Shown here: piece by piece, positions 1 to 64,000 of the stretch
How the letters are laid out: every line of letters begins with the position of its first letter
Numbering within the stretch: position 1 is the first letter of the stretch
Assembly (NCBI GenBank): GCA_013360585.1
Contig: JABWBH010000013.1
Location: 62,001 to 126,000 of the forward strand
Direction: 5' to 3'
DNA length: 64,000 nucleotides
DNA from: Phycisphaerae bacterium
GTDB lineage: Bacteria; Planctomycetota; Phycisphaerae; UBA1845
Made by a program: the position numbers and the translations under genes
The notes under the pieces: generated by a model
The model's database searches: none
What the model was told of the DNA's origin: nothing
Seen by the model: the letters and a program-made list of their open reading frames with translations, nothing else

Positions 1-230
1 GGCTTGAACGCATCCTGAAGCGCGCGGCGCGAGGATTCGATCTGCGCCCGCTTCTTCTCCGCCTCCTCGTTGAGGAACTTCTCCTTCGCCACGAATTCCT
101 CCTCGAGGTACGCCGTCCGCTCGTAGGCCTTGAAGATTCGCGCGATGTCGATCACGCCAACGTTGTTCTGCGCCGCCGTCTCCGCCGCGCACGCCGCCGC
201 CAACCCGAAAATCATCAGCATCCGTTTCAT
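1..230 (-). CDS. OmpH/Skp-family periplasmic chaperone (partial, N-terminal part)
   Basis: This gene runs off the left edge, so only the first 76 or so residues are visible. They show a short signal peptide (MKRMLMIFGLAAACAAETAA) followed by NVGVIDIARIFKAYE, the usual start of mature Skp/OmpH proteins. A highly charged helical stretch rich in Glu, Lys and Arg comes next and fits the coiled-coil tentacles of the family. Skp holds unfolded outer-membrane proteins in the periplasm and delivers them to the BAM complex. The gene lies 25 bp downstream of bamA on the same strand, which is the classical bamA-skp arrangement. The family call rests on N-terminal sequence and context only. Confidence 0.8.
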   Translation of the reverse strand, partial: MKRMLMIFGLAAACAAETAAQNNVGVIDIARIFKAYERTAYLEEEFVAKEKFLNEEAEKKRAQIESSRRALQDAFK

Positions 231-255
231 ACGCCATCTCCCGCAGTTTTCATCA

Positions 256-2673
256 TCAGAAGAAAGAGGTTCCGACGAAGAAGCTGAAGACCTGCTCCTC
301 GTCGTCCGGTCCCTTAAGCACCGGGGCCGCCAGATCGAACTCGATCGGCACGGGACCGAGGAAGTCCAGCGTCAGACGTACGCCGACGCCCACCGACGCC
401 CGCCAGTCCCGGATCGAGACGCTTTCCTCGACTGTGCCCATGTCGGTAAAGAGCACCCCCCGGAGCGACTCGCCGTAAATCGGGAAGGTATATTCCGCCC
501 CGAAAAGCAGCATGAAGTCGCCACCGACCGGGTTGTCATCAAGCCCTTCCCGCGGACCCACGCCGCGGTATTCGAAGCCGCGCAGCGACCCGATTCCGCC
601 CGCATAAAGCCGCTCAAACACCGGCGTGTCGCCGACCAGCACCGCCGTGTCGCCGCGCAACGAGAAGACGTGCTTGCGATCCAGCAGATCGGTGTACACC
701 GGGAAATGCCGGACGTACCCGGTGCGCAACTCCGTGAACACATGATCGCCGCCGAGGATTCCGAATTGCTCGACGCTGAAGCGCCACCGGTCTCCTCGCG
801 ACGGGATGAACCGGTTGTCCGTCCGATCCAGCACCAGCGCGCCCTTCACGCTGGTCAGAAGATTGCTTCCCTCCACGTCACGGATGTCCCGCGCGGCGAG
901 AAGATCGACGTTGTCCACCTCGACGTCTTCGAGCCGGAAGGCGATCTCGCCGGTCCAGCCCTTCAGCAGCCCCCGCTCCAGCCGCTTGCCGAAACTGACG
1001 TAGGTTCCGACGCGGCCCTCATCATATCCGTCGCGCCCGCGCTCGAAGAGAAAGAACCCGGTATCAAACCGCAGCGGCGCATCCAGCAGATAAGGTTCAG
1101 TAAAGTCGATCCGGAAGCGGCTGACCTCAGTGCCCGGTTGAGCCTCAATCCGCATCCGCTGCCCCGCGCCCTGAAACGCCTGAAGGCGGAAGAACTCGCC
1201 GAAGCTTTTCGGGGTGTCGGAGATGTCGAAGTTCTTGAAGTCGATCGCGAACTGTCCGACCAGACCGTTGTTGCTGGTCACGCCGAACCCGAAGATCAGG
1301 TCTCCGACCCGGTCAGCTTCCTGCACGTCGATCAGCGCGTCGCGAACGCCCGGTTCGTCGCCGACCGGAAGAATTCGAGCGGATTGAAAGATCTGCGTCT
1401 GCCGCAGGCGCGTCTCCGCGTCCCGCGCCTCGGTAAGGTTCCAGAGGTCGTCCGGCGGAAACAGCCGGAACTCGCGGAGCACAACCTTGTCCTTCGTCTG
1501 AGTGTTGCCGCGGACGACGATCTGCCCGACGCGGAACTGACCGCCCTCGACGATTCGGAAGGTCACCAGCACCTGTCCAGGCGACTCGGAGAAAACCCGG
1601 ACGGCTTCGACGTTACGTTCGATGTATCCGATCTCGCCGTAACGCTTCTCGATGAGCGTCCGGTCAGCCTCGAGGATCGGCTGGATCACGTACGCGCCCT
1701 CCCGGCTTCGGATCAGGCTCTGAAGTTCCTCGGTGGAGAAGACCGTGTTGCCCTCGAAGCGCAGGCTTTCGATCCGATAGCGCGTGCCCTCCTCGATCGT
1801 GAAGACGATCCGGCGGTCACCCTCTTTTTCGAGGTTCTCAACGCGGTGCGTCACCTTCGCGTCGAGGAATCCTTGTTCGCGGTAGTACCGCTGGAGGTTG
1901 GCGACATCGGCCTCAAGCTGGGGCGGATCGAGCGTTCCCGCCCGGAAGAACCAGAACGCCGTGCGCGTTTGAATCTGCTTCATCAACTCGCGTTCGCTCA
2001 GCGAAGCTCGACCTTCAAAGAGAATCTTCCGGACCTTGATCTGCGGACCTTCTTCGATCCGGTAGGTGAGCCGCCCCTCGGCGAGGTCCTCGCGTTCGAC
2101 CGTCACTTCCACCTGTCCGAAGCTCTTCTCGCGGTAGAGGGCGGCGATCGCCTCAAGTCCTTCGTTGACCGCATCGGGGTCGATCGGGTCGCCGACCTTC
2201 AGCGGGACTTTTCCCTTCAGGTCGCGGTCGGGAATCTTCGAGTTGCCTTGGAACCGGATCGACTTCAGGACCGGCCGCTCGGCGAGGGTGAACACAACGG
2301 TGACGCCCCCGCCTTCCGGGCGAGTCTCGTAACGGACGGAATCAAATCGGCCCGTGCGGACAAGTCGGGCGACATCCCGGTCCAGCGCGTCGGTGTTCAA
2401 CGGCTCGCCGACGCGCACCTGCACGATCTCGCGGAGATAGGCCTCGCTCGTGCGCTCAACGCCCTCAAACAAGACGGCGATGATCGGCGGCGAGACTACG
2501 TCCTGAGGCGGATCCTGAAGCGGGGTTGCGGGAGCGCCGGCGGCGGCGGCCGCGCACACGATAACGCCCCAGCAAGCCCGACGCCGGGGAAGACCGAAGC
2601 TCTCCCCGTGCCGCTTCCGAGAACCGGGGACGGCGTTCCGGCGCTGCCTACGCAGGGTGACAGGTTTGCTCAT
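256..2673 (-). CDS. bamA: Outer membrane protein assembly factor BamA
   Basis: An 805-residue BamA/Omp85 protein, close to the usual 800 residues. An Arg-rich N-terminus and hydrophobic stretch (GVIVCAAAAAGAPA) act as the signal peptide. About five POTRA repeats fill roughly residues 70-430, with typical phrases such as RFQGNSKIPDRDLKGK, FEGNTVFSTEELQSLI and VRGNTQTKDKVVLREF. The C-terminal 370 residues are the surface-antigen beta-barrel, containing the RGFEYRGVGPR segment. The last residue is Phe, the outer-membrane sorting signature. The ATG at 2673 is preferred because upstream in-frame sequence overlaps divergent lpxK. Its role is insertion of beta-barrel proteins into the outer membrane; it is probably co-transcribed with the skp-like gene. 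Confidence 0.93.
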   Translation of the reverse strand: MSKPVTLRRQRRNAVPGSRKRHGESFGLPRRRACWGVIVCAAAAAGAPATPLQDPPQDVVSPPIIAVLFEGVERTSEAYLREIVQVRVGEPLNTDALDRDVARLVRTGRFDSVRYETRPEGGGVTVVFTLAERPVLKSIRFQGNSKIPDRDLKGKVPLKVGDPIDPDAVNEGLEAIAALYREKSFGQVEVTVEREDLAEGRLTYRIEEGPQIKVRKILFEGRASLSERELMKQIQTRTAFWFFRAGTLDPPQLEADVANLQRYYREQGFLDAKVTHRVENLEKEGDRRIVFTIEEGTRYRIESLRFEGNTVFSTEELQSLIRSREGAYVIQPILEADRTLIEKRYGEIGYIERNVEAVRVFSESPGQVLVTFRIVEGGQFRVGQIVVRGNTQTKDKVVLREFRLFPPDDLWNLTEARDAETRLRQTQIFQSARILPVGDEPGVRDALIDVQEADRVGDLIFGFGVTSNNGLVGQFAIDFKNFDISDTPKSFGEFFRLQAFQGAGQRMRIEAQPGTEVSRFRIDFTEPYLLDAPLRFDTGFFLFERGRDGYDEGRVGTYVSFGKRLERGLLKGWTGEIAFRLEDVEVDNVDLLAARDIRDVEGSNLLTSVKGALVLDRTDNRFIPSRGDRWRFSVEQFGILGGDHVFTELRTGYVRHFPVYTDLLDRKHVFSLRGDTAVLVGDTPVFERLYAGGIGSLRGFEYRGVGPREGLDDNPVGGDFMLLFGAEYTFPIYGESLRGVLFTDMGTVEESVSIRDWRASVGVGVRLTLDFLGPVPIEFDLAAPVLKGPDDEEQVFSFFVGTSFF

Positions 2674-2847
2674 GACCCAGAGTTTCCAGAGGAACGGCGC
2701 CGAAATCCCCGCGCGGGCATCAGCGCCGATCCGCGCCGGCGGTATGCTAGCGGACACGGGTCCGGACACAAAGCATGTGCTCCGCGCGGCGATCCGGTAG
2801 CATTCCGAGGGGATGCCCGTCGGCGAGGCGCCGGCGGCGCGAAGCTG

Positions 2848-3942
2848 ATGACGTTGCAGAGCTTTCATCGACGCGTGATCGGGGAGGGCGCTCCGGTCTG
2901 GGCGCGGCCGGTGCGTACTGTACTGGCCGGAGTGTCCCGCATTTACGGTGCGGTCGTCCGCGCCCGCAACGCCAGATTCGACGCGGGGATCGGCGTGGCC
3001 CGCGTGAAGGCTCCGGTCATCTGCATCGGGAATCTGACCGTCGGCGGGACGGGAAAGACGCCGATCGTCGTCGATGTGGTTCGCCGTCTTTCTGCGGACG
3101 GACTGAGACCGGCGGTCATTCTGCGCGGGTACGGCGCGGTTGGCGGCGGCGAAAGCGACGAGCAACAACTGATCCGACGCGTCTGTCGGGGGGTCGTCTG
3201 CGTAGCGGACAAGGACCGCGTCCGCGGGGCGCGGACCGCGATCGAACATCACGCCACCGACGTGCTCGTCCTCGATGACGGGTTTCAACACCGCCGTCTC
3301 GGGCGCGATCTGGACCTCGTGCTGATCGACGCGACGTGCCCCCTCGGATTCGAGCGGCTGATTCCTCGGGGATTGTTACGTGAACCGGTCGAGGGTTTGC
3401 GGCGAGCGCACGCCTTGATTGTCACGCGAACCGACGAGGTCGGTCCCGAAGTCCTGACGGCGTTGCGTGAAAGGCTGACAGAGCTTTGCAGGGATATGCC
3501 GGTGGTTCAAACTCGGCACTGCGCCGTCGGACTGTCGCATCTGGACGGTGCTCCCGCGGCGGACGACGTCCGGGGGCGGCGTGTGTTCGCCTTCGCGGGC
3601 ATCGGAAATCCGGAGTCCTTCCGGACGACCCTGACTCATCTGGGCGCCGAAATCGCGGGCATCCGCTGGCTGCGCGATCACGCGAGATACTCGCCCGGAG
3701 TGGTCCGAGCGATTCTGCGAGCCGCGAGCGCAGCGGGGGCGGACCTGCTCACCACGACCGAGAAGGATGCCGTCAAGCTGGGGGCCTACGCCGATGAGTT
3801 CGAGAACCGGTTGCGGGTCGTTCGCATCGAGATCGAGTATGTTGGCGATGGAGCGGCGGTCCTTGAGGGGCTGATCCGGAGAACCCTGCGGAGCCGGTGC
3901 GCGGCGGGCGAGGGGAACCCGATCGTCGAGAGCGCGCAATAA
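2848..3942 (+). CDS. lpxK: Tetraacyldisaccharide 4'-kinase (lipid A synthesis)
   Basis: A 364-residue LpxK that phosphorylates the 4' position of the lipid A disaccharide at the inner membrane. The P-loop is GNLTVGGTGKTP at about residues 61-72, the characteristic LpxK Walker A. It is followed by RGYG and by DDGFQHRRLGRDLDLVLID, the family's second signature. The N-terminal segment (ARPVRTVLAGVSRIYG) is the usual membrane-associated helix. The ATG at 2848 gives normal length; the frame stays open far upstream only because it lies antisense to bamA. Divergent from bamA across 174 bp, it groups with envelope biogenesis and indicates that this organism makes lipid A. Confidence 0.93.
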   Translation: MTLQSFHRRVIGEGAPVWARPVRTVLAGVSRIYGAVVRARNARFDAGIGVARVKAPVICIGNLTVGGTGKTPIVVDVVRRLSADGLRPAVILRGYGAVGGGESDEQQLIRRVCRGVVCVADKDRVRGARTAIEHHATDVLVLDDGFQHRRLGRDLDLVLIDATCPLGFERLIPRGLLREPVEGLRRAHALIVTRTDEVGPEVLTALRERLTELCRDMPVVQTRHCAVGLSHLDGAPAADDVRGRRVFAFAGIGNPESFRTTLTHLGAEIAGIRWLRDHARYSPGVVRAILRAASAAGADLLTTTEKDAVKLGAYADEFENRLRVVRIEIEYVGDGAAVLEGLIRRTLRSRCAAGEGNPIVESAQ

Positions 3943-4087
3943 GGAGTTCGGATCGGAGTCCTGGAAGTCTTTACCCGTGTCGGGCGCCGGACCTCGTGAC
4001 CGGGTTGCGGGACGATCCTTGACGGTCCTTGCGCTGCGACGCATTCTTGAGTCCTCGATCGGCGTTGAATTCTCAGGGTCGGCAGCG

Positions 4088-5275
4088 TTGGAAGTGGACG
4101 CGATCATTTTCGGCGGCGGGGTGGCCGGGCTGTGGGCGCTCGACGAGCTGCACCGGTCCGGGCGCCGCGTCGTTCTGGTCGAGATCCGCGCGCTTGGTGC
4201 GGGGCAGACGATCGCCTCGCAGGGCATCATCCACGGCGGAATCAAGTACACGCTGGCGGGCGTCTTCACCGACTCGGCCCGCGCCGTCCGCGAAATGCCG
4301 GGGATCTGGCGGGGATGTCTTTCAGGGCAGCAAGATCGGGTCGGACCCGACCTTTCAGAGGTGCGCGTGCTTGCCGAGGAGTGTTCCCTCTGGCGGACGG
4401 ATTCGCTCAGTTCACGGGTCGGGCTGCTCGGAGCGGCTGCGGGGTTGCGCAGCGATGTGCGTCGGTTGGCGCGTAATGAGCGGCCTGCGGCGCTGCGGCA
4501 GTGCCCCGGCGAGGTGTTCGCGGTCCGTGAGCAGGTGATCGACGTGGCGAGCCTGCTGAGCATGCTGAGGAAGCAGCACGAGCCGCGACTGCTCAAAGTG
4601 GATCCGGGCGGGGTCGAGTTTGTGACGGGTGCAGACGGTCGTGTTCACGGGGTGAAGCTGTCGAACTTTCAGAACCGCGAACGCTTTGAAATCCGACCCG
4701 GGCGTGTGATTCTTGCCGCGGGCGCGGGCAATGCGGATCTGCGGAAAGCGGCCGAACTGGGGACGGGAGGAATGCAGTTGCGGCCGCTGCACCAGGTGAT
4801 GATCCGAGGGGATCTACCGGTCCTTTTCGGGCACTGCGTAGACGGGGCGAAGACGCGGGCGACGATCACTACGGCGTGGGATGCCCAGGGGCGGGCGGTC
4901 TGGTACGTCGGAGGCCAGATCGCCGAGGACGGGACACGTATGTCGGAAGCCGCGCTGATCGAGCATGCCCGGCGCGAGTTGCAAAGCGTCCTTCCGGGGG
5001 TTTCGTTGGAGGGAGCAGAGTGGGCAACGGTGCGCGTAGATCGGGCTGAACCGGCGACGCCGGGCGGCGTGCGACCCGCCGGTCCGCATGCCGCCCTGGA
5101 AGGAAACGTCATCACGGCCTGGCCCACCAAGCTGGTGATGGCGCCGGAACTGGCGAGAATGATCCGGGGGTTGATGCCGCCGGAGTCAAGCGGGAGCGCG
5201 GAAGTGGCGGACTGGCCTCGACCCGAAGTTGCGTCACTGCCGTGGAACACCAGGGAAGCGGCGTGGCGAGCTTGA
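4088..5275 (+). CDS. FAD-dependent oxidoreductase (DAO family)
   Basis: About 395 residues with an N-terminal Rossmann FAD site, VDAIIFGGGVAGLWALDEL, and a Glu at the end of strand 2 (VVLVE). QGIIHGGIKYTL follows at about residue 50, resembling the substrate-side loop of DAO/glycerol-3-phosphate-dehydrogenase-like flavoproteins. A second dinucleotide-fold element, RVILAAGAGNADL, lies near the middle. Substrate is not predictable. The start is uncertain: TTG at 4088 places the first beta strand at the N-terminus as usual, GTG at 4094 is equally possible, and a GTG at 3977 would add about 37 non-conserved residues. It follows lpxK and precedes the aldo/keto reductase on the same strand. Confidence 0.75.
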   Translation: MEVDAIIFGGGVAGLWALDELHRSGRRVVLVEIRALGAGQTIASQGIIHGGIKYTLAGVFTDSARAVREMPGIWRGCLSGQQDRVGPDLSEVRVLAEECSLWRTDSLSSRVGLLGAAAGLRSDVRRLARNERPAALRQCPGEVFAVREQVIDVASLLSMLRKQHEPRLLKVDPGGVEFVTGADGRVHGVKLSNFQNRERFEIRPGRVILAAGAGNADLRKAAELGTGGMQLRPLHQVMIRGDLPVLFGHCVDGAKTRATITTAWDAQGRAVWYVGGQIAEDGTRMSEAALIEHARRELQSVLPGVSLEGAEWATVRVDRAEPATPGGVRPAGPHAALEGNVITAWPTKLVMAPELARMIRGLMPPESSGSAEVADWPRPEVASLPWNTREAAWRA

Positions 5276-5348
5276 GCCGGACCGCCGATGCAACTTTCCG
5301 CAATTCTTCGTCTTGAGCGATCCGGGATCGTGGCGGAGTTGGGCGTCG

Positions 5349-6086
5349 ATGACACCGCAATTGAGCATAATCGGCTTCGGCGCGTTCAAGATCGGGCGTA
5401 ATCAGGGCATCAAGTACCCGGCTGCGTATGACCTTCCGACGGATGCGGAGGCGGAGGCGCTGCTGAACGGCGTTCTCGATCTGGGCATCACCTACATCGA
5501 CACGGCGCCCGCTTACGGCGTCAGCGAGGAGCGGATCGGGAAGTTCCTCGCCCGGCGTGCGTCGGAGTTTGTCCTTTCGACGAAGGTCGGCGAGACGTTT
5601 GAAGGTGGGCAATCGACGCATGATTTCTCGGCGAAGGGCGTGCGTGCGAGCATCGACCGCAGTCGGCAGCGTCTTCGCCGCGATGTTCTGGATCTGGTCT
5701 TCATCCACGCCGGGCGGAACGACCTGGAGGTGCTCGAACGCACCGACGCGGTGCAAACGCTGTCCGATCTTCGTTCCGCAGGCGTCGTCCGGAAGATCGG
5801 TTTCTCCGGTTACACGATGCCCGCCCTGAAGAAGGCGCTGGGATGGGCGGACGCTTTGATGCTGGAATATCACCTGTCGGATCGGTCGCTCGAACCCGTG
5901 ATCGGGGAGGCCCGCAGTCGCGGGGTGGATGTCGTTGTGAAGAAAGGTCTTGCATCCGGAACGCTTGACCCGGATGCCGCGTTGCGCTTTGTGCTTTCCA
6001 ACTCCGGCGTTTCAAGCCTGCTGATCGGTTCAATGCATCTTGAGCACATGCGTCATAATCTTGCCGTGGCACGTCAGGTGCGGTGA
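5349..6086 (+). CDS. Aldo/keto reductase family protein
   Basis: A 245-residue NAD(P)H-dependent oxidoreductase of the (beta/alpha)8-barrel aldo/keto reductase superfamily. The catalytic tetrad is visible as Asp51 and Tyr56 (ITYIDTAPAYG), Lys79 (VLSTKVGE) and His120 (LDLVFIHAG). The N-terminal SIIGFGAFKIGR is the usual beta-hairpin and first strand. A C-terminal SNSGVSSLLIGSMHLEHM corresponds to the cofactor phosphate-binding segment. The protein is short for the family (usually 280-330), so loops are probably trimmed. ATG 5349 is chosen because residues upstream are non-conserved and overlap the previous gene. Substrate is unknown. Confidence 0.85.
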   Translation: MTPQLSIIGFGAFKIGRNQGIKYPAAYDLPTDAEAEALLNGVLDLGITYIDTAPAYGVSEERIGKFLARRASEFVLSTKVGETFEGGQSTHDFSAKGVRASIDRSRQRLRRDVLDLVFIHAGRNDLEVLERTDAVQTLSDLRSAGVVRKIGFSGYTMPALKKALGWADALMLEYHLSDRSLEPVIGEARSRGVDVVVKKGLASGTLDPDAALRFVLSNSGVSSLLIGSMHLEHMRHNLAVARQVR

Positions 6087-6140
6087 GGAGGCAGGACGGA
6101 GCGGGCACAAAAAAGGTGAACTGAGTGAAGGAATGTCCTC

Positions 6141-6169
6141 TTGAAAGAGCACTGAAACGATACTATATT
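6141..6169 (+). promoter_or_regulatory. Predicted housekeeping promoter of the ISC operon
   Basis: TTGAAA at 6141-6146 and TATATT at 6164-6169 are separated by exactly 17 bp, close to the sigma-70 consensus. The -10 region stands out as AT-rich in GC-rich surroundings and lies about 34 bp before the ATG of the Rrf2 regulator. Autoregulation by that regulator is an inference; no clear operator dyad was recognised. Confidence 0.6.
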
Positions 6170-6202
6170 TGTTTTGAGACGCTTTCGCGCGTCGGGACGA
6201 TC

Positions 6203-6658
6203 ATGCTCGCGGTAACACGACGCACGGATTACGCACTGATTACGCTGGCCCACCTGGCGGGGGACGACGAGGGGGTGTCCAGCGCGAGGGAGATGGCGGA
6301 TCGTTATCACCTGCCGCCGGCGATGGTGACGAACGTGCTTAAGTCGTTGTGTCAGGCGGGTTTGATTGAGAGTGAGCGCGGGGCTCGGGGCGGCTATCGC
6401 TTGCGAGTGCCTGCGGAACATCTGAGCATTCTGAGAGTGATGGAGGCCGTGGAAGGGCCTTTCCGGCTGGTGCAGTGTGCGTCGCCAGAGGGGTCAAACG
6501 GTACGGGGTGTGAGGTGCAGGCGTGGTGCCCGATTCAGTCGCCGATTCTGCGGCTGCACGGCGTTGTACGAGAGTACTTGAATAATATAACAGTTGCTGA
6601 CATCTGCCGTGAGCGACCTTCTCAGGTTCTGATTCAGGCGCAGGTGTCCCGGGAGTAG
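6203..6658 (+). CDS. Rrf2-family transcriptional regulator, IscR-like
   Basis: A 151-residue Rrf2 regulator. The N-terminal winged helix contains TRRTDYALITLAHLA and the wing ESERGARGGYRL. Three cysteines at 92, 103 and 109 match the position of the [2Fe-2S] ligands of IscR (92, 98, 104 in E. coli), but the first spacing is ten residues instead of five. The gene is first in a complete ISC operon, seven bases before iscS, so it most likely senses Fe-S status and represses the operon. ATG 6203 yields the conserved MLAVTRRTDYAL-type N-terminus. The IscR assignment is by context and Cys pattern; an NsrR- or RsrR-like sensor is not excluded. Confidence 0.85.
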   Translation: MLAVTRRTDYALITLAHLAGDDEGVSSAREMADRYHLPPAMVTNVLKSLCQAGLIESERGARGGYRLRVPAEHLSILRVMEAVEGPFRLVQCASPEGSNGTGCEVQAWCPIQSPILRLHGVVREYLNNITVADICRERPSQVLIQAQVSRE

Positions 6659-6664
6659 GAGACG

Positions 6665-7882
6665 ATGGCGCAGAAGCTGATTTACCTGGATAACGCGGCG
6701 ACGACGCCGGTGGACCCGCGGGTGCTGGAGGTGATGCTTCCGTATTACCGCGAGAACTTCGGGAATTCGGCGAGCCGGAATCATCAGTTCGGCTGGGTCG
6801 CCGAGGAGGCGACGGAGAATGCGCGGAAACAGGTGGCGGCGGTAATCAACGCCGATCCGAAGGAGATCATCTGGACCAGCGGGTCGACCGAGAGCAACAA
6901 CCTTGCGATCCTCGGCGCGGCGCGGATGTACGCGGACAAAGGTCGGCACCTCGTCACCTCGCTGATCGAGCACAAGGCGGTCATCGACCCGTGCAAGTTC
7001 CTTCAGTCGCAGGGGTATGAGGTGACGTTCCTGCAGCCGGACAACAAGGGTCGCGTAAGCGTGGAGCAGGTGCGCGAGGCGCTGCGTCCTGACACGGTGC
7101 TGGTGTCGCTGATGTTCGCCAACAACGAGATCGGGACGATCCACCCGATCCCGGAGATCGGGGCGCTGTGTCACGAGAAGGGCGTTCTGTTTCACACGGA
7201 CGCGACGCAGGCGTTCGGAAAGGTTCCGGTGGACGTGGAGGCGATGCAGATCGACCTGCTGAGCATGTCGGCGCACAAGATTTACGGACCGAAGGGCGTC
7301 GGGGCGCTGTATGTGCGGCGGAAGAAGCCTCGCGTCCGGCTCGAGCCGGTGATCTACGGCGGCGGTCACGAGCGTGGGATGCGGAGCGGGACGCTGAACG
7401 TGCCGGGGATCGTCGGGTTCGGAGAGGCGGCGCGGATTGCGAAGGAGGAGATGCCGGCGGAATCGAAGCGGCTTGCCGGTCTGCGCGACCGGATGTGGGC
7501 GGGATTAAGCGAACACCTGACGGACATTGCGCGGAACGGCGATCCGCAGCACTGCCTGCCGAACATTCTGAACGTGAGCTTCCTTTACGTGGAAGGCGAA
7601 AGCCTGATGATGGGTTTTTCGGACATTGCGGTCAGTTCGGGGAGCGCCTGCACGAGCGCGTCGCTGGAGCCGAGCTACGTGTTGAAGAACATCGGGCTGG
7701 GGGACGATCTGGCGCACAGCTCGATCCGTTTTTCGTTGGGGCGGTTCACGACCACGGAGGAGGTGGATTACACGATCAAGTCGGTGGTGCGGACGGTGAA
7801 CCACCTTCGGGCGATGAGTCCGCTGTATGAGATGGCGCAGGCCGGGATCGACCTGTCGAAGGTGGAGTGGCAGCATCATTGA
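6665..7882 (+). CDS. iscS: Cysteine desulfurase IscS
   Basis: A 405-residue group I cysteine desulfurase, the same length as E. coli IscS (404). The PLP lysine is Lys205 in [15 protein letters not shown]. The mobile-loop nucleophile is Cys329 in [17 protein letters not shown], which is the IscS rather than the SufS form. The C-terminus ends in VEWQHH, matching the IscS end that contacts IscU. It takes sulfur from L-cysteine as a persulfide and passes it to IscU and other acceptors. It lies between the Rrf2 regulator and iscU in the ISC operon. Confidence 0.96.
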
Positions 7883-7971
7883 TTGAGTCGTGTGAGCAGG
7901 ACGAGGGTGCGACGCGTGATGAACAAACCCCGGCGAAGCGTTACGCAGGGGATTGCGAAGAAAGGTGAAAC

Positions 7972-8382
7972 ATGGCTTACAGCAACAAAGTCATTGATCA
8001 TTATCAGAATCCGCGGAACGTCGGGTCGCTGGACCAGAACGATCCGCAGGTGGGGACGGGGATCGTCGGGGCGCCGGAGTGCGGCGACGTGATGAAGCTG
8101 CAGATCCGCGTGGACGACCAGGGGCGAGTGACGGATGCGAAGTTCAAGACGTTCGGATGCGGCAGCGCGATCGCCAGCAGCTCGCTGGCGACGGAGTGGG
8201 TCAAGGGGCGGACCCTGGAAGAGGCGGAGCAGCTTAAGAACACGGAGATCGTGAAGGAACTGGCGCTGCCGCCGGTGAAGATTCATTGCAGCGTGCTGGC
8301 GGAGGACGCGGTCCGGGCGGCGATCGCGGACGTTCGTCGCAAGCAGGAGGCGCGGACAAGCGCCGGCGCGGGCGCGCGGTAG
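7972..8382 (+). CDS. iscU: Fe-S cluster assembly scaffold IscU
   Basis: A 136-residue scaffold whose key residues have exactly E. coli numbering: Cys37 and Asp39 (PECGDV), Cys63 (FGCGSA), the HscA-binding motif LPPVK at 99-103, and His105-Cys106. A C-terminal tail of about ten residues (ARTSAGAGAR) is additional. IscU builds [2Fe-2S] clusters with sulfur from IscS and hands them on with the help of HscA/HscB, both encoded downstream. GAAAGGTGAAAC just before the ATG is a plausible ribosome binding site. Confidence 0.96.
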   Translation: MAYSNKVIDHYQNPRNVGSLDQNDPQVGTGIVGAPECGDVMKLQIRVDDQGRVTDAKFKTFGCGSAIASSSLATEWVKGRTLEEAEQLKNTEIVKELALPPVKIHCSVLAEDAVRAAIADVRRKQEARTSAGAGAR

Positions 8383-8485
8383 CCCGAGGCGTCGGCGGGG
8401 CGGCGTTGAGGGGTGCGGAATCTCGAGCCCTGGCGGCGCGACGGATCGGAGTTCTTTCAGCGACTTGGTGGAGAACGGGCGAAAC

Positions 8486-8836
8486 ATGGTCAGATTGACG
8501 GAACGTGCGGCGAAAGAAGTCACGACGATCATCCAGCAGCAGAAGGAGCTGGCGGAGAAGAACGGTGAGGAGTTCAAGCCGCTCTTTCTGCGTGTCGGCG
8601 TCAAGGGAGGCGGGTGCAGCGGTTTTTCGTACTCGCTGGACCTGACGGAGAATGTCGGAGAGTTGGACGAGCAGTGGGAGCAGGAAGGCGTGCAGATCGT
8701 CTGCGACCCGAAGAGCAATTTGTACCTTGAGGGGACGGTGATCGACTTCAAGGACGAAATGATGGGACGAGGATTCGTGTTCACGAACCCGAACGCGACG
8801 AGCACCTGCGGATGCGGCAGCAGCTTCGCCGTCTGA
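8486..8836 (+). CDS. iscA: A-type iron-sulfur carrier IscA
   Basis: A 116-residue A-type carrier (HesB/IscA). The three conserved cysteines are Cys44 in GGGCSGFSY and Cys108/Cys110 in STCGCGSSF. The protein carries clusters or iron from the scaffold to target enzymes. ATG 8486 gives the usual N-terminus (VRLTERAAKEV); an in-frame TTG 21 bases upstream lacks support. The position between iscU and hscB is the standard ISC order and supports IscA rather than ErpA or SufA. Confidence 0.92.
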   Translation: MVRLTERAAKEVTTIIQQQKELAEKNGEEFKPLFLRVGVKGGGCSGFSYSLDLTENVGELDEQWEQEGVQIVCDPKSNLYLEGTVIDFKDEMMGRGFVFTNPNATSTCGCGSSFAV

Positions 8837-8942
8837 ACCGGATCGACGCCGAATGCGGCAAGCGAGGGGCGTCGCGTCGGAGTCGGCCGGAGTCACGCGT
8901 GATGACAGCGACCCGTGAGTTGAGGGGGCGGGCGATGCGATC

Positions 8943-9533
8943 ATGAGCCAGTGTGTCGAGTGCGGCGCCGTCCTGAGTGTTCCGATCTGCTGCGATCATT
9001 GCGGGGCGATCTTCGATCCCCAGCCCGGAACGGATCATTTTTCGCTGCTGGGCTTTTCGCGCGCCTACGCGCTGGATGAGGAACGCCTTGCGCAGAATTT
9101 CAGACGGCTGACGGCGAAAGTTCACCCGGATCGTCACGCGCAACGCTCGGAAGAGGTGCAGGCTCGTGCGACGCGCCTGACGGCGGATCTCAATCGTGCT
9201 TACGCAGTCCTTTCCGACGGCGTGCGGCGGGCGGATTACCTGCTTGAGCTGACCGGCGGACCGACGGCTGCGGAAGAGCGCGGCGTTCCCGGCGATCTCC
9301 TTGCGGAAGTGATGGAGGTCCGAGAGGCGCTGGAGCAGGCGCGCGGCGTGGGGGATCGACGGACGATCGAGCGGCTGCGGCAGGTGAACGAGTCGAAGCG
9401 GCGTCAGACACTGGATGAGATCGCGGCGCTGGCGTCAGGCATTGAGACGGCGTCGGTGAGACAGCGGCGACGGTTGCGCCTGCTGCTGAACGCGTTGCGG
9501 TATTTTGAGAACCTGACGACGGAGCTGGTGTAA
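8943..9533 (+). CDS. hscB: ISC co-chaperone HscB with N-terminal zinc-finger-like domain
   Basis: A 196-residue J-domain co-chaperone that brings IscU to HscA and stimulates its ATPase. The J-domain HPD motif is at 61-63 (KVHPDRH), preceded by DHFSLLGFSRAYALDEERL, the HscB/Hsc20-specific start. The C-terminal three-helix domain ends in LLNALRYFENL, typical of the IscU-binding region. Unusually, the first 20 residues carry two CxxC pairs (Cys4/Cys7 and Cys17/Cys20, with an adjacent Cys16), a metal-binding knuckle known from animal Hsc20 but absent from E. coli HscB. The gene lies between iscA and hscA. Confidence 0.94.
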   Translation: MSQCVECGAVLSVPICCDHCGAIFDPQPGTDHFSLLGFSRAYALDEERLAQNFRRLTAKVHPDRHAQRSEEVQARATRLTADLNRAYAVLSDGVRRADYLLELTGGPTAAEERGVPGDLLAEVMEVREALEQARGVGDRRTIERLRQVNESKRRQTLDEIAALASGIETASVRQRRRLRLLLNALRYFENLTTELV

Positions 9534-9809
9534 GATCGAAGGTCCGGGATTCGGGATCTGAGGATCAGGATTCCGGATATGCGTGATTAAGCGGCGAGTC
9601 GGGGCGGAGTGGCGAGAGCGGCGGGACGGCGGGGGTCCGCTTCTTGCAGGGCGGACCGGAGATTCGCGTCGTGGGGGGCGGACCGGAGGTTCGCGGTCCG
9701 AGACCCCATGTCGGCGATCTGATGTCGGTGATCCGGGTTGAAACAAGGGACCTGCAACGCAGGACACCGAGGCTTTCAGTCTGCTTCTTATCCGAGTGTT
9801 CTGAGTGCG
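9534..9809. other. hscB-hscA intergenic region with a short direct repeat
   Basis: No gene is supported in these 276 bp, an unusually long gap within the operon. A 20-bp direct repeat with one mismatch (GGGCGGACCGGAGATTCGCG) occurs at 9649-9668 and 9676-9695. No convincing terminator or internal promoter was seen. Confidence 0.5.
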
Positions 9810-11633
9810 ATGAAACGGGACGGAGACATCATCGTCGGGGTCGATCTGGGGACGACGAACTCCCTTGTGGCGTTCGCGGACGCCGCCGGACCGCGCCTGA
9901 TCGCGGGCGAGGGTGGAGAGGACGACGTGATCGTGCCGTCGTTCGTCAGATTTGAAGCGGACGGGCGAACGATCGTGGGAAAGGGGGCTCGCGATCATGC
10001 GGTCGAGCATCCGCTTGAGACGGTGTACTCGATCAAGCGTCTGATGGGGCGCGGGACGGCTGATCTGGCGGAAGAGGTGCGTCGGCTTCCTTACCGGGTG
10101 GAGAAGCTTTCGGGTGCCGAGGGGCGCGACGTTGCGGCGGTTGCGGCGGGCGGGCGGATGTGGACGCCGCCGCAGGTCAGCGCGCTGATCCTGGCGGAGT
10201 TGAAACGGCGGGCGGAGGCGCATTTCGGGTGTGACGTGACGAAGGCGGTCATCACGGTTCCCGCGCATTTCGACGACGCCCAGCGGCAGGCGACGCGGGA
10301 CGCGGGGGTGATCGCCGGGCTGGAGGTCGTGCGGATCGTGAACGAGCCGACGGCGGCGGCGCTCGCTTACGGACTGGATCGATCGGCGTCGGCGACGATC
10401 GCGGTGTATGACTTCGGCGGGGGCACGTTTGACATCTCGTTGCTGCGCGTTGAAGGCGGTGTGTTCGAGGTGCTCGCGGTGGACGGCGACACGCACCTGG
10501 GCGGGGACGACCTGGATCGGACGCTGATCGATCTTTTCAGCCGTGAAATCCGGGAACAATCAGGGCATGACATCGACTCTCCGGTGATCCGGCAGCAGCT
10601 TCGCTCGCTGGCGGAAGCGGTCAAAGTGCGCCTCAGTGAGGAGGACCGGACGAGCGTGGAGATCGCGGTGGGGGGGGCGTTCACGTACCGACGCCAAGTG
10701 ACGAAGGCCGAGCTGGAGGCGCTGATCGCGCCTTTCGTGGACCGGACGCTGGAGGCCTGTCGGCGGGCGTTGAAGGCGGCGAAGCGTTCGGCGTCGGAGG
10801 TGGCGGAAGTCGTGCTGGTGGGCGGATCGACTCGGGTTCCGCTGGTGCGGCGGGCGGTGGGCGAATTGTTCGGGCGCCGGCCTTACACGGCGCTGAACCC
10901 TGAGCACGTCGTGGCGCTGGGGGCGGCGGTGCAGGCGTCGATTCTGGCGGGGCGTCGTCAGGATCTGCTGCTGCTGGATGTGACGCCGCTGTCGCTGGGC
11001 ATTGAGACGCTGGGGGGCGCGGTGGGCAAGCTGATCGGGGCGAACACGCGCGTGCCGTGTAAGGCCGTGGAGACGTTCACGACGTTCCAGGACGGTCAGA
11101 CGGCGGTGAAGATCAACGTGCTTCAGGGAGAGCGGGAGCTGGCGGCGGACTGCCGGTCGCTGGGGATGTTCGAGCTTCGGGGGATACCGCCGATGCCGGC
11201 GGGGATTCCGAAGGTGGAGGTGACGTTTCTGATCGACGCCAACGGGATTCTGAACGTGTCGGCGCGGGAGGTTCGCAGCGGGGCGGAGGCGAGCATCCAG
11301 ATCGTTCCCTCGCACGGGTTGACGCGCGAGGAAGTTCGGCGGATGCAGCACGAGGCGATCGAGCATGCGCGGGAGGACATGTCGGCGCATCATCTGATCG
11401 ACGTTCGGGCGACCGTGGAGTTTGACCTGAACAAGGCGGAGCGGATGATCCGGGAGCACGGGGTGTTGTTGGCGCCGGCGGATCGGGCGTCGCTTTCAGA
11501 AGCGGCGGCGGCGCTTCGGGCGCTGGCGCGGGAGTCAAGCGATGCGAGGCTCATCAATGAACATCGGGAGGCGTTCAACCGGAGGCTGATTCCGCTGGCG
11601 GAGAAGGCGTTGACGGCGGCGCTGAAGACCTGA
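9810..11633 (+). CDS. hscA: Hsp70-type chaperone HscA of the ISC system
   Basis: A 607-residue specialised Hsp70, the length of HscA (about 616) rather than DnaK (about 640). The nucleotide-binding domain shows IIVGVDLGTTNSLVA, VYDFGGGTFDISLLRVEGG and VVLVGGSTRVPLVRRAVG. The substrate domain begins after DVTPLSLGIETLGG and lacks the long charged C-terminal tail of DnaK. It uses ATP to release clusters from IscU via the LPPVK motif. ATG 9810 gives the normal N-terminus; an in-frame ATG at 9738 would add 24 unconserved residues. The family call is firm because hscB precedes it and fdx follows. Confidence 0.94.
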   Translation: MKRDGDIIVGVDLGTTNSLVAFADAAGPRLIAGEGGEDDVIVPSFVRFEADGRTIVGKGARDHAVEHPLETVYSIKRLMGRGTADLAEEVRRLPYRVEKLSGAEGRDVAAVAAGGRMWTPPQVSALILAELKRRAEAHFGCDVTKAVITVPAHFDDAQRQATRDAGVIAGLEVVRIVNEPTAAALAYGLDRSASATIAVYDFGGGTFDISLLRVEGGVFEVLAVDGDTHLGGDDLDRTLIDLFSREIREQSGHDIDSPVIRQQLRSLAEAVKVRLSEEDRTSVEIAVGGAFTYRRQVTKAELEALIAPFVDRTLEACRRALKAAKRSASEVAEVVLVGGSTRVPLVRRAVGELFGRRPYTALNPEHVVALGAAVQASILAGRRQDLLLLDVTPLSLGIETLGGAVGKLIGANTRVPCKAVETFTTFQDGQTAVKINVLQGERELAADCRSLGMFELRGIPPMPAGIPKVEVTFLIDANGILNVSAREVRSGAEASIQIVPSHGLTREEVRRMQHEAIEHAREDMSAHHLIDVRATVEFDLNKAERMIREHGVLLAPADRASLSEAAAALRALARESSDARLINEHREAFNRRLIPLAEKALTAALKT

Positions 11634-11772
11634 CGGTGAATTGCGAGTTGCAAATACCGAATTACGAAGCGTCGTTGCGTGAGTTTCCGTCTTTCGCGTT
11701 TGTCCTTCGACCTCGATGACGGGCGGGTGTGAGACGGTTCTGGCGCAGCGACTGGTATCTGGAGCATGAGAC

Positions 11773-12180
11773 ATGGGCGGCGTGAATCCTTACATCAAGG
11801 AACCCGAGGTTCGACTGCCGACGAGGAAGTACAAGATCACCTTCCTGCCGATGAACGTGGTCGTCGAGGTCGATCCGGCGAAGATTCCGTATGAGCATAA
11901 CGGACTGCCCGGGAGCATTCTGGACATCGCTCTGGGCAGCGGGATCGAAATCGATCATGCCTGCGGCGGCGTCTGTGCGTGTTCGACGTGTCACTGCATC
12001 GTGCGCGAGGGGCTGGAATCCACGAACGAGGCGCAGGACGCGGAGCTGGATCAGCTTGACAATGCTCCGGGATTGAAGCCGAACAGCCGGCTGTCGTGTC
12101 AGACCGTTCCGGACGGAAGCGTGGACGTGATCGTGGAGATCCCGGAGTGGAACCGGAACCTTGTTTCCGAGGGGCATTGA
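11773..12180 (+). CDS. fdx: ISC-type [2Fe-2S] ferredoxin
   Basis: A 135-residue adrenodoxin-type ferredoxin. The cluster ligands are Cys64, Cys70 and Cys73 (ACGGVCACSTCHC) and Cys109 (SRLSCQT), with the CX5CX2C spacing and the 36-residue gap to the last Cys of E. coli Fdx. Two further cysteines (68 and 75) sit inside the loop. The protein has about 22 extra N-terminal residues compared with E. coli Fdx. It supplies electrons for cluster assembly on IscU. It lies between hscA and iscX. Confidence 0.94.
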   Translation: MGGVNPYIKEPEVRLPTRKYKITFLPMNVVVEVDPAKIPYEHNGLPGSILDIALGSGIEIDHACGGVCACSTCHCIVREGLESTNEAQDAELDQLDNAPGLKPNSRLSCQTVPDGSVDVIVEIPEWNRNLVSEGH

Positions 12181-12220
12181 CGGCGCGTGTCCGCCGCGTC
12201 CGCCCCAGGGGAGCAACGTC

Positions 12221-12445
12221 ATGGCGCGAGGGCTGAAGTGGACGGATTCGGAGGATCTGGCGCTGGCGCTTCACGAGCGCTTTCCCGACGTGGATCCGCT
12301 GACGGTGCGTTTCACCGACCTGCATCAGTGGGTGCTTGAGATCGAGGGGTTCGCCGACGACCCGAAGGCGTCGAACGAGGCGAAACTTGAGGCGGTCCAG
12401 ATGGCGTGGCTGGAGGAGTACCGGGATGCGCGCGGCGAGCATTGA
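12221..12445 (+). CDS. iscX: IscX, small ISC accessory protein
   Basis: A 74-residue acidic protein with the IscX signature: LKWTDSEDLALAL, then DPLTVRFTDLHQWV and a C-terminal helix containing DDPKASNEAKLEA. IscX (YfhJ) binds IscS and iron and tunes the rate of cluster assembly. AGGGGAGCAACGTC directly before the ATG at 12221 is a good ribosome binding site. It is the last gene of the ISC operon, as in Proteobacteria, which strengthens both the assignment and the case for acquisition of the operon as a block. Confidence 0.93.
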   Translation: MARGLKWTDSEDLALALHERFPDVDPLTVRFTDLHQWVLEIEGFADDPKASNEAKLEAVQMAWLEEYRDARGEH

Positions 12446-12501
12446 GGGATCGCGGCGCGGCGGTCGTTGTGGAAGGGTCGTCGAGGTCGGAGTGTCCGGC
12501 G

Positions 12502-13305
12502 ATGGCGCAACAGGGTGAGGAGTCGATCCCGCCTCCCGGCTGCGCCGAAGCGGATCCGCCCGGAGGGTGGGCTCCGTGTCCTTACCTTCCGGATCGGGCG
12601 TCCCGCCTGGTTGGGCAGCAGCTTGCCCCGGAGCTGACGCTGCTGCCTTCGGCGTACGATCGACTGCTGAGCCTGAATCATCGACGGTCGGGGCGGCTGA
12701 TCTACCGTCCGCAATGCCCCGGGTGTCAGGCGTGCCGGTCGCTGCGCGTGCCGACGGCGACGTTTCTGCCGAGCCGGTCGCAGCGGCGGGTGTTGCGTCG
12801 AAACACGGACGTGAAGGTCGAAATCCGTCCACCGCGTCCGACGCGGGAGTCGTACACGCTGTATGAGCGATATCTTGCGCATCAGCACGACGGTCGGATG
12901 AGCGACGGACCGGAGGCGTTCGTCGCGTTTCTTTATGATTCGCCGACGGACACGGTCGAGATACAGTATCGGGTGGGATCGGATCTCGTGGCGGTCAGCC
13001 TTGCGGACCGCATACCGTCCGGATTGAGCAGCGTCTACGTTTTCTTCGATCCGCGGCATGCCCGGCGTAGTCCCGGGACGTTCACGGCGCTGTGGGAAAT
13101 CGAGCATTGCCGACAGGCGGGGCTGGCGTATTACTACCTCGGGTACTATGTCGCCGGGTCTGCGAAGATGACGTACAAAGCGGCGTTCCGTCCGTGCGAA
13201 ATTCTCGATGCGGAGGGAGCGTGGAGGTCTTTTGACGCCGCCGTGGCGCCGCTCGCCGGGTTGCGACCGGCCGCGCCCTCTCAGGACCAACCTTCGCGCG
13301 CATGA
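12502..13305 (+). CDS. bpt: Aspartate/glutamate leucyltransferase (N-degron pathway, Bpt)
   Basis: A 267-residue protein of the arginyl/leucyl-tRNA-protein transferase family. The N-terminal Cys-rich part contains CPYLP and RPQCPGCQACRSLRVP, the conserved Bpt motif. The GNAT-fold C-terminal half has SSVYVFFDP and AYYYLGYYVAGSAKMTYK, near-invariant in the family. Bpt adds Leu to proteins starting with Asp or Glu, marking them for ClpS/ClpAP. The gene follows iscX and its stop overlaps the next start (ATGA), so it may belong to the same transcript. No clpS or clpA is in the window. Confidence 0.9.
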   Translation: MAQQGEESIPPPGCAEADPPGGWAPCPYLPDRASRLVGQQLAPELTLLPSAYDRLLSLNHRRSGRLIYRPQCPGCQACRSLRVPTATFLPSRSQRRVLRRNTDVKVEIRPPRPTRESYTLYERYLAHQHDGRMSDGPEAFVAFLYDSPTDTVEIQYRVGSDLVAVSLADRIPSGLSSVYVFFDPRHARRSPGTFTALWEIEHCRQAGLAYYYLGYYVAGSAKMTYKAAFRPCEILDAEGAWRSFDAAVAPLAGLRPAAPSQDQPSRA

Positions 13306-15392
13306 CTCACGATGATCTACGATCGGACGCCGAACGATCGCGGCTGATGTCGTGGGCGTCCGGTTATTCCGGTCGTATGATCCTTATCGTCGCAGGGATC
13401 CTCGCGGCGACGGCGGCGGGGTTTCCCGGCGCGTTCCTTTCCCTGATGGAGCACCTGCCGGCGGCGCTGGGGGTCGTCGGTGCTGCGGGGTTGTTCGGCG
13501 TTTGCCTGATTCCGCGAAGGATGCGGGCGCGGATCGAGATGCCGTGGGTTCTGCTTCCGGCGTTGGGGCTGGGAATCGGAAGCGTCTGTCTGCTGACGCT
13601 GGGTCTGGGGGCGGCGGGGTGGCTGCATCGGGCGTTGTGGGCGGCGCTGCTTGCGGGGATGGCGCTGGCGGGGGCGATCGCGCTTCATCGGACGCTGAGG
13701 GATCGCGAGGTCGCGCCTGGAAAGGGCGGAGCGCCTCCCCGGAACGAGCGAAATGACCGAAGTCCGTGGGTGTGGCTGCTTGTAGCGCCTTCCGCGATTG
13801 TCGCGATTGTGGCGGCGGCGCACGCGCCGGGTTTTCTGTGGAGCGAGGAGGGCTGGGGGTACGACGCGCTCGAGTATCACCTTCAGATGCCGAGGGAGTA
13901 CGCGGAGTCCGGGCGGATCGTGTATGCGCCGCATAACGTGTACGCGAACTTCCCGGCGAACGTGGAGATGCTCTACCTGCTCGGGTTCGTGCTCCGCGCT
14001 GACGTTTTAAGTGCCGCGGAGCTGGCACCTTATATACACCTTCTGCTTGCGGTGCTGACGGTCGGGGCGGCGTGGCTGGCGGGGCGGGAGTTCGGAAGCG
14101 GCGGAGGCGCGGGGTGTGGCGTGGTGACGGCGTCGGCGGGCTGGCTGGCGTACTTCTGCGGACTGGCGTACGTCGAGAACGGATTGCTTTTCTTCGGCTT
14201 TCTGGCGCTGGCGTGCCTGCTGCGGGCGCGGCGATGTGCGGAGGTGGGCGAGGCGGGGAACGAGGAGCGAGCGTTGGTGATCGGCGGCGGTGTGTTCGCG
14301 GGGCTGGCGTGCGGGTGCAAGTACCCCGGCGTGCCGATGATCCTGATTCCGCTGGCGACGCTGATCCTGCTGGCGCCGAATTCGTCGTGGAGGCTTCGCG
14401 TGCGGCGTTGCGCCTTGTACTTCGGCGTGGCGGGCGCGACGTTCTCGCCGTGGTTGATTAAGAACGCGGTCATGACCGGGAACCCGGTGTTCCCGCTGGC
14501 GAACGCGATCTTCGAGGCGTACCCGCCGGGTTGGACCGCGGACAGTCAGCGGCGCTGGGACACGGGTCATGCGCCGGCGCCGGAAGAGCGGGCTGTCCTG
14601 GCGAGGGGGGGGATGTTCGTGCGGCGCGTCCTGCTGGATTCCGACCAGCGGATCGGACCTGGAGCGTGGATCCTCGCCGGGCTGGGGCTTTGGCGCGGCT
14701 GGACGCGGCGGCGCGAGACAGGACGTATACATGCCCTGGCGCTGGGGCTGGTGTTGCTGATGCAGCTTGCGGTCTGGGGAGCGGCGACGCACTTGTATGC
14801 GCGGTTCGCGGTGGTGTTTTTGATTCCGCTGGCGGGGTTGGCGGCGGCGGCGGTTTCGGACGTGAAAGCGGGCAGGCCGGCGGGGTTCGGCGTCATCGCC
14901 TTGCTGGCGGGGTCGTGTCTTTTCAATGCGGTTTTTCTCTTTGATCTCGGGCGGCGTGAGTTCGCACCGGGGGGCGGCGGAGCGCGAGCGGCGTGGCTCG
15001 CGGAAGGGGCGGTACCGGGGTTCGAGTACGTCGGCCGCGTCAACGCGCTGCCCGACTCGGCGTCGGTGCTCCTCGTCGGCGAAGCACGCGGGATGTATTT
15101 CCGCCGCGCGGACTACGATGTCGTCTTCAACGAAAACAGGTTCGGACGCACCGTCCGCGAAACGAAGTCGGATTCAGAGGCGCTGAACGCACTGCGCCGC
15201 AAAGGGTGGACGCACGTTCTCGTGCATTGGCGGGAGATCACCCGTCTTCGCCGGAGCCGCTACGGTTTCGATCCGGACGTGACGCCCGAGCTTCTCGCGC
15301 GGCTGGTGCAGGCCGGTCTGGTTCACGTGGAGTCGTTCCGCCTGCCCGGCGATGACCGCCCGTATGTGGACCTTTACGAGCTGCCGAGGTGA
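13302..15392 (+). CDS. Large polytopic membrane protein, glycosyltransferase-39-like
   Basis: A 696-residue protein with many hydrophobic segments: about a dozen predicted transmembrane helices through roughly residue 530, then a soluble C-terminal domain of about 160 residues. Between the helices, GYDALEYHLQMPREYAESG and NPVFPLANAIF resemble the membrane-embedded GT-C/ArnT-PMT glycosyltransferases, in which an acidic first periplasmic loop is catalytic. The substrate cannot be told. Its ATG overlaps the bpt stop codon, indicating translational coupling. It ends before a strong hairpin terminator at 15406-15440. The glycosyltransferase call is tentative; membrane topology is clear. Confidence 0.6.
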   Translation: MTHDDLRSDAERSRLMSWASGYSGRMILIVAGILAATAAGFPGAFLSLMEHLPAALGVVGAAGLFGVCLIPRRMRARIEMPWVLLPALGLGIGSVCLLTLGLGAAGWLHRALWAALLAGMALAGAIALHRTLRDREVAPGKGGAPPRNERNDRSPWVWLLVAPSAIVAIVAAAHAPGFLWSEEGWGYDALEYHLQMPREYAESGRIVYAPHNVYANFPANVEMLYLLGFVLRADVLSAAELAPYIHLLLAVLTVGAAWLAGREFGSGGGAGCGVVTASAGWLAYFCGLAYVENGLLFFGFLALACLLRARRCAEVGEAGNEERALVIGGGVFAGLACGCKYPGVPMILIPLATLILLAPNSSWRLRVRRCALYFGVAGATFSPWLIKNAVMTGNPVFPLANAIFEAYPPGWTADSQRRWDTGHAPAPEERAVLARGGMFVRRVLLDSDQRIGPGAWILAGLGLWRGWTRRRETGRIHALALGLVLLMQLAVWGAATHLYARFAVVFLIPLAGLAAAAVSDVKAGRPAGFGVIALLAGSCLFNAVFLFDLGRREFAPGGGGARAAWLAEGAVPGFEYVGRVNALPDSASVLLVGEARGMYFRRADYDVVFNENRFGRTVRETKSDSEALNALRRKGWTHVLVHWREITRLRRSRYGFDPDVTPELLARLVQAGLVHVESFRLPGDDRPYVDLYELPR

Positions 15393-15405
15393 TCGGCGGC
15401 GCAAG

Positions 15406-15440
15406 ACAGAGGGCGCGGACGGACGGTCCGCGCCCTCTGT
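15406..15440. terminator. Bidirectional hairpin terminator
   Basis: A perfect 15-bp inverted repeat (ACAGAGGGCGCGGAC, five-base loop, then its complement) sits between two convergent genes, 13 bp after the plus-strand stop and 24 bp after the minus-strand stop. The T tract on either side is weak, but the stem is very stable. It probably ends both transcripts. Confidence 0.85.
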
Positions 15441-15464
15441 TGATTTCGATGTTCCGCGTCACCG

Positions 15465-16319
15465 TTACGGACACTGCGAGGCGACGGGGTCGCCGCATGA
15501 GCCGCCGCCGCTGGAGACGGTCACCGTCTGCTCGCCCGTGCGTCCCTGAAGGCGAAGCTTGGCGCGGTTGCCGCGGACGACGACGGGGATCGGATCCGTG
15601 CCGTAAACGCCGTCGTTGACTTCGAGGATCAGGACGTCGCCGTCACGGCTGGCGTCCGTCATCTTGACCACGACGCGCAACGAACCGTTTTCGTCGCACG
15701 ACGCGCGGACGTTGCGGACGCCCTCGCACGAATCCGAAGCCGTTTCGAACAAGGCGTTGACGGCGCAGATGTAGGTGAAGGGGATGCCGCCGAGGCTGCC
15801 TTCGCCGCTCCAGTTCATGCTGACCCGTCCGCTGCGGCCGTCATTGTTGTACTTGACAAAACCCGTCGAGACGCCGGGCAGCACGAAGGGCGACTCGATG
15901 CCGAACTGGCTGAGGTCGCCGGTGAAGTGGACCGCGTAGGTCTCTTCAGTCCGGAAGCGGCCCTCGATCGTGTTGCCGCCGCTGAGTTCCTCATTGTAAG
16001 CGCCGTGTGAGTCGCCGTCGAGGGCGACGGTGATGTCGCCGGTGCTCTGTCCGCCGATGATCAGCGGGTTGACGTGCTGGTACCAGGCGAGGATCGACGC
16101 GGTTTCGCCGGTTTCATCGACGGCGATGGCGAAGTGCGTGCTGACGATGTCCGCGGTGGTGACGCCGCCGAACTCCGGCGGAAACTCGACGGAGAAGAAG
16201 TTGGGTGAATTCGGATCATTGCGGGCGATCAGGACGCGCTGTTCCGCCTGGACGGCGATCGGCGCGGCCAGCGCTGCGATCGCGAGCATGACCGTTGAGA
16301 CACAAATCATACGCTGCAT
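15465..16319 (-). CDS. Secreted protein of unknown function
   Basis: A 284-residue protein with a clear signal peptide (MQRMICVSTVMLAIAALAAP, cleavage near AVQAEQ). The mature part is beta-rich with no recognised enzyme motif. The C-terminal 90 residues (CEGVRNVRASCDENGSLRV onward) resemble the Cys-containing beta-sandwich ends seen on other exported proteins in this window, for example the subtilase, which also has a CxDVRKLTARC element. This suggests a shared surface or sorting module. ATG 16319 is chosen for the signal peptide and AGGGAGAACTCTC upstream. It lies downstream of glutamine synthetase, separated by a terminator. Confidence 0.75.
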   Translation of the reverse strand: MQRMICVSTVMLAIAALAAPIAVQAEQRVLIARNDPNSPNFFSVEFPPEFGGVTTADIVSTHFAIAVDETGETASILAWYQHVNPLIIGGQSTGDITVALDGDSHGAYNEELSGGNTIEGRFRTEETYAVHFTGDLSQFGIESPFVLPGVSTGFVKYNNDGRSGRVSMNWSGEGSLGGIPFTYICAVNALFETASDSCEGVRNVRASCDENGSLRVVVKMTDASRDGDVLILEVNDGVYGTDPIPVVVRGNRAKLRLQGRTGEQTVTVSSGGGSCGDPVASQCP

Positions 16320-16483
16320 GAGAGTTCTCCCTAAGATTCCCGAGTGGATCCTGATCCAACATCCAACGCCGACGGCCCCCCAAGAAGGCGCGGGCATCCT
16401 ACCGACGAAGCAAGCCGCGCGGCAAGGCGATGGGAAACTTCTTACAAATGAATCACACGCTGCTTCAGAACCCGCTTGCAAAA

Positions 16484-16508
16484 CCCGGAAGGCACGCTTC
16501 CTTCCGGG
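16484..16508 (-). terminator. Terminator downstream of glutamine synthetase
   Basis: CCCGGAAGG, a seven-base loop and CCTTCCGGG form a perfect 9-bp stem 35 bp after the glutamine synthetase stop. On the minus strand it is followed by TTTT, so it reads as an intrinsic terminator. Confidence 0.7.
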
Positions 16509-16543
16509 CGCCGCTCGGTCCTGAGCCGGCGTTACTAGAATTT

Positions 16544-17989
16544 TTAGAACATGCTCCACAGGAACTGGTTCGTGACCTCGTGATGGAACATGACTTCCTC
16601 GCGCTTGATGAGGTTGCCCAGCTCCTTCGGGCAGCGGTCGGCGGCGGCCTGCTTGAGGTCCACGAATTTGCCCGCGGTGCGCTCGCCGAACAGGTCCGTC
16701 ATGAATTTGCTGCCTTTGAACATGCGGATGGCGTCGTGAATGTTGCCGGGGAGGAAGCGCGTGCGCGTGCGCTTGCCCTCCGCGTCCGCGGGGTCGGAGG
16801 GCGGTCCCTCCAGGCCGGTCTTCAGCAGGGTGTAAATGAGCATGTACGGATTGGCGTCCGGACCGACGGAGCGGACTTCGATCCGCGCCGAGCGTTCGTT
16901 CGCCAGCGGGACGCGGATCATCGCGCCGCGGTTAACCGCCGAGGCCTTGATCTGGTTCGGCGCCTCAAAGTGCGGATCGAGGCGGCGGTAGGCGTTGACG
17001 CTCGAGTTGAGCACAAGGCAGATGTCGGTTCCGTTGTTGAGGATGCGGTCCACGACGTCCCACGCCATCGGCGACAGTCCGTGCTCGCCGCGCGGATCGT
17101 AGAAGAGATTCCGCCCGTCGCGCGAGAACGAGATGTTGGTGTGCATGCCGTTGCCGTTGATGCCCACCACCGGTTTCGGCAGGAAGCTCGCGGTCACGCC
17201 GAGCTGGTTGGCGACCTGGCGGCAGATCAGCTTGTACAACAGCATCTGATCTGCGGCGATCATCGCCTCCGCGTAGCCGAAGTTCATTTCAAACTGCGAC
17301 GGGGCGACCTCCGGGTGGTCCTTCTCGTTGTTGAAGCCCAGGGCGCGCTGCGCCTCGGCGGCGCGGTCGATGAACTGACGGAGCGGATCCTGCGGGAGGG
17401 AGTGATAGTACCCGCCGGTCGAGAGGAACTCGAACTGCCCCGCCTTGTAGTAGTGGCGCTCGGCGTCCAGCCCCTTGAAAAGGAAGCCTTCGATCTCGGC
17501 GGAGACGTGCGCGACCGTCCGGTCTTTCTTGAACAGATCGTCGGTGTAGCGTTTGAGCGTCGAGCGGAAATCCGCGTGAAACGGTGCGCCGTCCTTGTCG
17601 TGGACGAATCCGAACACGATGACCTTTCCCGGCCCGAAGATGTCCGCCGGCAACCAGTAGAACGACGTCCAGTCGAGGACGAGCATCAGGTCGGACTCGG
17701 CCTGCTCGGTAAAGCCCCTGACCGATGACCCGTCGAAGGTCAGGTGTCCCCCGGATTTGAGGAGGAACTTTTTGTCGTAGTCGAGCATGTGCAGTCGGCC
17801 TTCAAGGTCCGAGAAACAAACTGTGACGGCCTTGATTCGGCGCTCGCCGCTGAGGTATCTGACGCGCTCTTCCTCCAGCGCCTTGGGGTCAGTCCGCTGG
17901 ATGCGGGCGGTCTTGGCCTGGACGTTCATCTCCTCGAGCTGGTCGTAGGGAATCTCCAGGAAGTCCCGCAAGGTTGAAGCCGCCGTCAT
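16544..17989 (-). CDS. glnA: Glutamine synthetase, type I-like
   Basis: A 481-residue glutamine synthetase that makes glutamine from glutamate, ammonia and ATP. Visible active-site elements are HLTFDGSSVRGF (the Asp50-type loop), SAEIEGFLF, HPEVAPSQFEMNFGYAEA (metal and glutamate binding), GINGNGMHTNIS and NRGAMIRVP. The adenylylation-site motif around Tyr397 of enterobacterial GlnA is not evident, so covalent control by adenylylation is unlikely. Of two in-frame ATGs, 17989 is chosen because AAGGAG abuts the other. It is transcribed from an AT-rich upstream region and closed by the hairpin at 16484-16508. Confidence 0.9.
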   Translation of the reverse strand: MTAASTLRDFLEIPYDQLEEMNVQAKTARIQRTDPKALEEERVRYLSGERRIKAVTVCFSDLEGRLHMLDYDKKFLLKSGGHLTFDGSSVRGFTEQAESDLMLVLDWTSFYWLPADIFGPGKVIVFGFVHDKDGAPFHADFRSTLKRYTDDLFKKDRTVAHVSAEIEGFLFKGLDAERHYYKAGQFEFLSTGGYYHSLPQDPLRQFIDRAAEAQRALGFNNEKDHPEVAPSQFEMNFGYAEAMIAADQMLLYKLICRQVANQLGVTASFLPKPVVGINGNGMHTNISFSRDGRNLFYDPRGEHGLSPMAWDVVDRILNNGTDICLVLNSSVNAYRRLDPHFEAPNQIKASAVNRGAMIRVPLANERSARIEVRSVGPDANPYMLIYTLLKTGLEGPPSDPADAEGKRTRTRFLPGNIHDAIRMFKGSKFMTDLFGERTAGKFVDLKQAAADRCPKELGNLIKREEVMFHHEVTNQFLWSMF

Positions 17990-18285
17990 CTTCATCTCCT
18001 TTTTATTCTTAAAGACATGTGGTTTTACATAAACAGATTGTTTTTTATTATAAGGTCGGCGTTTGTCAAGATTATTTTTTGAAATTTTAAAAATAAAAAC
18101 CGATTTGGCGGTTTTATCGCTTGCAAGGGCCGATAATTTTTTTGCAGGCTACGGGACACTCACATCGTCCGATTATTAAAGGTCATTCATCGGATTCCGG
18201 TCGAGCACACATAAAGCGGAACCGGCGAGGGGTGAAGGGCGATCGAGTTTTGTTGTCCTCGTACAACCCGTGGAGGGAACATCTG
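17990..18285. promoter_or_regulatory. AT-rich divergent regulatory region upstream of glnA
   Basis: About 115 bp (18001-18115) are strikingly AT-rich with long T and A runs. On the minus strand, TTGACA (18069-18064) and TATAAT (18052-18047) occur, but only 11 bp apart, so they do not form one standard promoter. A perfect 7-bp inverted repeat, AAAACCG-ATTTGG-CGGTTTT, lies at 18096-18115 and could be an operator or a weak hairpin. The region serves glnA on one side and a lipoprotein gene on the other. Confidence 0.5.
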
Positions 18286-18873
18286 ATGCGTTTTATGCTG
18301 GGGCTGGGTGTTGCAGGTTGCGTGTTTCTCGGCGTGGGCGGGTGCGGGAACTTCGGGAACGCGCTGCCGGAGTCGCTGGACCTGACGCTTCCGGATGAGA
18401 CGACGGACAAGGCGGTGCGCGGGGGTGGCGCGGCGACGCTGGAGAACTCGCGTTGGCAGCTCTTCAACGCCGAAACGGGCCGGTACATCGGGGAGTTTGT
18501 GTTTGTCGAGGACGGCGCCTTGGACTCGGTGATCGAGAACAACGTCATCGGGGCGGAAGTTTTCGGCGACACGATTCTGGCCGACGGTGCGGTTCATGCC
18601 ACCGAGGTGGAGGGGCTTTCGTATCGCGCCGCCACCTACGGCGTGGAGAATGAATCCGGATTCGCGTACGAGGCACGGGCGATCGTGACGTTCGCGGGCG
18701 TCCGGGTGGCGACCGGACGGGCGACCGCCGTGGGCACTCACGACGGCGATCAGATGGAGGGGACGTTCTCGTACCGGATCCGCGTGGAGGAATCCGCGGC
18801 GTCGGCGTTGCCGGCGAACCTGCGGACGGAAGACGAATTCCCCGTCTACGGCGTTCGCGTCACCGGCGAATGA
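18286..18873 (+). CDS. Putative lipoprotein
   Basis: A 195-residue exported protein. Its N-terminus (MRFMLGLGVAGCVFLGVGGC) is a lipoprotein signal with the likely lipidated cysteine at residue 20. The mature part is beta-rich, acidic and without a recognised domain. ATG 18286 is supported by GGAGGGAACATCTG upstream. The end of the gene overlaps the end of the convergent NifS-like gene by 28 bp. Function is unknown; it may sit at the outer membrane. Confidence 0.7.
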   Translation: MRFMLGLGVAGCVFLGVGGCGNFGNALPESLDLTLPDETTDKAVRGGGAATLENSRWQLFNAETGRYIGEFVFVEDGALDSVIENNVIGAEVFGDTILADGAVHATEVEGLSYRAATYGVENESGFAYEARAIVTFAGVRVATGRATAVGTHDGDQMEGTFSYRIRVEESAASALPANLRTEDEFPVYGVRVTGE

Positions 18874-19988
18874 CATGCGTTAGCGGCTTCGGCGACGAGA
18901 TAGACGGCGGCACGAATCTCCTGCGACGTGGTCAGGCGTCCCAGGCTGAAGCGGATCGCGCCTCGCGCGCCGTCCGGATCGACCTTCATCGCCGCGAGGA
19001 CCGGTGAAATCGCGGAAGAACCGGCGTGACAGGCCGCCGCCGCCGTCACGCAAACCCCGGGCAAGCGCTCGATCAGTTCCCCGCTCAGGCAGCCGCGGAA
19101 GCCGACATTGAGTGTGTTGGGCAGGCGGTGTTCGCGGCAGCCGTGGAAGATCAGATCGCCCTTGAACGCGCGACGCAGCCCCTCGTGCAGTTCATCGCGC
19201 AACGCGGGCGTCGCGGGGTCACCCAGCAGCGGCCGGGCCACTTCACACGCCACGCCGAGGGCGACGATGAGCGGGACGGCTTCCGTGCCCGCGCGGCGGC
19301 CGGACTCGTGACCTGCGCCCAGCAGGAGCGGATCCGGCTCGCACCCCTTGCGGAGGTACAACGCGCCGATCCCCTGGGGCGCATAAAGTTTGTGTCCGGC
19401 TATCGAGAGGAAATCGACGCCCAGCGCCTGCACATCCGTCGGGATCTTTCCGGCGGACTGAGCCGCGTCGGTGTGCAGGAACACGCCGCGCTCCCGGGTG
19501 ATTCCGGCGATCTCGGCGACCGGCTGGATCGTGCCCACTTCGTTGTTCGCGTGCATGATCGAGACCAGCAGCGTGTCGTCGCGCAGCGCGCGGCGGACGT
19601 CCTCGGGGTCGACTCGCCCGGTCGAGTCCACCGGAACTTCCGTCACCTCGAACCCCTGCGCCCGAAGCGCGGCGCACGGTTTGAGCACGGCCGGATGTTC
19701 GACGGCGGAGGTTACGAGGTGGCGTCTGCGATCGCCGTGTTTCTGCGCCAGACCCCGGAGGACCGTGTTGTTGGATTCCGTCCCGCCGGAGGTGAAGACA
19801 ATTTCCTCCGGCGTGGCGTTCAGGAGCGCGGCGACCTGACGGCGGGCGCGGTCGATCCCGGCGCGCATCGTCCGCCCGAGGGCATGCGGCGCGGAAGGGT
19901 TGCCGAACCACTCATTGAGGTAGGGGAGCATCGCCTCGCGGGCGCGGGGGTCCAGCGGGGTCGACGCATTGTAATCGAGGTAGATCAT
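18846..19988 (-). CDS. NifS-family cysteine desulfurase (second copy)
   Basis: A 380-residue PLP enzyme distinct from IscS. The PLP lysine is Lys200 in SIAGHKLYAPQGIGAL and the expected catalytic cysteine is Cys320 in TAAAACHAGSSAISPVL. The Cys-His pair differs from the SSGSACTS loop of IscS and resembles NifS-like enzymes outside dedicated Fe-S operons, some of which act in selenium or tRNA thiolation. The C-terminus lacks the IscU-contact tail. Start ATG 19988 begins MIYLDYNAST, the canonical first strand. It overlaps the upstream lipoprotein gene by ATGA and is probably co-transcribed. The acceptor is unknown. Confidence 0.88.
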   Translation of the reverse strand: MIYLDYNASTPLDPRAREAMLPYLNEWFGNPSAPHALGRTMRAGIDRARRQVAALLNATPEEIVFTSGGTESNNTVLRGLAQKHGDRRRHLVTSAVEHPAVLKPCAALRAQGFEVTEVPVDSTGRVDPEDVRRALRDDTLLVSIMHANNEVGTIQPVAEIAGITRERGVFLHTDAAQSAGKIPTDVQALGVDFLSIAGHKLYAPQGIGALYLRKGCEPDPLLLGAGHESGRRAGTEAVPLIVALGVACEVARPLLGDPATPALRDELHEGLRRAFKGDLIFHGCREHRLPNTLNVGFRGCLSGELIERLPGVCVTAAAACHAGSSAISPVLAAMKVDPDGARGAIRFSLGRLTTSQEIRAAVYLVAEAANACHSPVTRTP

Positions 19989-20623
19989 GGCGCGGCCAGC
20001 GAGAGCGCGTTGCGGTCGTCCAGGGCGAACCACCCTTCCAGCTCGTTACGCCAGCGCGTCACGCGCCGCGGATCGCGGAGCGCCGTGAACCGCCCCGAAA
20101 GCTCGGCTCGTTCGAAGACGGTCCGGCCCTCGTTGAGGCGCGCCTTGGGCGACAGGCATACCAGCCCGAGTTCCCCCACGAGCGTCCGCCCGTCTCGCGT
20201 GTCGCGGAAAAAGGCGGAGCCCGCCCCTTCAAAACAGGCGCCCGACCGCCCGTCGTATACCGCATAACGGACCACGGCGTTGATCTGGCGGTCGTGAGCG
20301 ACAGTCACGCCGGGGATCGGCTTCCAGAAACTGCGGACATGAACGACCTGGAGGAGCGTCCGGCCCGGATCGTCAGGGAACGGCTGCTCCTGCCGCAGGA
20401 CGACGTTCACGTTTCCCTCGGTGTCGATGTCGAAGCACGCTTCGTTAAAGGTTTCACGGTAGTGTTCGGCAATGCCCGACGGCAGATGATCGACGACAAA
20501 GAGTTCGTTCTTCGGAGCTGCACAGGAGGCGAGCATCCCCGCGAGCGCCGGCATCCAAATCCAGCGTCGCAATCCTGGCGCCATGCGGCGCATTTCGGTG
20601 GTGTCCGTCGTGCTCGGCAGCAT
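19985..20623 (-). CDS. Putative lipoprotein upstream of the NifS-like gene
   Basis: A 212-residue protein with a long positively charged n-region and lipobox ALAGMLASC (Cys34 lipidated). The mature domain is of mixed composition with no recognised motif; it contains FWKPIPGVTVAHDRQINAVV and two cysteines, in GACFEG and LVCLSP. The start at 20623 is preferred because CGGGGAACACAA precedes it; an ATG at 20593 is an alternative. Its stop overlaps the desulfurase start (ATGA), implying co-expression, though no functional link can be drawn. Confidence 0.65.
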   Translation of the reverse strand: MLPSTTDTTEMRRMAPGLRRWIWMPALAGMLASCAAPKNELFVVDHLPSGIAEHYRETFNEACFDIDTEGNVNVVLRQEQPFPDDPGRTLLQVVHVRSFWKPIPGVTVAHDRQINAVVRYAVYDGRSGACFEGAGSAFFRDTRDGRTLVGELGLVCLSPKARLNEGRTVFERAELSGRFTALRDPRRVTRWRNELEGWFALDDRNALSLAAP

Positions 20624-20746
20624 TTGTGTTCCCCGAGGGTTCAGCGTAGTCGATCCGTCGGGAGGGTCAACGGCACGTGCGGCGCCAAGGCTCACCGCAC
20701 GTCGGAAGCGTCACTAGAATGATACGGGGCGTCAGGAGACCTGAAG

Positions 20747-21445
20747 ATGGCGGATCGCGTGGTGATTGTGACGGGCGGCGGACGGGGTATCGGCAGGGCG
20801 GTCTGCGTGCGCTTCGCAGGCGCCGGGATCTGTGTCGTTCCGGTGGCGCGGACCTCGTCGGAGCTGGAGGAGACGGCGCGGCAGGTTCACGCTGCGGGCG
20901 GGAACTGTCGTCCGATCGAGGCGGATGTGACGGAACGGGGCGACATGGACGGGGTTGTCGCTCGCATACGTAACGAGCGTCTCGGGCGGGTGGAGGTTCT
21001 TGTGAATGCGGCGGGCGTAGCGCCGCTGGCGCCGATGAATCGTCTCGATCCGGCGGTTTTCGAGACGATTCTCGCGGTGAACGTGCGCGGCGTGTATCAT
21101 GCGTGCCGGGCGGCCTGGGCGGAGTTGTGCCGTGAAGGCGGCGTCATTGTGAACGTCTCCTCGGTGGCGGCGGACGACCCGTTTCCCGGGTTTTCGGCTT
21201 ACGGTGCGTCGAAGGCGTGGGTGAATGCGTGGTCGCGGTCGCTCGCCGGGGAGGGGCGTGCGGCGGGAGTGCGGGTGTTCAGCGTCGCGCCGGGCGCGGT
21301 GGAGACGAAGATGCTGCGCGACGCTTTTCCGAACTACCCGAGGGAGCAGACGCTGTCGCCGTCGGACGTGGCGGAGGTGATCTTCGCCCTGGCGTCGCCG
21401 GCGTGCCGTTACGCCAGCGGATCCGTGGTTCATGTGCGTCCTTAG
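20747..21445 (+). CDS. SDR-family oxidoreductase
   Basis: A 232-residue classical short-chain dehydrogenase. The NAD(P) site is VTGGGRGIGRAV, the structural motif is VNAAGVAP, catalytic Ser is in NVSSVAA and the Tyr-Lys pair is in YGASKAW. The Arg after strand 2 (VARTSSE) favours NADPH. The substrate is unknown; 3-oxoacyl-ACP reductase-like activity is possible. The gene stands alone on the plus strand, diverging from the lipoprotein gene at 20623. Confidence 0.88.
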   Translation: MADRVVIVTGGGRGIGRAVCVRFAGAGICVVPVARTSSELEETARQVHAAGGNCRPIEADVTERGDMDGVVARIRNERLGRVEVLVNAAGVAPLAPMNRLDPAVFETILAVNVRGVYHACRAAWAELCREGGVIVNVSSVAADDPFPGFSAYGASKAWVNAWSRSLAGEGRAAGVRVFSVAPGAVETKMLRDAFPNYPREQTLSPSDVAEVIFALASPACRYASGSVVHVRP

Positions 21446-21541
21446 CGCGCCGGCGACGCGGAGGACGGCGTCCCGGCGGCGCCAAGGGGCGACAGGGATG
21501 ATTTTGCAGGCTTTTCCTTTTCAGCAAGGCGGGGTGACCTG

Positions 21542-22156
21542 ATGAGCGACGAACGCATCCGACAATTCGAGAAGATGGCCAACGACGATCCGAACAACGA
21601 GCTGGGGCACATGAGCCTGGGCAAAGCATATCTCGAGGCGGGGCGGTTCGTTGAGGCCGCGACATCGTTGAAGCGTGCGCTGGATCTGAACCCGACGTTG
21701 TCGAAGGCTTACGAAATGCTGGGGGTGTCGCTGATGCGTGCGGGACAGAAGGACATGGCCGTCGAGGTGCTGACGCGGGGCGTCCACGTGGCGGATGAGC
21801 GCGGGGACCGCAAACCGCGCGAAGCGATGGCGGCGCTGCTGCGCGAGGCGGGTGCCGCTGTGCCGGTGTTCCGCGAGGAGAAGGCGCGACCGGTCTCTCC
21901 GACGGGCGGCGAGGGCGCGGCGGTGACCGGGTTCTCATGTTCGCGCTGCGGTCGCCCGAGCGGAAAGATGGAGCGTCCGCCGTTCAAGGGTCCGCTGGGG
22001 CAGAAGATTCTCGATCACGTGTGTCTGACCTGCTGGCGGGAGTGGATTCCGATGGGCACGAAAGTGATCAACGAGATGGGTCTGCAACTGGCGAGCCGTC
22101 AGCATCAGGACACGTACGATCAGTTCATGATCGAGTTCCTTCAGCTCGAGGTTTGA
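21542..22156 (+). CDS. TPR protein fused to an Fe(2+)-trafficking (YggX-like) domain
   Basis: A 204-residue two-part protein. Residues 1-90 contain about two tetratricopeptide repeats (NELGHMSLGKAYLEAGRFVE and LSKAYEMLGVSLMRAGQKDM). From about residue 130 the sequence resembles YggX: FSCSRCGR, then PPFKGPLGQKILDHVC, CWREWIPMGTKVINE and a final YDQFMIEFLQLE. This matches the YPG-LG-RI, W..W, INE and M..FL pattern of that family. YggX proteins protect Fe-S enzymes against oxidative damage. Four cysteines (in CSRC and CLTC) could bind a metal. The assignment is by motif resemblance, without a database search. Confidence 0.75.
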   Translation: MSDERIRQFEKMANDDPNNELGHMSLGKAYLEAGRFVEAATSLKRALDLNPTLSKAYEMLGVSLMRAGQKDMAVEVLTRGVHVADERGDRKPREAMAALLREAGAAVPVFREEKARPVSPTGGEGAAVTGFSCSRCGRPSGKMERPPFKGPLGQKILDHVCLTCWREWIPMGTKVINEMGLQLASRQHQDTYDQFMIEFLQLEV

Positions 22157-22751
22157 GTCGGTCGGCGTTGCCGCGGATGAAATCCCTTCCGGAAAGGATC
22201 CTGCGGCGTGAAGTGCCACGATTTTGTCACTTTCCCGCCACGCGTTCCGAGGAACGGACCGCGCGGACCGCGACGTGACGCCCCGTCGTTCGGCGGACGG
22301 CGTCTGCCGGGCGTGGAAAACCGCCCGGTTTCTCGTCGGTCGAGGTGAGATGCGAATTCTCGTTCTTGTGAGGCGCCCTACATATTGTGGTTCGTCGGGG
22401 GCGTTCGCCTATCGGTTGGCACCGGATTATGATTCATTCATAATTCACGTATCTTTTTATTTTGCGGAAGTTTCCCTATGGAAATGGTCTGTGAAATGTG
22501 GTAGATTGACGGGCGAAGAGCAGGGGGTTTGGGTTTCGCGTTCACACCAGAAATCGTCGGGTGATCGAGGAGTCCGCGAGTTCGCGGGCGAGAGACGTTG
22601 TGCATCCTTGACGGATGTTGCGACGGGATCGGATCACCGGACAAAGCCGGAATCACGAGCAGGATCCGTCTGATCGCCGGCGCCCGCGTCCCGAAGGGGG
22701 CGCAAGCGCCGCCGCGATCCGCCGGAGGAATGTCGTGCAGGGAGGCCGACG
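22157..22751. promoter_or_regulatory. Long leader region upstream of the sigma factor
   Basis: No convincing gene is present in these 595 bp. An AT-rich patch at 22380-22490 stands out. It contains TTGGCA (22416-22421) and CATAAT (22439-22444) with 17-bp spacing, a good housekeeping promoter candidate pointing toward the sigma factor gene. If used, it would give a 5' leader of about 300 nt. Confidence 0.45.
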
Positions 22752-23756
22752 ATGGAGGATGTGACGCAGACGTTATCGCCGGTTGGGGACCAGGGGACAT
22801 TCGAGCCGGCACGGACGCCGAACGAGGAGGCAGGAGCGCTTCGCGAATGCTGGGAAGACGGACGAGGACACGGTTTCCGAGGTAGTCGATCGTGTGAACG
22901 ACGAAATACCTTGACGACCCCCTCGCTCTTCGCGTCGTGCCGTGAGACTCGACGTTTCCCGCTCCCCCCCTCAACCGGCGATGGTTTTTCGTCCCCCGAG
23001 GCCGCCGGACTGTGGAACGCCTTCCTGGAGGACCGGTCCACCGCACACCGCAACGCGCTGGTCCAGCATTATTACCCTCTTGCCCGCCGCCAGGCGTCCC
23101 AGTTCCGGAAGCGCTGCACGGCGAGGTTCGACCCCGACGACGTGCTGTGCGCCGCGGGCGAGGGACTGCTCGCGGCGGTGATGACGTATGAACCGGCGTT
23201 TCAGACGCGCTTTGAGACCTACGCGGCGCATCGCATTCGCGGGGCGATCCTGGACTGGTGGCGCAGTGAGGACGCGCAGCCGCGGATGTTACGATGCTTC
23301 GAGCGCCGGCGTCGATCCGCGTGGACGCAGATCAGTTGCGAGCAGGGCCGCCCCGCGCAAGACGAGGAACTGGCGGCGAGGCTGGGGCTGACCCGGTTGG
23401 AGTTCGCCCGGCTTTCCGCCCGGAAGCTCGCCCGCGAGCGTATTTCGATGGATCAACGTGGGCACGGCGAACTGGCGGGTTCCGAGGAAGAGAGGCCGCG
23501 GTGGGACGTGGCGCATCCGGTCGATCATGCTCCCAGTGAATCCGTGGAGCGCCAGTGGGTGCGGGAGTTTCTGTGCCGCGGGTTGTCGGCGATCGAGCGG
23601 CAGGTTCTGGTTCTCTACTACTACGAAGATATGACGATGGCGGAGATCGGTCGCGTCCTGGGACGGTCCGAGTCCCGAGTCTGTCAGCTTCATCGGCAGG
23701 TGCTTGAAGCGCTTAAACTTCGCCTGCGTCAATCTCACAACCGCCAAGCCGTCTGA
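22752..23756 (+). CDS. RNA polymerase sigma factor, sigma-70 family, FliA-like
   Basis: A 334-residue sigma factor. Region 2 is visible as DPDDVLCAAGEGLLAAVMTYEPAFQ followed by ETYAAHRIRGAILDWWRSED, the FliA/WhiG type of region 2.3-2.4. A region-3 helix (DEELAARLGLT) follows, then region 4 with LSAIERQVLVLYYYEDMTM and the helix-turn-helix AEIGRVLGRSESRVCQLHRQ. The first 70 residues are low-complexity and unlike known sigma domains. The ATG is nonetheless supported by GGAGG six bases upstream, and no internal ATG precedes region 2. The regulon is unknown; no flagellar genes are nearby. Confidence 0.87.
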   Translation: MEDVTQTLSPVGDQGTFEPARTPNEEAGALRECWEDGRGHGFRGSRSCERRNTLTTPSLFASCRETRRFPLPPSTGDGFSSPEAAGLWNAFLEDRSTAHRNALVQHYYPLARRQASQFRKRCTARFDPDDVLCAAGEGLLAAVMTYEPAFQTRFETYAAHRIRGAILDWWRSEDAQPRMLRCFERRRRSAWTQISCEQGRPAQDEELAARLGLTRLEFARLSARKLARERISMDQRGHGELAGSEEERPRWDVAHPVDHAPSESVERQWVREFLCRGLSAIERQVLVLYYYEDMTMAEIGRVLGRSESRVCQLHRQVLEALKLRLRQSHNRQAV

Positions 23757-23795
23757 ATTCGCGAACATCGATCGGCTTCCGGAGCCTCGACAAGG

Positions 23796-24101
23796 ATGAT
23801 TCACGAGCGCGACGCTGCGGTGCTTGAGTATGCCCGGCGGCAGGGGCTGCCGTGGTACTACGTCGAGGATGCCGACGCCCCGGGCGGACGGCTGACCGTG
23901 CATCACGGTTGCGTCACGGCGACATTCCGACGAGGCCGGATGGTGGAGGTCAAGGCCGCCGCCGACCGGGAGCTTTTCGACGTCATGTTTGAGAGCCTCA
24001 CACGTCTTTTCGCCCTGTCCGCGGCGGCGGCAGGAGAAGGTTCAATCTCTCCGAAAGCCCCGTCGGACGATCGCAAAACGTTTAACGACAATATATTATA
24101 A
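23796..24101 (+). CDS. Small hypothetical protein
   Basis: A 101-residue protein not assigned to any family. It has an N-terminal helix (RDAAVLEYARRQGLPWYYVED), a short beta segment and a C-terminal Ser/Lys-rich tail. It follows the sigma factor gene by 39 bp on the same strand, so it could be co-transcribed, perhaps as a partner or regulator, but that is speculation. Codon use is similar to neighbours. Confidence 0.5.
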   Translation: MIHERDAAVLEYARRQGLPWYYVEDADAPGGRLTVHHGCVTATFRRGRMVEVKAAADRELFDVMFESLTRLFALSAAAAGEGSISPKAPSDDRKTFNDNIL

Positions 24102-24179
24102 GTTTTCCGGCCTCTGTGCCCTCTTGCGGTATGCGCGGAGCTTGTCCGATGAGAGGGTTATGCGGGGGCCGGGTATTGC

Positions 24180-24265
24180 AGCCCGATCGGGCTGGCGTGG
24201 GCCGGAAGCATGAATATAATCGCACCCCCTCTCGGGAGGGAGTCCGGCTTTGTCCGAGAGAGGTC
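24180..24265 (+). promoter_or_regulatory. rpsU upstream region: palindrome, -10 box and leader hairpin
   Basis: Three elements precede rpsU. A perfect 14-bp palindrome, AGCCCGATCGGGCT, lies at 24180-24193. A consensus TATAAT lies at 24215-24220 but without a good -35 box. A potential hairpin formed by CTCTCGG and CCGAGAG lies in the presumed 5' leader at about 24231-24265. Ribosomal protein leaders often carry autoregulatory structures; whether this one does is unknown. Confidence 0.4.
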
Positions 24266-24334
24266 AGCCGGAGCGGGCGGACGTTTATCGCGGAGGGAGT
24301 GGAACATGACGACGAATGTGCGAAGGAGCAATGC

Positions 24335-24535
24335 GTGATCAAGATCAAGCCGCGCGGGAACGAGACGATTCACCAGGTATTGAAGCGGTTCAAGCGCCTC
24401 TGCCAGCGCGAGGGTCTGGTTCGCGAGATCAAGCGGAACAGTTACTACGAGAAGCCCTCCGAGCGCCGGCGCCGCAAGACGCGCAAGGCCGCGCGACGCG
24501 CGCAGCTTGAGACGATGGCCGCCCAGAACATCTGA
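24335..24535 (+). CDS. rpsU: 30S ribosomal protein S21
   Basis: A 66-residue basic protein with the S21 pattern: IKIKPRGNETIHQVLKRFKR, then REIKRNSYYEKPSERRRRK and a Lys/Arg-rich end. S21 binds near the anti-Shine-Dalgarno end of 16S rRNA and affects initiation. The start is GTG at 24335, supported by AAGGAG six bases upstream; an ATG four bases earlier is out of frame. It stands between a small hypothetical gene and an SDR gene. Confidence 0.93.
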   Translation: MIKIKPRGNETIHQVLKRFKRLCQREGLVREIKRNSYYEKPSERRRRKTRKAARRAQLETMAAQNI

Positions 24536-24639
24536 CGCCCGTGCGACCGTCCCGGTCGGCGCGGAGGCGTCGATCCGCGGTTTCGGACCGCGAGGGGCGC
24601 GGCACGACCTCGCGACACGCATCAGAACCGGAGGGAGAC

Positions 24640-25425
24640 GTGCAGGATTCGAGAGTCGCCCTGGTCACCGGTGGTTCCCGAGGCATCGGGCGCGGCGTCT
24701 GCATCGAGTTGGCGCGGCTGGGGTACGCCGTGGTCCTCAACTTCCGCAAGGACTTCACCGCGGCGGAGGAAGCCCGGGCCGAATGCGAGCGATGTGGATC
24801 CCCGGCGGTCGAACTGTGCCAGGGAGACGTCACGACGCGCAGTCACCGCGACCTCATCGTCGAGTTCGTGATGGAGCGGTTCGGGCGGATCGACCTGCTG
24901 GTCAACAACGCGGGCGTCGCGCCGGAGTCGCGTTACGACATTCTTTCCACGCCGGAAGACAGCTTTGACCGCGTGATGAAGGCGAACCTCAAGGCCCCGT
25001 ATTTCCTCACCCAGCGCGTCGCCAACGAGATGGTGCAGCTCCGCGAGCAGGGTCTGATCGACTGGGCGGCGATCGTCAACATCTCGTCGATCCGCTCCTA
25101 CACCGCGGCGGCCAACTACGGCGAATACTGTCTCAGCAAGGCCGGCGTGAGCATGATGACGAAGCTTTTCGCGGTGCGTCTTGCGCCGCTGGGCATCTAC
25201 GTGTACGAGGTCTGTCCCGGGCTTATTCAGACGGACATGACCTCCGCGGAGCCGACGCGGGAGTTCTACAATAAAAAGCTCGCCGCCGGGCTGACGCCGA
25301 TCAACCGCTGGGGGACACCCGAGGAGGTCGGACGCGCCGTCGCCGCGATCGCCCGTCAGGATTATCCCTTCAGCACGGGACAGGTCTTTCACGTTGACGG
25401 CGGGTGGCACGTCCGCGAACTCTAG
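24640..25425 (+). CDS. SDR-family oxidoreductase, 3-oxoacyl-ACP reductase-like
   Basis: A 261-residue classical SDR. It shows VTGGSRGIGRGV (cofactor), NNAGVAPES, Ser in NISSIRSY and catalytic YCLSK, with the Arg of NFRKDF suggesting NADPH. The C-terminal TGQVFHVDGGWHV is typical of FabG-like enzymes. Start is GTG 24640, preceded by GGAGGGAGAC; upstream in-frame residues are not conserved. It shares the rpsU transcript direction with 104 bp between. The true substrate is unknown. Confidence 0.88.
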   Translation: MQDSRVALVTGGSRGIGRGVCIELARLGYAVVLNFRKDFTAAEEARAECERCGSPAVELCQGDVTTRSHRDLIVEFVMERFGRIDLLVNNAGVAPESRYDILSTPEDSFDRVMKANLKAPYFLTQRVANEMVQLREQGLIDWAAIVNISSIRSYTAAANYGEYCLSKAGVSMMTKLFAVRLAPLGIYVYEVCPGLIQTDMTSAEPTREFYNKKLAAGLTPINRWGTPEEVGRAVAAIARQDYPFSTGQVFHVDGGWHVREL

Positions 25426-25654
25426 CCGCCCGTTGAAGAACCCGGGATCGGTCTTTGTGATGCCGGTTTTTCCCGATGACGTTCGCCTCTTGGAGGGAGG
25501 CGCACCCCTTTTTCAACGGGCTGCGAGGAGGAAGTACTCAGCGAGGCGCAGGCTTCTTCAGTCCGCGCGGACGCCCGCGAGTTCCCCACGCCAGCCTCGC
25601 GGTTTCAGGTTGCGCATGACCGGATGCCTTGCCCGATGACATTCACGCCGCGCC

Positions 25655-27535
25655 TCAAGTGGACGGCGCGGGAGGCGGGGCGAGAATGATCCGCAAGGTC
25701 ATCTCCTCGGTTCCCCGAAGAATGCGCACTTCCAGCTCGTCGCCCGCGCGCTTGCCCTCGATGGCGCGGACGAGATCCTGCTGTCCGTTGACCTCGGCGT
25801 CGCCGATCCGAAGGATGCGATCCCCCTCCTTCATCCCGGCCTTCTCCGCCGGCATCCCCGCCAGGACGCGCGCGACGGGGTAACCCTTCTTGCCGTCATC
25901 GGCGCCGGGCATGATGCCGAGGCGCGGACCGCGTGTTCCGGTCCGGCTGCCGACCGAGCCGCGGCGGATGTCGGCGGGCGTGTCCACGCGGGCGAAGACG
26001 GGCCGCTTGTCCGCGTTGGCCAGCTCCAGACCGATCTCGTACACCAGCCGGGCAATCCGCGCTCCGCCGTCCACGTTGATCTTCGGCGTGTCGTCGCCGG
26101 GCGCATGATAATCCTCGTGAAGCCCGGTGAAGAAGAACAACGACGGGACGCCGACGTTGTTGAACGACGCGTGATCGCTCGGACCGCGGGCGCTGTCGTC
26201 CGGGTTGAACTGCATGAATCCGCATGCCTTGGACTGCCGCGCAACCAGGTCTTTGAAGAGATCCCCCGTGCCCAGGCCCTGAATATACAGGTGGTTCTGA
26301 TCGTTGGCCGAGTCATCGGACAACCGGCCGATCATGTCCATGTTGAGCATCGCGGCCATCTTCTCCACCGGAACCGTCGGGTTGGCGCAGAAATGTGCGC
26401 TGCCGAGCAGACCGCGCTCCTCCGCGGTGAAGCCCATGAAAAGCAGGCTGCGGTTGCGGTTCGGGGTCAGCGCCATCGCCCGCGCGACCTCGATCACGCC
26501 GGCCGTCCCCGAGGCGTTGTCGTCCGCGCCGTTGTTGATCGCGCCGCGCGAATCCCCGATGTGGTCGTAATGCGCGCCGATGACGATGTACTCGTCGGCG
26601 TTCGGTCCCGTCCCCGGAAGAACGCCCAGGACATTCCGCGCGGACGTTCCCTCGAAGGCGATCTGTCCGCTCGCGCTGACGCCCGGCATCGCCTGCGACC
26701 GGGTCAGCCCGCCGTCGAGCTTGCGCTGCACCTCGGCGAGCGGCTCCATCCCCGCGGCCTTGAGCAGCACCTCCGCGACCTCGCGCTTCACCTGCACCGC
26801 GGGAATCCCGTAATTCTGACCGTCCATCGCGGAACCGGGCAGCACGTCGGCGTCCTCGGTGGCCTGGTTCGTGACGATCATCGCCACCGCGCCCTTCTCC
26901 TTCGCCAGGCGCGCCTTGCTGGCGAACCAGGAGAACCGCGAGAACGCCGGCGACTCCGCACCCTCCGTGCGGAAGCTCGCAGGTTCCCGCCGCAACATGA
27001 ACACGATCTTGCCCGACACCTCCACCCCCGCGTAGTCGTCGTAGCTCTTCTCCGGGTTCGTGACGCCGTAACCGACGAACACAAGGTCTCCGGAAAACGA
27101 CCCCTGCGACGACCACCCGAAAGGCGTCCAGGTCTCCCCGCGCGCCAGCGCCGGCGCCTCCGCGCCGGTGATCGTCAACGTGGTTGATTCGAGCACCTTG
27201 CCGCCGAGACTGAGCGTGAAATCCTGGAAGTACGTGCCGTCCGGTCCGCCGGGCTTCAACCCGATCGACGCGAACTGCCCCGCCAGATATCCGGCGGCGA
27301 TGTCGATCCCGTCCGAGCCGGTGTCGCGCCCGCGAAGCAGGTCATGCGCCAGCACCTCGACATGCTGATGATATCGCGCCGCGGTGAACTCGACGCCCGA
27401 AGTCGTCGCCCGGTACGTTCCGCCCGCGGACGGATTTTCCCCGACGAACGCCCCGACCGCTCCGCCGGAAATCAGCAACCCCGCAAGAAAACCCGTCCCC
27501 GCACGAACGTACCCGCTGCTCTGTCGGTTCAACAT
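25655..27535 (-). CDS. Secreted M28-family metallopeptidase with PA insert and C-terminal PDZ domain
   Basis: A 626-residue exported peptidase. After an N-terminal signal/anchor (AGTGFLAGLLISGGAVGAFVG) comes a PA-type insert at about 130-280. The M28 catalytic domain follows, with zinc ligands and catalytic residues in GAHYDHIG, NNGADDNASGT, FTAEERGLLGS, MLNMDMIGR and GPSDHASF. A PDZ domain (about 535-620, VARVLAGMPAEKAGMKEGDRI) ends the protein. It probably acts as an aminopeptidase in the periplasm or outside. ATG 27535 has GGAGGA upstream. An insertion sequence lies 66 bp upstream in the same orientation, so the native promoter may be displaced. Confidence 0.9.
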   Translation of the reverse strand: MLNRQSSGYVRAGTGFLAGLLISGGAVGAFVGENPSAGGTYRATTSGVEFTAARYHQHVEVLAHDLLRGRDTGSDGIDIAAGYLAGQFASIGLKPGGPDGTYFQDFTLSLGGKVLESTTLTITGAEAPALARGETWTPFGWSSQGSFSGDLVFVGYGVTNPEKSYDDYAGVEVSGKIVFMLRREPASFRTEGAESPAFSRFSWFASKARLAKEKGAVAMIVTNQATEDADVLPGSAMDGQNYGIPAVQVKREVAEVLLKAAGMEPLAEVQRKLDGGLTRSQAMPGVSASGQIAFEGTSARNVLGVLPGTGPNADEYIVIGAHYDHIGDSRGAINNGADDNASGTAGVIEVARAMALTPNRNRSLLFMGFTAEERGLLGSAHFCANPTVPVEKMAAMLNMDMIGRLSDDSANDQNHLYIQGLGTGDLFKDLVARQSKACGFMQFNPDDSARGPSDHASFNNVGVPSLFFFTGLHEDYHAPGDDTPKINVDGGARIARLVYEIGLELANADKRPVFARVDTPADIRRGSVGSRTGTRGPRLGIMPGADDGKKGYPVARVLAGMPAEKAGMKEGDRILRIGDAEVNGQQDLVRAIEGKRAGDELEVRILRGTEEMTLRIILAPPPAPST

Positions 27536-27601
27536 CGAAATCCTCCGCGCTCGCTTATCCAGCAGAATTCCCGGCATGTCATCCTAGCTTGTCCCGCCTT
27601 A

Positions 27602-27631
27602 GGGCGCGCTCAGAAATTACTTGGTCAATTT
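27602..27631 (+). repeat. IS terminal inverted repeat, transposase 3' side
   Basis: Reads GGGCGCGCTCAGAAATTACT inward and pairs with the end at 28880-28909. The first 11 bases are identical in both ends. Confidence 0.85.
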
Positions 27632-28842
27632 CTCCCGCGTGGAGTTAACGTATAGTTCCACTCTCCATGAAACGGATGGGGCGTCAATCGGAGTTGATCG
27701 TCGGTGACTTTGATGGCGGTGTCGTAACGGTTGGTATCCAGGGCGGCTTTGACGATCAAACCCGTTCGCGTGGTCGTGCCGGCGATCAGACTCACGACCG
27801 CCTGATGGGTCACCAGCGGTCGGCCGCGCCAGTTTTTGGTAATAAAGCTGAACAGGCGGTGTTCGATGCGATTCCATTTGCTCGTGCCCGGTGGAAAGTG
27901 GCAAACGTGCAGGCGCAGTCCCAACTCGTCGGCCAGCGATTGCAACGAAACCTTCCACAGTCGGGACCGCGGACTGTTGCTGCCGCCGCCGTCGGTAGTG
28001 ATGAGCAGTTCGGCGGCCCGGGGAAAGCGCCGGCGTCCCATCCGTCTCCACCATCGACGAATGCTGTTGACCGCGAACTGAGCCGTGTCGTGATCGATGC
28101 CCACGCTCACCCATCCTTGGTTGTTGATCATGTCGTAGACGCCGTACGGAATGGCCTTGCCCAGTTCCTTGTCGAGAAAGTCGTGAACACGAACCTCCTC
28201 CGGCTTGCCACGAGGTCGCCACTCCCGCCCGCCGTTCTTGAAATCCCCGATCAGCTCCTTCTTTTTCGTGTCCACCGAGATGGCCGGTTGGTCGCGATCC
28301 TGAAAGCGCCACACCTGGCGGTTGATGTGCTCGAATTGGGCATTGCGGTCCGGATGGGAGGCGCCCTCCCGCGTCTTGCGGTTGGCCTGAAGACTGTAAC
28401 CGGCCTGTCGCAACAGAGTGGCCACGGTGTTGACACTCACAGGATGACGCTCCCGTGTCAACTCGTCGGCCAGACGGCGCGTGCTCTTGCAGGTCCAGCG
28501 CAAGGGGGATTCCGGATCGCCGCGCGTCACCGGCTCGATCAGCGCTTCCAAAGCCGCCGGCAGACCCGGGTCCGTTTCGATCAGCGCCTTGCGCCCGCCA
28601 CCGGGGCGACGCACCCGCATCCCTTCGACCACCCGCTGCGCCGCGGGCAACTCCAGCTCCCGCAGTCCCGCGGTGATCGTGGTGCGCGACAGACGTGTGG
28701 CCCGAGCCACCGCCGACACCCCGCCCCAACCCAGTTCCTGTGCCTCGGCCGCCGCCCACTGCCGACGCCCACGCTCGTCCATCTCCACCGAGAGAGCCCG
28801 GTACTTCCACCGAATCCGTTCGATCAGACGCGCGTCCTGCAC
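27625..28842 (-). CDS. ISAzo13-family-like DDE transposase
   Basis: A 405-residue transposase. The N-terminal region contains helix-turn-helix segments (GVSAVARATRLSRTTITAGL and TVATLLRQAGYSLQANRK). The RNase-H-like catalytic core shows Asp191 in ISVDTKKKELIG, Asp284 in ITTDGGGSNS and Glu327 in NRIEHRLFSF, a complete DDE set. The VDTKKKE and TDGGGSN signatures match the ISAzo13 group. The start codon lies 67 bp inside one inverted repeat and the stop 20 bp inside the other. No frameshift or stop interrupts it, so the element may be active. Confidence 0.9.
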   Translation of the reverse strand: MQDARLIERIRWKYRALSVEMDERGRRQWAAAEAQELGWGGVSAVARATRLSRTTITAGLRELELPAAQRVVEGMRVRRPGGGRKALIETDPGLPAALEALIEPVTRGDPESPLRWTCKSTRRLADELTRERHPVSVNTVATLLRQAGYSLQANRKTREGASHPDRNAQFEHINRQVWRFQDRDQPAISVDTKKKELIGDFKNGGREWRPRGKPEEVRVHDFLDKELGKAIPYGVYDMINNQGWVSVGIDHDTAQFAVNSIRRWWRRMGRRRFPRAAELLITTDGGGSNSPRSRLWKVSLQSLADELGLRLHVCHFPPGTSKWNRIEHRLFSFITKNWRGRPLVTHQAVVSLIAGTTTRTGLIVKAALDTNRYDTAIKVTDDQLRLTPHPFHGEWNYTLTPRGRN

Positions 28843-28879
28843 ACTCCATCATCGACATCTGCAAAGAAATCCTATGAGC

Positions 28880-28909
28880 AATTTGTTCACGTTATTTTTG
28901 AGCGCGCCC
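28880..28909 (-). repeat. IS terminal inverted repeat, transposase 5' side
   Basis: Read on the minus strand it begins GGGCGCGCTCAAAAATAACG. It differs from the other end at six of 30 positions. Confidence 0.85.
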
Positions 28910-29090
28910 TTAGCCTGGCGCCAGACCCGGCGTGATCCGGGGTGAGGAGACGCCGTCGCCGCCTTTTGCTGTGCGGTTTCCGCGTGAGGCCGCTTCATTG
29001 TCAGGCTTGCTCCGACCCTGCAATTGCTGCTCCCAGGAACGCCGCATTCCCGCGCCGGCTCTCCGTCGCGCCTGCCTTGCAATGCGCCGA

Positions 29091-31355
29091 CTACGGGCAG
29101 GAAGCCGTCCGGTTAAAGGCGTCGCAGCCGTCGGGAAACGCAAGTTCGACCGAGTGATCTCCGGCGGTGAAGCAGCAGGACGAGAAGCTCGCGACATCGC
29201 CGTCGAGCGTCGCCTCGACCTCGATCGATCCGTCGATGAGCACGCGGAGGGTCTGCCCCCCGAAATTTGAGTTGAACATGCGCACCTTGCCTTTGATCGC
29301 CCCCGTGTCGCGGCATCGGGCGGTGAGCTTCCTGACGTCGTCGCAGGTCGGGTCGCCGATCGATCCGCCTTCGGATACCCGGCCCGCGATGACAAGAGCG
29401 AAGCCCTGCGTTCCGCCCTGATTGACGGCGGACGCGATCACCCTCACCGTCCAGGTTCCCAGGACGGGCGACGCGACATGCACCTGCTCGACGTTGTTCC
29501 GGGCGTCCCTGGTCCCGCCGGGCGCGGACTGTCCGTTCTCGAAGTAGTTGCCGCGGTAGCGCGTGCCGTCCGGGCGCTCGACCTCAAGATCGAGGTCGTT
29601 GATGTACGCGGGGTTCGCCCCGGCGGACGCCGCAGGCTCGGTCCAGACGAGCGTCACGCGGAGCGACTCGGCGGATCCGAGCACCTCGAACGTGGAGACT
29701 TCGGTCTGCCCCGTGCTCAGACCCGAAGCGTTCCGCCGATCCGTCACGATCAGGCGGCGATCTTCGCCGGACAGATGAAGCGCGTTGTCCGCCAGCACGC
29801 GCCCCCAGCCTTCCGTGTCGCTGGGGTAGCCCGTGACGCCGGTCATGTCCACGCAGGCGTTCAACAGCGTCGCCTTGACCAGCGCCGCGGTGGGCGTGAA
29901 CCCGTCCTGCGAACGTCGCGACCCGCTCGGGTAGTACCCGTCGGTGTAATACTGACGAACCAGCATCCCGGTTCCCGCGACCGCCGGCGACGCCATCGAC
30001 GTCCCCGACAACGATGCCGTCGAGCACGCCGTCCCGCTCGACGACACCGTTCCGCAGCCGGGAGCGTAGATTTCCGGCTTGCGTCGGCCGTCGTTGGTCG
30101 GTCCGCGACCGCCGGAGCAATGCCGATGCTGGTTCGGCGCGTCGCTGCTCGCCCCGACCGCCAGCAGGTTCTTCGCATTCTCGGGGTTGCGCAGCGTGCT
30201 CTGGTTGGTGACGGCGAACAACACGAGGCTGTCCTCGTTGGTGTACGAGAAGTCGTCAATGCCGCGGCAGAGGCTGTCGTAGGATGTCGTGCTGTCGTTG
30301 CCCCAACTGTTGGTGTGCAGGCGGGCGCCCTGGTTGTGGTGCGTCTGAAGGCGGCTTTTGATCGCGGATTCGCTGAACGAGGGGATCGTGTTGTAACAGA
30401 GCTTGCCGAGGTAGGCGACGCCGCGCGTGTTCGCGTCGGTCCCGGCGTCCCCGACCGCCGTGCCGGCGACATGCGTCCCGTGCTGGTCGTAGCCCGTGCT
30501 GGTGTTGTAAGCCTGAATCTTGCGATGATCGTTGCCGAACGCCGCGTCGTCGAAGAAGGAGCAGTGATTCGGCGTGACGCGCCCGTCGAGGATGCCGACG
30601 ATCTGTCCCGCGCCGCGGAGACCGGCGTCGTAAAGCGGGTACACGTCGGTCAGATTGCTCTGCACGATCCAGCGGTTGCTGTTGTTGCGCAGCGTCAGCT
30701 CGGGCGCCTCCTCGACGTACTGCACTGACGCCTCCATCGCCAGCAGCGCCAACTGCGCCTCAGGATACAGCACCTCGACCTGACCCTGTTCCGCAACGAT
30801 CTCCGTGTTGAGCACCTGCGCACCCGCCGCCGCAAGCTCGTTCATCCCCTGCGCGAGATCCACGCCGTGGAAGAGTGTGACGACAAGGTTCAGCCAGCCG
30901 GACTTCTCCAACGCGATCCGATCCTCCGACTGATACGGCGCCAGCCGCAACCCGATCGACGGATCCAGCTTCCACGCCTCCTGCCACCGACCTACCCAGC
31001 GAACGAACCCCAGCGCGGCCACGTCGGCGGGTTTCGCCTGCGTCAGATCGGCGAGGTAAGCGTGCGACGGAATATAAGCGTGCAGGATGACGCCGGCGGC
31101 CTGAAGCGCCGCGGAACGTTCCCGGGTGAGCGGACCGTCAAGCTGAATGACGTTGCCCGGCGCGGCAGGGAAGGATTCAGCTGGGGGGGTGAGCAGGTTC
31201 GGCAGACCGGCGGTCTCGATCGAGCCGCCGGTCAGATACAGCACGCCCGGTTCAAGCGTCTCCGGCAGCGGTGCCTGCTGCGCCGAAGCTCCCGAACTCC
31301 AACCCGCAACCACAAATCCCGCCCACGCCAGCCGAACAAAGGTTCCGCGGCTCAT
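29091..31355 (-). CDS. Secreted subtilisin-like serine protease (S8)
   Basis: A 754-residue exported subtilase. A signal peptide (LAWAGFVVAGWSSGASAQQ) precedes a propeptide-like region to about residue 230. The catalytic triad is Asp257 (VGILDGRV), His292 (DQHGTHVAGT) and Ser453 (SLSGTSMASP), with oxyanion Asn384 in AVTNQS. A beta-sandwich of about 150 residues follows (LRVTLVWTEPAAS, YINDLDLEVERPDG), as in Kp43-type proteases. A last Cys-bearing module begins at CDDVRKLTARC, like that of the exported protein at 15465-16319. ATG 31355 has a strong AGGGAGCAGG site. Likely extracellular or periplasmic nutrient proteolysis. Confidence 0.92.
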   Translation of the reverse strand: MSRGTFVRLAWAGFVVAGWSSGASAQQAPLPETLEPGVLYLTGGSIETAGLPNLLTPPAESFPAAPGNVIQLDGPLTRERSAALQAAGVILHAYIPSHAYLADLTQAKPADVAALGFVRWVGRWQEAWKLDPSIGLRLAPYQSEDRIALEKSGWLNLVVTLFHGVDLAQGMNELAAAGAQVLNTEIVAEQGQVEVLYPEAQLALLAMEASVQYVEEAPELTLRNNSNRWIVQSNLTDVYPLYDAGLRGAGQIVGILDGRVTPNHCSFFDDAAFGNDHRKIQAYNTSTGYDQHGTHVAGTAVGDAGTDANTRGVAYLGKLCYNTIPSFSESAIKSRLQTHHNQGARLHTNSWGNDSTTSYDSLCRGIDDFSYTNEDSLVLFAVTNQSTLRNPENAKNLLAVGASSDAPNQHRHCSGGRGPTNDGRRKPEIYAPGCGTVSSSGTACSTASLSGTSMASPAVAGTGMLVRQYYTDGYYPSGSRRSQDGFTPTAALVKATLLNACVDMTGVTGYPSDTEGWGRVLADNALHLSGEDRRLIVTDRRNASGLSTGQTEVSTFEVLGSAESLRVTLVWTEPAASAGANPAYINDLDLEVERPDGTRYRGNYFENGQSAPGGTRDARNNVEQVHVASPVLGTWTVRVIASAVNQGGTQGFALVIAGRVSEGGSIGDPTCDDVRKLTARCRDTGAIKGKVRMFNSNFGGQTLRVLIDGSIEVEATLDGDVASFSSCCFTAGDHSVELAFPDGCDAFNRTASCP

Positions 31356-31687
31356 ACCTGCTCCCTTGATGATGTGACAACTTACGACCCTGCCCCCGCG
31401 CCGGAGTGGGAGCGTCCTGCGGCGCGACGCCTATCATAACAAACGTGGTTCGCTTTTTCACCTGAAAAGTGCGGGTTGGCGGGACTTAGGATCGGGGGTT
31501 TCGGCGATCCGTCATCCTTCAGCGTCACGCGCGACTCGGCGGGCGGGGTCGGAGCGTTGTGGACACGGTCTTCGGCGCGACCTGCGGCGGTGCATGCGGG
31601 TTTGCGGACCCGGCGCGGACCGTGCGGGGGACGGCCCCGTCTTGGGTTGGGAATTCCGTCTGCTTTACCGCGAAGCGAGTCCGCCGG
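31356..31687. other. Intergenic region without recognised features
   Basis: These 332 bp between the subtilase start and the end of the zinc-ribbon gene hold the subtilase ribosome binding site. Nothing else was recognised; short open frames here have no supporting motif. Confidence 0.4.
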
Positions 31688-32095
31688 TCAGGGTGTCCGC
31701 CCCTTGGTCGCTCCTTTCGGGGCGGCCTTTGCACAATCCGGGCACAGGTCCGAGTCGCTGCCGACAATACCCTTGCCGCATGATGTGCATTTAAGCCCCA
31801 GGTGCATCTGAAGCTCCCCGCATTTCGGACATTTCAGGACCGTCTGACGGACCGACGTGGCTTGCGCCTTTTGCGTCTTCATGCGGGCGAGCTGCGCCTC
31901 GCGTCGTGCGTCGCTCAGCTCCCGCGCCGTCAGCTCCGCCCAGTGCCCGCATCCTTCGCAAACCCAGATCGTGCGGCTCTGCGGAGCGGTGGTCAGCTTC
32001 GCATCTTCGTCAGGCTTGATCCACCGCCACACCAGGCTCGAAGCCGCCGCGACCAGAATCACAAGAAAAACCGTATTCTTCGTTGTCGTGGACAT
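31688..32095 (-). CDS. Small membrane protein with zinc-ribbon cysteines
   Basis: A 135-residue protein with one N-terminal transmembrane helix (NTVFLVILVAAASSLVW). After it come four CxxC pairs: CEGC, CPKC, CTSC and CPDC, enough for two zinc ribbons. A charged helical stretch (ARELSDARREAQLARMK) separates the first pair from the rest. The C-terminus is Lys-rich. No family is recognised. It lies 33 bp downstream of the prepilin-type gene on the same strand and is probably co-transcribed, perhaps aiding assembly or secretion. Confidence 0.7.
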   Translation of the reverse strand: MSTTTKNTVFLVILVAAASSLVWRWIKPDEDAKLTTAPQSRTIWVCEGCGHWAELTARELSDARREAQLARMKTQKAQATSVRQTVLKCPKCGELQMHLGLKCTSCGKGIVGSDSDLCPDCAKAAPKGATKGRTP

Positions 32096-32128
32096 CGTTC
32101 ATCCTCCCCGCGCCGGCGTTGACTTCGA

Positions 32129-33094
32129 TCAACCGCGCGAGCGGTGCGGCGACAACCCCGAATCCAGATGCGGCTGATATCCGCAGTCGTACGCCCAGTC
32201 CGGGTTGTTCCCGTACCCGCGGTACCACTCATCGACGGTGGTGTAATCCGGACCGGTTTCGTGGCGCGTGTCGATGTAAAGGTACTCGCCGTGCGCGTCC
32301 ATGAAGCCCGCGACGTGTTTCGAGAATTTGCCGTGGAATCCCCAGACCTGCATGCCCGGCGCGCGGCGCTGCTGACGGCTGTCCGCGCCCTCATGAAACG
32401 CCCGGTCCGCCGGATCCTCATAAAGAATCATGAAGCGGCTGCTGTCACGCGTGGAGGCGTTGATCCAGATCCGCTGCCCCATCTCGAACTTCTTCTCCCA
32501 GTTCATCTGGGGATAGGTCTGGTACCACCACAACCACGAAAGCTGGTAGCTCGTGCCGACGTCGTCGTAGGCGGTGACTTCATTCTGCTGACGATCGCCG
32601 TATTCCGCCCAGTACTCGCCCTGGGCGCTGCCGAAGTCCGACGGGCACTCGAACACCTCCATCGGCGTCACGCGATCATCGGCGGTGTTCCACAATCCGT
32701 CCGCGCCCTTGCTTTCCGGTTCGATCGTCCCCGCGGTCATGAAGACCGACAGCGGCCGCTTCTCCGTCGGCACGTAAAAGATGCCGCTGTCGCGCTGCTC
32801 CCAGTAATCCCGGTTGCGTCCGCCCCAGCCGCCCCACGACCACGTACACCAGCCCGTCCCGCTGTCGGTCTGCTGCACGTAGATCGGGAAAAACTTCTGC
32901 TCGTCGAAGTAATTGACGAAGGACATGCTGATCGAACGCACGTTCGACAGACACTTGGCCGCCTTGGCCTGTTCCCGCGCCGCCTTGAGCGACGGCAGCA
33001 GCATCGAGATGAGCAGGGCGATGATGGCGATGACGACGAGCAGCTCGACCAGCGTGAACCCCGACCGGCGACGGACCTTCCTCAACGCGTCCAT
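32129..33094 (-). CDS. Prepilin-type N-terminal cleavage/methylation protein (type II pseudopilin-like)
   Basis: A 321-residue protein starting with a short basic leader and the type IV prepilin signature G|FTLVELLVVIAIIALLI, cut between Gly and Phe by prepilin peptidase. A Trp/Tyr-rich globular domain follows, with WNTADDRVTPMEVFECPSD and a C-terminal GFMDAHGEYLYIDT, as in the large pseudopilin-like families expanded in Planctomycetes. A near-perfect AAGGAGGTG lies before the ATG, suggesting high expression. It may form surface or secretion filaments or act as a minor pilin; the exact role is unknown. Confidence 0.88.
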   Translation of the reverse strand: MDALRKVRRRSGFTLVELLVVIAIIALLISMLLPSLKAAREQAKAAKCLSNVRSISMSFVNYFDEQKFFPIYVQQTDSGTGWCTWSWGGWGGRNRDYWEQRDSGIFYVPTEKRPLSVFMTAGTIEPESKGADGLWNTADDRVTPMEVFECPSDFGSAQGEYWAEYGDRQQNEVTAYDDVGTSYQLSWLWWYQTYPQMNWEKKFEMGQRIWINASTRDSSRFMILYEDPADRAFHEGADSRQQRRAPGMQVWGFHGKFSKHVAGFMDAHGEYLYIDTRHETGPDYTTVDEWYRGYGNNPDWAYDCGYQPHLDSGLSPHRSRG

Positions 33095-33650
33095 CGCGCA
33101 CCTCCTTTCATATCCGCCTGCGAAGGCCCCCCGCGGTCCTGCTGCCAGGTCGCCGACACCGACGCCCGGGCGCGCCGCGATGTCGAGACCCTCGCAGACT
33201 CACCCTTCGGATAAGCACGTTGCGCGCCGGACGGGAGCGAAGACCGCGCCGCGATAGCGCAAGAGCCGAGTCCCCCGGGGGTCAGGGCGCTGGGATCGGG
33301 AAGGTGCGTTAATCCACGCCTCGAAAGCTCCCGTCAAACCGGACCCGTGCCTCCTTGTGTTCTGCGCGAAATGCCGCAACAATGTTCTTGTCGCCCCGAG
33401 CGAGTCCGCTCCGTGATGACCCGGAGCTTGACGCAGGGAGGCTGCGAAGGCCTGAGGAGACGGCTTCCACGGATCGGAAGACGGCTTGCGGGCGTTCGCC
33501 GTGAAAGGTCAAGCGGAATCTGCAACGCACTCCGCGCGGACTGCGCTGGCGGCTTATGCGGCACCCGCTACGAATCCCGGCGCCGGGGTCTGCGTCCCTC
33601 TGCCGCTGGCCCGGTCCGCGCACAACCCCGTTATGCCCGAGGAGCCTGTC
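33095..33650. other. Divergent intergenic region before the sensor kinase
   Basis: These 556 bp separate the prepilin-type gene (leftward) from the kinase gene (rightward). Apart from the ribosome binding sites at both edges, no promoter, RNA or small gene was recognised. Promoters for both directions are expected here. Confidence 0.4.
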
Positions 33651-35564
33651 ATGATGACCGGAATCACCGGATTATTCGACACTTCGGACTTTCCGCCGCG
33701 CTGGACCTGCGGAACCTGGACGCCCCTGCACGGGTGGGTCCACATCGTGGCCGACGCCGCGATCTGGGGGGCGTACACGATGATCCCCGCGGTGCTGGCG
33801 TACTTCATTCTGAAGCGCCGGGATGTCCCGTTTCCGCGCATCTTCTGGTTGTTCTGCCTGTTCATTCTCTCCTGCGGCACGAACCACCTGATGGAGTCGG
33901 CGATTTTCTGGTGGCCGGCATACCGTTTTGCGGCCTTGCTGAAGGTGCTGACGGCGATTGCGTCGTGGGGGACGGTCCTCGCGCTGATCCCGACCGTGCC
34001 GAAGGCGCTGAGCCTTCCCGGGCTGGCGAAGATCAACAGCGATCTGACCCGCGAGATAAAGGAACGACGACGGATTGAAGCGGCCCAGCGCGCCGGAGAG
34101 TCGCAGCTTCGGGCGATTTTTGATCACGCCAGCGACGCCATCATCACCGTCGGAGAGCGGGGCGACATCACCGCGTTCAACCGGGCCGCCGAGCGCCTTT
34201 TCGGATACGAAGCGTCCGCCATCCTCGGCAAGTCCATCTGGGGCCTTCTCGGTCCCGGAGACGGAAACGCCCCCGCGGAAGCGTGGTGGAAGCAGCTTCA
34301 AGGTGCCGGCGCGCCGGCGCAGGACGGTCGTCTGACGGCGACGGGCTGGCGCCGCGACGGGCATGCGGTTCCCGTCGAGCTGTCCGTCGGCGACTTCGAG
34401 ATCCTATCCGCGAAGCACTATGTCGCCATCCTCCGCGACGTGCGCGAGCGGAAGCGCGCGGAGGATCGCTTCCGCATCGCCGTCGAGGCGGCGCCCAGCG
34501 CCACGGTGATGACCGACGCCAAGGGGCGCATTCTCCTGATCAACGCTCAGACCGAGGCGATGTTCGGGTACCGGCGCGATGAACTGCTCGGGAACCTCGT
34601 CGAGACTCTCGTTCCCCGCCGCTTCCGCGATGCGCATCCGCAGTTCCGGGGCGCCTTCTTCGCCGATCCGCACGCGCGACCGATGGGCGCAGGACGCGAC
34701 CTTTACGGACTGCGCAAGGACGGCCACGAAATCCCCGTGGAAATCGGCCTCAATCCGATCAACACGGACGAAGGTCTCGTCGTGCTGGCGTCCATCGTGG
34801 ACATCACCGAGCGAAAACGTGCCGAGGCCTCGCTGCAAAGCGCCCACGATGAACTCCTCCGCCGTAACGAGGAGATGGAGCAGTTCACCTACACCGTGTC
34901 GCACGACCTGAAGTCGCCGCTGGTCAACCTTGAGGGTTTCGCCGCGTTCCTCGCCCGCGACGTCGAATCCGGGCGCACGGACCGCATCGTTGAGTTCACC
35001 GGGCACATCACCCACGCCGTCGGGAAAATGCGCGAGACGATCGACGCCCTCCTCGAGATCAGCCGCGCAGGACGGGTTTCCAGCGATGCGAAGCCCGTCC
35101 ACCTCCGCCGGCTCGTCGACGACTGGGTGGCCGCGCACACCGGGATGATTGCCCGGGCGGGCGCGAACGTCCATGTCGCGCCGGAGTCGCTGGTGATCCA
35201 ATTCGACCCGCAAAGACTTCATGAAGTCTTCGACAACCTGCTGACCAACGCCTTGAAATACGGATGCCCGTCGCCCGGCGGGCGCATCGAAGTCGGCTGG
35301 GAGCGCGGGGACGGCGAGATCCGCGTCTTCGTCCGCGACCACGGACCCGGCATCGCCCCGCGCTATCACAAGCGAATCTTTGAACTGTTCCAGCGCCTTC
35401 ATCGGCAACCAGAAGGGACGGGCGTGGGGTTAAGCCTCGTCAAGCGGGTCGTCGAGCATCATCGCGGGCGGGTCTGGGTCGAGTCGGACGAGGGCCGCGG
35501 GGCGTGTTTCTGGTTTTCTCTGCCCGCCGAGCTGGAGATCCCTGCAAAATCCGAGGTGGGATGA
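33651..35564 (+). CDS. Ethylene-receptor-like membrane sensor histidine kinase (EBD-PAS-PAS-HisKA-HATPase)
   Basis: A 637-residue sensor kinase. Residues 28-120 form three hydrophobic helices with Asp35 and Tyr42 (VADAAIWGAYTMIP), Ile45, Pro46, Ile72, Cys75 and His79 (FILSCGTNHL). Each sits exactly ten positions after the ETR1 residues needed for copper and ethylene binding (25, 32, 35, 36, 62, 65, 69). Two PAS domains follow (about 150-265 and 275-390). The kinase has the H-box SHDLKSPLVNL and ATPase boxes NLLTNALKYG, DHGPGIAP and GTGVGLSLV. GAGGAG precedes ATG 33651. The next gene's start overlaps its stop. The ligand is inferred, not shown. Confidence 0.88.
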   Translation: MMTGITGLFDTSDFPPRWTCGTWTPLHGWVHIVADAAIWGAYTMIPAVLAYFILKRRDVPFPRIFWLFCLFILSCGTNHLMESAIFWWPAYRFAALLKVLTAIASWGTVLALIPTVPKALSLPGLAKINSDLTREIKERRRIEAAQRAGESQLRAIFDHASDAIITVGERGDITAFNRAAERLFGYEASAILGKSIWGLLGPGDGNAPAEAWWKQLQGAGAPAQDGRLTATGWRRDGHAVPVELSVGDFEILSAKHYVAILRDVRERKRAEDRFRIAVEAAPSATVMTDAKGRILLINAQTEAMFGYRRDELLGNLVETLVPRRFRDAHPQFRGAFFADPHARPMGAGRDLYGLRKDGHEIPVEIGLNPINTDEGLVVLASIVDITERKRAEASLQSAHDELLRRNEEMEQFTYTVSHDLKSPLVNLEGFAAFLARDVESGRTDRIVEFTGHITHAVGKMRETIDALLEISRAGRVSSDAKPVHLRRLVDDWVAAHTGMIARAGANVHVAPESLVIQFDPQRLHEVFDNLLTNALKYGCPSPGGRIEVGWERGDGEIRVFVRDHGPGIAPRYHKRIFELFQRLHRQPEGTGVGLSLVKRVVEHHRGRVWVESDEGRGACFWFSLPAELEIPAKSEVG

Positions 35565-36037
35565 CGGCGGTTACTAACGTTTCGAAGCGGGAACTGGCGA
35601 GTTTCGGATCCTTGTCGAGGGCAACCGTTGTGAAACCCGATCTGCATCGAATCTTACTGGTCGAGGATGATGAGGGTCATGCCTTGCTGCTGCGACTGAC
35701 GCTCGCCGAGGTCGCGCCGCGGGCCTCCCTCGAGTTGATCCTCGACGGCGAGCGGGCGCTGACTCGCCTCAAGGAATCCGCATCAGGCCATCGTCCAGAC
35801 CTGATGATTCTGGACTTGAAGCTCCCTCGGCTTGACGGACATGAACTCCTCGCCGAGGTCAAATCCGACCCGAAACTCCAGAGTCTCCCGGTCCTTGTCG
35901 TCACTACGTCCACAAAACAGACCGACGCCGAACTTGCCAGTGTTTACTCTCGCGTCGCGTTCCTGAACAAACCCGTCCCCCCCGTGGAATTGCGGCGAGC
36001 GATTGAAGGACTCGGGTTCGCCTTGCAAGCAGGTTGA
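35561..36037 (+). CDS. Single-domain response regulator, Rcp1-like
   Basis: A 158-residue protein made of one receiver domain after a 25-residue leader. Acidic pocket residues are in ILLVEDDEGHALLL, the phospho-acceptor Asp is in LMILDLKLPRLDG, Thr is in VVTTST and the Lys is in VAFLNKPVPP. Such stand-alone receivers typically partner bacteriophytochrome-type kinases with the same SHDLKSPL H-box. The ATGA overlap with the kinase stop implies coupled translation, so this is its most likely phosphorylation partner. There is no output domain. Confidence 0.9.
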   Translation: MTAVTNVSKRELASFGSLSRATVVKPDLHRILLVEDDEGHALLLRLTLAEVAPRASLELILDGERALTRLKESASGHRPDLMILDLKLPRLDGHELLAEVKSDPKLQSLPVLVVTTSTKQTDAELASVYSRVAFLNKPVPPVELRRAIEGLGFALQAG

Positions 36038-36461
36038 CGGTTATGAGGACGAGGCGGAGATAGACGGGGGTCCGTTGATGGACGGTATCCCCAGAACGAC
36101 AAGCACATTTCAATCTGGGTTGACTCTCTTTCCCCGCCACCAGGCTCAGAAGATTACGTGTCTTTCATGGGTGCTCGTGCGGGTTGATCGGTCCAGAACC
36201 CACATGCGGGATAGCAATGTCAGTACGACTTTGAGCGCCTCGGGGTTTGTACTCAATTCGGCTGCGTCATTCCCTCCCTGCAACACGATAATATGATAGG
36301 TGAAGCAGCGATCCTCGTGGCCCGCGCGTTGGATGCGGCATCGCCGCACCGCCACGGCGATGCTGCGGCTCCAGTGCTCATGAATTGACGATGCGACGCC
36401 CAAGATGCGAGGCGTCCCATCGCAGACGCGAACGACGACAGGTCGAACCTGGAGGAAAAAC
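36038..36461. other. Intergenic region of lower GC before the CsrA-receiver gene
   Basis: These 424 bp hold no gene with confident support. GC content is lower than in neighbours, and a minus-strand frame of about 105 codons (36146-36463) is open but lacks family motifs. GGAGGAAAAAC at the right edge is the ribosome binding site of the next gene. Confidence 0.4.
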
Positions 36462-37058
36462 ATGCTGGTCATCGACCGACTGAGAAACACCGGAGTCTGC
36501 ATCGGAGAGCACATTCGCATTCGCGTGTTGCGCACCGGCGCGAACCGTGTGCGTCTCGGCATCGAGGCGCCGCGAAGCATCCCGGTCTTCCGGGAGGAGC
36601 TGAAACCGAAGGCGCCTGACCTGGGCGCCACGACGGAAAGAGAACAACCCTTCCGCGTCCTGGTGGTCGAAGACGATCCCAGCCACGCCGCGCTGATCGG
36701 GCTGGTCATTCAGGAGCGTCTCTCGACGTGTCTGACGGTCGCGACTTCGGGTTCGGAAGCACTGCGTCTGCTCTCGCCTGAACGCGAGGCGTCTGCGGCG
36801 CGTCCCAACCTGGTGCTGCTTGATCTGAACCTGCCGGACATGCCCGGTCTGACCGTTCTGGAGGCCATCAAGACCACGCAGGCGCTGCGAGCGCTTCCGG
36901 TGGTGGTGTTCAGCGGGCTGGAGCGCGCGGAGACCGCCCGGCAGTCGCTCGACCTGGGCGCCAACGCCTACGTTCCGAAGTCGACCTCCTTCGACGAGTT
37001 CTCACAGCGGGTCGTGCGCATCGTCGATTTCTGGAGCCAGGTGGGGCGGGTCGCGTAG
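36462..37058 (+). CDS. CsrA RNA-binding domain fused to a receiver domain
   Basis: A 198-residue fusion. Residues 1-50 align without gaps to E. coli CsrA: MLVIDRLRNTGVCIGEHI, NRVRLGIEAPRSIPVFREEL. They keep Arg6, Gly15, Val30-Arg31, Ala36-Pro37, Val42 and Arg44; Arg44 is central to GGA-motif RNA binding, while Arg7 is replaced by Leu. After a linker, residues 65-190 form a receiver with RVLVVEDDPSHAAL, phospho-acceptor Asp121 (VLLDLNLPDMPG), Ser151 and Lys173 (YVPKS). It is predicted to be a phosphorylation-tuned translational regulator. It lies in the locus of the ethylene-receptor-like kinase. GGAGG precedes the ATG. Confidence 0.9.
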   Translation: MLVIDRLRNTGVCIGEHIRIRVLRTGANRVRLGIEAPRSIPVFREELKPKAPDLGATTEREQPFRVLVVEDDPSHAALIGLVIQERLSTCLTVATSGSEALRLLSPEREASAARPNLVLLDLNLPDMPGLTVLEAIKTTQALRALPVVVFSGLERAETARQSLDLGANAYVPKSTSFDEFSQRVVRIVDFWSQVGRVA

Positions 37059-37110
37059 GCGGAAGGTCTTGAGGCGGCGAGCATTTGCCGCCGGTTCGAC
37101 CTCCACGCAA

Positions 37111-37182
37111 AGCCGACGGTGGGATTCGAACCCACAACCCCGGCTTTACGAAAGCCGTGCTCTACCGTTGAGCTACGTCGGC
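37111..37182 (-). tRNA. tRNA-Thr, anticodon CGU
   Basis: On the minus strand the sequence folds into a full cloverleaf: acceptor GCCGACG/CGTCGGC, D-stem GCTC/GAGC, anticodon stem CGGCT/AGCCG with loop TTCGTAA, and T-stem GTGGG/CCCAC with loop TTCGAAT. The anticodon is CGU, reading ACG (Thr). The discriminator base is U, and CCA is not encoded. Confidence 0.95.
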
Positions 37183-37200
37183 GACCGCCGGAAGCCCGTA

Positions 37201-37608
37201 TTATGCAGGCGGCGGCGCGTCGTCGTCAACCAGCAGCCTGCTTACCGCCGAGAGGAGCTTTTCCATCCGAAACGGCTTGTTGATGTACGCGGCGGCCCCC
37301 AGACCCATCGCCCAGTCCTGATGCCGCCTTCCGACGTTGGCCGTAATCATGATGATGTGCGGTTTGTCCTCCTTGCGCTTCCCCGGTTTCAACTTCTCGA
37401 GGACGAGAAAACCGCTGCGCTTCGGCAGCATCGCATCCAGAATGATGAGATCGGGCGCTCCGCTTTGCGCCAAGGTCACGGCCTGCTCGCCGTCCGTCGC
37501 CACGGCAAGGGTCGCCCCGGATTCGCGCAACGCCGCCTCGATCGCGGATACGATGTCCGGATCGTCATCAACAATGAGAATTCTACGTCCGTGCAGCGAG
37601 GGTAGCAT
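37201..37608 (-). CDS. Single-domain response regulator
   Basis: A 135-residue receiver protein. Acidic pocket ILIVDDDPDIV, phospho-acceptor Asp in LIILDAMLPKRSG, Thr in IIMITANVG and Lys in AAYINKPFRME are all present. The end is Asp- and Pro-rich (VDDDAPPPA). The start at 37608 follows GGAGG at eight bases. It lies beyond the tRNA on the opposite strand from the kinase locus, so its kinase partner is unknown. There is no output domain, so it may relay phosphate or bind a target directly. Confidence 0.88.
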   Translation of the reverse strand: MLPSLHGRRILIVDDDPDIVSAIEAALRESGATLAVATDGEQAVTLAQSGAPDLIILDAMLPKRSGFLVLEKLKPGKRKEDKPHIIMITANVGRRHQDWAMGLGAAAYINKPFRMEKLLSAVSRLLVDDDAPPPA

Positions 37609-37712
37609 CCGTCCATCCTCCGGATTCAGCACCGCCGCGGGGCGTCGCGGCATCCTACTGTCCGGGGAGACTGACGGCAACGCGGCGCCGTGCCGGCGGG
37701 TGCCTCCGCTGG

Positions 37713-39668
37713 TTAATCCTCGTCCTTCGTCGCAAGCTTGGCGAGGATGCCGAAGTCCTCAAGCGTCGTCGTGTCGCCTTTGACTTCGCCCTTCGTGGCG
37801 ATCTCGACCAGCAGGCGGCGCATGATCTTGCCGCTGCGGGTCTTCGGAAGGGCGTCCGTGAAGCGAATCTGCTCCGGTTTCGCCAGCGCCCCCAGCGTGT
37901 GCCCGACATGCTCGACGAGTTCCTTCTTCAAGGCGTCGGTCGGCGTCGATCCGAGTCGCAACGTCACGAACGCCGCGATCGCCTGACCCTTGATGTCGTG
38001 CGGAATGCCGACCACCGCGGCCTCGGCGACTTTCGGGTGGCTGACCAGCGCCGACTCGACTTCGGCCGTTCCGAGGCGGTGTCCGGCGACTTTGATCACG
38101 TCGTCGATGCGGCCCATGATCCAGAAGTAGCCGTCCTCGTCGCGGCGGGCGCTGTCGCCGGCGAAGTAAACACCGGGCACTTCACTCCAGTACTGCCGCA
38201 CGTAGCGGTCGCGGTCGCCGTAAATGCCGCGCAGCATCGCCGGCCAGGGCTTGCGGATGACGAGGAACCCCCCGACGTTGGCAGGCTGGGATTTGCCGCT
38301 CTTGTCCACGATGTCCGGATCAATGCCGAAGAAGGGCAGCGTCGCGGATCCCGGTTTCGTCGGCGTGACGCCGGGCAGCGGCGTGATGAGAATGCCGCCG
38401 GTCTCCGTCTGCCACCAGGTGTCCACGATCGGGCAGCGCTCCTTGCCGATCACCCGGTGATACCACATCCACGCCTCGGGGTTGATCGGTTCGCCGACCG
38501 TCCCCAGCAGCTTCAGCGACGACAGGTCATGCTTGTTCGGGTGCTCCTCGCCCTGACGCATGAACGCCCGCAGCGCGGTCGGCGCCGTGTAAAACTTCGT
38601 GACCTTGTGACGCTCGATGATGTCCCAGAACCGGTCCCACGCCGGGTGGTTCGGCGCGCCTTCGTACATCAGCGTCGTCACGCCGTTGGCAAGGATGCCG
38701 TAAACGACGTAGCTGTGCCCGGTGACCCAGCCGATGTCCGCGGTGCACCAGTACACGTCGTCCGGTTTGAGGTCGAACACGTACTTGGCCGACAGACGCG
38801 TGTACACCTGGTAACCCCCCGTCGTGTGATGAATGCCCTTCGGCTTGCCGGTGCTGCCCGAGGTGTAAAGCAGGTAAAGCATGTGCTCGCTGTCGAGCGG
38901 TTCAGCCGGGCAGTCATCCGGGACGTCCTTGACCAGCTCGTCCCACGCGACGTCGCGCCCGGGCTGCATCGAGACGGTTTGACCGGTGCGGCGGAAAACG
39001 ACGACCTTCTTCACGAGGTCGGTCTTCGCGCACGCCTCGTCCACGTTCGCCTTCAGCGGGACGACGGCGCCGCGACGGTATCCGCCGTCGGCGGTGACGA
39101 TGAAGTGTGACTGCGCGTCGATGACGCGATCGACGATGGCCTGGGAGCTGAACCCCCCGAAGATGACCGAGTGCGGCGCACCGATCCGCGAGCACGCCAG
39201 CATCGCCACCGCCAGCTCCGGAATCATCGGCATGTACAACGTCACACGGTCGCCGCTGCGGACGCCGAGCTTGCGCAGGCCGTTGGCGAACCGACAGACC
39301 TCGCGGCGCAGCTCGCGGAACGAAATCCGGCGCACCTCACCAGGCTCGCCCTCCCAGAGGATGGCCGTGTGATCGCCGCGCCCGCGCTCAATTTGAAGGT
39401 CGAGGCAGTTGTACGAGACGTTCGTCTTTCCCCCGACGAACCACTTCGCGTCCGGTAGGTTCCAGTCTACGACGCGCTCCCACTTCCGGAACCAGTGCAG
39501 GTCCGCCGCGGCCTCGGCCCAGAACCCTTCCGGATCGGCGAGACTGCGGGCGTGCTGCCTTCGGTACTCCTCAAGTCCGCGGAGGTGGGCCTGCCTGACG
39601 AACGTCTCCGGGGGAGGGAACACGCGCGATTCCTTGAGCACGCTTTGAATGCCTGCCGTCTCGGTCAT
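37713..39668 (-). CDS. acs: Acetyl-CoA synthetase
   Basis: A 651-residue AMP-forming acetyl-CoA ligase, the standard length (about 650). The adenylation P-loop is [20 protein letters not shown], and [15 protein letters not shown] and [11 protein letters not shown] are Acs-specific. C-terminal [12 protein letters not shown] holds the lysine commonly acetylated for control. The enzyme activates acetate to acetyl-CoA in the cytoplasm. AGGAG lies before the ATG at 39668. It appears to be a single-gene unit next to the receiver gene. Confidence 0.96.
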
Positions 39669-39863
39669 GTGAAAACTCCTCCTGATTTGCGGGCGCCGAG
39701 CGGCGCCACAATCGGAATCAGGACGCTGTCGGGCCTTCCGCGCAGCGCCGGTGAACTGCAATCAAGCACGTTTCGTGCCGGATCACCACGGAGGTGGTAA
39801 GGGATGGACGTTGCGGATTCAAGCGCCGCAGGCCTGCAAGCGTCCGCACCGGAGACGGCGGCG

Positions 39864-40838
39864 TCAACCCCCTCGCGCGGCGCCGGCAGCGGCAATCCGC
39901 TGCTCGTTGGCCCGCCACCACGCGACCGTCCGCTCCAGCCCGCGCTCCAGCGGCGTCCTCGCCCGCCAGTCCAGCCGCGCCTTCGCCCGGCTGACGTCGA
40001 GTTGCCGGCGCGGCTGCCCGTCGGGCATCGTGCCGTCCCAGCGGATTGACCCGGAGTATCCGAGGATGCGGGCGATCATTGCGGCGAGCTCAGCGACGGT
40101 CACTTCGCGCCCGGTGCCGAGGTTGATCGGCTCCCCGTCATCGTAAACCTCGCACGCGCGCACGATGCCCTCGGCGGCGTCATCGACATAAAGGAACTCG
40201 CGGCTGGCTGTGCCCGTGCCCCAGCAGACCACCTCCGACGCGCCTCGTGCGGAAGCTTCGCTGAACCGCCGAATCAGCGCCGGGATGACGTGAGACGTGC
40301 GGGGGTCGAAGTTGTCGCCCGGTCCGTAAAGATTCACCGGCAGGAGGTAGACGCCTTTGAAGCCGTACTCCGCGCGGTAGGCCTGAAGCATCGTGAGCAA
40401 AGCGCGCTTCGCCACGCCGTAGGGGGCGTTCGTCTCCTCGGGAAACCCGCTCCAGAGATCCTCCTCGCGGAAGGGAGGCGGACAGTGCTTCGGATAGGCG
40501 CACACCGTGCCGATCTGGACGAACTTGCCGACGCCGTGACGGCGCGCGGATTCGATGAGGTTCACGCCCATCATCATGTTGGCGTAGAAGAACCGGCCGG
40601 GGCGCTCCCGGTTCGCGCCGATCCCGCCGACCTCCGCGGCGAGGTGAACGACCAGGTCCGGACGGGTGTCGCGGATCAGGCGCTCCGCGTCGCCGGTGTG
40701 TGTCAGATCGTATTCCTTGCGCCGCGGGATGATCAGCGCCCGGGGTTGCAGCGCTTCAAGCCGGCGGCACACGGCGCGCCCGAGGAACCCGGCGCCGCCG
40801 GTGACGCAGACTCGCAGGTTGGCCCAGCGCGGGTTCAC
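39864..40838 (-). CDS. fcl: GDP-L-fucose synthase
   Basis: A 324-residue epimerase-reductase of the extended SDR type that completes GDP-L-fucose from GDP-4-keto-6-deoxymannose. The cofactor site is VTGGAGFLGRAV, catalytic Cys/Tyr/Lys regions are GTVCAYPKHCPPPF and APYGVAKRALL, and NLYGPGDNFDP is typical of Fcl. Start is GTG at 40838 because no in-frame ATG lies near the N-terminus. It is 13 bp downstream of gmd, the enzyme producing its substrate. Confidence 0.93.
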   Translation of the reverse strand: MNPRWANLRVCVTGGAGFLGRAVCRRLEALQPRALIIPRRKEYDLTHTGDAERLIRDTRPDLVVHLAAEVGGIGANRERPGRFFYANMMMGVNLIESARRHGVGKFVQIGTVCAYPKHCPPPFREEDLWSGFPEETNAPYGVAKRALLTMLQAYRAEYGFKGVYLLPVNLYGPGDNFDPRTSHVIPALIRRFSEASARGASEVVCWGTGTASREFLYVDDAAEGIVRACEVYDDGEPINLGTGREVTVAELAAMIARILGYSGSIRWDGTMPDGQPRRQLDVSRAKARLDWRARTPLERGLERTVAWWRANEQRIAAAGAARGG

Positions 40839-40851
40839 GTGTTCATGCCGT

Positions 40852-41961
40852 CTAGGTGACCGCCGTCAAAGCTTCAGTCGACGACCGGCGCGGAAGCGCG
40901 ATCTGCTCCACCGGCGCCGTGCGGATGTTGCCCTCGCGGTAGCCGGCGTCGAAGAGCGTACGCTCCTGACGAGCGAGGTTGAGGTCCGCGTCCATCATCA
41001 TCCGCACAAGCTGCTTGAACGTGACCGTGGGCGCCCAGCCGAGTTGTGACCGCGCCCTGGAGGCGTCGCCCAGCAGCAGGTCCACCTCCGTCGGCCGGAA
41101 GTACTGGGGGTCAATCCGGACGTGCTTCGACCAGTCCAGGCCGACGATCCCGAACGCCTCGTCGAGCAGCTCGCGGACGCTGTGCGTCCGTCCGGTGGCG
41201 ATGACGTAGTCATCGGGGCGCCGCTGCTGGAGCATACGCCACATCGCCTCGACGAAGTCCCCGGCGTACCCCCAGTCCCGGCGCGCGTCGAGGTTGCCGA
41301 GGTAAAGCGCGTCCTGAAGCCCGAACCTGATGCGCGCCGCGGCTCGTGTGACCTTGCGGGTCACGAACGTTTCTCCGCGGCGCGGCGACTCGTGATTGAA
41401 AAGAATCCCGTTGCAGGCGAAAAGATCGTAAGCCTCCCGGTAGTTGACCGTCTGCCAGAACGCATGAACCTTCGCGCACGCATAAGGGCTTCGCGGATAG
41501 AACGGCGTGCGCTCGGTCTGCGGCGTCTCGATCACTTTTCCGTACATCTCGCTGCTGGAGGCCTGGTAGAACCGGACGTTGATTCCGGTCTCGTCGCGGT
41601 AGTCGCGGGCGGCCTCGAGGAGGTTGAGCGTGCCGATCGCGACGACCTCAGCGGTGTGGATCGGCTCATCAAAGCTGGTGCGGACATGCGACTGCGCGGC
41701 GAGGTTGTAAATCTCGGTCGGACGGACTTCGTTGAGCAGGCGGCGCAGGCAGATCGCGTCGAGCAGATCCCCGTAGTGGAGTCGCAGGCGGACGTCGCCG
41801 CTGTGCGGGTCGCGGTACAGGTGCTCAATCCGCTGAGTCGTGAAGACGCTGGCGCGGCGGACAACCCCGTGAACACGGTAGCCTTTCTCGAGGAGCAGCT
41901 CCGCGAGGTAGGATCCGTCCTGTCCGGTCACACCGGTGATCAATGCTGTTTTGTCGGGCAT
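40852..41961 (-). CDS. gmd: GDP-mannose 4,6-dehydratase
   Basis: A 369-residue extended SDR. It shows [19 protein letters not shown] (cofactor site), [22 protein letters not shown] (Tyr-Lys) and [18 protein letters not shown], all diagnostic for Gmd. The enzyme makes GDP-4-keto-6-deoxy-mannose, the first step to GDP-fucose and GDP-rhamnose. GGAG precedes ATG 41961 by seven bases. It is followed by fcl, and its upstream neighbour is a glycosyltransferase. Confidence 0.95.
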
Positions 41962-42031
41962 CAGGTGACTCCGGGGCGGCTCATACACGTTCCGATCAAG
42001 GCGACCGGCGGCGCGCCGCTTCGACACCGGC

Positions 42032-43351
42032 TTACTCCGCCCAGGCGCCGACCGCGGCTTCATGCACCGTGATCGGCGTGCGCGCCGCAACGAACGTCTC
42101 GCGAGGGGGCGACGCCGTCCACGGCGCTTCGATCGAGCGGCGCATCGCTTCACGCGGCCGGGTCGAGGAGATCGGCGGTGCGGACCCGGTCTCGGGACCG
42201 TCGAACCAGTTGTAGACCGGCTTGCTCGTGCGGTTGACCAGGTCGCGATACCGCTCCTGCGCGTGAACGTACGACGTATTCGACACGACAAAGGCGTCCG
42301 GCGCGTACGTCAGGGCCTGCGCCGTCGTGATGATCGGCGTTCCGCGATAAGCGCGCCCGGTCCCGGTGAAGAAATCGTCCGCCACGGCGAGCACATCCAC
42401 CCCTGACTCCCGCGCTCCGGCGTGAAAGGCGTGGAGATTCTTCCCCAGATCCGCGAGAATCACTCGGCGCACACCCTGCTCGCGCAGCCGCTCGAACCGC
42501 GTCCGCACGAACGTCAGCGCGAAGATATCCTCGACCGCCGTCGCGGACAGGCGCTGCGGGAGATGCTCCCTCCGCTCGATCATCGAACGCCAGCGCCCGG
42601 CGAGTGCTCCGCGCCAGAACGCGCCGAGATGCCCGTGACGCTCCGCGATCCAGCGGTACCGCTGCATCCAGTCCCGCCGGTAGATCGCGCGAAGCGGCGG
42701 AGGTAAATACCGCCCGATCACCCGAAGATTGTTGCACACGTCGTAATACGTGGTCCGCGCGGCATCTCGCGACACGGAGGTTTTGAGGTGGTCGGCGACA
42801 AGGTCTTCGAACGTGGCGACGCGCCAGCCGGCGTTGAGCAGACGGAAGGACAAGTCATACTCCTCGGCCTGCATGAAAAACGTCCGGTCCAGTCCGCCCA
42901 CCTGGCGGTAGGCCCACGCCCGGAAGCCGACGCACGTCCCGGCGAATACGCCCGGCAACGCGCTGCATTCGCGACGACCGTCCGGAAGCTGCACCACGAA
43001 CGCCGCCGCGCCGAGCTTCTCCTCCGCGGCGAAATGCGCCAGCATCGCCTCGATCGACCCCTCGCGAGGACGGGCGTCGTCGTCGAGAAACAGCAGGAAC
43101 TCGCCGTGCGTGTGATCCGCGCCGATCGCCTTCGCGCAACTCCCGAAGTTGCGCTCCGCGAGGATCAGGCGCACACCGGCGAGGCGCGCCAGCGCCTCCC
43201 TTGTTCCGTCCGTCGAGCCGTTGTCCACCACGAAAATCTCGTCCTGACTGAAGTCGATGCCCGCGGCGGGCAGCGTTTGCAGCGTCTCCAGGACGGCTTC
43301 CTTCCGGTTGTACGTGGCGATGACGACGCTGATTCGCGGCCGATGCAACAT
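42032..43351 (-). CDS. Family 2 glycosyltransferase with C-terminal Rossmann-like domain
   Basis: A 439-residue protein. Residues 1-250 are a GT-A glycosyltransferase: [29 protein letters not shown], and [14 protein letters not shown] holding the DXD-type metal site. After a basic linker, residues about 310-400 read [40 protein letters not shown] and [13 protein letters not shown]. This is the pattern of a small Rossmann domain often found with surface sugar enzymes. It heads a minus-strand unit with gmd and fcl, so fucose or deoxysugar transfer is a reasonable guess. Confidence 0.85.
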
Positions 43352-43646
43352 GCCGTGCTTCTCCCTTCTGCGGTCTACCCTGGATGAGGACGCGCCGGAC
43401 GACGCTGCGCCCGGGATGCGGGGGACAAGGGCGGACCGTAGCCGTCGAATTCCCTTCCGACCCCAGCCGGCACTCGACCCTTCGCAGGTGCTCACCCCTT
43501 AAGCCCTGACGGCCGGCGCTACGATCCGGTCGCGTTCCTTCGCGCCCCGTGCCGTCTTTATCGGAAGGCCCGGCGAATTGCTGGAGGACAGCCCGGCCGG
43601 TCAATCCGCAGACCCTGCGCGACCGATAAAGCCGGGTCGGACGATC

Positions 43647-44627
43647 ATGACCGCCTTTGCGGACAACCTGACGACGGTCGGAGGAGGCGAGGAGCCCGCG
43701 TGTCTCGTCGTGATGTATCATTACGTGGGCACGCGTCACGGCCGTGATGCATCCGGCGTTCGTGGAATAAGCCCGAGCCACTTCGAGGATCAGCTTGATG
43801 ACCTGTCCCGCTGGGGCGAGCCGATATCCTGGTCCGCGCTGCTGGAGGTGCTTTCCGGAGGGCGCTCCCTGCCGCGGCGGGGGTTCCTGCTGACGTTCGA
43901 CGACGGACTTCGCGACCACATCGAGATCGTCGCGCCGATTCTGGGCGAACGACGCATGACCGGCGTTTTCTCCGCCTCGGGTCGCACGCTTACCGGCGGC
44001 GGAATGTGCGCCGCGCACCAGGTTCACCTGCTCCTGAACGCTTTGCCGGACGCAACCCTCCTGGACGCCGTGCGCACACAGGTGCAGAAAGCAGGACTCG
44101 GGATTGATCTGGCGACCGGTGAGCAGGCGGAACTCGAACGTTACGCCTACGAAGACCCCGCCCGCGCCCGCCTGAAGCACCTCCTGCATCATCAGATTCC
44201 GATCTTCGAGCGAGATCGGATCCTCGGCGATCTCTTTCGCGCTCACGTCGGGGATCCGCAGACGTGGACGCAACGCTGGTACCTGAGCGGGCGCGATGCC
44301 CGCGAACTCGATGCCGCCGGACACACGATCGGCGGACACGGATTCTCACACGAACCCCTGACGCGCCTCTCCGGTGACGACGCGGATACGGACGTCCGTC
44401 GCTGCGCCGCGGTGCTGACGGACCTGCTGGGCCCGGCGCAGCGTCCCTTCTCGTATCCCTTCGGCGCGCACGACGATCGGATTGCGGACGTGCTGCGCCG
44501 CTGCGGGTTCGCCGCCGGGTTTACGACGCGCTCCGCCTTGCTCACCCGCCCGATCCACCGCTGGCGGCTGCCGCGCGTAGACACGATTCACGTCGCCGCC
44601 TTCACGGAAAGGAGCGCGGTATGCTGA
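43647..44627 (+). CDS. Polysaccharide deacetylase family protein
   Basis: A 326-residue NodB-fold protein. It begins with VVMYHYVG, and the metal/catalytic motifs are LLTFDDGLRDH and GGHGFSHEPL (HxxxH), followed by SYPFGAHDD. Such enzymes remove acetyl groups from N-acetylated sugars in exopolysaccharide or peptidoglycan. No signal peptide is evident, so it may act on cytoplasmic precursors or be exported by other means. The next gene starts inside its last codons (7-bp overlap). It diverges from the glycosyltransferase, across 295 bp. Confidence 0.87.
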   Translation: MTAFADNLTTVGGGEEPACLVVMYHYVGTRHGRDASGVRGISPSHFEDQLDDLSRWGEPISWSALLEVLSGGRSLPRRGFLLTFDDGLRDHIEIVAPILGERRMTGVFSASGRTLTGGGMCAAHQVHLLLNALPDATLLDAVRTQVQKAGLGIDLATGEQAELERYAYEDPARARLKHLLHHQIPIFERDRILGDLFRAHVGDPQTWTQRWYLSGRDARELDAAGHTIGGHGFSHEPLTRLSGDDADTDVRRCAAVLTDLLGPAQRPFSYPFGAHDDRIADVLRRCGFAAGFTTRSALLTRPIHRWRLPRVDTIHVAAFTERSAVC

Positions 44628-45622
44628 CCCTGCCACCCTCTCACGCCACACCGGCTATCAAACCGACGAAACCCGAGATCGAGGGCGAGTCCGCCAGAAG
44701 GTCGCTGCTGCCCGCTTTCCTTCACGCGTACTGGCTGCGCCCTGAGAACGCTTTCTGGATGACGTTGCGAAGCCTCGCGCTCGGGAACGCGCCCCGGGGC
44801 GTTCCGTCCATCGACGTGTGTTGCGGCGACGGAGTCTTCAGCTTCATTGACGCAGGGGGGCGCTTTCACCCCGACTTCGACGTCTTCCGCGCCGTCACCG
44901 CCTTGGAGCACGTCACACGCAGTCATGCCGACATGTTCGACGCCGAAACCGAGAATTACGCCCCGCCGATCGATGCTCGTCCGCCCGCGACGATCAGCAT
45001 CGGAACGGACCTCAAGCCGAACCTCCTGCGCAAGGCCGCCGCCCTGGGATTCTACGACCGGCTCATCCGCCACGACGGCAACACCCCTCTGCCGCTTCCG
45101 GACGGGGTGTTCCGGCGGACGTACTGCAACAGCGCGTACTGGATGACCCAGGTGGACGGGTTCCTTCGCGAGCTTCGTCGCGTGACGCGCCCGGACGGCG
45201 TCGTCATCCTGCACGTCAAACTCGCGGACATGCGACGTTACACGCTCGACCGGTTCGAACGCGTGCTGGGGGGAGAGTTTCTGCGGATCATCGGCCGCGG
45301 GCGGCTGGACTGCTGGTCTTCGCTGGCGTCGCGCCAGACGTGGGAGCGCCGCTTCAACGACGCCGGGCTTTCGATCGAACGCTGCGACGTCCTCGCCACC
45401 CGGACGCACGCCCACCTCTGGGACGTGGGTCTGCGCCCGATCGCGCCGCTGCTGGTCCGGATGACCAGCGCCCTCACGCCGGAAACGCGCGCCGCGATCA
45501 AGCGGGACTGGGTGGCGCTCTTCCTGGACTTGCTCGATCCGATCACGCGGCCGGACTTCGATGCCTTCGACAAAGCTGACGAACCGGCCGAGCTTCAATA
45601 CGTCCTGCGCCCGCGCGGATGA
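44621..45622 (+). CDS. SAM-dependent methyltransferase
   Basis: A 333-residue class I methyltransferase. Motif I is SIDVCCGDGVFSF; further segments are GTDLKPNLLRKAAALG (motif II) and CNSAYWMTQVDGFLRELRRVTRPDGVVILHV (motif IV onward, about residues 167-197). AAGGAGCGCGGT precedes the ATG. It overlaps the deacetylase gene and probably modifies the same surface glycan or its precursor. No specific substrate can be named. Confidence 0.82.
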   Translation: MLTLPPSHATPAIKPTKPEIEGESARRSLLPAFLHAYWLRPENAFWMTLRSLALGNAPRGVPSIDVCCGDGVFSFIDAGGRFHPDFDVFRAVTALEHVTRSHADMFDAETENYAPPIDARPPATISIGTDLKPNLLRKAAALGFYDRLIRHDGNTPLPLPDGVFRRTYCNSAYWMTQVDGFLRELRRVTRPDGVVILHVKLADMRRYTLDRFERVLGGEFLRIIGRGRLDCWSSLASRQTWERRFNDAGLSIERCDVLATRTHAHLWDVGLRPIAPLLVRMTSALTPETRAAIKRDWVALFLDLLDPITRPDFDAFDKADEPAELQYVLRPRG

Positions 45623-45643
45623 CGCCCCGACGCCCCCGCCCGC

Positions 45644-46180
45644 TCAGCACACGGCTTCGAGAAGCTCGATGCCGGGTTGCTCATTGCAGTAGATGAACCC
45701 GACGCGCCCCCAGGCCTGATCCACTCCGGGTTGATCAAACGCCGCGACGACGGGCGATCCGCTCCCGAAGGCGAAGTACCCCCGCGTTTCGACACGGCGC
45801 AGCACGTCGTGGCGGATCAGGATTTCCCCCAGCGGTTGCCGCTGTGCGAGCACCTCACTCTGCGCAGGCTCGGGCAGCGCCGCGAGGTTCAGCCGCATAA
45901 GGCCGACTTCGACGACGCGACGGTTGCGCGGCTCGCGGAGGCGGATATAACGTGCGTAGCTGGAAGGTCCGATCTCGGATCGGATCACCTCGAGATCGAC
46001 CGGACCGCCGTACCACGCCGAAAGCGTCGCCGTCATGTGTTCATGATGAACAAGGAGGCGCCGCGGACGGTCCGGCAGGTCGGCGGGTTCGCAGGCTCGC
46101 GCGTCGCGGAGCATTTCCTCCCGTGACAGAAAGGGTGCGCCCAGCTCCGCAAGTTTTTCGGAAAGATCACCGGCATTCAT
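45644..46180 (-). CDS. Chorismate lyase (UbiC)-like protein
   Basis: A 178-residue protein resembling the chorismate pyruvate-lyase fold. It has LLVHHEHMTATLSAWYG, YARYIRLREPRNRRVVEVGL and QPLGEILIRHDVLRRV, following the UbiC pattern of HMT, R-x-I-x-L, VVE and PLG-I. Family members make 4-hydroxybenzoate from chorismate or a related aryl acid. No other quinone-pathway gene is nearby. Start ATG 46180 is weakly supported by its ribosome binding site. It converges with the methyltransferase gene, 21 bp apart. Confidence 0.7.
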   Translation of the reverse strand: MNAGDLSEKLAELGAPFLSREEMLRDARACEPADLPDRPRRLLVHHEHMTATLSAWYGGPVDLEVIRSEIGPSSYARYIRLREPRNRRVVEVGLMRLNLAALPEPAQSEVLAQRQPLGEILIRHDVLRRVETRGYFAFGSGSPVVAAFDQPGVDQAWGRVGFIYCNEQPGIELLEAVC

Positions 46181-46265
46181 ATCGGGGGATTGTAGGCAGG
46201 CACGTCGCGTCGTCACACGCCGACCGCAAGGCCCGGACATGTTTGCACACCCGGCGCCGACGGTG

Positions 46266-48263
46266 TCAGGCGCCCGACAATGCGATGTCCGCCACCGGAG
46301 CGTGCGTCAGCGTCACGCGGTCCGCTCCGTCGTCCGACACGGTCACAGCCAGCGACCACGTCACGTCCAGCGGAAAGCACGCGCCCGCGTCGCCGTCCCG
46401 GCAGCACATGAACGACGCTTCCACCGTCCACGTGCCCCCGTCCTGCTCGGAAAGCGCCGGCAGCACGACGGCAAGCGGCAGGCGACCCGAGCGTCCCGAC
46501 GTCGCAATCAGACGCCGCGCTTTGCACCTGACCTCGACCGACCACGGCGCCCCTTCGTTCAGATGAACGTTCGGCGGCAGATGCAGTTCCAGCAGCAGCG
46601 TCGCCTTAGCGCCCGCCCGCAGGCGCGCCGCCGCCGCAACTACCCGCGTCGGCTTCGCCGCCCCCACCGTCACCCTCTCCAGCGCCGGAGGCCGCAGCCC
46701 GACAAATTCCACCTCCGTCCACTGCTCTGTCCGAAGGTCCGCGCGAATCACGCGATGATTGTTCGTGTCGGCGATGAAGACCTCGTCGCCGACGCAGCTC
46801 AGTCCGCCCGGCTCGAACAACATCAATCCACCCGCCTTATCCGAGCGTCCCGGTGATCCGCTCCCGAGAACCGTCCGCACCGTCCGAGCAGCAGGATCGA
46901 CGACCTTGATCCGGTGATTGTACGTATCCGCAACGAGCAACCCCGCGCCCCACGACGCCACGCCGAGAGGATGCTGCAACCGCGCCTTCGGGTGCGCTCC
47001 GTCCACGTCGCCGAAGGTGAACAACCCCTCGCCGATCACCGTGTACACGCGCTCGACAGCCAGGTCGATCCCGCGGATCGCGCTGACCTCGCTGTCGGCG
47101 ATGAAAAGATGCCCGCGGTGGAGGCAGATGCCGGAAGGCTGGGCGAATGCGGCGCGCTCCGTCGGACCGTCCGCCAGGTTCTCCCGCCCCGTGCCCGCCA
47201 GCGCCCGGGCGAATCCGACGGGCATGTCGATCCGCCAGATCTGGTGCTCGCCCGCCATCGCCACGTAAAGCGTCGAACCTTCGCGGGTCAGATCCCAGGG
47301 AGAGTTGATTCCCTGATCGACGCCCATCGCGCCCCCGGCGAAGTCGTACGTCATTCGCCCCGTGCCGACGACCGTCGCGACGGAAAAATCGTCGAGGTCG
47401 ATCGCCCGGATCAGGTGATTCTCCGTGTCGGCGACATAAAGCTTGCCCTGCCCGGTGACCAGTCCCTGCGGATGATGAAACGTCGCTTCTTCCGCCGGCC
47501 CGTCCGCCGCGCCCACGACGCCCGTCCCGACCACCGTCACGACGCGACACTTTCCGCGCTCGTCAGGCCAGTCCGCGACGACGACCCGGTTATGATTCGA
47601 GTCGGCGACAAAAACCCGGCGAAGCTCCGCGTCCGCGAACACTTTTCCGGGAAAACACAGCGGCGATGTCCCCGCCGCGGAGGCCTCGCGCCGAACAAGC
47701 ACCGGTCCGTCCGCCAACGTTCCGGCGGAGCGCCCCTGCGACAGCGCTTCCGCAATCGCACGGTCCAGCGCTTCGCGCCGCCCCTCGCCGGCCTCGACCG
47801 CCGCCACCCGCCCCGTCGCGTCTACGACGACGACCGTCGGCCAGCTCCGCACCGCGTACGCTCGCCAGAGCTTCATGCGGTCGTCGATGACTACCGGATG
47901 CGCAATCTCGTAGCGGAGGATCGCGGCGCGGATCGTTTCCCGGTCAGCTTCGTTCGTGAACTTCGCGCTGTGGACGCCGATGAACGTCACGGGATCGGCC
48001 GCGTACTTCTCTTCGAGGAACGCCAGGTCCGGGAGAATGTGAATGCAGTTGATGCAGCAGTACGTCCAGAAATCCAGGACGACGACGCGACCGCGCAGCT
48101 CGCCGTCGAACCGCAGGGGGCGGTCGGTGTTCAGCCAGCCGAGCGGCGTGTCCAGCTCAGGTGCGTGGATCGGTGATGACACGAGATTGAACGAGAGGTT
48201 CAGGGTTCTGGGTTCGGTGTCCTTGTGTCCGCCGCGTTGATCAGGCTCCAACGCCCCTGTCAT
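46266..48263 (-). CDS. Thioredoxin-like domain protein with NHL beta-propeller (NHLRC2-like)
   Basis: A 665-residue protein in three parts. Residues 40-180 are a thioredoxin fold with FWTYCCINCIHILPDL and SWPTVVVVD. Residues about 200-530 are NHL repeats forming a propeller (FVADSNHNRVVVAD, YVADTENHLIRAID, LVADTYNHRIKVVD, FIADTNNHRVIRAD). The last 130 residues are a beta-rich domain. This order, with the CCINC motif, is that of animal NHLRC2. No signal peptide is clear. The rhodanese lipoprotein gene is 3 bp upstream, so redox or sulfur handling is plausible. Confidence 0.85.
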   Translation of the reverse strand: MTGALEPDQRGGHKDTEPRTLNLSFNLVSSPIHAPELDTPLGWLNTDRPLRFDGELRGRVVVLDFWTYCCINCIHILPDLAFLEEKYAADPVTFIGVHSAKFTNEADRETIRAAILRYEIAHPVVIDDRMKLWRAYAVRSWPTVVVVDATGRVAAVEAGEGRREALDRAIAEALSQGRSAGTLADGPVLVRREASAAGTSPLCFPGKVFADAELRRVFVADSNHNRVVVADWPDERGKCRVVTVVGTGVVGAADGPAEEATFHHPQGLVTGQGKLYVADTENHLIRAIDLDDFSVATVVGTGRMTYDFAGGAMGVDQGINSPWDLTREGSTLYVAMAGEHQIWRIDMPVGFARALAGTGRENLADGPTERAAFAQPSGICLHRGHLFIADSEVSAIRGIDLAVERVYTVIGEGLFTFGDVDGAHPKARLQHPLGVASWGAGLLVADTYNHRIKVVDPAARTVRTVLGSGSPGRSDKAGGLMLFEPGGLSCVGDEVFIADTNNHRVIRADLRTEQWTEVEFVGLRPPALERVTVGAAKPTRVVAAAARLRAGAKATLLLELHLPPNVHLNEGAPWSVEVRCKARRLIATSGRSGRLPLAVVLPALSEQDGGTWTVEASFMCCRDGDAGACFPLDVTWSLAVTVSDDGADRVTLTHAPVADIALSGA

Positions 48264-48266
48264 CCG

Positions 48267-48848
48267 TTATTTCGTCGCCTCATATTGCTTGCATCCAGCA
48301 GGACCGTGTCCGCACACGGGGTACGCCAAGGTGGTCCAGCCGGGCGCAATCAGGGTTCCGGTCATGTCCGTCTTACCGTGAAACCCGCCCATCAGGTTGA
48401 CTCCGCCGGAATATCCCGCGTCGATCAACTGCTCCAGCGCCATCGCCGACCGCCCCCCGGAGCGGCAGCCGACGATGATCTTGTCATCCTTGTCGAGCAC
48501 CTGAATCACGTCGGTGACGAAATCCGGGTTCGCCTCGAGACGTCCGGTCGCCGGATTCGCGAACGCCACCGGAACGTTGATCGCGCCGGGCACGTGCCCC
48601 TCCGCGAATTCCTCGGGCGTCCGCACGTCGAGGTACACGTAGCCCTCGCCGCTCTCAAGCCGCTCGCGGGCTTCCTTCACATTGATTTCGGGCATCATTC
48701 TTCTGGCTGCCTCACCGACACGAGACGGATTCTGCGACGCGTCGCCGGCCAGCGCCGCAGGGTGCGTTTGCGTGCCGGGCGCGGCGCAACCCGCCCCGCC
48801 TCCCGCGACCGCCACCATCACCGTCAGGGTTGTCCAACACCGTTTCAT
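48267..48848 (-). CDS. Rhodanese-domain lipoprotein
   Basis: A 193-residue exported protein. The lipobox VAGGGAGC places the lipidated cysteine at about residue 21. A rhodanese domain follows, with YVYLDVRTPEEFAEGHVPGA and the active loop VGCRSGGRSAMA, in which the first Cys would carry persulfide. LMGGFHGKTDM replaces the usual GG-x-W end. It likely acts in the periplasm on sulfur or as a persulfide carrier. It is immediately upstream of the thioredoxin-NHL gene and surely co-transcribed with it. Confidence 0.87.
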   Translation of the reverse strand: MKRCWTTLTVMVAVAGGGAGCAAPGTQTHPAALAGDASQNPSRVGEAARRMMPEINVKEARERLESGEGYVYLDVRTPEEFAEGHVPGAINVPVAFANPATGRLEANPDFVTDVIQVLDKDDKIIVGCRSGGRSAMALEQLIDAGYSGGVNLMGGFHGKTDMTGTLIAPGWTTLAYPVCGHGPAGCKQYEATK

Positions 48849-48910
48849 CCCCGCATTGTAGATTCAGCGCGAACGCCTCGAAAGCGCGTCGGACCGGGTA
48901 CGTCGCCGGT

Positions 48911-50875
48911 CTAGCGAGCCGCCAGCGTCCGCGCGGTCCGAACAATGTCGTCCACCCCCACGCCGACGTACGCGAACACTTCCTCCGCGGTCCACGCCGA
49001 CTTCGGCAGCCGGCGGCACGTCAGCCCCGTGACGCGCAATCCGTCTCCTCGCGACGCCGCGGCCTCCGCCAACTCCGCGTGAAGCCCGCCCGCGTAATTG
49101 TCCTCCACCGTCAGGATGCGCCCCCCGGCGGCTGCAGCCGCGCCAAGAATGCCCGCCGCCTCCAGCGGAAACGCGTACACGTCGAACACGTTGCAGGGCA
49201 CACCCTCGTTCGCCAGCGCGTCGGCGGCCGCCAGCGCCACATGAACCATGTAACCCGTGCTGACCAGGGTCAGCTTCGATCCCTCACGCAATTGCTTCCA
49301 GCCGGTCAGGTCGAACGCCTCTCCTGCGGGATAAAGAAACGGCGCATCCGGCCGGTGTGTCCGCAGGTAGCACAATCCGTCGACGGCAAGCATGTGCTTC
49401 ACGCAGGCGTACGCGCACACCGCGTCCGCCGGGTGAAACACGCGGCAAACTGACGATCCCCGTCCGTCGTCCACCCGTGTCATGCTCCGGAAGTACGCCA
49501 GGTCGGGAAGCGACATCTGTGACGGTCCGTCCGCCGCCAGCGACACCCCCGAATGCGATCCGACCAGCTTCACGTTCGCCCGGGTGATCGCCGCCATCTC
49601 GATCTGGTCATATCCGCGGGCGAGGAATTTTGAGAAACTGCTGGCGAAAGGAACCTTGCCCGCCGCCGCCAGCCCGACCGCCGCGCTGATCATGTTCTGC
49701 TCAGCGATCTTGCACTCGATGAAGCGGTCGGCGTGGCGCTCGGCGAAAAAGCTCGCGTACGTCGAGTTGCTGACGTCGCCGTCCAGCGCGAACACCCGTC
49801 CGTCCACATCGCCGGCGGCGACCAGCGCCGCGCCGTAGGCGACGCGCGTCGCGAGACGCTTCTTCGTCAGCGCGCTTTCCAGCCCGACGCGTTGCAATCC
49901 GGCGGCGAAATCCGGCCACGCCGCTCCGGCGCGCGCCATTGCGGCGGCGTTTTCCGCTTTCGGAGTCGCCGGCGGCGCCTCCAGCACTTCATCCACCCCG
50001 GCGTCCAGCGATGCGATCGTGCCTTCGAGCTGCCCCAGCGCCGTCGGAAGCTGCGCCTTTGTCAGCGGCTTGCCGTGATAGTTCCCTTCCTGAAGCAGCG
50101 GCACGCCCCAGCCCTTGACCGTCCGAGCAATGACCGCCAGCGGTTTGTCCCCCTTGCCGGCACGCGAAAGAACCGAGGACACCTGCTGCGGATCGTGTCC
50201 GTTAAGAGTCACCGCCTCCCACCCGAACGCCACCGCCTTGGCGCGGAGCATCTCCGGTGTCTGCTGATCCGAGACATCGCCGGCCTGGCCTTGCCCGTTG
50301 CAGTTGAACACCGCGCACACCCGCGTCAGACCTCGCTCGGCGATGAAATCCATCGCTTCCCAGATCTGTCCCTCGCGCGACTCTCCGTCGCCGATCAGGA
50401 CGAACACGCGGCGATCATTTCCGTCCGCCCGCGCCGCGACCGCGAGACCCGCCGCAACCGACAGACCTTGTCCCAGCGATCCCGTTGCGGCGTCGAAAAA
50501 GGGAAATCCCTCCGCCGGGTTCGGATGTCCGTCCAGCACGCTGTCCAGTTTGCGCAGCGTCATCAGGTCGTCGAGGCGCAGCCGGCGCGGCTGGGTCTTC
50601 GTCCCGACAACGCCTTCCCGATCGGCGTAGGCGGCGTAAACGATCGGCACCGCGTGCCCCTCGGACAGAACCAGCCGATCGGCGCGAGGGTTCCAGGGAT
50701 CCGCCGGGTCGAACCGCATCTGGCGGTACATCAACTCGACCACGATGTGCGCCAGCGACATCGCGCTCGACGGATGACCGGAGCCTGCGGCGGTCGTCAT
50801 CCGCAGGACGTGGGCGCAAAGCTCGCCCGCTTTCACGTGAACTCGGGACGGCACGACGGGTGCTTCGACGCTCAA
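48911..50875 (-). CDS. tkt: Transketolase
   Basis: A 654-residue single-chain transketolase of near-standard length (about 660). The TPP site is IGDGESREGQIWEAMDFI with a later FNCNG; SGHPSSAMSLAHI and the catalytic Glu region CKIAEQNMISAAVGLA are present. It interconverts sugar phosphates in the pentose phosphate pathway. The start is TTG at 50875, with GGAG about ten bases upstream and no nearby ATG. It is divergent from the E1-alpha gene with 170 bp between, so both may share a control region. Confidence 0.93.
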   Translation of the reverse strand: MSVEAPVVPSRVHVKAGELCAHVLRMTTAAGSGHPSSAMSLAHIVVELMYRQMRFDPADPWNPRADRLVLSEGHAVPIVYAAYADREGVVGTKTQPRRLRLDDLMTLRKLDSVLDGHPNPAEGFPFFDAATGSLGQGLSVAAGLAVAARADGNDRRVFVLIGDGESREGQIWEAMDFIAERGLTRVCAVFNCNGQGQAGDVSDQQTPEMLRAKAVAFGWEAVTLNGHDPQQVSSVLSRAGKGDKPLAVIARTVKGWGVPLLQEGNYHGKPLTKAQLPTALGQLEGTIASLDAGVDEVLEAPPATPKAENAAAMARAGAAWPDFAAGLQRVGLESALTKKRLATRVAYGAALVAAGDVDGRVFALDGDVSNSTYASFFAERHADRFIECKIAEQNMISAAVGLAAAGKVPFASSFSKFLARGYDQIEMAAITRANVKLVGSHSGVSLAADGPSQMSLPDLAYFRSMTRVDDGRGSSVCRVFHPADAVCAYACVKHMLAVDGLCYLRTHRPDAPFLYPAGEAFDLTGWKQLREGSKLTLVSTGYMVHVALAAADALANEGVPCNVFDVYAFPLEAAGILGAAAAAGGRILTVEDNYAGGLHAELAEAAASRGDGLRVTGLTCRRLPKSAWTAEEVFAYVGVGVDDIVRTARTLAAR

Positions 50876-51045
50876 CTTATGATCTCCGTGGAGCCGGCGT
50901 TGACGCCGCCGGGCGGTTTCGATGGCGCGGGAGCCTATCCCGGAGGCTCGCCTCCTTCAAGACGACCCGGTCTGTCCCCCGTCGGCGTCGCCGGCGCCGG
51001 AAGCGCCGGTTCGACCCGCCCCCCGGCGCGCCTTATCATGCGGGA

Positions 51046-52140
51046 ATGCCGCGCAAAACGTTCGACATCGGACTGGTTGTCGAGGAGCTTTCGATCCTCG
51101 ACGAAAGCGGGCGCGCCGACGCCGCACTCGATCCGAAACTTCCCGAAGCGACTCTGCTGAAGATGCACCGCTTCATGCTGCTGACGCGAAAACTGGACGA
51201 ACGCATGATCATGATGCAGCGGCAGGGCCAGATGGGCACCTTCGCTCCGGGGCGCGGGCAGGAAGCAGTCCAGATCGGCTCAATCCTGCCCCTGCGCAGC
51301 GAGGACTGGTACTCTCCCTCCTACCGCTCGTTCGGCGCGCAGCTCTGGCGCGGCTGGACGATCGACCAGCTTCTGCTGTTGTGGGCGGGGTACTTCGAGG
51401 GTTTCGGCTTGCCCGAGGGCGTCAACGATATGCCGATGTCGATCGTGATCGGGTCGCATGTGCCGGTGGCGGTCGGGCTGGGGATGTCGATCAATTACCG
51501 CGGCGGGGATCAGGTCGTGCTCGTCAACTTCGGCGACGGGGCGTCCTCCGAGGGCGACGTCAGCGAGGCGCTGAACTTCGCCGCGGTATACAAGGCCCCG
51601 GTCATCTTCCTCTGCGAGAACAACGGTTATGCGATCTCCGTCCCGTTTCAGAAGCAATGCGGCGTGCGATCGCTCGCCCAGCGCGGGATCGGTTTCGGAA
51701 TGCCCAGCCTTCGCGTGGACGGCAACGACGTGCTGGCGATGGCGGCGGCGACGCAGGAAGCCGTCGATCGCGCCCGACGTCACGAAGGCCCGACGTTCAT
51801 CGAGGCCGTCACCTTCAGGATGGAGATGCATACCACCGCAGATGACCCTAAGGTATACCGGTCCGATGAGGAAGTGCGGCGGTGGGAGAAGAAGGATCCG
51901 ATCATGCGCTTTGAGACGTACCTCAAGTCGCGCGGACTGCTCAACGACGCGGGGATCGACCGGGTTGCCGCCGAAATCGAGGAGGAGCTTCGCGTCGCCC
52001 GAGATCGCTTCGCCGCCCGGGCTGTCCAGCGCCCGGAGGAGGTCTTTGACTTTCATTACGCCGTGATGCCCGAAGAACTCGCTGCACAAAAGCGTGAGTA
52101 CCTCGCCGACCTGCAACAGGCTCTTGCAGAAGGAAAATGA
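51046..52140 (+). CDS. pdhA: Pyruvate dehydrogenase E1 component, alpha subunit
   Basis: A 364-residue TPP-dependent dehydrogenase alpha subunit. It shows FAPGRGQEAVQIG, the TPP motif NFGDGASSEGDVSEALNFAA with CENNGYAIS, and TFRMEMHTTADDP at the phosphorylation-loop position. The substrate-specific E1-beta subunit, E2 and E3 are not adjacent, which is unusual for this gene. A branched-chain oxo acid or acetoin dehydrogenase alpha subunit is an alternative. ATG 51046 gives the normal N-terminal extension. It is divergent from transketolase. Confidence 0.85.
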   Translation: MPRKTFDIGLVVEELSILDESGRADAALDPKLPEATLLKMHRFMLLTRKLDERMIMMQRQGQMGTFAPGRGQEAVQIGSILPLRSEDWYSPSYRSFGAQLWRGWTIDQLLLLWAGYFEGFGLPEGVNDMPMSIVIGSHVPVAVGLGMSINYRGGDQVVLVNFGDGASSEGDVSEALNFAAVYKAPVIFLCENNGYAISVPFQKQCGVRSLAQRGIGFGMPSLRVDGNDVLAMAAATQEAVDRARRHEGPTFIEAVTFRMEMHTTADDPKVYRSDEEVRRWEKKDPIMRFETYLKSRGLLNDAGIDRVAAEIEEELRVARDRFAARAVQRPEEVFDFHYAVMPEELAAQKREYLADLQQALAEGK

Positions 52141-52403
52141 ATCCGTCCCCGGTTCCTTCGGAGGACTTTGCGGGGTAGACCGGACGCTTTCGACGTCCTA
52201 GGCTTGAGGGTACGTCCCGGAATCAGGCCGCTGGGGGGCATGTCAGGCGGTCCGGGGCGATTGTGAGAGGCGGGTTATTCCGATAAACTCGGACTGGGGT
52301 TCGGAATCATTCTGGACCGATAACAAAACCACGACCGGCGGGTCGCACCGCGCTTTGCGCGGATCGGCGACGGGTTTGTTTCAGCTCCGTGGAGGCGAGG
52401 CAT

Positions 52404-54620
52404 ATGTCAATCCGGAAGACGGCGGGAGTGTTGTTGACGTTCGGGCTTGCAGCGAGCGTGGTGCAGGCCGACATCGTGGTGACCTTGCGGGCAGTCGACG
52501 GCGGCGGGAATGAAATCGTCGATCCGGTTCCGGCTGGAACCGAAGTGTTCGTCGACGTGCTTCTGTCGTCATCCGGGGTGGATAACCCCCTCTTTAACCT
52601 GCGCAGCCTCCAGTTCGACTTCACGGATACCGGCGCGGGCATTGTGCTTTCCGACTTCGAGTGGCGCCTGCAGGACACGGGGATCCTGTCCGACGCTTTG
52701 TATTTCAAGGATACCACGCTCTTCCCCGGCCGGGTCAGCGCGGACTACGCCAACCTGGAGCAGGATGACGACGGCGACGGCGACATCGACGACGACGTGG
52801 ACCCGCGCTTCATCGTCGCGCTGGACGGCGACCCGGTGCGCGTGGCGCGGATGACGGCCACGGTGAACGACTCGGACACGATCGACGCGACGCGGCGCGA
52901 CACGGGCGACCCGAACCGGACGGATCAGGGCGTGCGATTCCTGGCGCGGTTTACGTCGCCGAAGACGTTCCGCCTGCCCCTCGGCAACGTGAAAGGCGGG
53001 GCGCTGACGATTGCGGTTGAGGGCGGAGCGACTCCGGACAACGACACCTGCGACACGGCGATCGCGGTGACCGACGGTTCGACCGAGTTTGACGTTGTCG
53101 ACGCGACGACTGAGGGCTTTGAGGAGCCGGGTTGCGACTTCTGCTGCAACAACGCCCAGCTCGCCAACGACATCTGGTATTCGTACACGGCGACCTGCGA
53201 CGGCACGCTGACGATCGAGCTTTGCGGCAGCGATGCGGACACGAGACTCGCGGTTTACGGTGAGACGTGTCCGGCGGATTCGGGCGAGACGCTGGCGTGC
53301 AACGACGATGCCTGCGGATTGCAGTCGCGCGTAACGCTGGAAACGACGGCGGGCACCGCCTACCTGATTCGCGTGGGCAGTTTCGCGGGCAGTCTCGGCA
53401 AGGGCGCTTTGACGATCACGTGCTCGCCGGACGAGTGCGCGCCCGGTTGTCCGGTTGAGAACGTCGGCGACGGGGTTTGCGATCCCGCGTGCAACAACGC
53501 GGATTGCAACTTTGACGGCGGCGACTGTCAGGGCGGGGGCGGGGGTGGCGGCGGAGGAGGGGGTGGCGGCGGCGCGGTGCTGACACAACTGGCGATCACG
53601 CCGCCTTCGTTCGAGATCGAGGTTGGCGGCACGCAGCAGCTTGTCGTCACCGGAACCTTCTCGGACGGGTCGGTCCGCGACCTGACCGCGGCGAGTACCG
53701 GAACGACGTACACGCAGGCGGGCGACGTGGTGACGGTTACGGCGGACGGCCTCGTCACCGGAGCGGCGGAAGGCGCCGGGACGGTCACGGCGACCAACGG
53801 CGCGGTCTCCGCCAGCACGTCGGCGACCGTCAGCGAAGCCCCGCCGGAGGTCACGCTCGAGGATCTGATCGTCAACCCCGACGCGTTCACGATCACCAGC
53901 GCCAACGGGCGCGTGCAACTGCGCGTTCTCGGCGTCTTCTCGAACAACGCCCGGCGCGACCTGACGCTCGCCGCCAGCGGCACGACGTACAACGTCGACA
54001 CTGACGGCATCGTCACGATCAGCGTGGACGGTCTGGTCACGCCGATCTCCGACGGTCAGGCGACGATCACGATCGAGAACGACGGGGTGACCGAAATCGC
54101 GGTGGCGACGGTCGCGCTGGCGGACGAGCCGGGTGAGTGCGAAGACGACATCGTGGTTCTTGATTCGGTCCGCTTCGCGGTGGACAACCTGACGATCGAC
54201 GAGGATGAGGACATTCAACTCGTTCTCCTCGGCGTGAACTGCGACGGCTCGATCGTCGAGAACCTTCAGTCGTCTGACGAAAGCTCGTTCACGTCGAGCG
54301 ACGAGAGCGTCGCGACGGTGCTGAACAACGGCGTCCTGTCGGGGGTGTCCGAGGGCGAGGCCGACATCACGGCGACGTTCCGGGGCTTCACGGCCACGCT
54401 GCATGTGATCGTGCTGCCGGTGGACGAGCCCCCGGGGCAGGGTAACGATAACGACAACGAAAACGACAACACAAACGGCAACGAGAACGACAACGAAGGC
54501 GGCGATGGCGGAAACGGCGGCTGCCGCGGCGGCGCGCCGTGCGGGACGCTCGGGTTCGTCGAAGCGTTGTGGCTGGGGCTGGGCTGGTACGGCCTGCGCC
54601 GCCGGCGTTTCCGCGCCTGA
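52404..54620 (+). CDS. Large secreted protein with Notch-type (LNR) repeat, poly-Gly linker and Ig-like domains
   Basis: A 738-residue exported protein. Its parts are a signal peptide (GVLLTFGLAASVVQA), an N-terminal beta domain, a PPC-like domain at about 205-345 (NDIWYSYTATCDGTL), one Lin-12/Notch repeat at about 350-378 (GVCDPACNNADC, FDGGDC) and a 14-Gly linker. Three bacterial Ig-like domains of the Big_2 type follow, to about 675. The tail is an Asn/Asp/Glu-rich repeat, a Cys-Gly patch, a hydrophobic helix (FVEALWLGLGWYGL) and RRRR, the form of a C-terminal sorting and anchoring signal. GGAGGCGAGG precedes the ATG. Probably a cell-surface protein; function unknown. Confidence 0.85.
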   Translation: MSIRKTAGVLLTFGLAASVVQADIVVTLRAVDGGGNEIVDPVPAGTEVFVDVLLSSSGVDNPLFNLRSLQFDFTDTGAGIVLSDFEWRLQDTGILSDALYFKDTTLFPGRVSADYANLEQDDDGDGDIDDDVDPRFIVALDGDPVRVARMTATVNDSDTIDATRRDTGDPNRTDQGVRFLARFTSPKTFRLPLGNVKGGALTIAVEGGATPDNDTCDTAIAVTDGSTEFDVVDATTEGFEEPGCDFCCNNAQLANDIWYSYTATCDGTLTIELCGSDADTRLAVYGETCPADSGETLACNDDACGLQSRVTLETTAGTAYLIRVGSFAGSLGKGALTITCSPDECAPGCPVENVGDGVCDPACNNADCNFDGGDCQGGGGGGGGGGGGGGAVLTQLAITPPSFEIEVGGTQQLVVTGTFSDGSVRDLTAASTGTTYTQAGDVVTVTADGLVTGAAEGAGTVTATNGAVSASTSATVSEAPPEVTLEDLIVNPDAFTITSANGRVQLRVLGVFSNNARRDLTLAASGTTYNVDTDGIVTISVDGLVTPISDGQATITIENDGVTEIAVATVALADEPGECEDDIVVLDSVRFAVDNLTIDEDEDIQLVLLGVNCDGSIVENLQSSDESSFTSSDESVATVLNNGVLSGVSEGEADITATFRGFTATLHVIVLPVDEPPGQGNDNDNENDNTNGNENDNEGGDGGNGGCRGGAPCGTLGFVEALWLGLGWYGLRRRRFRA

Positions 54621-55110
54621 CCCGCAACCGGGCGAGGGTAAGACCGGGAAAGGGGTCAAAGACCCGAAGGCGTCCGCAAAGTCAAAGAGCGCTTCCTGAT
54701 CCTTGACCTTGCGGCGTGACGTCGAAGGAAGGCGGGGGCGGCTCGGTTTTGTGAGAGCGTTTTGCGGGCGCGGCTCGGTCCAGCGTCAGCGTCAAGAACG
54801 AGGAGAATCAGCGGGGCGGGGCGGCGACCTGCCCCGCTTTATTTTGCGCGCAGGAGACGCCGGGCGAGCGGTGCCGTCGGCTCCGCGGCGCGTTTCTTGA
54901 CGGCGCGAGCCGCCCTCTTACACTTTCATCCGCGTTCCGCATTGAGAAATCCGGAACACCCCGCACCGACGCGCTTCGGTTCGCAGAGACGAGCATCGTT
55001 GCCTTCGCACATCTGCGTCCCTCTGCGTCTTCTGCGGATTCGCTGGTTTGAGGGCAAGGCACGCGCCGCACAGGGACGGCGGCACGGACGCGAGCAAAGG
55101 AGCAACTGTC
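54621..55110. other. Intergenic region before gap with one terminator
   Basis: These 490 bp hold a hairpin terminator at 54810-54846 and no credible gene. At 55005-55042 a short imperfect repeat, CTGCGTCCCTCTGCGTCTTC, recalls dispersed intergenic repeats of other genomes, but no second copy was recognised in the window. Confidence 0.4.
54810..54846 (+). terminator. Intrinsic terminator
   Basis: AGCGGGGC pairs with GCCCCGCT across a 13-base loop, followed by TTATTTT. It lies 190 bp after the Notch-repeat gene and 265 bp before gap, so it would end the former transcript. Confidence 0.7.
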
Positions 55111-56136
55111 ATGGCGGTTCGGGTGGCGATCAACGGGCTCGGCAGGATCGGCAAGATCGTGTTTCGCATCATGTCGCAGCGGGCGTCCGACTTCGAGGTC
55201 GTCGCCGTCAACGATCTGACCGACGTGCCCTCCCTCGCACACCTGCTCAAATACGACTCCGTCCACGGCCGGTTTGAGAAGCACGTCGAGGCGAAGGACG
55301 GAGCGATCGTCGTGGACGGCAAGCCGGTCCGGGTGCTGGCGGAGAAGGATCCGTCGAAACTCCCCTGGAAGGAACTCGGCATTGACGTCTGCATCGAATC
55401 CACCGGCGTTTTCACAAAGCGCTCGTCGGAAAAGGGCGGTTACGGCGATCATCTCAAGGCCGGGGCGAAGAAGGTGATCCTTTCCGCGCCCGCCAGCGAC
55501 GACCCGGACATCACCGTCGTCCTCGGGGTCAACGATGACCAGCTCAAGGGCAGCCACCTGTGCATCTCGAACGCGAGCTGCACGACGAACTGCCTCGCTC
55601 CGATGGCGAAGGTGATTCACGAGACGTTCGGTCTGGTCGAGGGGCTGATGACGACCGTCCACGCTTACACGAACGACCAGCGCGTCTCCGACCTCGTGCA
55701 TAAGGATCTGCGCCGTGCCCGCGCCGCCGCGCAGAACATCATTCCGACGACGACCGGCGCCGCAAAAGCGGTCGGGAAGGTGCTCCCCGCCCTTGACGGG
55801 AAGCTCAACGGTTTTTCCCTGCGCGTGCCGGTGGCGGACGGGTCGATCGTAGACCTGGTCGCCACGGTTCACAAAAGCGCGACCAAGGAGGCGATCAACG
55901 CCGCGATGAAGGCCGCGTCCGAAGGCAAGATGAAGGGCATTATCGAGTATTGCACGGACCCGATCGTCAGCAGCGACATCATCGGCAGCCCGGCGAGCTG
56001 CATCATCGACGCGGAAAGCACGATGACGATGCCCGGCAAAGGAGGCACGCTCATCAAAGTCGTCGGCTGGTACGACAATGAGTGGGGCTACTCCTCACGC
56101 ACGGTGGATCTCGCCGCTCGCGTGGCACGGATGTAG
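55111..56136 (+). CDS. gap: Glyceraldehyde-3-phosphate dehydrogenase
   Basis: A 341-residue GAPDH that converts glyceraldehyde-3-phosphate to 1,3-bisphosphoglycerate in glycolysis. The N-terminal [13 protein letters not shown] binds the cofactor, and NDLTD at strand 2 indicates NAD preference. The catalytic cysteine is in [12 protein letters not shown], with VHAYTNDQ and the final [11 protein letters not shown] conserved. AAAGGAGCAACTGTC precedes the ATG. It is followed at 100 bp by a fumarylacetoacetase-family gene. Confidence 0.96.
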
Positions 56137-56236
56137 CAGCGACTGCAGCGAACGCGCGCGCTCGCGAGGTGCGCGGTTAAGCATGTGCGTCGGGATACCG
56201 CGTGACGGCGGCGGGGGCAGGGTCTATCATGCCCGG

Positions 56237-57031
56237 ATGCGCATTGCACGGTTTCTGACGCGGGACGGGCGCGTGCTTTCGGGGCGCGTCGTTGATGAAG
56301 ACACGGCCGAACCGATCGACGGCGACGTGTTCGGCGCGCACACGATCGTGCCGCGCCGCGTGAACGTTGCGCGGTGGCTTGCGCCAGTCGTCCCGCCGAA
56401 CATCTTCGCGATCGGGCGCAACTACGCCGCACATGCGAAGGAGACGGGCTCGCAGGTTCCCGAGGCGCCGCTGATCTTCATGAAGGCGACGACGTCGGTG
56501 CTCGATCCGGGCGGCGAGATTGTTCTGCCCGCGCCAGCGCCAAGCGAGGTGGATTTCGAGGCGGAGCTGGCGATCGTCATCGGGCGACGAACGAAGGACG
56601 TTTCTGAAGCGGAGGCGCTGAACTGCGTTTTCGGTTACACCTGTGCCAACGACGTGTCCGCCCGCGACTGCCAGCGCAACGACAAGCAGTGGGCCCGCGC
56701 GAAGGGCTTCGACACGTTCTGCCCCCTCGGACCCTGGATCGTCACGCGGGACGAGCTGGACGCGGCGGCGTGCCCGATCCGCAGCCGGCTTAACGGCGCG
56801 GTCATGCAGGACTCGAACACGCGCGACATGATTCACGGTTGCGCAAAGCTGGTCAGCTACGTGTCTCACCAGTTCACGCTGCTGCCGGGCACGTTGATCC
56901 TGACCGGCACGCCTGAGGGGGTCGGGTTCGCCAGGAAACCTCCCGTGTTTCTGAAACCGGGAGATACGATCGAGGTCGAGATCGGCGGCATCGGCGTGCT
57001 GCGCAACACGGTCCGTGCGGCGAGCGCGTGA
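56237..57031 (+). CDS. Fumarylacetoacetate hydrolase family protein
   Basis: A 264-residue FAH-superfamily enzyme. It shows IFAIGRNYAAHAKETG, PLIFMKATTSVL, the metal-binding SEVDFEAELAIVIGRR, NDVSARDCQRND and a C-terminal TGTPEGVGFARKPPVFLKPGD. This form occurs in acylpyruvate hydrolases, oxaloacetate decarboxylases and 2-hydroxyhepta-diene-dioate isomerases, so substrate is open. ATG 56237 is chosen for the start of conserved sequence. It converges with gltX and is distinct from the true fumarylacetoacetase at the window end. Confidence 0.88.
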   Translation: MRIARFLTRDGRVLSGRVVDEDTAEPIDGDVFGAHTIVPRRVNVARWLAPVVPPNIFAIGRNYAAHAKETGSQVPEAPLIFMKATTSVLDPGGEIVLPAPAPSEVDFEAELAIVIGRRTKDVSEAEALNCVFGYTCANDVSARDCQRNDKQWARAKGFDTFCPLGPWIVTRDELDAAACPIRSRLNGAVMQDSNTRDMIHGCAKLVSYVSHQFTLLPGTLILTGTPEGVGFARKPPVFLKPGDTIEVEIGGIGVLRNTVRAASA

Positions 57032-57075
57032 CGGCGACCGAGGCGGCCCGCGGGGACGCGGCGGGCGCGAGGGGT

Positions 57076-58578
57076 TTACCCCGGCGCTCGCAGGGACAGG
57101 CAGCGCCGGATGCGGGCGCAGGTCGCGGCCTTCCCCAGCAGCGAGAGGCTGTCCTGGATCGGCGGACTGACGGTTGTGCCGGTGATCGCGACGCGCAGCG
57201 GCTGGGCGACGTCGCCCATCTTCAGGGATCGCGCGGCGCATGTGCGTTCAAGAAGGGCGTGCAAAGCCTCGGGCAGCCAGTCCGTCTGCGCGTCCAGGTC
57301 CGTCAGGATTGCGGCGAGCGTCACGTACCCCGCCCCCTCGTTCTTCTCAAGCACTTTCCGCACGGCGTCCGGGGCATATATGACCTCGTCGTCCTTGATG
57401 ATCAGGAACCGGGCGGAGTCCTCGACGTCGCGGAACGTACGCAGCCCCTTTTTCGCGGCAAGCAGGCGGGTGAGCGTCGCCTCGTCGAACTTCAACAGCG
57501 GCGATTGATTGACGGCGAGGAAGTCCTTAAACGCCTCCAGCAGGCGCGCCGGACCGACCCGCGCGCACCACTCTGTATTGAACGCGAGAAGCTTCTCCCG
57601 GTCGAAGCGGGCGTTGGTTCTTCCGACGCGCTCCAGAGAGAACCGCTGCACGAGTTCGTCGAGCGTGAACCGCTCCTGATCGTCGCCGCTGGACCAGCCG
57701 AGCAGCGCCAGGAAATTGATCAGCGCCTCGGGTAGATATCCGGACACGCGGAAATCATGCACCTCGATCTCAGGCGGCTTGCGGCCTTGACGGATCGCCT
57801 TCTCCTTGTCGCGTTTGCTCATCTTCGTGCCGTCGAGGTTGAAGATGATCGGGAGGTGCGCGTAGCGGGGGGTGCGGAAGCCCAGCGCCCGCTGGAGGGC
57901 GATGTGCTTCGGCGTGTTCATCAGATGCTCCTGGGCGCGGATGACGTGCGAGACGCGCATGCGTTCGTCGTCCACGACGCAGGCGAAGTGATAGGTCGGC
58001 CAGCCGTCGCTCTTGACGATGACGAAGTCTTCGAGTTCCTCGGCGGGCATCGTCACGTCGCCGAGCACCTCGTCATGCACGGTGATCGGCTCGCCGGTCA
58101 TTTTGAGGCGGATGACGACGGGGCGCCCCGCCGCCTTCGCGGCCTCGCCCTGCGCCACGGTCGGCAGCGGGTCCGGGCGTACGTACTTGAACGATCGCTT
58201 TTCGGCCCGGGCTCGCTCGCGCATCGCGTCCAGTTCCGCCGGGGTCTCCAGCGCGTAATACGCACGGCCGGACTGGAGCAGATGCGCGGCGCACGCCCGG
58301 TACTCGTCGAGGCATGCGCTCTGAAAATACGGTCCGAAGTGGCCGCCTTTCTCCGGTCCTTCGTCCCAGTTCATGCCGAGCCAGCGCAGGTCGTCGAGAA
58401 TTTTCGCCACCGAGTCCTCGACGTGGCGGTCCTGGTCCGTGTCTTCGATGCGCAGGATGAAGGTTCCGCCGTGGCGGCGCGCCAGGAGGAAATTGAAAAG
58501 GACGGTTCGCGCACCGCCGACGTGAAGATACCCCGTCGGCGACGGCGCGAAACGGACGCGAAGCGGAACCTCGGACAT
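57076..58578 (-). CDS. gltX: Glutamyl-tRNA synthetase
   Basis: A 500-residue class I tRNA synthetase that charges tRNA-Glu. The HIGH-type motif is FAPSPTGYLHVGG and the KMSKS-type motif is LDGTKMSKRDKE. FNFLLARRHGGTFILRIEDTD is typical of GltX. A C-terminal alpha-helical anticodon domain completes the protein. Whether it is discriminating or also charges tRNA-Gln cannot be told from sequence alone. GAGGGAGCTGAC precedes ATG 58578. The larB-like gene lies upstream on the same strand. Confidence 0.95.
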   Translation of the reverse strand: MSEVPLRVRFAPSPTGYLHVGGARTVLFNFLLARRHGGTFILRIEDTDQDRHVEDSVAKILDDLRWLGMNWDEGPEKGGHFGPYFQSACLDEYRACAAHLLQSGRAYYALETPAELDAMRERARAEKRSFKYVRPDPLPTVAQGEAAKAAGRPVVIRLKMTGEPITVHDEVLGDVTMPAEELEDFVIVKSDGWPTYHFACVVDDERMRVSHVIRAQEHLMNTPKHIALQRALGFRTPRYAHLPIIFNLDGTKMSKRDKEKAIRQGRKPPEIEVHDFRVSGYLPEALINFLALLGWSSGDDQERFTLDELVQRFSLERVGRTNARFDREKLLAFNTEWCARVGPARLLEAFKDFLAVNQSPLLKFDEATLTRLLAAKKGLRTFRDVEDSARFLIIKDDEVIYAPDAVRKVLEKNEGAGYVTLAAILTDLDAQTDWLPEALHALLERTCAARSLKMGDVAQPLRVAITGTTVSPPIQDSLSLLGKAATCARIRRCLSLRAPG

Positions 58579-58669
58579 GTCAGCTCCCTCGAAATCCGGC
58601 GAAATCCGGAGAAACGACAGCGGAGGATAGTCGCCGGCGGAATGTCTGACCAGCGCGGGCGAGGCGGTC

Positions 58670-59443
58670 TCAGGGGGTCGCGTCGTCTCGCCGCCGCAGG
58701 GTGCGCAGCATCCGCCCTGCGGCACAGGCGGCGCCGAACCCGTTGTCGATGTTGACGACCGTGACGCCGGAGGCGCAGGTGTTGAGCATCGCCAGCAGCG
58801 CGGTCAGCCCGCCGAAGTTCGCGCCGTACCCGGTGCTGGTCGGGACGGCGATCACCGGCTTGTCCGTCAACCCGCCGACGACGCTGGGCAGCGCCCCTTC
58901 CATCCCTGCGACGACGATCAGGACGTCCGCGTCGCGCAGGTCCGTCCACGCCGCGACGAGGCGGTGCAGCCCTGCGACGCCGACGTCGTACACGGTGTGC
59001 GCCGAGAGGTTCATCATGTCGCACGAGACCTTCGCCTCCTCGACGACCGGGGCGTCGCTGGTTCCGGCGGCGAGGATTGCGACGGTCCCGAGCGGAGCGG
59101 CGGCAGGCTCCTGACGCAGGGTGACGGCGCGGGCGCGTATATGATGTTCTGCGTCGGGCGTGCGGCGCCGGATTGCGTCGGCCTGCTCGGGCGCGGCACG
59201 GGTTGCGAGGACGTTTCCGCCCGCGCGGGCCCGGGCGTCAAAGATCGCGGCGGCGTCCTCCGGCGTCTTCCCGGGGCAGAAGATGACCTCCGGGAACCCG
59301 CAACGGATCGCGCGGTGATGATCGACCCGGGCAAAGGGCAGCGTCTCGAAGGGGAGGATCGCCAGGCGCGCCATCGCGTCCTCGACGGGCGTCGCGCCGC
59401 GGCGCACAGCGTCCAGAAGATCTCGAAGGATCGCCTCCGTCAT
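58670..59443 (-). CDS. larB: LarB, nickel-pincer cofactor biosynthesis carboxylase
   Basis: A 257-residue PurE-like protein of the LarB family. It starts with a helical region (AILRDLLDAVRRGATPVEDA), then HHRAIRCGFPEVIFCPGKTPED. The PurE-like core follows with ILAAGTSDAPVVEEA, VYDVGVAGLHRL, VAGMEGALPSVVGGL and PVIAVPTSTGYGANFGGL. LarB carboxylates and hydrolyses nicotinate adenine dinucleotide in making the lactate racemase cofactor. larC and larE are not in the window. ATG 59443 gives the family's usual N-terminus. Confidence 0.88.
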   Translation of the reverse strand: MTEAILRDLLDAVRRGATPVEDAMARLAILPFETLPFARVDHHRAIRCGFPEVIFCPGKTPEDAAAIFDARARAGGNVLATRAAPEQADAIRRRTPDAEHHIRARAVTLRQEPAAAPLGTVAILAAGTSDAPVVEEAKVSCDMMNLSAHTVYDVGVAGLHRLVAAWTDLRDADVLIVVAGMEGALPSVVGGLTDKPVIAVPTSTGYGANFGGLTALLAMLNTCASGVTVVNIDNGFGAACAAGRMLRTLRRRDDATP

Positions 59444-59496
59444 CAAAGCCCCCGCCAGATCGCCGCCCCGACCCTCCTCCAGGTCGGGCGGTTTCG

Positions 59497-60135
59497 TCAC
59501 CACGGTAAGAAGGTGCAACAGCAGATCATCGGAGCAATCACCGACAAGAGCATCGCGGTGACGGCACGCCCCCGGGCCGCAGCGCGGCGCATCCCGAGGA
59601 TTGTCAGTATCAGCGCCGGCAACCACAACAACATCCCCAGCCACATCGCCACGCTTGACGCCACGTACCAGCCCGGGATACCGCCGGGGCGGCTCATCAG
59701 GTCGTCCATCATCCGCTTCTGCGCCTGCATGACCGAAGCACCATCCTGAAAATCCTTTGTGAACGCGAACAACTCCTCGCGATGCGGCGCGAGGATCAGC
59801 GACATCACCGTGAACGCTGCGATGCTGAGGGCGGCCAGAACGATCGCGATGGTTGCCGACCGACGCGCGTTGGCGTCTTTCCGAGCGGAATCGTCAGCGA
59901 ACGTGATCCGGGGTGGTCCGGAAAAGGTCGCCTCCACATCGCCCCAGGGGGCGTCGGGCGACCACGCGGGTCTCGCTCCCGGTATGTCCGCGGCCGCTTC
60001 GATCGGGCCGAGCGTGGACTGCGCCGGCGCCGTGATGGTCGCCCGGCAAAACGGGCACGCGACGAGTTTTTCGGCCCACTCATCGTCGGTCTCGATCGGC
60101 TGTCGGCACGACGGGCATAAGAATCGGATCACCAT
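59497..60135 (-). CDS. Membrane protein with N-terminal zinc ribbon
   Basis: A 212-residue protein. The N-terminus carries two CxxC pairs (FLCPSCRQPIE and ACPFCRATI), a zinc-ribbon finger. After a Pro/Ala-rich linker come three hydrophobic helices: AIVLAALSIAAFTVMSLIL, VAMWLGMLLWLPALILTIL and a last one, VTAMLLSVIAPMICCCTFL. Similar zinc-ribbon plus membrane proteins are frequent and uncharacterised in Planctomycetes. ATG 60135 starts right at the ribbon; a longer in-frame start exists but adds nothing conserved. It is 53 bp upstream of larB on the same strand. Confidence 0.7.
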   Translation of the reverse strand: MVIRFLCPSCRQPIETDDEWAEKLVACPFCRATITAPAQSTLGPIEAAADIPGARPAWSPDAPWGDVEATFSGPPRITFADDSARKDANARRSATIAIVLAALSIAAFTVMSLILAPHREELFAFTKDFQDGASVMQAQKRMMDDLMSRPGGIPGWYVASSVAMWLGMLLWLPALILTILGMRRAAARGRAVTAMLLSVIAPMICCCTFLPW

Positions 60136-60391
60136 GTCGGGAGAATATGCAACGTCGTCGCGGCCGGTCAAACCGGAACGCTGCACATGAGGGCGTCAGA
60201 TCGCGGGACTCGCAGTCAGAGCGGCCTCCCGGCTTTACGGACGCCGTGTTGTCGGACGGATTTCACCCGCAGCGTCGATTTTATTACAATACCTCTCGGT
60301 CTCGGCGTCTTCCGCGCCGAAGGCGCGACGTCGCCGACCCCGCCCGCCGGGAGACCTGGAGCAGTGCGGACGACAGGGGAAAGGGAACATC

Positions 60392-61558
60392 GTGCGAAGG
60401 CAAGACGGGATCATCGCAGCGCTCATCCTGACGGGCGGCGCCGCGGGGGTGTCTGCGGACACGATCGTGCGGGTGGCGACGTGGAACCTCGAGACGGTCG
60501 GCGTGCGCGGCAGCAGCGAGTACAACGCAGCGATGGCGATCCTCGAGCGCGTTTGTGCCGACGTGGTGGCGGTCCAGGAGATCGAGGGCGACGAACTGGA
60601 TGACTTCGCCGACCTCGCCGAGGACGCCGGGTACGCGCACACGATCGTCCCGACGAGCAATCCTTTCGGGTCGTTGCGCAACGGCTTCCTGAGCCGGCAT
60701 CCCTTTATGCGCACGACGATCAACACGTCGGCGAACCTTTCCGGCGACTCCAACGCCAACGACATCACCCGCCTGATTGTCGAGGTCGTGCTGGACGTTC
60801 CCGGCGCGGCGCCGCTGACGCTTGTGACGGAGCACTGGAAGGCGGGAACCGCCGACGCGGACGAGTTCCGGCGAGCGGTCGAGTCGCTGCGCGCCGCTCA
60901 GGCCGTCAGCGATCTGGACACGGACGTGGACGCCTTCGTGATCCTCGGGGACATGAACGAGGAGATCGACAGCGTGCCGCGTCCGCCGGACCCTTTCACG
61001 CAGATTCCCGGCGGAATGCCGACGAACTGGCGTCTCGGCAATGATCTGCGAACAATTCTGAACGCGCAGGGCATCCGCAACGACCCCTTCATCTATCTGA
61101 CTTCGGCCTCCGGACCGGAGGTGACCGCGCTGGAGGCGCGTCAGAAGGACGGGCGCGACGCCACGCGGGACAGTTCGGGTCGCCGGCTGGATTACATTCT
61201 CGTCAGCGCATTGCTTTCCGGGTATGACCCGCCGTCGGAGGTGTACGACTCGCGCGACGAGGGGCTGGGCGGCGGGTTGGCGAAGTGCGGTTCGGCGCTG
61301 TCGTCAGGTACGAGCGCGGCGGCGGCGGACCACTTCATCGTGTTCACGGACCTGACGCTGCCCGCGTCGGGAGCGGAATACGGCGACGCCGACCGCGACG
61401 GCGACGTAGACCTGCGTGACATCGCCGCCTTTATGAATTGCTTCACCGGCGCCGGAGGCGATGCAGACTCCGGCTGCGGCGTCTTCGACAACAACGGCGA
61501 CAACGACGTGGACTTGCCGGATTACCGCGTCTTCAGAGGGAACATCACCGGACCTTGA
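60392..61558 (+). CDS. Secreted endonuclease/exonuclease/phosphatase-family protein with dockerin-like C-terminus
   Basis: A 388-residue exported protein. A signal peptide (IIAALILTGGAAGVSA) is followed by an EEP fold with ATWNLETVG, VVAVQEIEGDE, FVILGDMNEEID and AADHFIVFTDL, holding the expected Asn, Glu, Asp-Asn and Asp-His residues. The last 60 residues contain two Ca-binding loops, GDADRDGDVDLRD and NNGDNDVDLPD, in dockerin spacing. GTG 60392 is preceded by GGGGAAAGGGAAC. It may hydrolyse nucleic acids or phosphoesters outside the cell while tethered through the dockerin-like part. Confidence 0.85.
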   Translation: MRRQDGIIAALILTGGAAGVSADTIVRVATWNLETVGVRGSSEYNAAMAILERVCADVVAVQEIEGDELDDFADLAEDAGYAHTIVPTSNPFGSLRNGFLSRHPFMRTTINTSANLSGDSNANDITRLIVEVVLDVPGAAPLTLVTEHWKAGTADADEFRRAVESLRAAQAVSDLDTDVDAFVILGDMNEEIDSVPRPPDPFTQIPGGMPTNWRLGNDLRTILNAQGIRNDPFIYLTSASGPEVTALEARQKDGRDATRDSSGRRLDYILVSALLSGYDPPSEVYDSRDEGLGGGLAKCGSALSSGTSAAAADHFIVFTDLTLPASGAEYGDADRDGDVDLRDIAAFMNCFTGAGGDADSGCGVFDNNGDNDVDLPDYRVFRGNITGP

Positions 61559-61736
61559 TGGGGCGGCGCGTCGGTTTCCGATCTGCCTTCGTCTGACCTT
61601 TACGTGGCGCAGCGATGTCAGGAATCAGGAAGGGAATTCCCGGTGAGCGACCGTCGGACCGCGGAAGTCTCCGCGGCACACTCGGTCGGGTCACGCACCG
61701 AGCACGGGTCCGGCGACCGGGTTTCGGACCGTCAAC

Positions 61737-62714
61737 ATGAAGCAGAGTCTTCGCACGCTTCTGAGCGGAATCCTCGACTACGCCGGCCTTTTCCCTCCGG
61801 CGAAGCTGGCGCTGCCGGACGCGCTGCGGAATTACGCGGCGTATCTTCAAGGCGAGGCGGCGTGGATGCTGGGGCGGTTCGTCTGTCCTTGTGCGACGCT
61901 CGGCGCGGTGGATGCGCTGCGGATCCGGCTGGCGCAGCCGGGCGACGCGCCGTGGCGCTTCTCCGGACTGGGGCGGGGCGGCGAGGATGAAGCGTCGTTC
62001 TTGACGGGACTGCGGGCCGATCTGACGGACGTCTCCGGCATCCACCAACGCCTGGAGGGAAGCGTTCTGGTGGATGCGCTTGAGACGCGCCTGCCCGCTT
62101 CGGTTGTTCAGGCCGGAGCGAGAGACGTCGCCCGCGTGGCCGCCGCCGCGGCCGAGGCGTGGTGCAACGCGGTGTCGCCGAGCGACGCCTCAAGCCCGTC
62201 GCTTTTTCTGGAGATTGCGCCCGGTGAAGACTGGACGAGGGCGTTCGCGCACGCCGTGGAGGGAGTGCGGACGGTGCGCGATCGTCACCGCGCGCTCGGT
62301 CTGAAGCTCCGCACCGGCGGCGTCGAAGCGCACCAGATCCCGCCCGTGGCGCAGGTCGCCGCCTTCATCGCGGAATGCGCCGCGGCGGACGTTCCCTTCA
62401 AGGCGACCGCCGGACTGCATCATCCCCTGCGCCACGAATCCCGGGAGGTCGGGACGAAGATGCACGGATTCCTCAACGTTTTCGTCGCTGCCGCGCTCGC
62501 ACACGCGGAGCGCCCGCCCGCCCGCGACCTCGAGTCCGTGCTGGCGGAGGAAGCCCCAGCCGTCTTCTCAATCAGCGACGACGCGATCGCGTGGCGCGGA
62601 CACCGGATGACGCTTGAGCGGATTCGCGTCTGCCGCGGGGCGTTGGCGCTGTCGTTCGGCAGTTGCAGCCTGACCGAACCGGTGGATGACCTGCGCGCCC
62701 TGGGGTGGTGGTGA
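61737..62714 (+). CDS. Conserved-looking hypothetical protein upstream of fumarylacetoacetase
   Basis: A 325-residue cytoplasmic protein with no recognised family. It begins SLRTLLSGILDYAGLFPPAKL. A later stretch, LKLRTGGVEAHQIPPVAQVAAFI, with VPFKATAGLHHPLR and MHGFLNVFVAAALAH, looks like an alternating beta/alpha architecture such as a TIM barrel, with a lysine in VPFKATAG. It sits 48 bp before fumarylacetoacetase on the same strand, so a role in aromatic amino acid catabolism is possible but unproven. Confidence 0.65.
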   Translation: MKQSLRTLLSGILDYAGLFPPAKLALPDALRNYAAYLQGEAAWMLGRFVCPCATLGAVDALRIRLAQPGDAPWRFSGLGRGGEDEASFLTGLRADLTDVSGIHQRLEGSVLVDALETRLPASVVQAGARDVARVAAAAAEAWCNAVSPSDASSPSLFLEIAPGEDWTRAFAHAVEGVRTVRDRHRALGLKLRTGGVEAHQIPPVAQVAAFIAECAAADVPFKATAGLHHPLRHESREVGTKMHGFLNVFVAAALAHAERPPARDLESVLAEEAPAVFSISDDAIAWRGHRMTLERIRVCRGALALSFGSCSLTEPVDDLRALGWW

Positions 62715-62762
62715 CGCGACGAGGTTGAATCCGGCGCGACCCCGGCGTATAAGCGCCGCGCC

Positions 62763-64000
62763 ATGAAAACGCCTGTGAATCCGGTCTTGCGCTCGTGGAT
62801 CGATGTCCCCGCGGATCATGACTTTCCGATCCAGAACCTTCCTTACGGCGTGTTCGAGGACGCCGGCGGACCGCGCGTCGGCGTGGCGATCGGCGACCTG
62901 GTGTTCGACCTTTCCGCCGCGCACCAGACCGGTCTTTTCGACGCGACGTCCCTCGCTGCGGACAACGTCTTCGCCCGACCGACGCTCAATGACTTTCTGC
63001 GCCGCGGACGGGCGGTCTGGACGGAGGTGCGGCACTGGGTGACGACGCTGCTGTCGGCGGACAGCCCGACGCTCCGGGACGATGCGCGCACCCGGTCACG
63101 CGTGTTCATCCCGCGGGCGGACGTGCGCATGCGCCTCCCGGTCGAGATCGGCGACTTCACCGACTTTTACGCCTCAAAGGACCACGCTTCCAACGTCGGC
63201 AGCATGTTCCGCGATCCGGCGAACCCGCTGACGTCCAACTGGCTGCACATGCCGATCGGCTATCACGGACGTAGCAGCTCGATCTTCGTTTCCGGTGTGG
63301 ACGTGCATCGCCCCTGCGGGCAGACGAAGGCGGATGACGCCCCCGCGCCGACGTTCGGACCCAGCCGCGCGCTGGACTACGAAGTTGAGGTGGGGGTCTT
63401 CCTGGGCACGGGGAACGCGCCGGGTCAGCCAGTCCCGATCGACCGCGCTGCGGAGCATCTTTTCGGGCTGGTGCTGCTGAATGACTGGAGCGCGCGGGAC
63501 ATTCAGCGCTGGGAGTACGTTCCGCTCGGTCCCTTTCTGGGGAAGTCCTTCGCCACGTCGATCAGTCCGTGGGTGGTGACGCTGGATGCTCTCGCGCCGT
63601 TCCGCGTTCCCGGTCCGGTGCAGGAGCCTGTCCCGCTGCCGCATCTGCGCTCGCCGGAAGACTGGAGCCTCGACATTCACCTGGAGGCGCACCTGCAAAC
63701 CGCGACGATGCGCGAGCCGGTCCGGATCAGCGCGGTGAACTTCCGCACGATGTACTGGAATCTCCTCCAGATGCTCGCCCATCACACCAGCAACGGCACG
63801 CCGATGCGCGCCGGCGATCTTTTCGGCAGCGGGACCGTCTCCGGCCCGACGCCCGAGTCGCGCGGCTGCCTGCTTGAACTGACGTGGAAGGGCACGCAGC
63901 CGCTTCAGCTCCCGACCGGCGAGTCGCGCAAGTTTCTCGAAGACGGCGACACCGTGATCCTGAAGGGCTGGTGCCAGGGCGACGGCTTCCGCGTGGGTTT
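62763..64000 (+). CDS. Fumarylacetoacetase (partial, C-terminus cut by window end)
   Basis: About 412 residues are visible of a protein usually near 420-430. The N-terminal SH3-like domain has WIDVPADHDFPIQNLPYGVF. The catalytic FAH domain shows DFTDFYASKDHASNVGSMFR, GYHGRSSSIFVSG, LDYEVEVGVFLG, NDWSARDIQRWEYVPLGPF and GSGTVSGPTPESRG. It cleaves fumarylacetoacetate to fumarate and acetoacetate, the last step of tyrosine catabolism. ATG 62763 starts the conserved sequence. It follows the hypothetical gene at 48 bp in the same direction. It is distinct from the FAH-family protein at 56237-57031. Confidence 0.94.
   Translation, partial: MKTPVNPVLRSWIDVPADHDFPIQNLPYGVFEDAGGPRVGVAIGDLVFDLSAAHQTGLFDATSLAADNVFARPTLNDFLRRGRAVWTEVRHWVTTLLSADSPTLRDDARTRSRVFIPRADVRMRLPVEIGDFTDFYASKDHASNVGSMFRDPANPLTSNWLHMPIGYHGRSSSIFVSGVDVHRPCGQTKADDAPAPTFGPSRALDYEVEVGVFLGTGNAPGQPVPIDRAAEHLFGLVLLNDWSARDIQRWEYVPLGPFLGKSFATSISPWVVTLDALAPFRVPGPVQEPVPLPHLRSPEDWSLDIHLEAHLQTATMREPVRISAVNFRTMYWNLLQMLAHHTSNGTPMRAGDLFGSGTVSGPTPESRGCLLELTWKGTQPLQLPTGESRKFLEDGDTVILKGWCQGDGFRVG

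Follow-up and report, generated by a model that had tools for sequence, protein, structure and literature searches.

A putative ethylene-receptor-type sensor kinase in a Phycisphaerae bacterium and its neighboring CsrA-REC fusion

Does a planctomycete kinase that resembles the plant receptor ETR1 sense ethylene, and if so, what does its signal act upon? The question is raised by a gene in a 64,000-nucleotide stretch of DNA from a Phycisphaerae bacterium (contig JABWBH010000013.1), referred to here as the window. Judged by its sequence, the kinase adds to a bacterial sensor family that is already known and common. The points worth following are its link to a CsrA-REC fusion and an acidic residue near the copper site.

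A SENSOR KINASE WITH AN ETR1_N DOMAIN

The kinase gene and its parts, all on the + strand, are as follows.

33651..35564, +, sensor kinase ETR1_N-PAS-PAS-HisKA-HATPase_c (637 aa plus stop; open reading frame and Pfam)
33708..33719, +, C20-x-x-W23 motif preceding helix 1; near-invariant among bacterial members, AzoEtr1 being one
33729..34016, +, ETR1_N domain with three membrane helices (residues 27-122; Pfam, AtETR1 alignment, model)
33753, 33774, 33783 and 33786, +, codons of D35, Y42, I45 and P46
33864, 33873, 33885 and 33894, +, codons of I72, C75, H79 and E82
34104..34811, +, two PAS domains, residues about 152-269 and 274-387 (Pfam)
34875..35531, +, HisKA (409-473) and HATPase_c (519-627) (Pfam and sequence)

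The ATG at 33651 is the likely start; the reading frame stays open farther upstream. Residues 27 to 122 match the ETR1_N family (PF25487) with 114 bits, compared to a cutoff of 27 (E 4.1e-33), which is far above chance, and the kinase region shows the H-box VSHDLKSP, an N box, and G boxes. An earlier note on this DNA had described a sensor kinase with a three-helix N-terminal domain and two PAS domains. Pfam, which finds both PAS domains, HisKA, and HATPase_c along with ETR1_N, agrees, as does an AlphaFold2 model of the domain (55-row alignment, mean pLDDT 85) with long helices at residues 25-55, 62-84, and 91-121; C75 and H79 lie in the second. Foldseek found nothing below E 1 for this model in the PDB, so no solved relative was found there.

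The same note had placed D35, Y42, I45, P46, I72, C75, and H79 exactly 10 positions after residues 25, 32, 35, 36, 62, 65, and 69 of ETR1, without gaps. This holds in two alignments: BLASTP against AtETR1 residues 1-129 aligns D35-H79 with D25-H69, ungapped, at an offset of 10 (E 6e-11), and MAFFT places the same seven residues in register. In the AtETR1 sequence used, the seven named residues sit at their published numbers. However, all seven are kept in 114 of 118 aligned rows of the ETR1_N family, and the remaining 4 each have one isoleucine changed and nothing else of the seven. The full set is therefore a family rule; its presence in a planctomycete is real, but as a distinguishing mark of the window protein it fails. 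The C-x-x-W motif is kept in 34/36 and 35/36 of loci found without using the motif. Compared with the sister genome L105, dN/dS is about 0.07 for the ETR1_N domain and about 0.19 for the whole kinase; the domain is under strong purifying selection.

Like the window kinase, Arabidopsis ETR1 has the three-helix domain, the same seven residues, and a kinase-type C terminus; it differs in its 34% identity, an N at position 82, and the lack of a clear C-x-x-W. ETR1 of Arabidopsis has a GAF domain where the window kinase has PAS.

A closer parallel is AzoEtr1 of Azospirillum brasilense, an ETR1_N-PAS-kinase protein that binds ethylene via its first 130 residues and whose stop codon is overlapped by the start of a REC-only regulator (PMC11819568). 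It shares with the window kinase the overlapping REC-only gene, all seven residues, and the C-x-x-W motif. Its differences are a single PAS domain, an ETR1_N domain that is 42% identical, and S at 82; no CsrA-REC is noted in its locus. SynEtr1 of Synechocystis, as described in PMC11819568, is likewise a bacterial ethylene receptor whose signal runs via a kinase to a response regulator; it is also light sensing. The same paper cites putative receptors in further bacterial phyla. With AzoEtr1, the earlier note's list of plants and cyanobacteria as the known sources of ethylene-binding kinases is outdated, and the wider range that a planctomycete example was expected to bring, while weakly true, has mostly been overtaken by published work and by how common the family is. 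In the literature found, receptors with binding data come from plants, cyanobacteria, and Azospirillum only, and a search outside subscription papers found nothing on ethylene-binding domains in planctomycetes.

DISTRIBUTION OF ETR1_N GENES

The window genome (4.24 Mb, 84 contigs) has a single ETR1_N gene. The planctomycete origin proposed earlier stands, since the nearest named genome is the sister genome, "Phycisphaerae bacterium isolate Bin_14R," with a domain 97% identical. ETR1_N is found in 6 of 60 relatives of the same order and in 42 of 392 genomes of the phylum, about a tenth of those sampled, which rules out the window kinase as a unique planctomycete case.

Other phyla have such sensors as well. 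Two peptide patterns run on species genomes yielded 286 stretches encoding the subfamily; the best 80 of these 286 loci come from Planctomycetota, Verrucomicrobiota, Bacteroidota (Mucilaginibacter and Daejeonella), Myxococcota, Hydrogenedentota, Lentisphaerota, and others, several being metagenome-assembled genomes, in which foreign contigs are possible. Plasmid-borne ETR1_N relatives occur in Azospirillum, Novosphingobium, Rhizobium, Rhodovastum, and cyanobacteria.

DOWNSTREAM GENES AND THE CsrA-REC FUSION

Two genes follow the kinase on the same strand.

35561..36037, +, REC-only response regulator, 158 aa (Pfam Response_reg, E 2.7e-16)
36462..37058, +, CsrA-REC fusion, 198 aa, with CsrA at 1-49 and REC at 66-184 (Pfam)

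The ATG of the first overlaps the TGA stop of the kinase (ATGA). Kinase output domains (HisKA and HATPase_c) and a probable partner response regulator are encoded side by side. In 23 of the best 80 of the 286 loci, a separate REC gene comes immediately after ETR1_N; in another 23, REC lies within the ETR1_N gene's own frame.

The CsrA-REC gene begins 424 bases past the REC-only gene. Both of its domains are well matched (CsrA, E 9e-15; REC, E 6e-19), and its model shows strands followed by a REC fold (mean pLDDT 84). R6 and R44, RNA-contact residues of CsrA, are invariant in the alignments made. The tRNA is the one Rfam match in the window, which thus offers CsrA no RNA partner of a known family. 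The sister genome has the same gene order, and dN/dS for the fusion is about 0.16.

Proteins of this kind, a rare type of response regulator, are not a wholly new class: response regulators with CsrA output were catalogued by Galperin in 2006, as reported in PMC2222644. As described there, they join REC to RNA-binding CsrA, as the window fusion does; what sets the window fusion apart is a gene position close to a kinase of the ethylene-receptor type. The literature searched yielded no experimental study of CsrA-output response regulators. What is new is the link to an ETR1_N kinase; the protein class was already known.

From its genomic context, the CsrA-REC protein is a probable partner of the window kinase. 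One can also envision that it is a chance neighbor and that the pathway stops at the REC-only regulator, a view to which we give about equal weight for and against. The gap of 424 bases fits this view. So does the pattern within the order, where CsrA-REC is linked to the kinase only in the window's genus: same-type genes are unlinked in genomes G055 and G058. Genome G416 also carries one, and an ETR1_N search of G416 gave no match. Other CsrA-REC types occur elsewhere, one beside a different kinase. Against it speaks the recurrence of the arrangement. Among the best 80 of the 286 loci, CsrA-REC adjoins an ETR1_N kinase in three different planctomycete lineages. The other two are L139 of Planctomyces sp. 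NAT128, with divergent genes, and L170 of Aeoliella straminimaris, with convergent ones; both have a fusion of another type. Within the window's order, 4/4 genomes with this CsrA-REC have ETR1_N, compared to 6/60 overall (Fisher p 3e-5; leaving out the sister genome gives 3e-4), and 2 of the 5 fusions found in 28 ETR1_N genomes sit in the kinase locus (binomial p about 4e-5, rising to 4e-3 under tenfold clustering of signaling genes); these statistics rest on small numbers and on associations spotted post hoc.

Past a tRNA-Thr gene (37111-37182), the window has another REC-only regulator (37201-37680, - strand), and the sister genome likewise has an opposite-strand REC gene at this position.

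A CLADE WITH AN ACIDIC RESIDUE NEAR THE COPPER SITE

The window domain falls inside an 81-row clade (SH-aLRT 99), and AtETR1, AzoEtr1, and one cyanobacterial member lie outside it. Zavarzinella formosa, Mucilaginibacter galii, and Aeoliella straminimaris are cultured members of the clade. The tree was a quick one, with few columns and long outgroup branches, and the tested receptors placed in it were AtETR1 and AzoEtr1; this separation is probable rather than certain, and the inner forks of this large planctomycete-verrucomicrobial clade are mostly without resolution. Recent transfer from cyanobacteria or Azospirillum is unsupported, the window domain being placed in that clade.

Three positions after H79, residue 82 is E or D in 110/110 rows of the window's clade. 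Outside it, the residue is N in AtETR1, S in AzoEtr1, and S, G, N, D, or E in others. Given spacings of 4 and 3, C75, H79, and E82 would be expected on one face of the helix. The window's clade is a large branch within the family, marked by a peculiarity close to the copper site. E82 is not unique to the clade; acidic residues are present at that position in some cyanobacterial and proteobacterial members as well.

Might E82, on the side of the second helix that faces the metal site, alter the chemistry, so that the copper site is kept but the clade's ligand is copper itself, CO, acetylene, or another small molecule? We consider this somewhat unlikely. The constancy of the acidic residue, in place of the N or S of the receptors known to bind ethylene, and the position of the clade apart from those tested binders speak for a changed ligand. 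On the other hand, all seven ethylene-binding residues are kept, and the acidic residue is shared with members outside the clade. The window's own genome has no DIOX_N protein (the ethylene-forming enzyme or ACC-oxidase type), which also speaks for some other ligand, but a sensor of an outside gas requires no synthesis of its own. With no DIOX_N match, ethylene made by the same organism is not favored, other routes to it being possible; if ethylene is the ligand, it would probably come from outside.

PROPOSED FUNCTION

We think it fairly likely that the window protein is a bacterial ethylene-receptor-type sensor kinase whose domain binds Cu(I) and an ethylene-like gas; by homology, it is probably a copper-dependent sensor of ethylene or a small olefin. 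This reading is favored by the strength of the ETR1_N match (E 4.1e-33) together with the kinase domains and the seven residues in register, by the three-helix model and the strong purifying selection on the domain, and by the ethylene binding of AzoEtr1 (PMC11819568), whose domain is 42% identical and has these seven residues too, and whose gene is likewise overlapped by a REC gene. The CsrA-REC order kept in the sister genome and the adjacencies at L139 and L170 also favor it. It is weakened by the separation of the clade (SH-aLRT 99) and its invariant acidic residue after H79, and by CsrA-REC genes that are unlinked (G055 and G058) or present without an ETR1_N match (G416).

We imagine that C75 and H79 would most likely hold Cu(I) in the three-helix domain and that the domain would bind ethylene or some comparable gas, small and unsaturated. 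Binding may alter helix packing, with the signal passing via the two PAS domains to the kinase. Given the gene order, the kinase would then phosphorylate the REC-only protein whose gene overlaps its own. Possibly, and as a weaker part of this proposal, CsrA-REC would also be phosphorylated, switching a translational regulator that binds mRNA.

The link to CsrA-REC suggests an output at the mRNA level. In its full form, with an ETR1-type copper gas sensor phosphorylating CsrA-REC and the acidic residue of the clade possibly altering the ligand, this gas-to-RNA pathway is unlikely as it stands. If it were true, ethylene or a related gas would control translation directly, with neither transcription nor a small RNA in between.

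OTHER CsrA-DOMAIN GENES

CsrA domains were seen in other settings as well. Planctomycetes G456 and G457 have a second type of CsrA-REC, which resembles that of L139 and includes a helical linker (L187:1246-2184 and L189:987-1814, both - strand); the one at L187 adjoins another hybrid kinase. In G058, of the window's order, CsrA and a pfkB-family carbohydrate kinase share one frame (L093:5292-6404, + strand; Pfam E 3e-17 and 4e-24). In G469 (Gemmataceae), CsrA and an AIR carboxylase (PurE-like) domain lie in one open frame (L188:1509-2477, - strand), which could be a fusion or else a pair of genes with no stop codon to interrupt the frame. Many planctomycete genomes (G465, G467, G476, and G483) have 8 to 14 CsrA-domain genes; those of the window's order have 1 to 3 per genome.

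What the first reader, a model, noticed from the sequence alone, without database searches (positions are those of the whole stretch)
33651..37058. Possible ethylene-to-translation signalling module
The ethylene-receptor-like kinase, a receiver protein coupled to it by ATGA overlap, and the CsrA-receiver fusion lie in a row on one strand. A simple model is gas sensing by the kinase, phosphotransfer to the receivers, and altered mRNA binding by CsrA. No such pathway is known to me. The 424-bp gap before the fusion gene weakens the operon argument.
Basis: inference. Interest (0 to 1): 0.75.

Follow-up and report, generated by a model that had tools for sequence, protein, structure and literature searches.

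The report
Ethylene-type sensor beside receiver-fused CsrA
A bacterium carries an ethylene-receptor-like sensor with its partner protein next to a rare protein that joins an mRNA-binding regulator to a phosphorylation switch, and relatives of its order that have the second also have the first, so a gas-to-translation pathway is plausible but untested.

Summary
Kinase 33651-35564 has an ETR1_N domain with the ethylene/copper residues at the AzoEtr1 spacing; an ATGA overlap leads to a single-domain receiver (35561-36037); after 424 bp comes a real CsrA-receiver fusion (36462-37058). Kinase plus overlapping receiver is a known kind (AzoEtr1/AzoRR). Response regulators with CsrA output domains are named in print but seem rare: I found five.

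Yet in the order (114 genomes) ETR1_N occurs in 10 and the fusion in 4, all inside those 10 (p about 3e-5 by genome, 3.5e-4 by genus). A fifth fusion, in another class, has no ETR1_N. Co-inheritance fits a shared pathway but does not prove phosphotransfer.

New here: the fusions lack the CsrA helix residues known to bind FliW, present in 30-31 of 31 ordinary CsrAs of the family; a receiver sits there instead. I infer FliW control was exchanged for phosphorylation control. Sequence comparison makes the overlapping receiver, not the fusion, the kinase's clearest partner. Verdict: partly supported; new variant of a known kind.

The parts
33651..35564 (+). ETR1-type histidine kinase: ETR1_N (residues 27-122), two PAS, HisKA (H in SHDL at 417-420), HATPase_c
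   Evidence: orthologue in G011
35561..36037 (+). single-domain receiver, ATGA overlap with the kinase; the kinase's likeliest cognate receiver
36038..36461 (+). 424-bp gap, poorly conserved against G011, no terminator-like or promoter-like pattern on the + strand
36462..37058 (+). CsrA-receiver fusion: CsrA 1-49 (R6, R44 kept; FliW-contact residues absent), linker about 47-60, Rcp1-type receiver 66-184 with D121 and K173
37201..37680 (-). stand-alone receiver, convergent, beyond a tRNA (37111-37182 -); kept in G011 but probably not part of the module

Best explanation
The locus is an ETR1-type two-component pair (membrane kinase plus translationally coupled single-domain receiver) joined by a second response regulator whose output is an RNA-binding CsrA domain. 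Shown by sequence: gene content, intact kinase and receiver residues, the ethylene/copper residue pattern, the CsrA RNA-binding arginine, absence of the FliW contacts, and co-inheritance of fusion and ETR1_N within the order. Inferred: a gas, probably ethylene, changes kinase activity (about 0.5); the kinase phosphorylates mainly the coupled receiver (about 0.8) and, directly or through cross-talk, the fusion (about 0.4); phosphorylation changes how the two receivers sit on the CsrA dimer, where FliW would dock on an ordinary CsrA, and so changes mRNA binding (about 0.5). The fusion is thus a CsrA freed from FliW and put under phosphorylation control, most likely in the same pathway as the ETR kinase.
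For: Domains and catalytic residues. D35, C75, H79, K98 carry the same numbers as in AzoEtr1, which binds ethylene. Same arrangement in G011 under purifying selection. Fusion in 4 of 114 genomes of the order, all among the 10 of 114 with ETR1_N, p 3.1e-5 by genome, 3.5e-4 by genus. FliW contact residues present in 31 of 31 (I/V51) and 30 of 31 (N55) ordinary CsrAs read in the family, absent in all five fusions. Receiver of the Rcp1 type, nearest solved structures 1i3c and 1k68.
Against: Linkage found in one genus only; three of five fusions unlinked and one without ETR1_N in its genome. Six ETR1_N genomes of the order lack the fusion. The coupled receiver, not the fusion receiver, has its best matches behind the nearest kinases. 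424-bp gap. In G090 the fusion's phospho-Asp is Glu. G000 and G011 count as one event, and G086 and G090 share a family.
Confidence: 0.4

Rival explanations
1. Two independent systems. The ETR kinase signals only to its coupled receiver, as proposed for Azospirillum; the CsrA-receiver fusion serves another, unlinked kinase, and lies here by chance or by joint transfer of a block.
For: Kinase plus receiver without CsrA is the rule: 43 of 53 phylum loci have a receiver in or just behind the ETR1_N frame, 0 of 63 loci a CsrA. Three of five fusions unlinked, one genome without ETR1_N. Coupled receiver is the best match to the receivers behind the nearest kinases.
Against: All four fusions of the order fall among its 10 ETR1_N genomes, including two where the genes are not neighbours, which block transfer alone explains poorly.
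Confidence: 0.4
2. The same module, but the signal is not ethylene: UV-A/blue light, redox state or another small molecule acts on ETR1_N or on the PAS domains.
For: SynEtr1 also answers to UV-A light (PMC6682694 passages); the kinase has two PAS domains.
Against: The residue pattern needed for ethylene binding is complete and spaced as in AzoEtr1, which binds ethylene.
Confidence: 0.3
3. The receiver of the fusion is only a structural cap or dimer clamp: it blocks FliW and holds the CsrA dimer, without regulation by phosphate.
For: The G090 fusion has Glu for the phospho-Asp, and the FliW contacts are gone in all five.
Against: Asp and Lys of the active site are kept in four of five fusions; the window's receiver part is under purifying selection, dN/dS 0.15.
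Confidence: 0.15

Closest known systems
AzoEtr1 / AzoRR-etr1 of Azospirillum brasilense (PMC11819568, passages read)
   Same: ethylene-binding domain, PAS, histidine kinase; next gene a single-domain receiver whose start overlaps the kinase stop; same residue numbers D35, C75, H79, K98
   Different: one PAS instead of two (as described); no CsrA gene is mentioned beside it in the passages read
SynEtr1 - slr1213 - csiR1 of Synechocystis (PMC6682694, PMC11819568, passages read)
   Same: ETR1-type kinase with phosphotransfer to a response regulator
   Different: output is transcription of a small RNA through slr1213, not an RNA-binding response regulator
[quoted passage not shown]
   Same: receiver joined to an RNA-binding domain; CsrA is named there as such an output domain
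   Different: no example, mechanism or signal is given in that passage; here CsrA is N-terminal and lies by an ETR kinase
CsrA/FliW (PMC7829508, PMC4682653, passages read)
   Same: CsrA core with R44
   Different: helix with I/V51 and N55, the FliW contacts, is missing; a receiver follows instead
Rcp1/RcpA phytochrome receivers (1i3c, 1k68)
   Same: nearest solved receivers by sequence and fold
   Different: they are stand-alone and carry no RNA-binding domain

Membership tests
Bacterial ethylene receptor (ETR1/SynEtr1/AzoEtr1) | ETR1_N domain | tested here: met
   PF25487 114 bits, cut-off 27, profile 2-97 of 97
Bacterial ethylene receptor (ETR1/SynEtr1/AzoEtr1) | seven ethylene-binding residues | tested here: met
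   D35, Y42, I45, P46, I72, C75, H79; D, C, H named, the number seven; the other four names are recalled
Bacterial ethylene receptor (ETR1/SynEtr1/AzoEtr1) | saturable ethylene binding | not testable with these tools
   needs radioligand binding
Kinase with coupled single-domain receiver (AzoEtr1/AzoRR type) | receiver gene overlapping the kinase stop | tested here: met
   ATGA at 35561
Response regulator with CsrA output domain | receiver and CsrA in one chain | tested here: met
   both Pfam domains above cut-off; 90% identical orthologue in G011
Response regulator with CsrA output domain | phospho-accepting Asp and conserved Lys | tested here: met
   D121, K173 in the window; G090 has Glu
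Response regulator with CsrA output domain | RNA binding changed by phosphorylation | not testable with these tools
   needs biochemistry
Canonical CsrA, FliW-controlled | CsrA domain with RNA-binding R44 | tested here: met
   PF02599 55 bits; R44 in all five fusions
Canonical CsrA, FliW-controlled | NCBIfam csrA equivalog score | tested here: not met
   TIGR00202 45 bits, cut-off 70
Canonical CsrA, FliW-controlled | FliW contacts I/V51 and N55 | tested here: not met
   A51, G55 in the window; 31 and 30 of 31 ordinary CsrAs have them
Conserved three-gene ethylene-to-CsrA operon | gene order kept beyond one genus | tested here: not met
   found in G011 only; G086, G090, G737 unlinked
Conserved three-gene ethylene-to-CsrA operon | co-occurrence of fusion and ETR1_N in genomes | tested here: met
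   order: 4 of 4 fusion genomes among 10 of 114; outside the order one fusion (G737) without ETR1_N

The most novel reading that the evidence does not exclude
An ethylene receptor that reaches translation directly: ethylene alters the kinase, phosphate flows to a receiver that has replaced the FliW-docking helix of CsrA, and mRNA binding changes. That would be a gas-sensing pathway with a post-transcriptional response regulator as output, kept together by selection even where the genes have drifted apart.
Probability: 0.22. Interest if true: 0.85.

Novelty: new variant of a known kind. Interest (0 to 1): 0.5.

Why it matters
Outside the gammaproteobacteria, control of CsrA is known mainly through FliW. 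A CsrA that has lost the FliW contacts and gained a receiver is a ready-made test of direct phosphorylation control of an mRNA-binding regulator. If the ETR kinase feeds it, bacterial ethylene sensing would have a translational output, which the searches did not find in print.

Tried and rejected
Conserved operon across planctomycetes: rejected. The order was found only in G000 and G011, and their flanking genes are collinear too, so this conservation says little.

Clean empty site in a congener: not obtained. In G010 the genes that flank the module here lie on different contigs, neither with the module (DUF1559 and zinc-ribbon gene on C1, acetyl-CoA synthetase-like gene on C6). G009 (89% complete) gave no hit for either flank, so it tells nothing.

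The fusion receiver as a recent copy of the coupled receiver: not supported. It is 37-41% identical to the other fusion receivers outside the genus over 126-136 residues, and 38% to its neighbour over 89 residues only. One clade for all five fusion receivers is neither shown nor rejected (support 80/94; not recovered; AU p 0.345).

The receiver at 37201 as part of the module: unlikely (minus strand, convergent, beyond a tRNA). Promoter and terminator patterns in the gap were uninformative.

Co-variation of receiver and kinase similarity over 42 kinase-receiver pairs: fusion receiver rho 0.47 (p 0.0016), coupled receiver rho 0.23 (p 0.15). But the two pairs with the nearest kinase domains (L208, L273) hold the two best matches to the coupled receiver and only ranks 20 and 31 for the fusion receiver. 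Many loci had been chosen for likeness to the fusion and one pair appears twice (L051, L252), so this is weak either way.

Failed or flawed steps: the regular expression missed the fusions; the CsrA profile held wrongly oriented rows and was rebuilt (control: all 5 fusions found); one search read the wrong stretch; one search was out of frame; one search crashed and was repeated; the pattern read no CsrA and was corrected, where L021 of 32 loci was still not read. In one search the distance rule missed an overlapping receiver frame in L203. One search was this report in a wrong format.

Full report
What is there. The kinase (637 aa) has ETR1_N, PAS (two stretches), HisKA and HATPase_c, with intact H, N and G boxes. 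The ethylene-binding residue pattern D-Y-I-P-I-C-H plus a lysine is complete; D35, C75, H79 and K98 carry the same numbers as in AzoEtr1, which binds ethylene. The receiver starts inside the kinase's stop codon (ATGA). The fusion follows after 424 bp and has CsrA at residues 1-49 and a receiver at 66-184.

Real genes. Congener G011 (public record JAJVHU010000019.1, a Phycisphaerae MAG) has the same genes in the same order. Protein identity: kinase 578 of 637, coupled receiver 115 of 154 aligned, fusion 178 of 198 with its CsrA part 49 of 49. dN/dS: kinase 0.19 (ETR1_N part 0.07), coupled receiver 0.42, fusion 0.16. The gap is much less conserved and carries a 100-N run in G011 (all).

Distribution of the fusion. 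In the order (114 genomes) a search with the whole protein found full-length matches in G000, G011, G086 and G090. Over a class sample of 397 genomes a profile of five fusions found only the same four full-length, as did the single protein. A phylum sample of 392 gave G000 and one more, G737. One scan of genome contigs kept 80 loci; a CsrA profile run on them found CsrA in the matched frame in three, the records of G011, G086 and G090. That scan did not return G737, so it is not exhaustive. Five fusions in all; R6 and R44 are invariant; the phospho-Asp is D in four and E in G090.

Linkage. In G011 the kinase lies next to the fusion. In G086 the ETR1_N gene is on another contig, in G090 63 kb away on the same contig, and G737 has none at E up to 0.1. 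Of ETR1_N neighbourhoods other than the window and G011, 53 from the phylum sample and 10 from the order were examined (mostly 13 kb, some cut by contig ends): 0 of 63 hold a CsrA, while the same CsrA profile finds all five fusions. Receivers are common there: 31 of 53 phylum loci have a receiver in the ETR1_N frame and 20 of 53 a receiver frame just behind, 43 of 53 either. So kinase plus receiver is ordinary, and a CsrA nearby is not.

Co-occurrence. ETR1_N occurs in 10 of 114 genomes of the order (G000, G011, G053, G057, G086, G090, G097, G098, G099, G100). All four fusion genomes are among them: p 3.1e-5 by genome; by genus, 3 of 3 fusion genera among 7 of 85, p 3.5e-4. Within the family of 51 genomes both occur only in G000 and G011. 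Caveats: G000 and G011 are one event; G086 and G090 share a family; 6 ETR1_N genomes of the order lack the fusion; outside the order the one fusion found (G737) lacks ETR1_N. Many of the genomes are fragmented and incomplete.

Who is phosphorylated. The window's kinase domain is 48-49% identical to that of the G086 ETR kinase, to the kinase frame that overlaps the ETR1_N frame in G170 (L208), and to one kinase in the short locus L249 (G409), where no ETR1_N was looked for. Among 42 kinase-receiver pairs the coupled receiver's two best matches are the receivers behind the G170 and G086 kinases (86 and 83 bits), whereas the fusion receiver ranks them 20 and 31. So the coupled receiver is the clearest cognate. 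The fusion receiver is of the Rcp1 type with a C-terminal FW motif, the type that sits behind many kinases, so cross-talk or relay is possible. In G090 the ETR kinase has a different catalytic domain with receivers of its own, and there the fusion's Asp is Glu; one case, suggestive only.

CsrA without the FliW handle. In C. jejuni, FliW binding needs CsrA V51 and N55 in the first helix behind the RNA-binding site, next to R44 (PMC7829508 passages). In ordinary CsrAs of the window's family I/V51 is present in 31 of 31 and N55 in 30 of 31 read. The own genome has three CsrA matches: this fusion, one beside a FliW-like gene (named from its sequence, not by a family search) and one in an 87-aa frame. 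The fusions keep R44 but have neither contact residue (four of them also). The AlphaFold model (mean pLDDT 77.6) shows no helix there but a low-confidence linker at 47-60 leading to the receiver. Inference: the receiver stands where FliW would dock and has taken over its control. The model is a monomer; a CsrA dimer could not be modelled here.

Literature. [quoted passage not shown] Searches for 'CsrA' + 'receiver domain' + 'fusion' + 'Planctomycetes', 'CsrA domain' + 'receiver domain' and 'response regulator' + 'fused to CsrA' found nothing in the held library; 'ethylene receptor' + 'Planctomycetes' found two papers, unrelated by title. PMC12471899 (passages) lists E. coli CsrA itself as an orphan response regulator, although it has no receiver domain to my knowledge. 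[quoted passage not shown] Most subscription journals are not held.

Verdict. Observation confirmed, interpretation partly supported. The operon form of the claim fails outside one genus; the pathway form gains support from co-inheritance but has no biochemical evidence.

Noticed in passing
L035:8175-8858 (+), genome G013, same family: One open frame holds two CsrA domains in tandem, which could be a single-chain CsrA dimer.
   Followed up: no
L037:8263-8823 (-), L038:6178-6546 (-), L039:8295-8609 (+): Extra CsrA-like genes of three relatives with a short insert after the first strand region.
   Followed up: no
L067:9261-9902 (-), genome G090: CsrA-receiver fusion whose phospho-accepting Asp is Glu, in a genome whose ETR kinase has a different catalytic domain with its own receivers.
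   Followed up: partly
L208:3431-7417 (-), genome G170: ETR1_N in a short frame that overlaps a 960-aa frame with a kinase domain, then a single-domain receiver; either two genes or a frameshift.
   Followed up: no
window 29091-31355 (-): Large exported subtilisin-like protein, named from its sequence only.
   Followed up: no

Follow-up and report, generated by a model that had tools for sequence, protein, structure and literature searches.

The gene at nucleotides 36462–37058 of the window (the whole 64,000-nucleotide stretch of Phycisphaerae DNA analyzed here) specifies a genuine and rare fusion of a CsrA RNA-binding domain to a phosphoreceiver domain, which has a single origin and is kept by selection. 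On balance its product is best read as a response regulator that uses CsrA as its output domain and would bind mRNA under phosphorylation control. The searches gave six such fusions, which are spread over two classes of the phylum: in the source genome (G000), in its congener G534, in G629 and G694 of the same order, and in G357 and G950 of the second class.

The gene lies on the plus strand and encodes 198 amino acids plus a stop, as defined by the translated ORF and its homologs. The product possesses a CsrA domain (residues 1–49; 36462–36608), a fast-evolving linker of low pLDDT (residues 50–64; 36609–36653) and a receiver domain of the Rcp1/phytochrome-regulator type (residues 65–198; 36654–37055) with a C-terminal FW pair (F190 W191). 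The frame is open further upstream and an alternative ATG is possible at 36405; the start at 36462 is favored because a Shine-Dalgarno sequence (GGAGG; 36451–36455, plus strand) stands about 7 nt 5' of this ATG and because the product then begins with MLV, typical of CsrA. The leader has GGA motifs beginning 11 and 8 nt before the start codon (−11 and −8), where they overlap the Shine-Dalgarno sequence and are inseparable from it. No conserved RNA structure beyond chance was detected in the leader (fold z-scores of +0.4 to −1.4), and an Rfam scan revealed no element in the leader, its sole match being a tRNA-Thr. A tRNA-Thr (CGT; 37111–37182, minus strand) is located directly downstream of the fusion and beyond it lies a single-domain receiver gene (37201–37680, minus strand). 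A DUF1559 pilin-like protein is encoded at 32129–33094 and, together with the gene content, points to Planctomycetota as the probable phylum.

Residues 1–49 match CsrA (PF02599) without gaps at 55.1 bits (E=7.6e-15; hmmscan, Pfam; curated cut-off 27 bits) and include R44, as a previous reading of the sequence alone had claimed for residues 1–50. Against the CsrA equivalog (TIGR00202/NF002469; NCBIfam) the fusion scores 45.2 bits, under the cut-off of 70.1. A CsrA ortholog proper is a stand-alone chain of about 60–75 amino acids with a C-terminal helix; since the fusion falls below the equivalog cut-off and is a 198 amino acid protein with a receiver, it is not named a CsrA ortholog. Its CsrA half shows 33–41% identity to the typical CsrAs aligned.

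The fold of this half was investigated with an AlphaFold2 model of residues 1–62, built as a single chain on 15 CsrA-like sequences. The model has a mean pLDDT of 80.8 (about 85–93 over residues 1–40) and strands at residues 11–14, 18–25 and 30–35. Known CsrAs pair their first and last strands with the partner subunit, and a single-chain model is accordingly expected to lack them. Foldseek comparison with the PDB placed CsrA/RsmA/RsmE structures at all of ranks 1–15 (probability 0.96–1.00; next match 0.57), mostly with an rmsd of ~2 Å across some 46 columns. The shortness of the chain keeps the E-values weak, with none better than 3e-3. The predicted N-terminal half is of the CsrA beta fold, and the sequence-only reading thus withstands its own check by structure prediction. 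The C-terminal helix of CsrA is predicted for three residues at most, with the linker in its place. Compared with CsrA/RsmA/RsmE (PF02599; PDB 2bti, 1vpz, 2jpp and 5z38), the fusion is alike in the gap-free residues 1–49, in the predicted fold and in R6, V42, R44 and E46; it is unlike them in the attached receiver, the linker standing for the C-terminal helix, the replacement of His43 by Phe, and Leu rather than Arg or Lys at position 7.

In the CsrA of C. jejuni the residues L2, R6, K7, I14, I18, A36, I42, R44 and E46 are important and conserved across diverse species, those reported for E. coli CsrA are R44, V42, L2, I47, V40, L4, R6 and R7, and an R6–E46 salt bridge has been described (PMC6692469). 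The RNA-binding surface brings together the first strand of one subunit and the last strand of the other, with L4 and R44 named as critical for RNA binding (PMC7652899). The fusion has eight of the nine listed key residues (L2, R6, I14, I18, A36, V42, R44 and E46), the exception being Leu at position 7, and conservative substitutions at positions 4, 40 and 47. This Leu had been thought to replace the usual Arg and perhaps to alter RNA specificity, but of 30 canonical CsrAs of the same order (the best-scoring loci of the search there, a sample which leans to the typical) 29 have Gln at position 7 and one has Thr, and the two stand-alone CsrAs of the source genome have Ser or Thr. Leu7 as a specificity switch away from a usual Arg was thus rejected for this lineage. 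At position 43 all 30 canonical CsrAs carry His, whereas this fusion carries Phe. Across G000, G534, G629, G694, G357 and G950, respectively, position 7 is L, L, C, A, D and G, and position 43 is F, F, S, S, W and W; the loss of His43, to Phe, Ser or Trp, is a common signature of the fusions. Since His43 is lost and position 7 is never basic in the six, RNA affinity or specificity may differ from that of classic CsrA.

These same losses would suit a CsrA half which had given up RNA binding and served as a dimerization or docking module, for FliW, another CsrA or some other protein partner, with the output passing through protein contacts of the receiver. The known protein partners of CsrA include FliW and CesT (PDB 5dmb and 5z38 are among the Foldseek matches), and here an unstructured linker has replaced the C-terminal helix. 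R6 and R44 are nevertheless invariant in all six fusions, V42 is kept in five and E46 in four (G694 has Ser at position 46), known CsrAs depend critically on R44 to bind RNA (PMC7652899), and the CsrA half shows no amino-acid changes between the congeners. Loss of RNA binding is accordingly a reading to be kept in mind, though we consider it unlikely.

The receiver half (residues 66–184) matches Response_reg (PF00072) at 69.1 bits (E=4.5e-19; hmmscan, Pfam; curated cut-off 30.2 bits). Its active site is complete, with the acidic pair D71/D72, the D121 phosphoacceptor, S151 at the T/S position and K173, the last three as named in the sequence-only reading. When the receiver was aligned with 28 others, E70, D71, D72, G97, D121, G129 and K173 stood at positions without variation. 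The two halves were otherwise modeled separately; a full-length model, for which the alignment had receiver rows alone, gives the receiver a pLDDT that mostly exceeds 90 and leaves the linker at low confidence. Rcp1-type receivers dimerize via their C-terminal part. The closest solved matches to the receiver of the fusion are Rcp1, RcpA and bacteriophytochrome regulators (PDB 3heb, 6xvu, 1k68, 1i3c and 5brj), and they reach through the C-terminal stretch holding F190 and W191, two residues invariant in all six fusions. Rcp1-type regulators are stand-alone receivers, whereas the receiver of the fusion comes after an RNA-binding domain. Five of the six retain the phosphoacceptor Asp, the acidic pair, the T/S residue and the Lys; the G694 protein has Glu at the phosphoacceptor position and may, judging by this residue, be locked or phosphorylation-independent.

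Upstream of the fusion, and likewise on the plus strand, are a sensor histidine kinase with ETR1_N-PAS-PAS-HisKA-HATPase domains (33651–35564; Pfam; longest ORF from 33486), which is a possible partner kinase, and a single-domain response regulator (35561–36037; PF00072, 59.7 bits). The start of the regulator overlaps the stop of the kinase by 4 nt (ATGA; 35561–35564), and it is the presumed primary partner of that kinase. The gap between regulator and fusion is 424 bp, in which a crude scan found no plus-strand terminator-like site, and the kinase lies about 0.9 kb upstream of the fusion. The sequence FILSCGTNHL in the ethylene-receptor-type membrane domain of the kinase carries a C-x3-H motif which resembles the copper ligands of ethylene receptors, and bacterial ethylene-type sensing by this protein is worth testing. 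In G534 the same kinase (90% identical) and regulator (73%) neighbor the fusion. Among four congeners, G000 and G534 possess kinase and fusion alike, and G596 and G608 lack both; an empty-site comparison with G596 revealed no shared synteny except acetyl-CoA synthetase. Near the other four fusions no kinase or two-component gene was recognized in Pfam scans and ORF lists of the stretches read, the ORFs of which were partly scanned. Conservation of the kinase neighbor across all fusions was therefore rejected, the arrangement being seen only in the source genus. Counted against a pairing of kinase and fusion are the closer, overlapping regulator which the kinase already has and the length of the gap.

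Were the receiver a constitutive dimerization or protein-binding module which merely places the CsrA domain, switching would fall to expression or to a partner protein, and both the Asp-to-Glu change in G694 and the four fusions without a recognized kinase alongside would be accommodated. This appears improbable given the intact set of active-site residues in the other five proteins, the purifying selection acting on the receiver (dN/dS 0.15), and the linkage of the kinase gene to the fusion, with the same presence and absence, in the source genus.

The source genome encodes two further stand-alone CsrAs (loci L001 and L002), the latter directly downstream of a fliW-like gene recognized by sequence. 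Because these two ordinary CsrAs are retained, the fusion is regarded as a specialized extra copy. Solved structures show CsrA as an obligate homodimer, and with two canonical copies in the same genome the fusion could conceivably act as a negative regulator, forming mixed dimers with the ordinary CsrAs and titrating or recruiting them under receiver control. We give this little credence, as the divergence from the typical CsrAs aligned may prevent mixed dimers.

The distribution of the fusion was studied by protein and profile searches. Among 392 genomes of the phylum the protein search gave one clear full-length match, in G357 (41% identity), and the profile search added the congener G534 (90% identity) and G629 and G694 of the same order. 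The order was searched whole, and the fusion occurs in at least four of its 114 genomes; in the class of G357 it occurs in at least two of the 348 genomes sampled, with the addition of G950. A six-row profile run over the phylum sample found both domains in G000 and G357 only. These counts are lower bounds because only the best candidates per genome were scored. No fusion was found in viral contigs and plasmids. A maximum-likelihood tree was computed for 68 receivers picked from the closest ones found, and in it the six fusion receivers form one clade (support 99/96); within the limits of the sample, the fusion thus has a single origin. Since its origin it has either been lost often or moved between lineages.

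A comparison of G000 and G534 revealed eight synonymous and no nonsynonymous differences in residues 1–50 (40.2 synonymous and 109.8 nonsynonymous sites); under neutrality the chance that all eight would be silent is (40.2/150)^8, about 3e-5. The dN/dS ratio is 0.84 for residues 51–64 and 0.147 for residues 65–198. Purifying selection maintains both domains, and the linker is loose. An accidental or decaying read-through fusion of adjacent genes, without function, might be suspected from the rare and patchy occurrence, but this isolated accident is refuted in the main and has almost no likelihood left, because five other genomes have the two domains joined as well, in the same order, across two classes and with a single receiver clade, and because both halves are under purifying selection.

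Further CsrA architectures were met in other genomes. In G512, one protein joins CsrA to a histidine kinase (domains CsrA, HisKA and HATPase; L209:869-1774, minus strand; 302 amino acids); its kinase relatives in sister genera match only beyond the CsrA part, and the protein is so far a singleton. In G694, CsrA is in frame with a PfkB-type sugar kinase (L206:1292-2407, plus strand; 372 amino acids). Tandem CsrA-CsrA proteins, which are possibly single-chain CsrA dimers, are specified by four genomes of the order (L207:1367-1855 and L213:1234-1539, both plus strand, L212 and L214), two of them Pfam-confirmed. A divergent form of stand-alone CsrA is recurrent (L211, L215, L219, L222, L223 and L224), in which the first loop is longer (VVVGG....VTVLEI) and EVW replaces EVY/EVF.

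Direct two-component control of translation would fit the intact receiver site, the RNA-binding residues kept and, in the source genus, the adjacent kinase. In the mechanism which we infer, from dimerization and RNA binding to phosphorylation, the kinase and the direction of the switch, the CsrA halves of two molecules would pair as a strand-swapped dimer of the usual kind, which would bind GGA-containing mRNA leaders. A histidine kinase, in the source genus most likely the ethylene-receptor-like kinase upstream, would phosphorylate D121. Phosphorylation would then shift the pairing of the receivers, through the C-terminal region with F190 and W191, and so open or close the RNA-binding faces. 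The linker begins about 4–6 residues past the RNA-contacting R44, and the receiver must therefore sit near the RNA-binding surface. Counted against this explanation are the loss of His43 and of any basic residue at position 7 in all six fusions, the score under the CsrA equivalog cut-off, the Glu and Ser46 of G694, and the four of six fusions without a recognized kinase. The fullest form of the phosphorylation-controlled reading, a phosphorylation-gated CsrA through which an ethylene-receptor-like kinase acts on an mRNA-binding protein, giving one-step control of translation without sponge RNA or FliW, in a single-origin family scattered in one phylum, is offered tentatively and at rather less than even likelihood.

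The class of response regulators with a CsrA output domain is reportedly due to Galperin 2006. A 2007 paper citing that work names CsrA among response-regulator output domains (PMC2222644). On that account the CsrA-receiver architecture was catalogued some twenty years ago and the fusion joins a named class, which it resembles in having receiver and CsrA in one chain. Characterization is another matter: the sequence-only reading knew of no characterized protein of this type, and no experimental study of a CsrA-receiver protein was found in the openly accessible literature, subscription journals being mostly outside the search. CsrA acts globally at the post-transcriptional level and is itself under the control of sponge RNAs and protein antagonists. 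The description of E. coli CsrA itself as an orphan response regulator in a 2025 review (PMC12471899) appears to be an error. Two-component control of CsrA, which the fusion would share, is exercised in the BarA-UvrY/GacS-GacA pathway via CsrB/C (PMC7652899). That pathway signals through sponge RNAs, whereas the fusion has input and CsrA in one protein. The ANTAR domain is a helical domain unrelated to CsrA, which is C-terminal and acts on terminator hairpins. ANTAR regulators (AmiR, PdtaSR) resemble the fusion in joining two-component input to a direct RNA output (PMC12471899); the fusion is unlike them in its CsrA beta fold, which is N-terminal.

With six homologs, two of them closely related, and proteins of small size, phosphorylation control is testable. 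A CsrA with its own receiver would be a ready-made test of whether phosphorylation can switch mRNA binding directly, and would offer a natural scaffold for signal-controlled translation.
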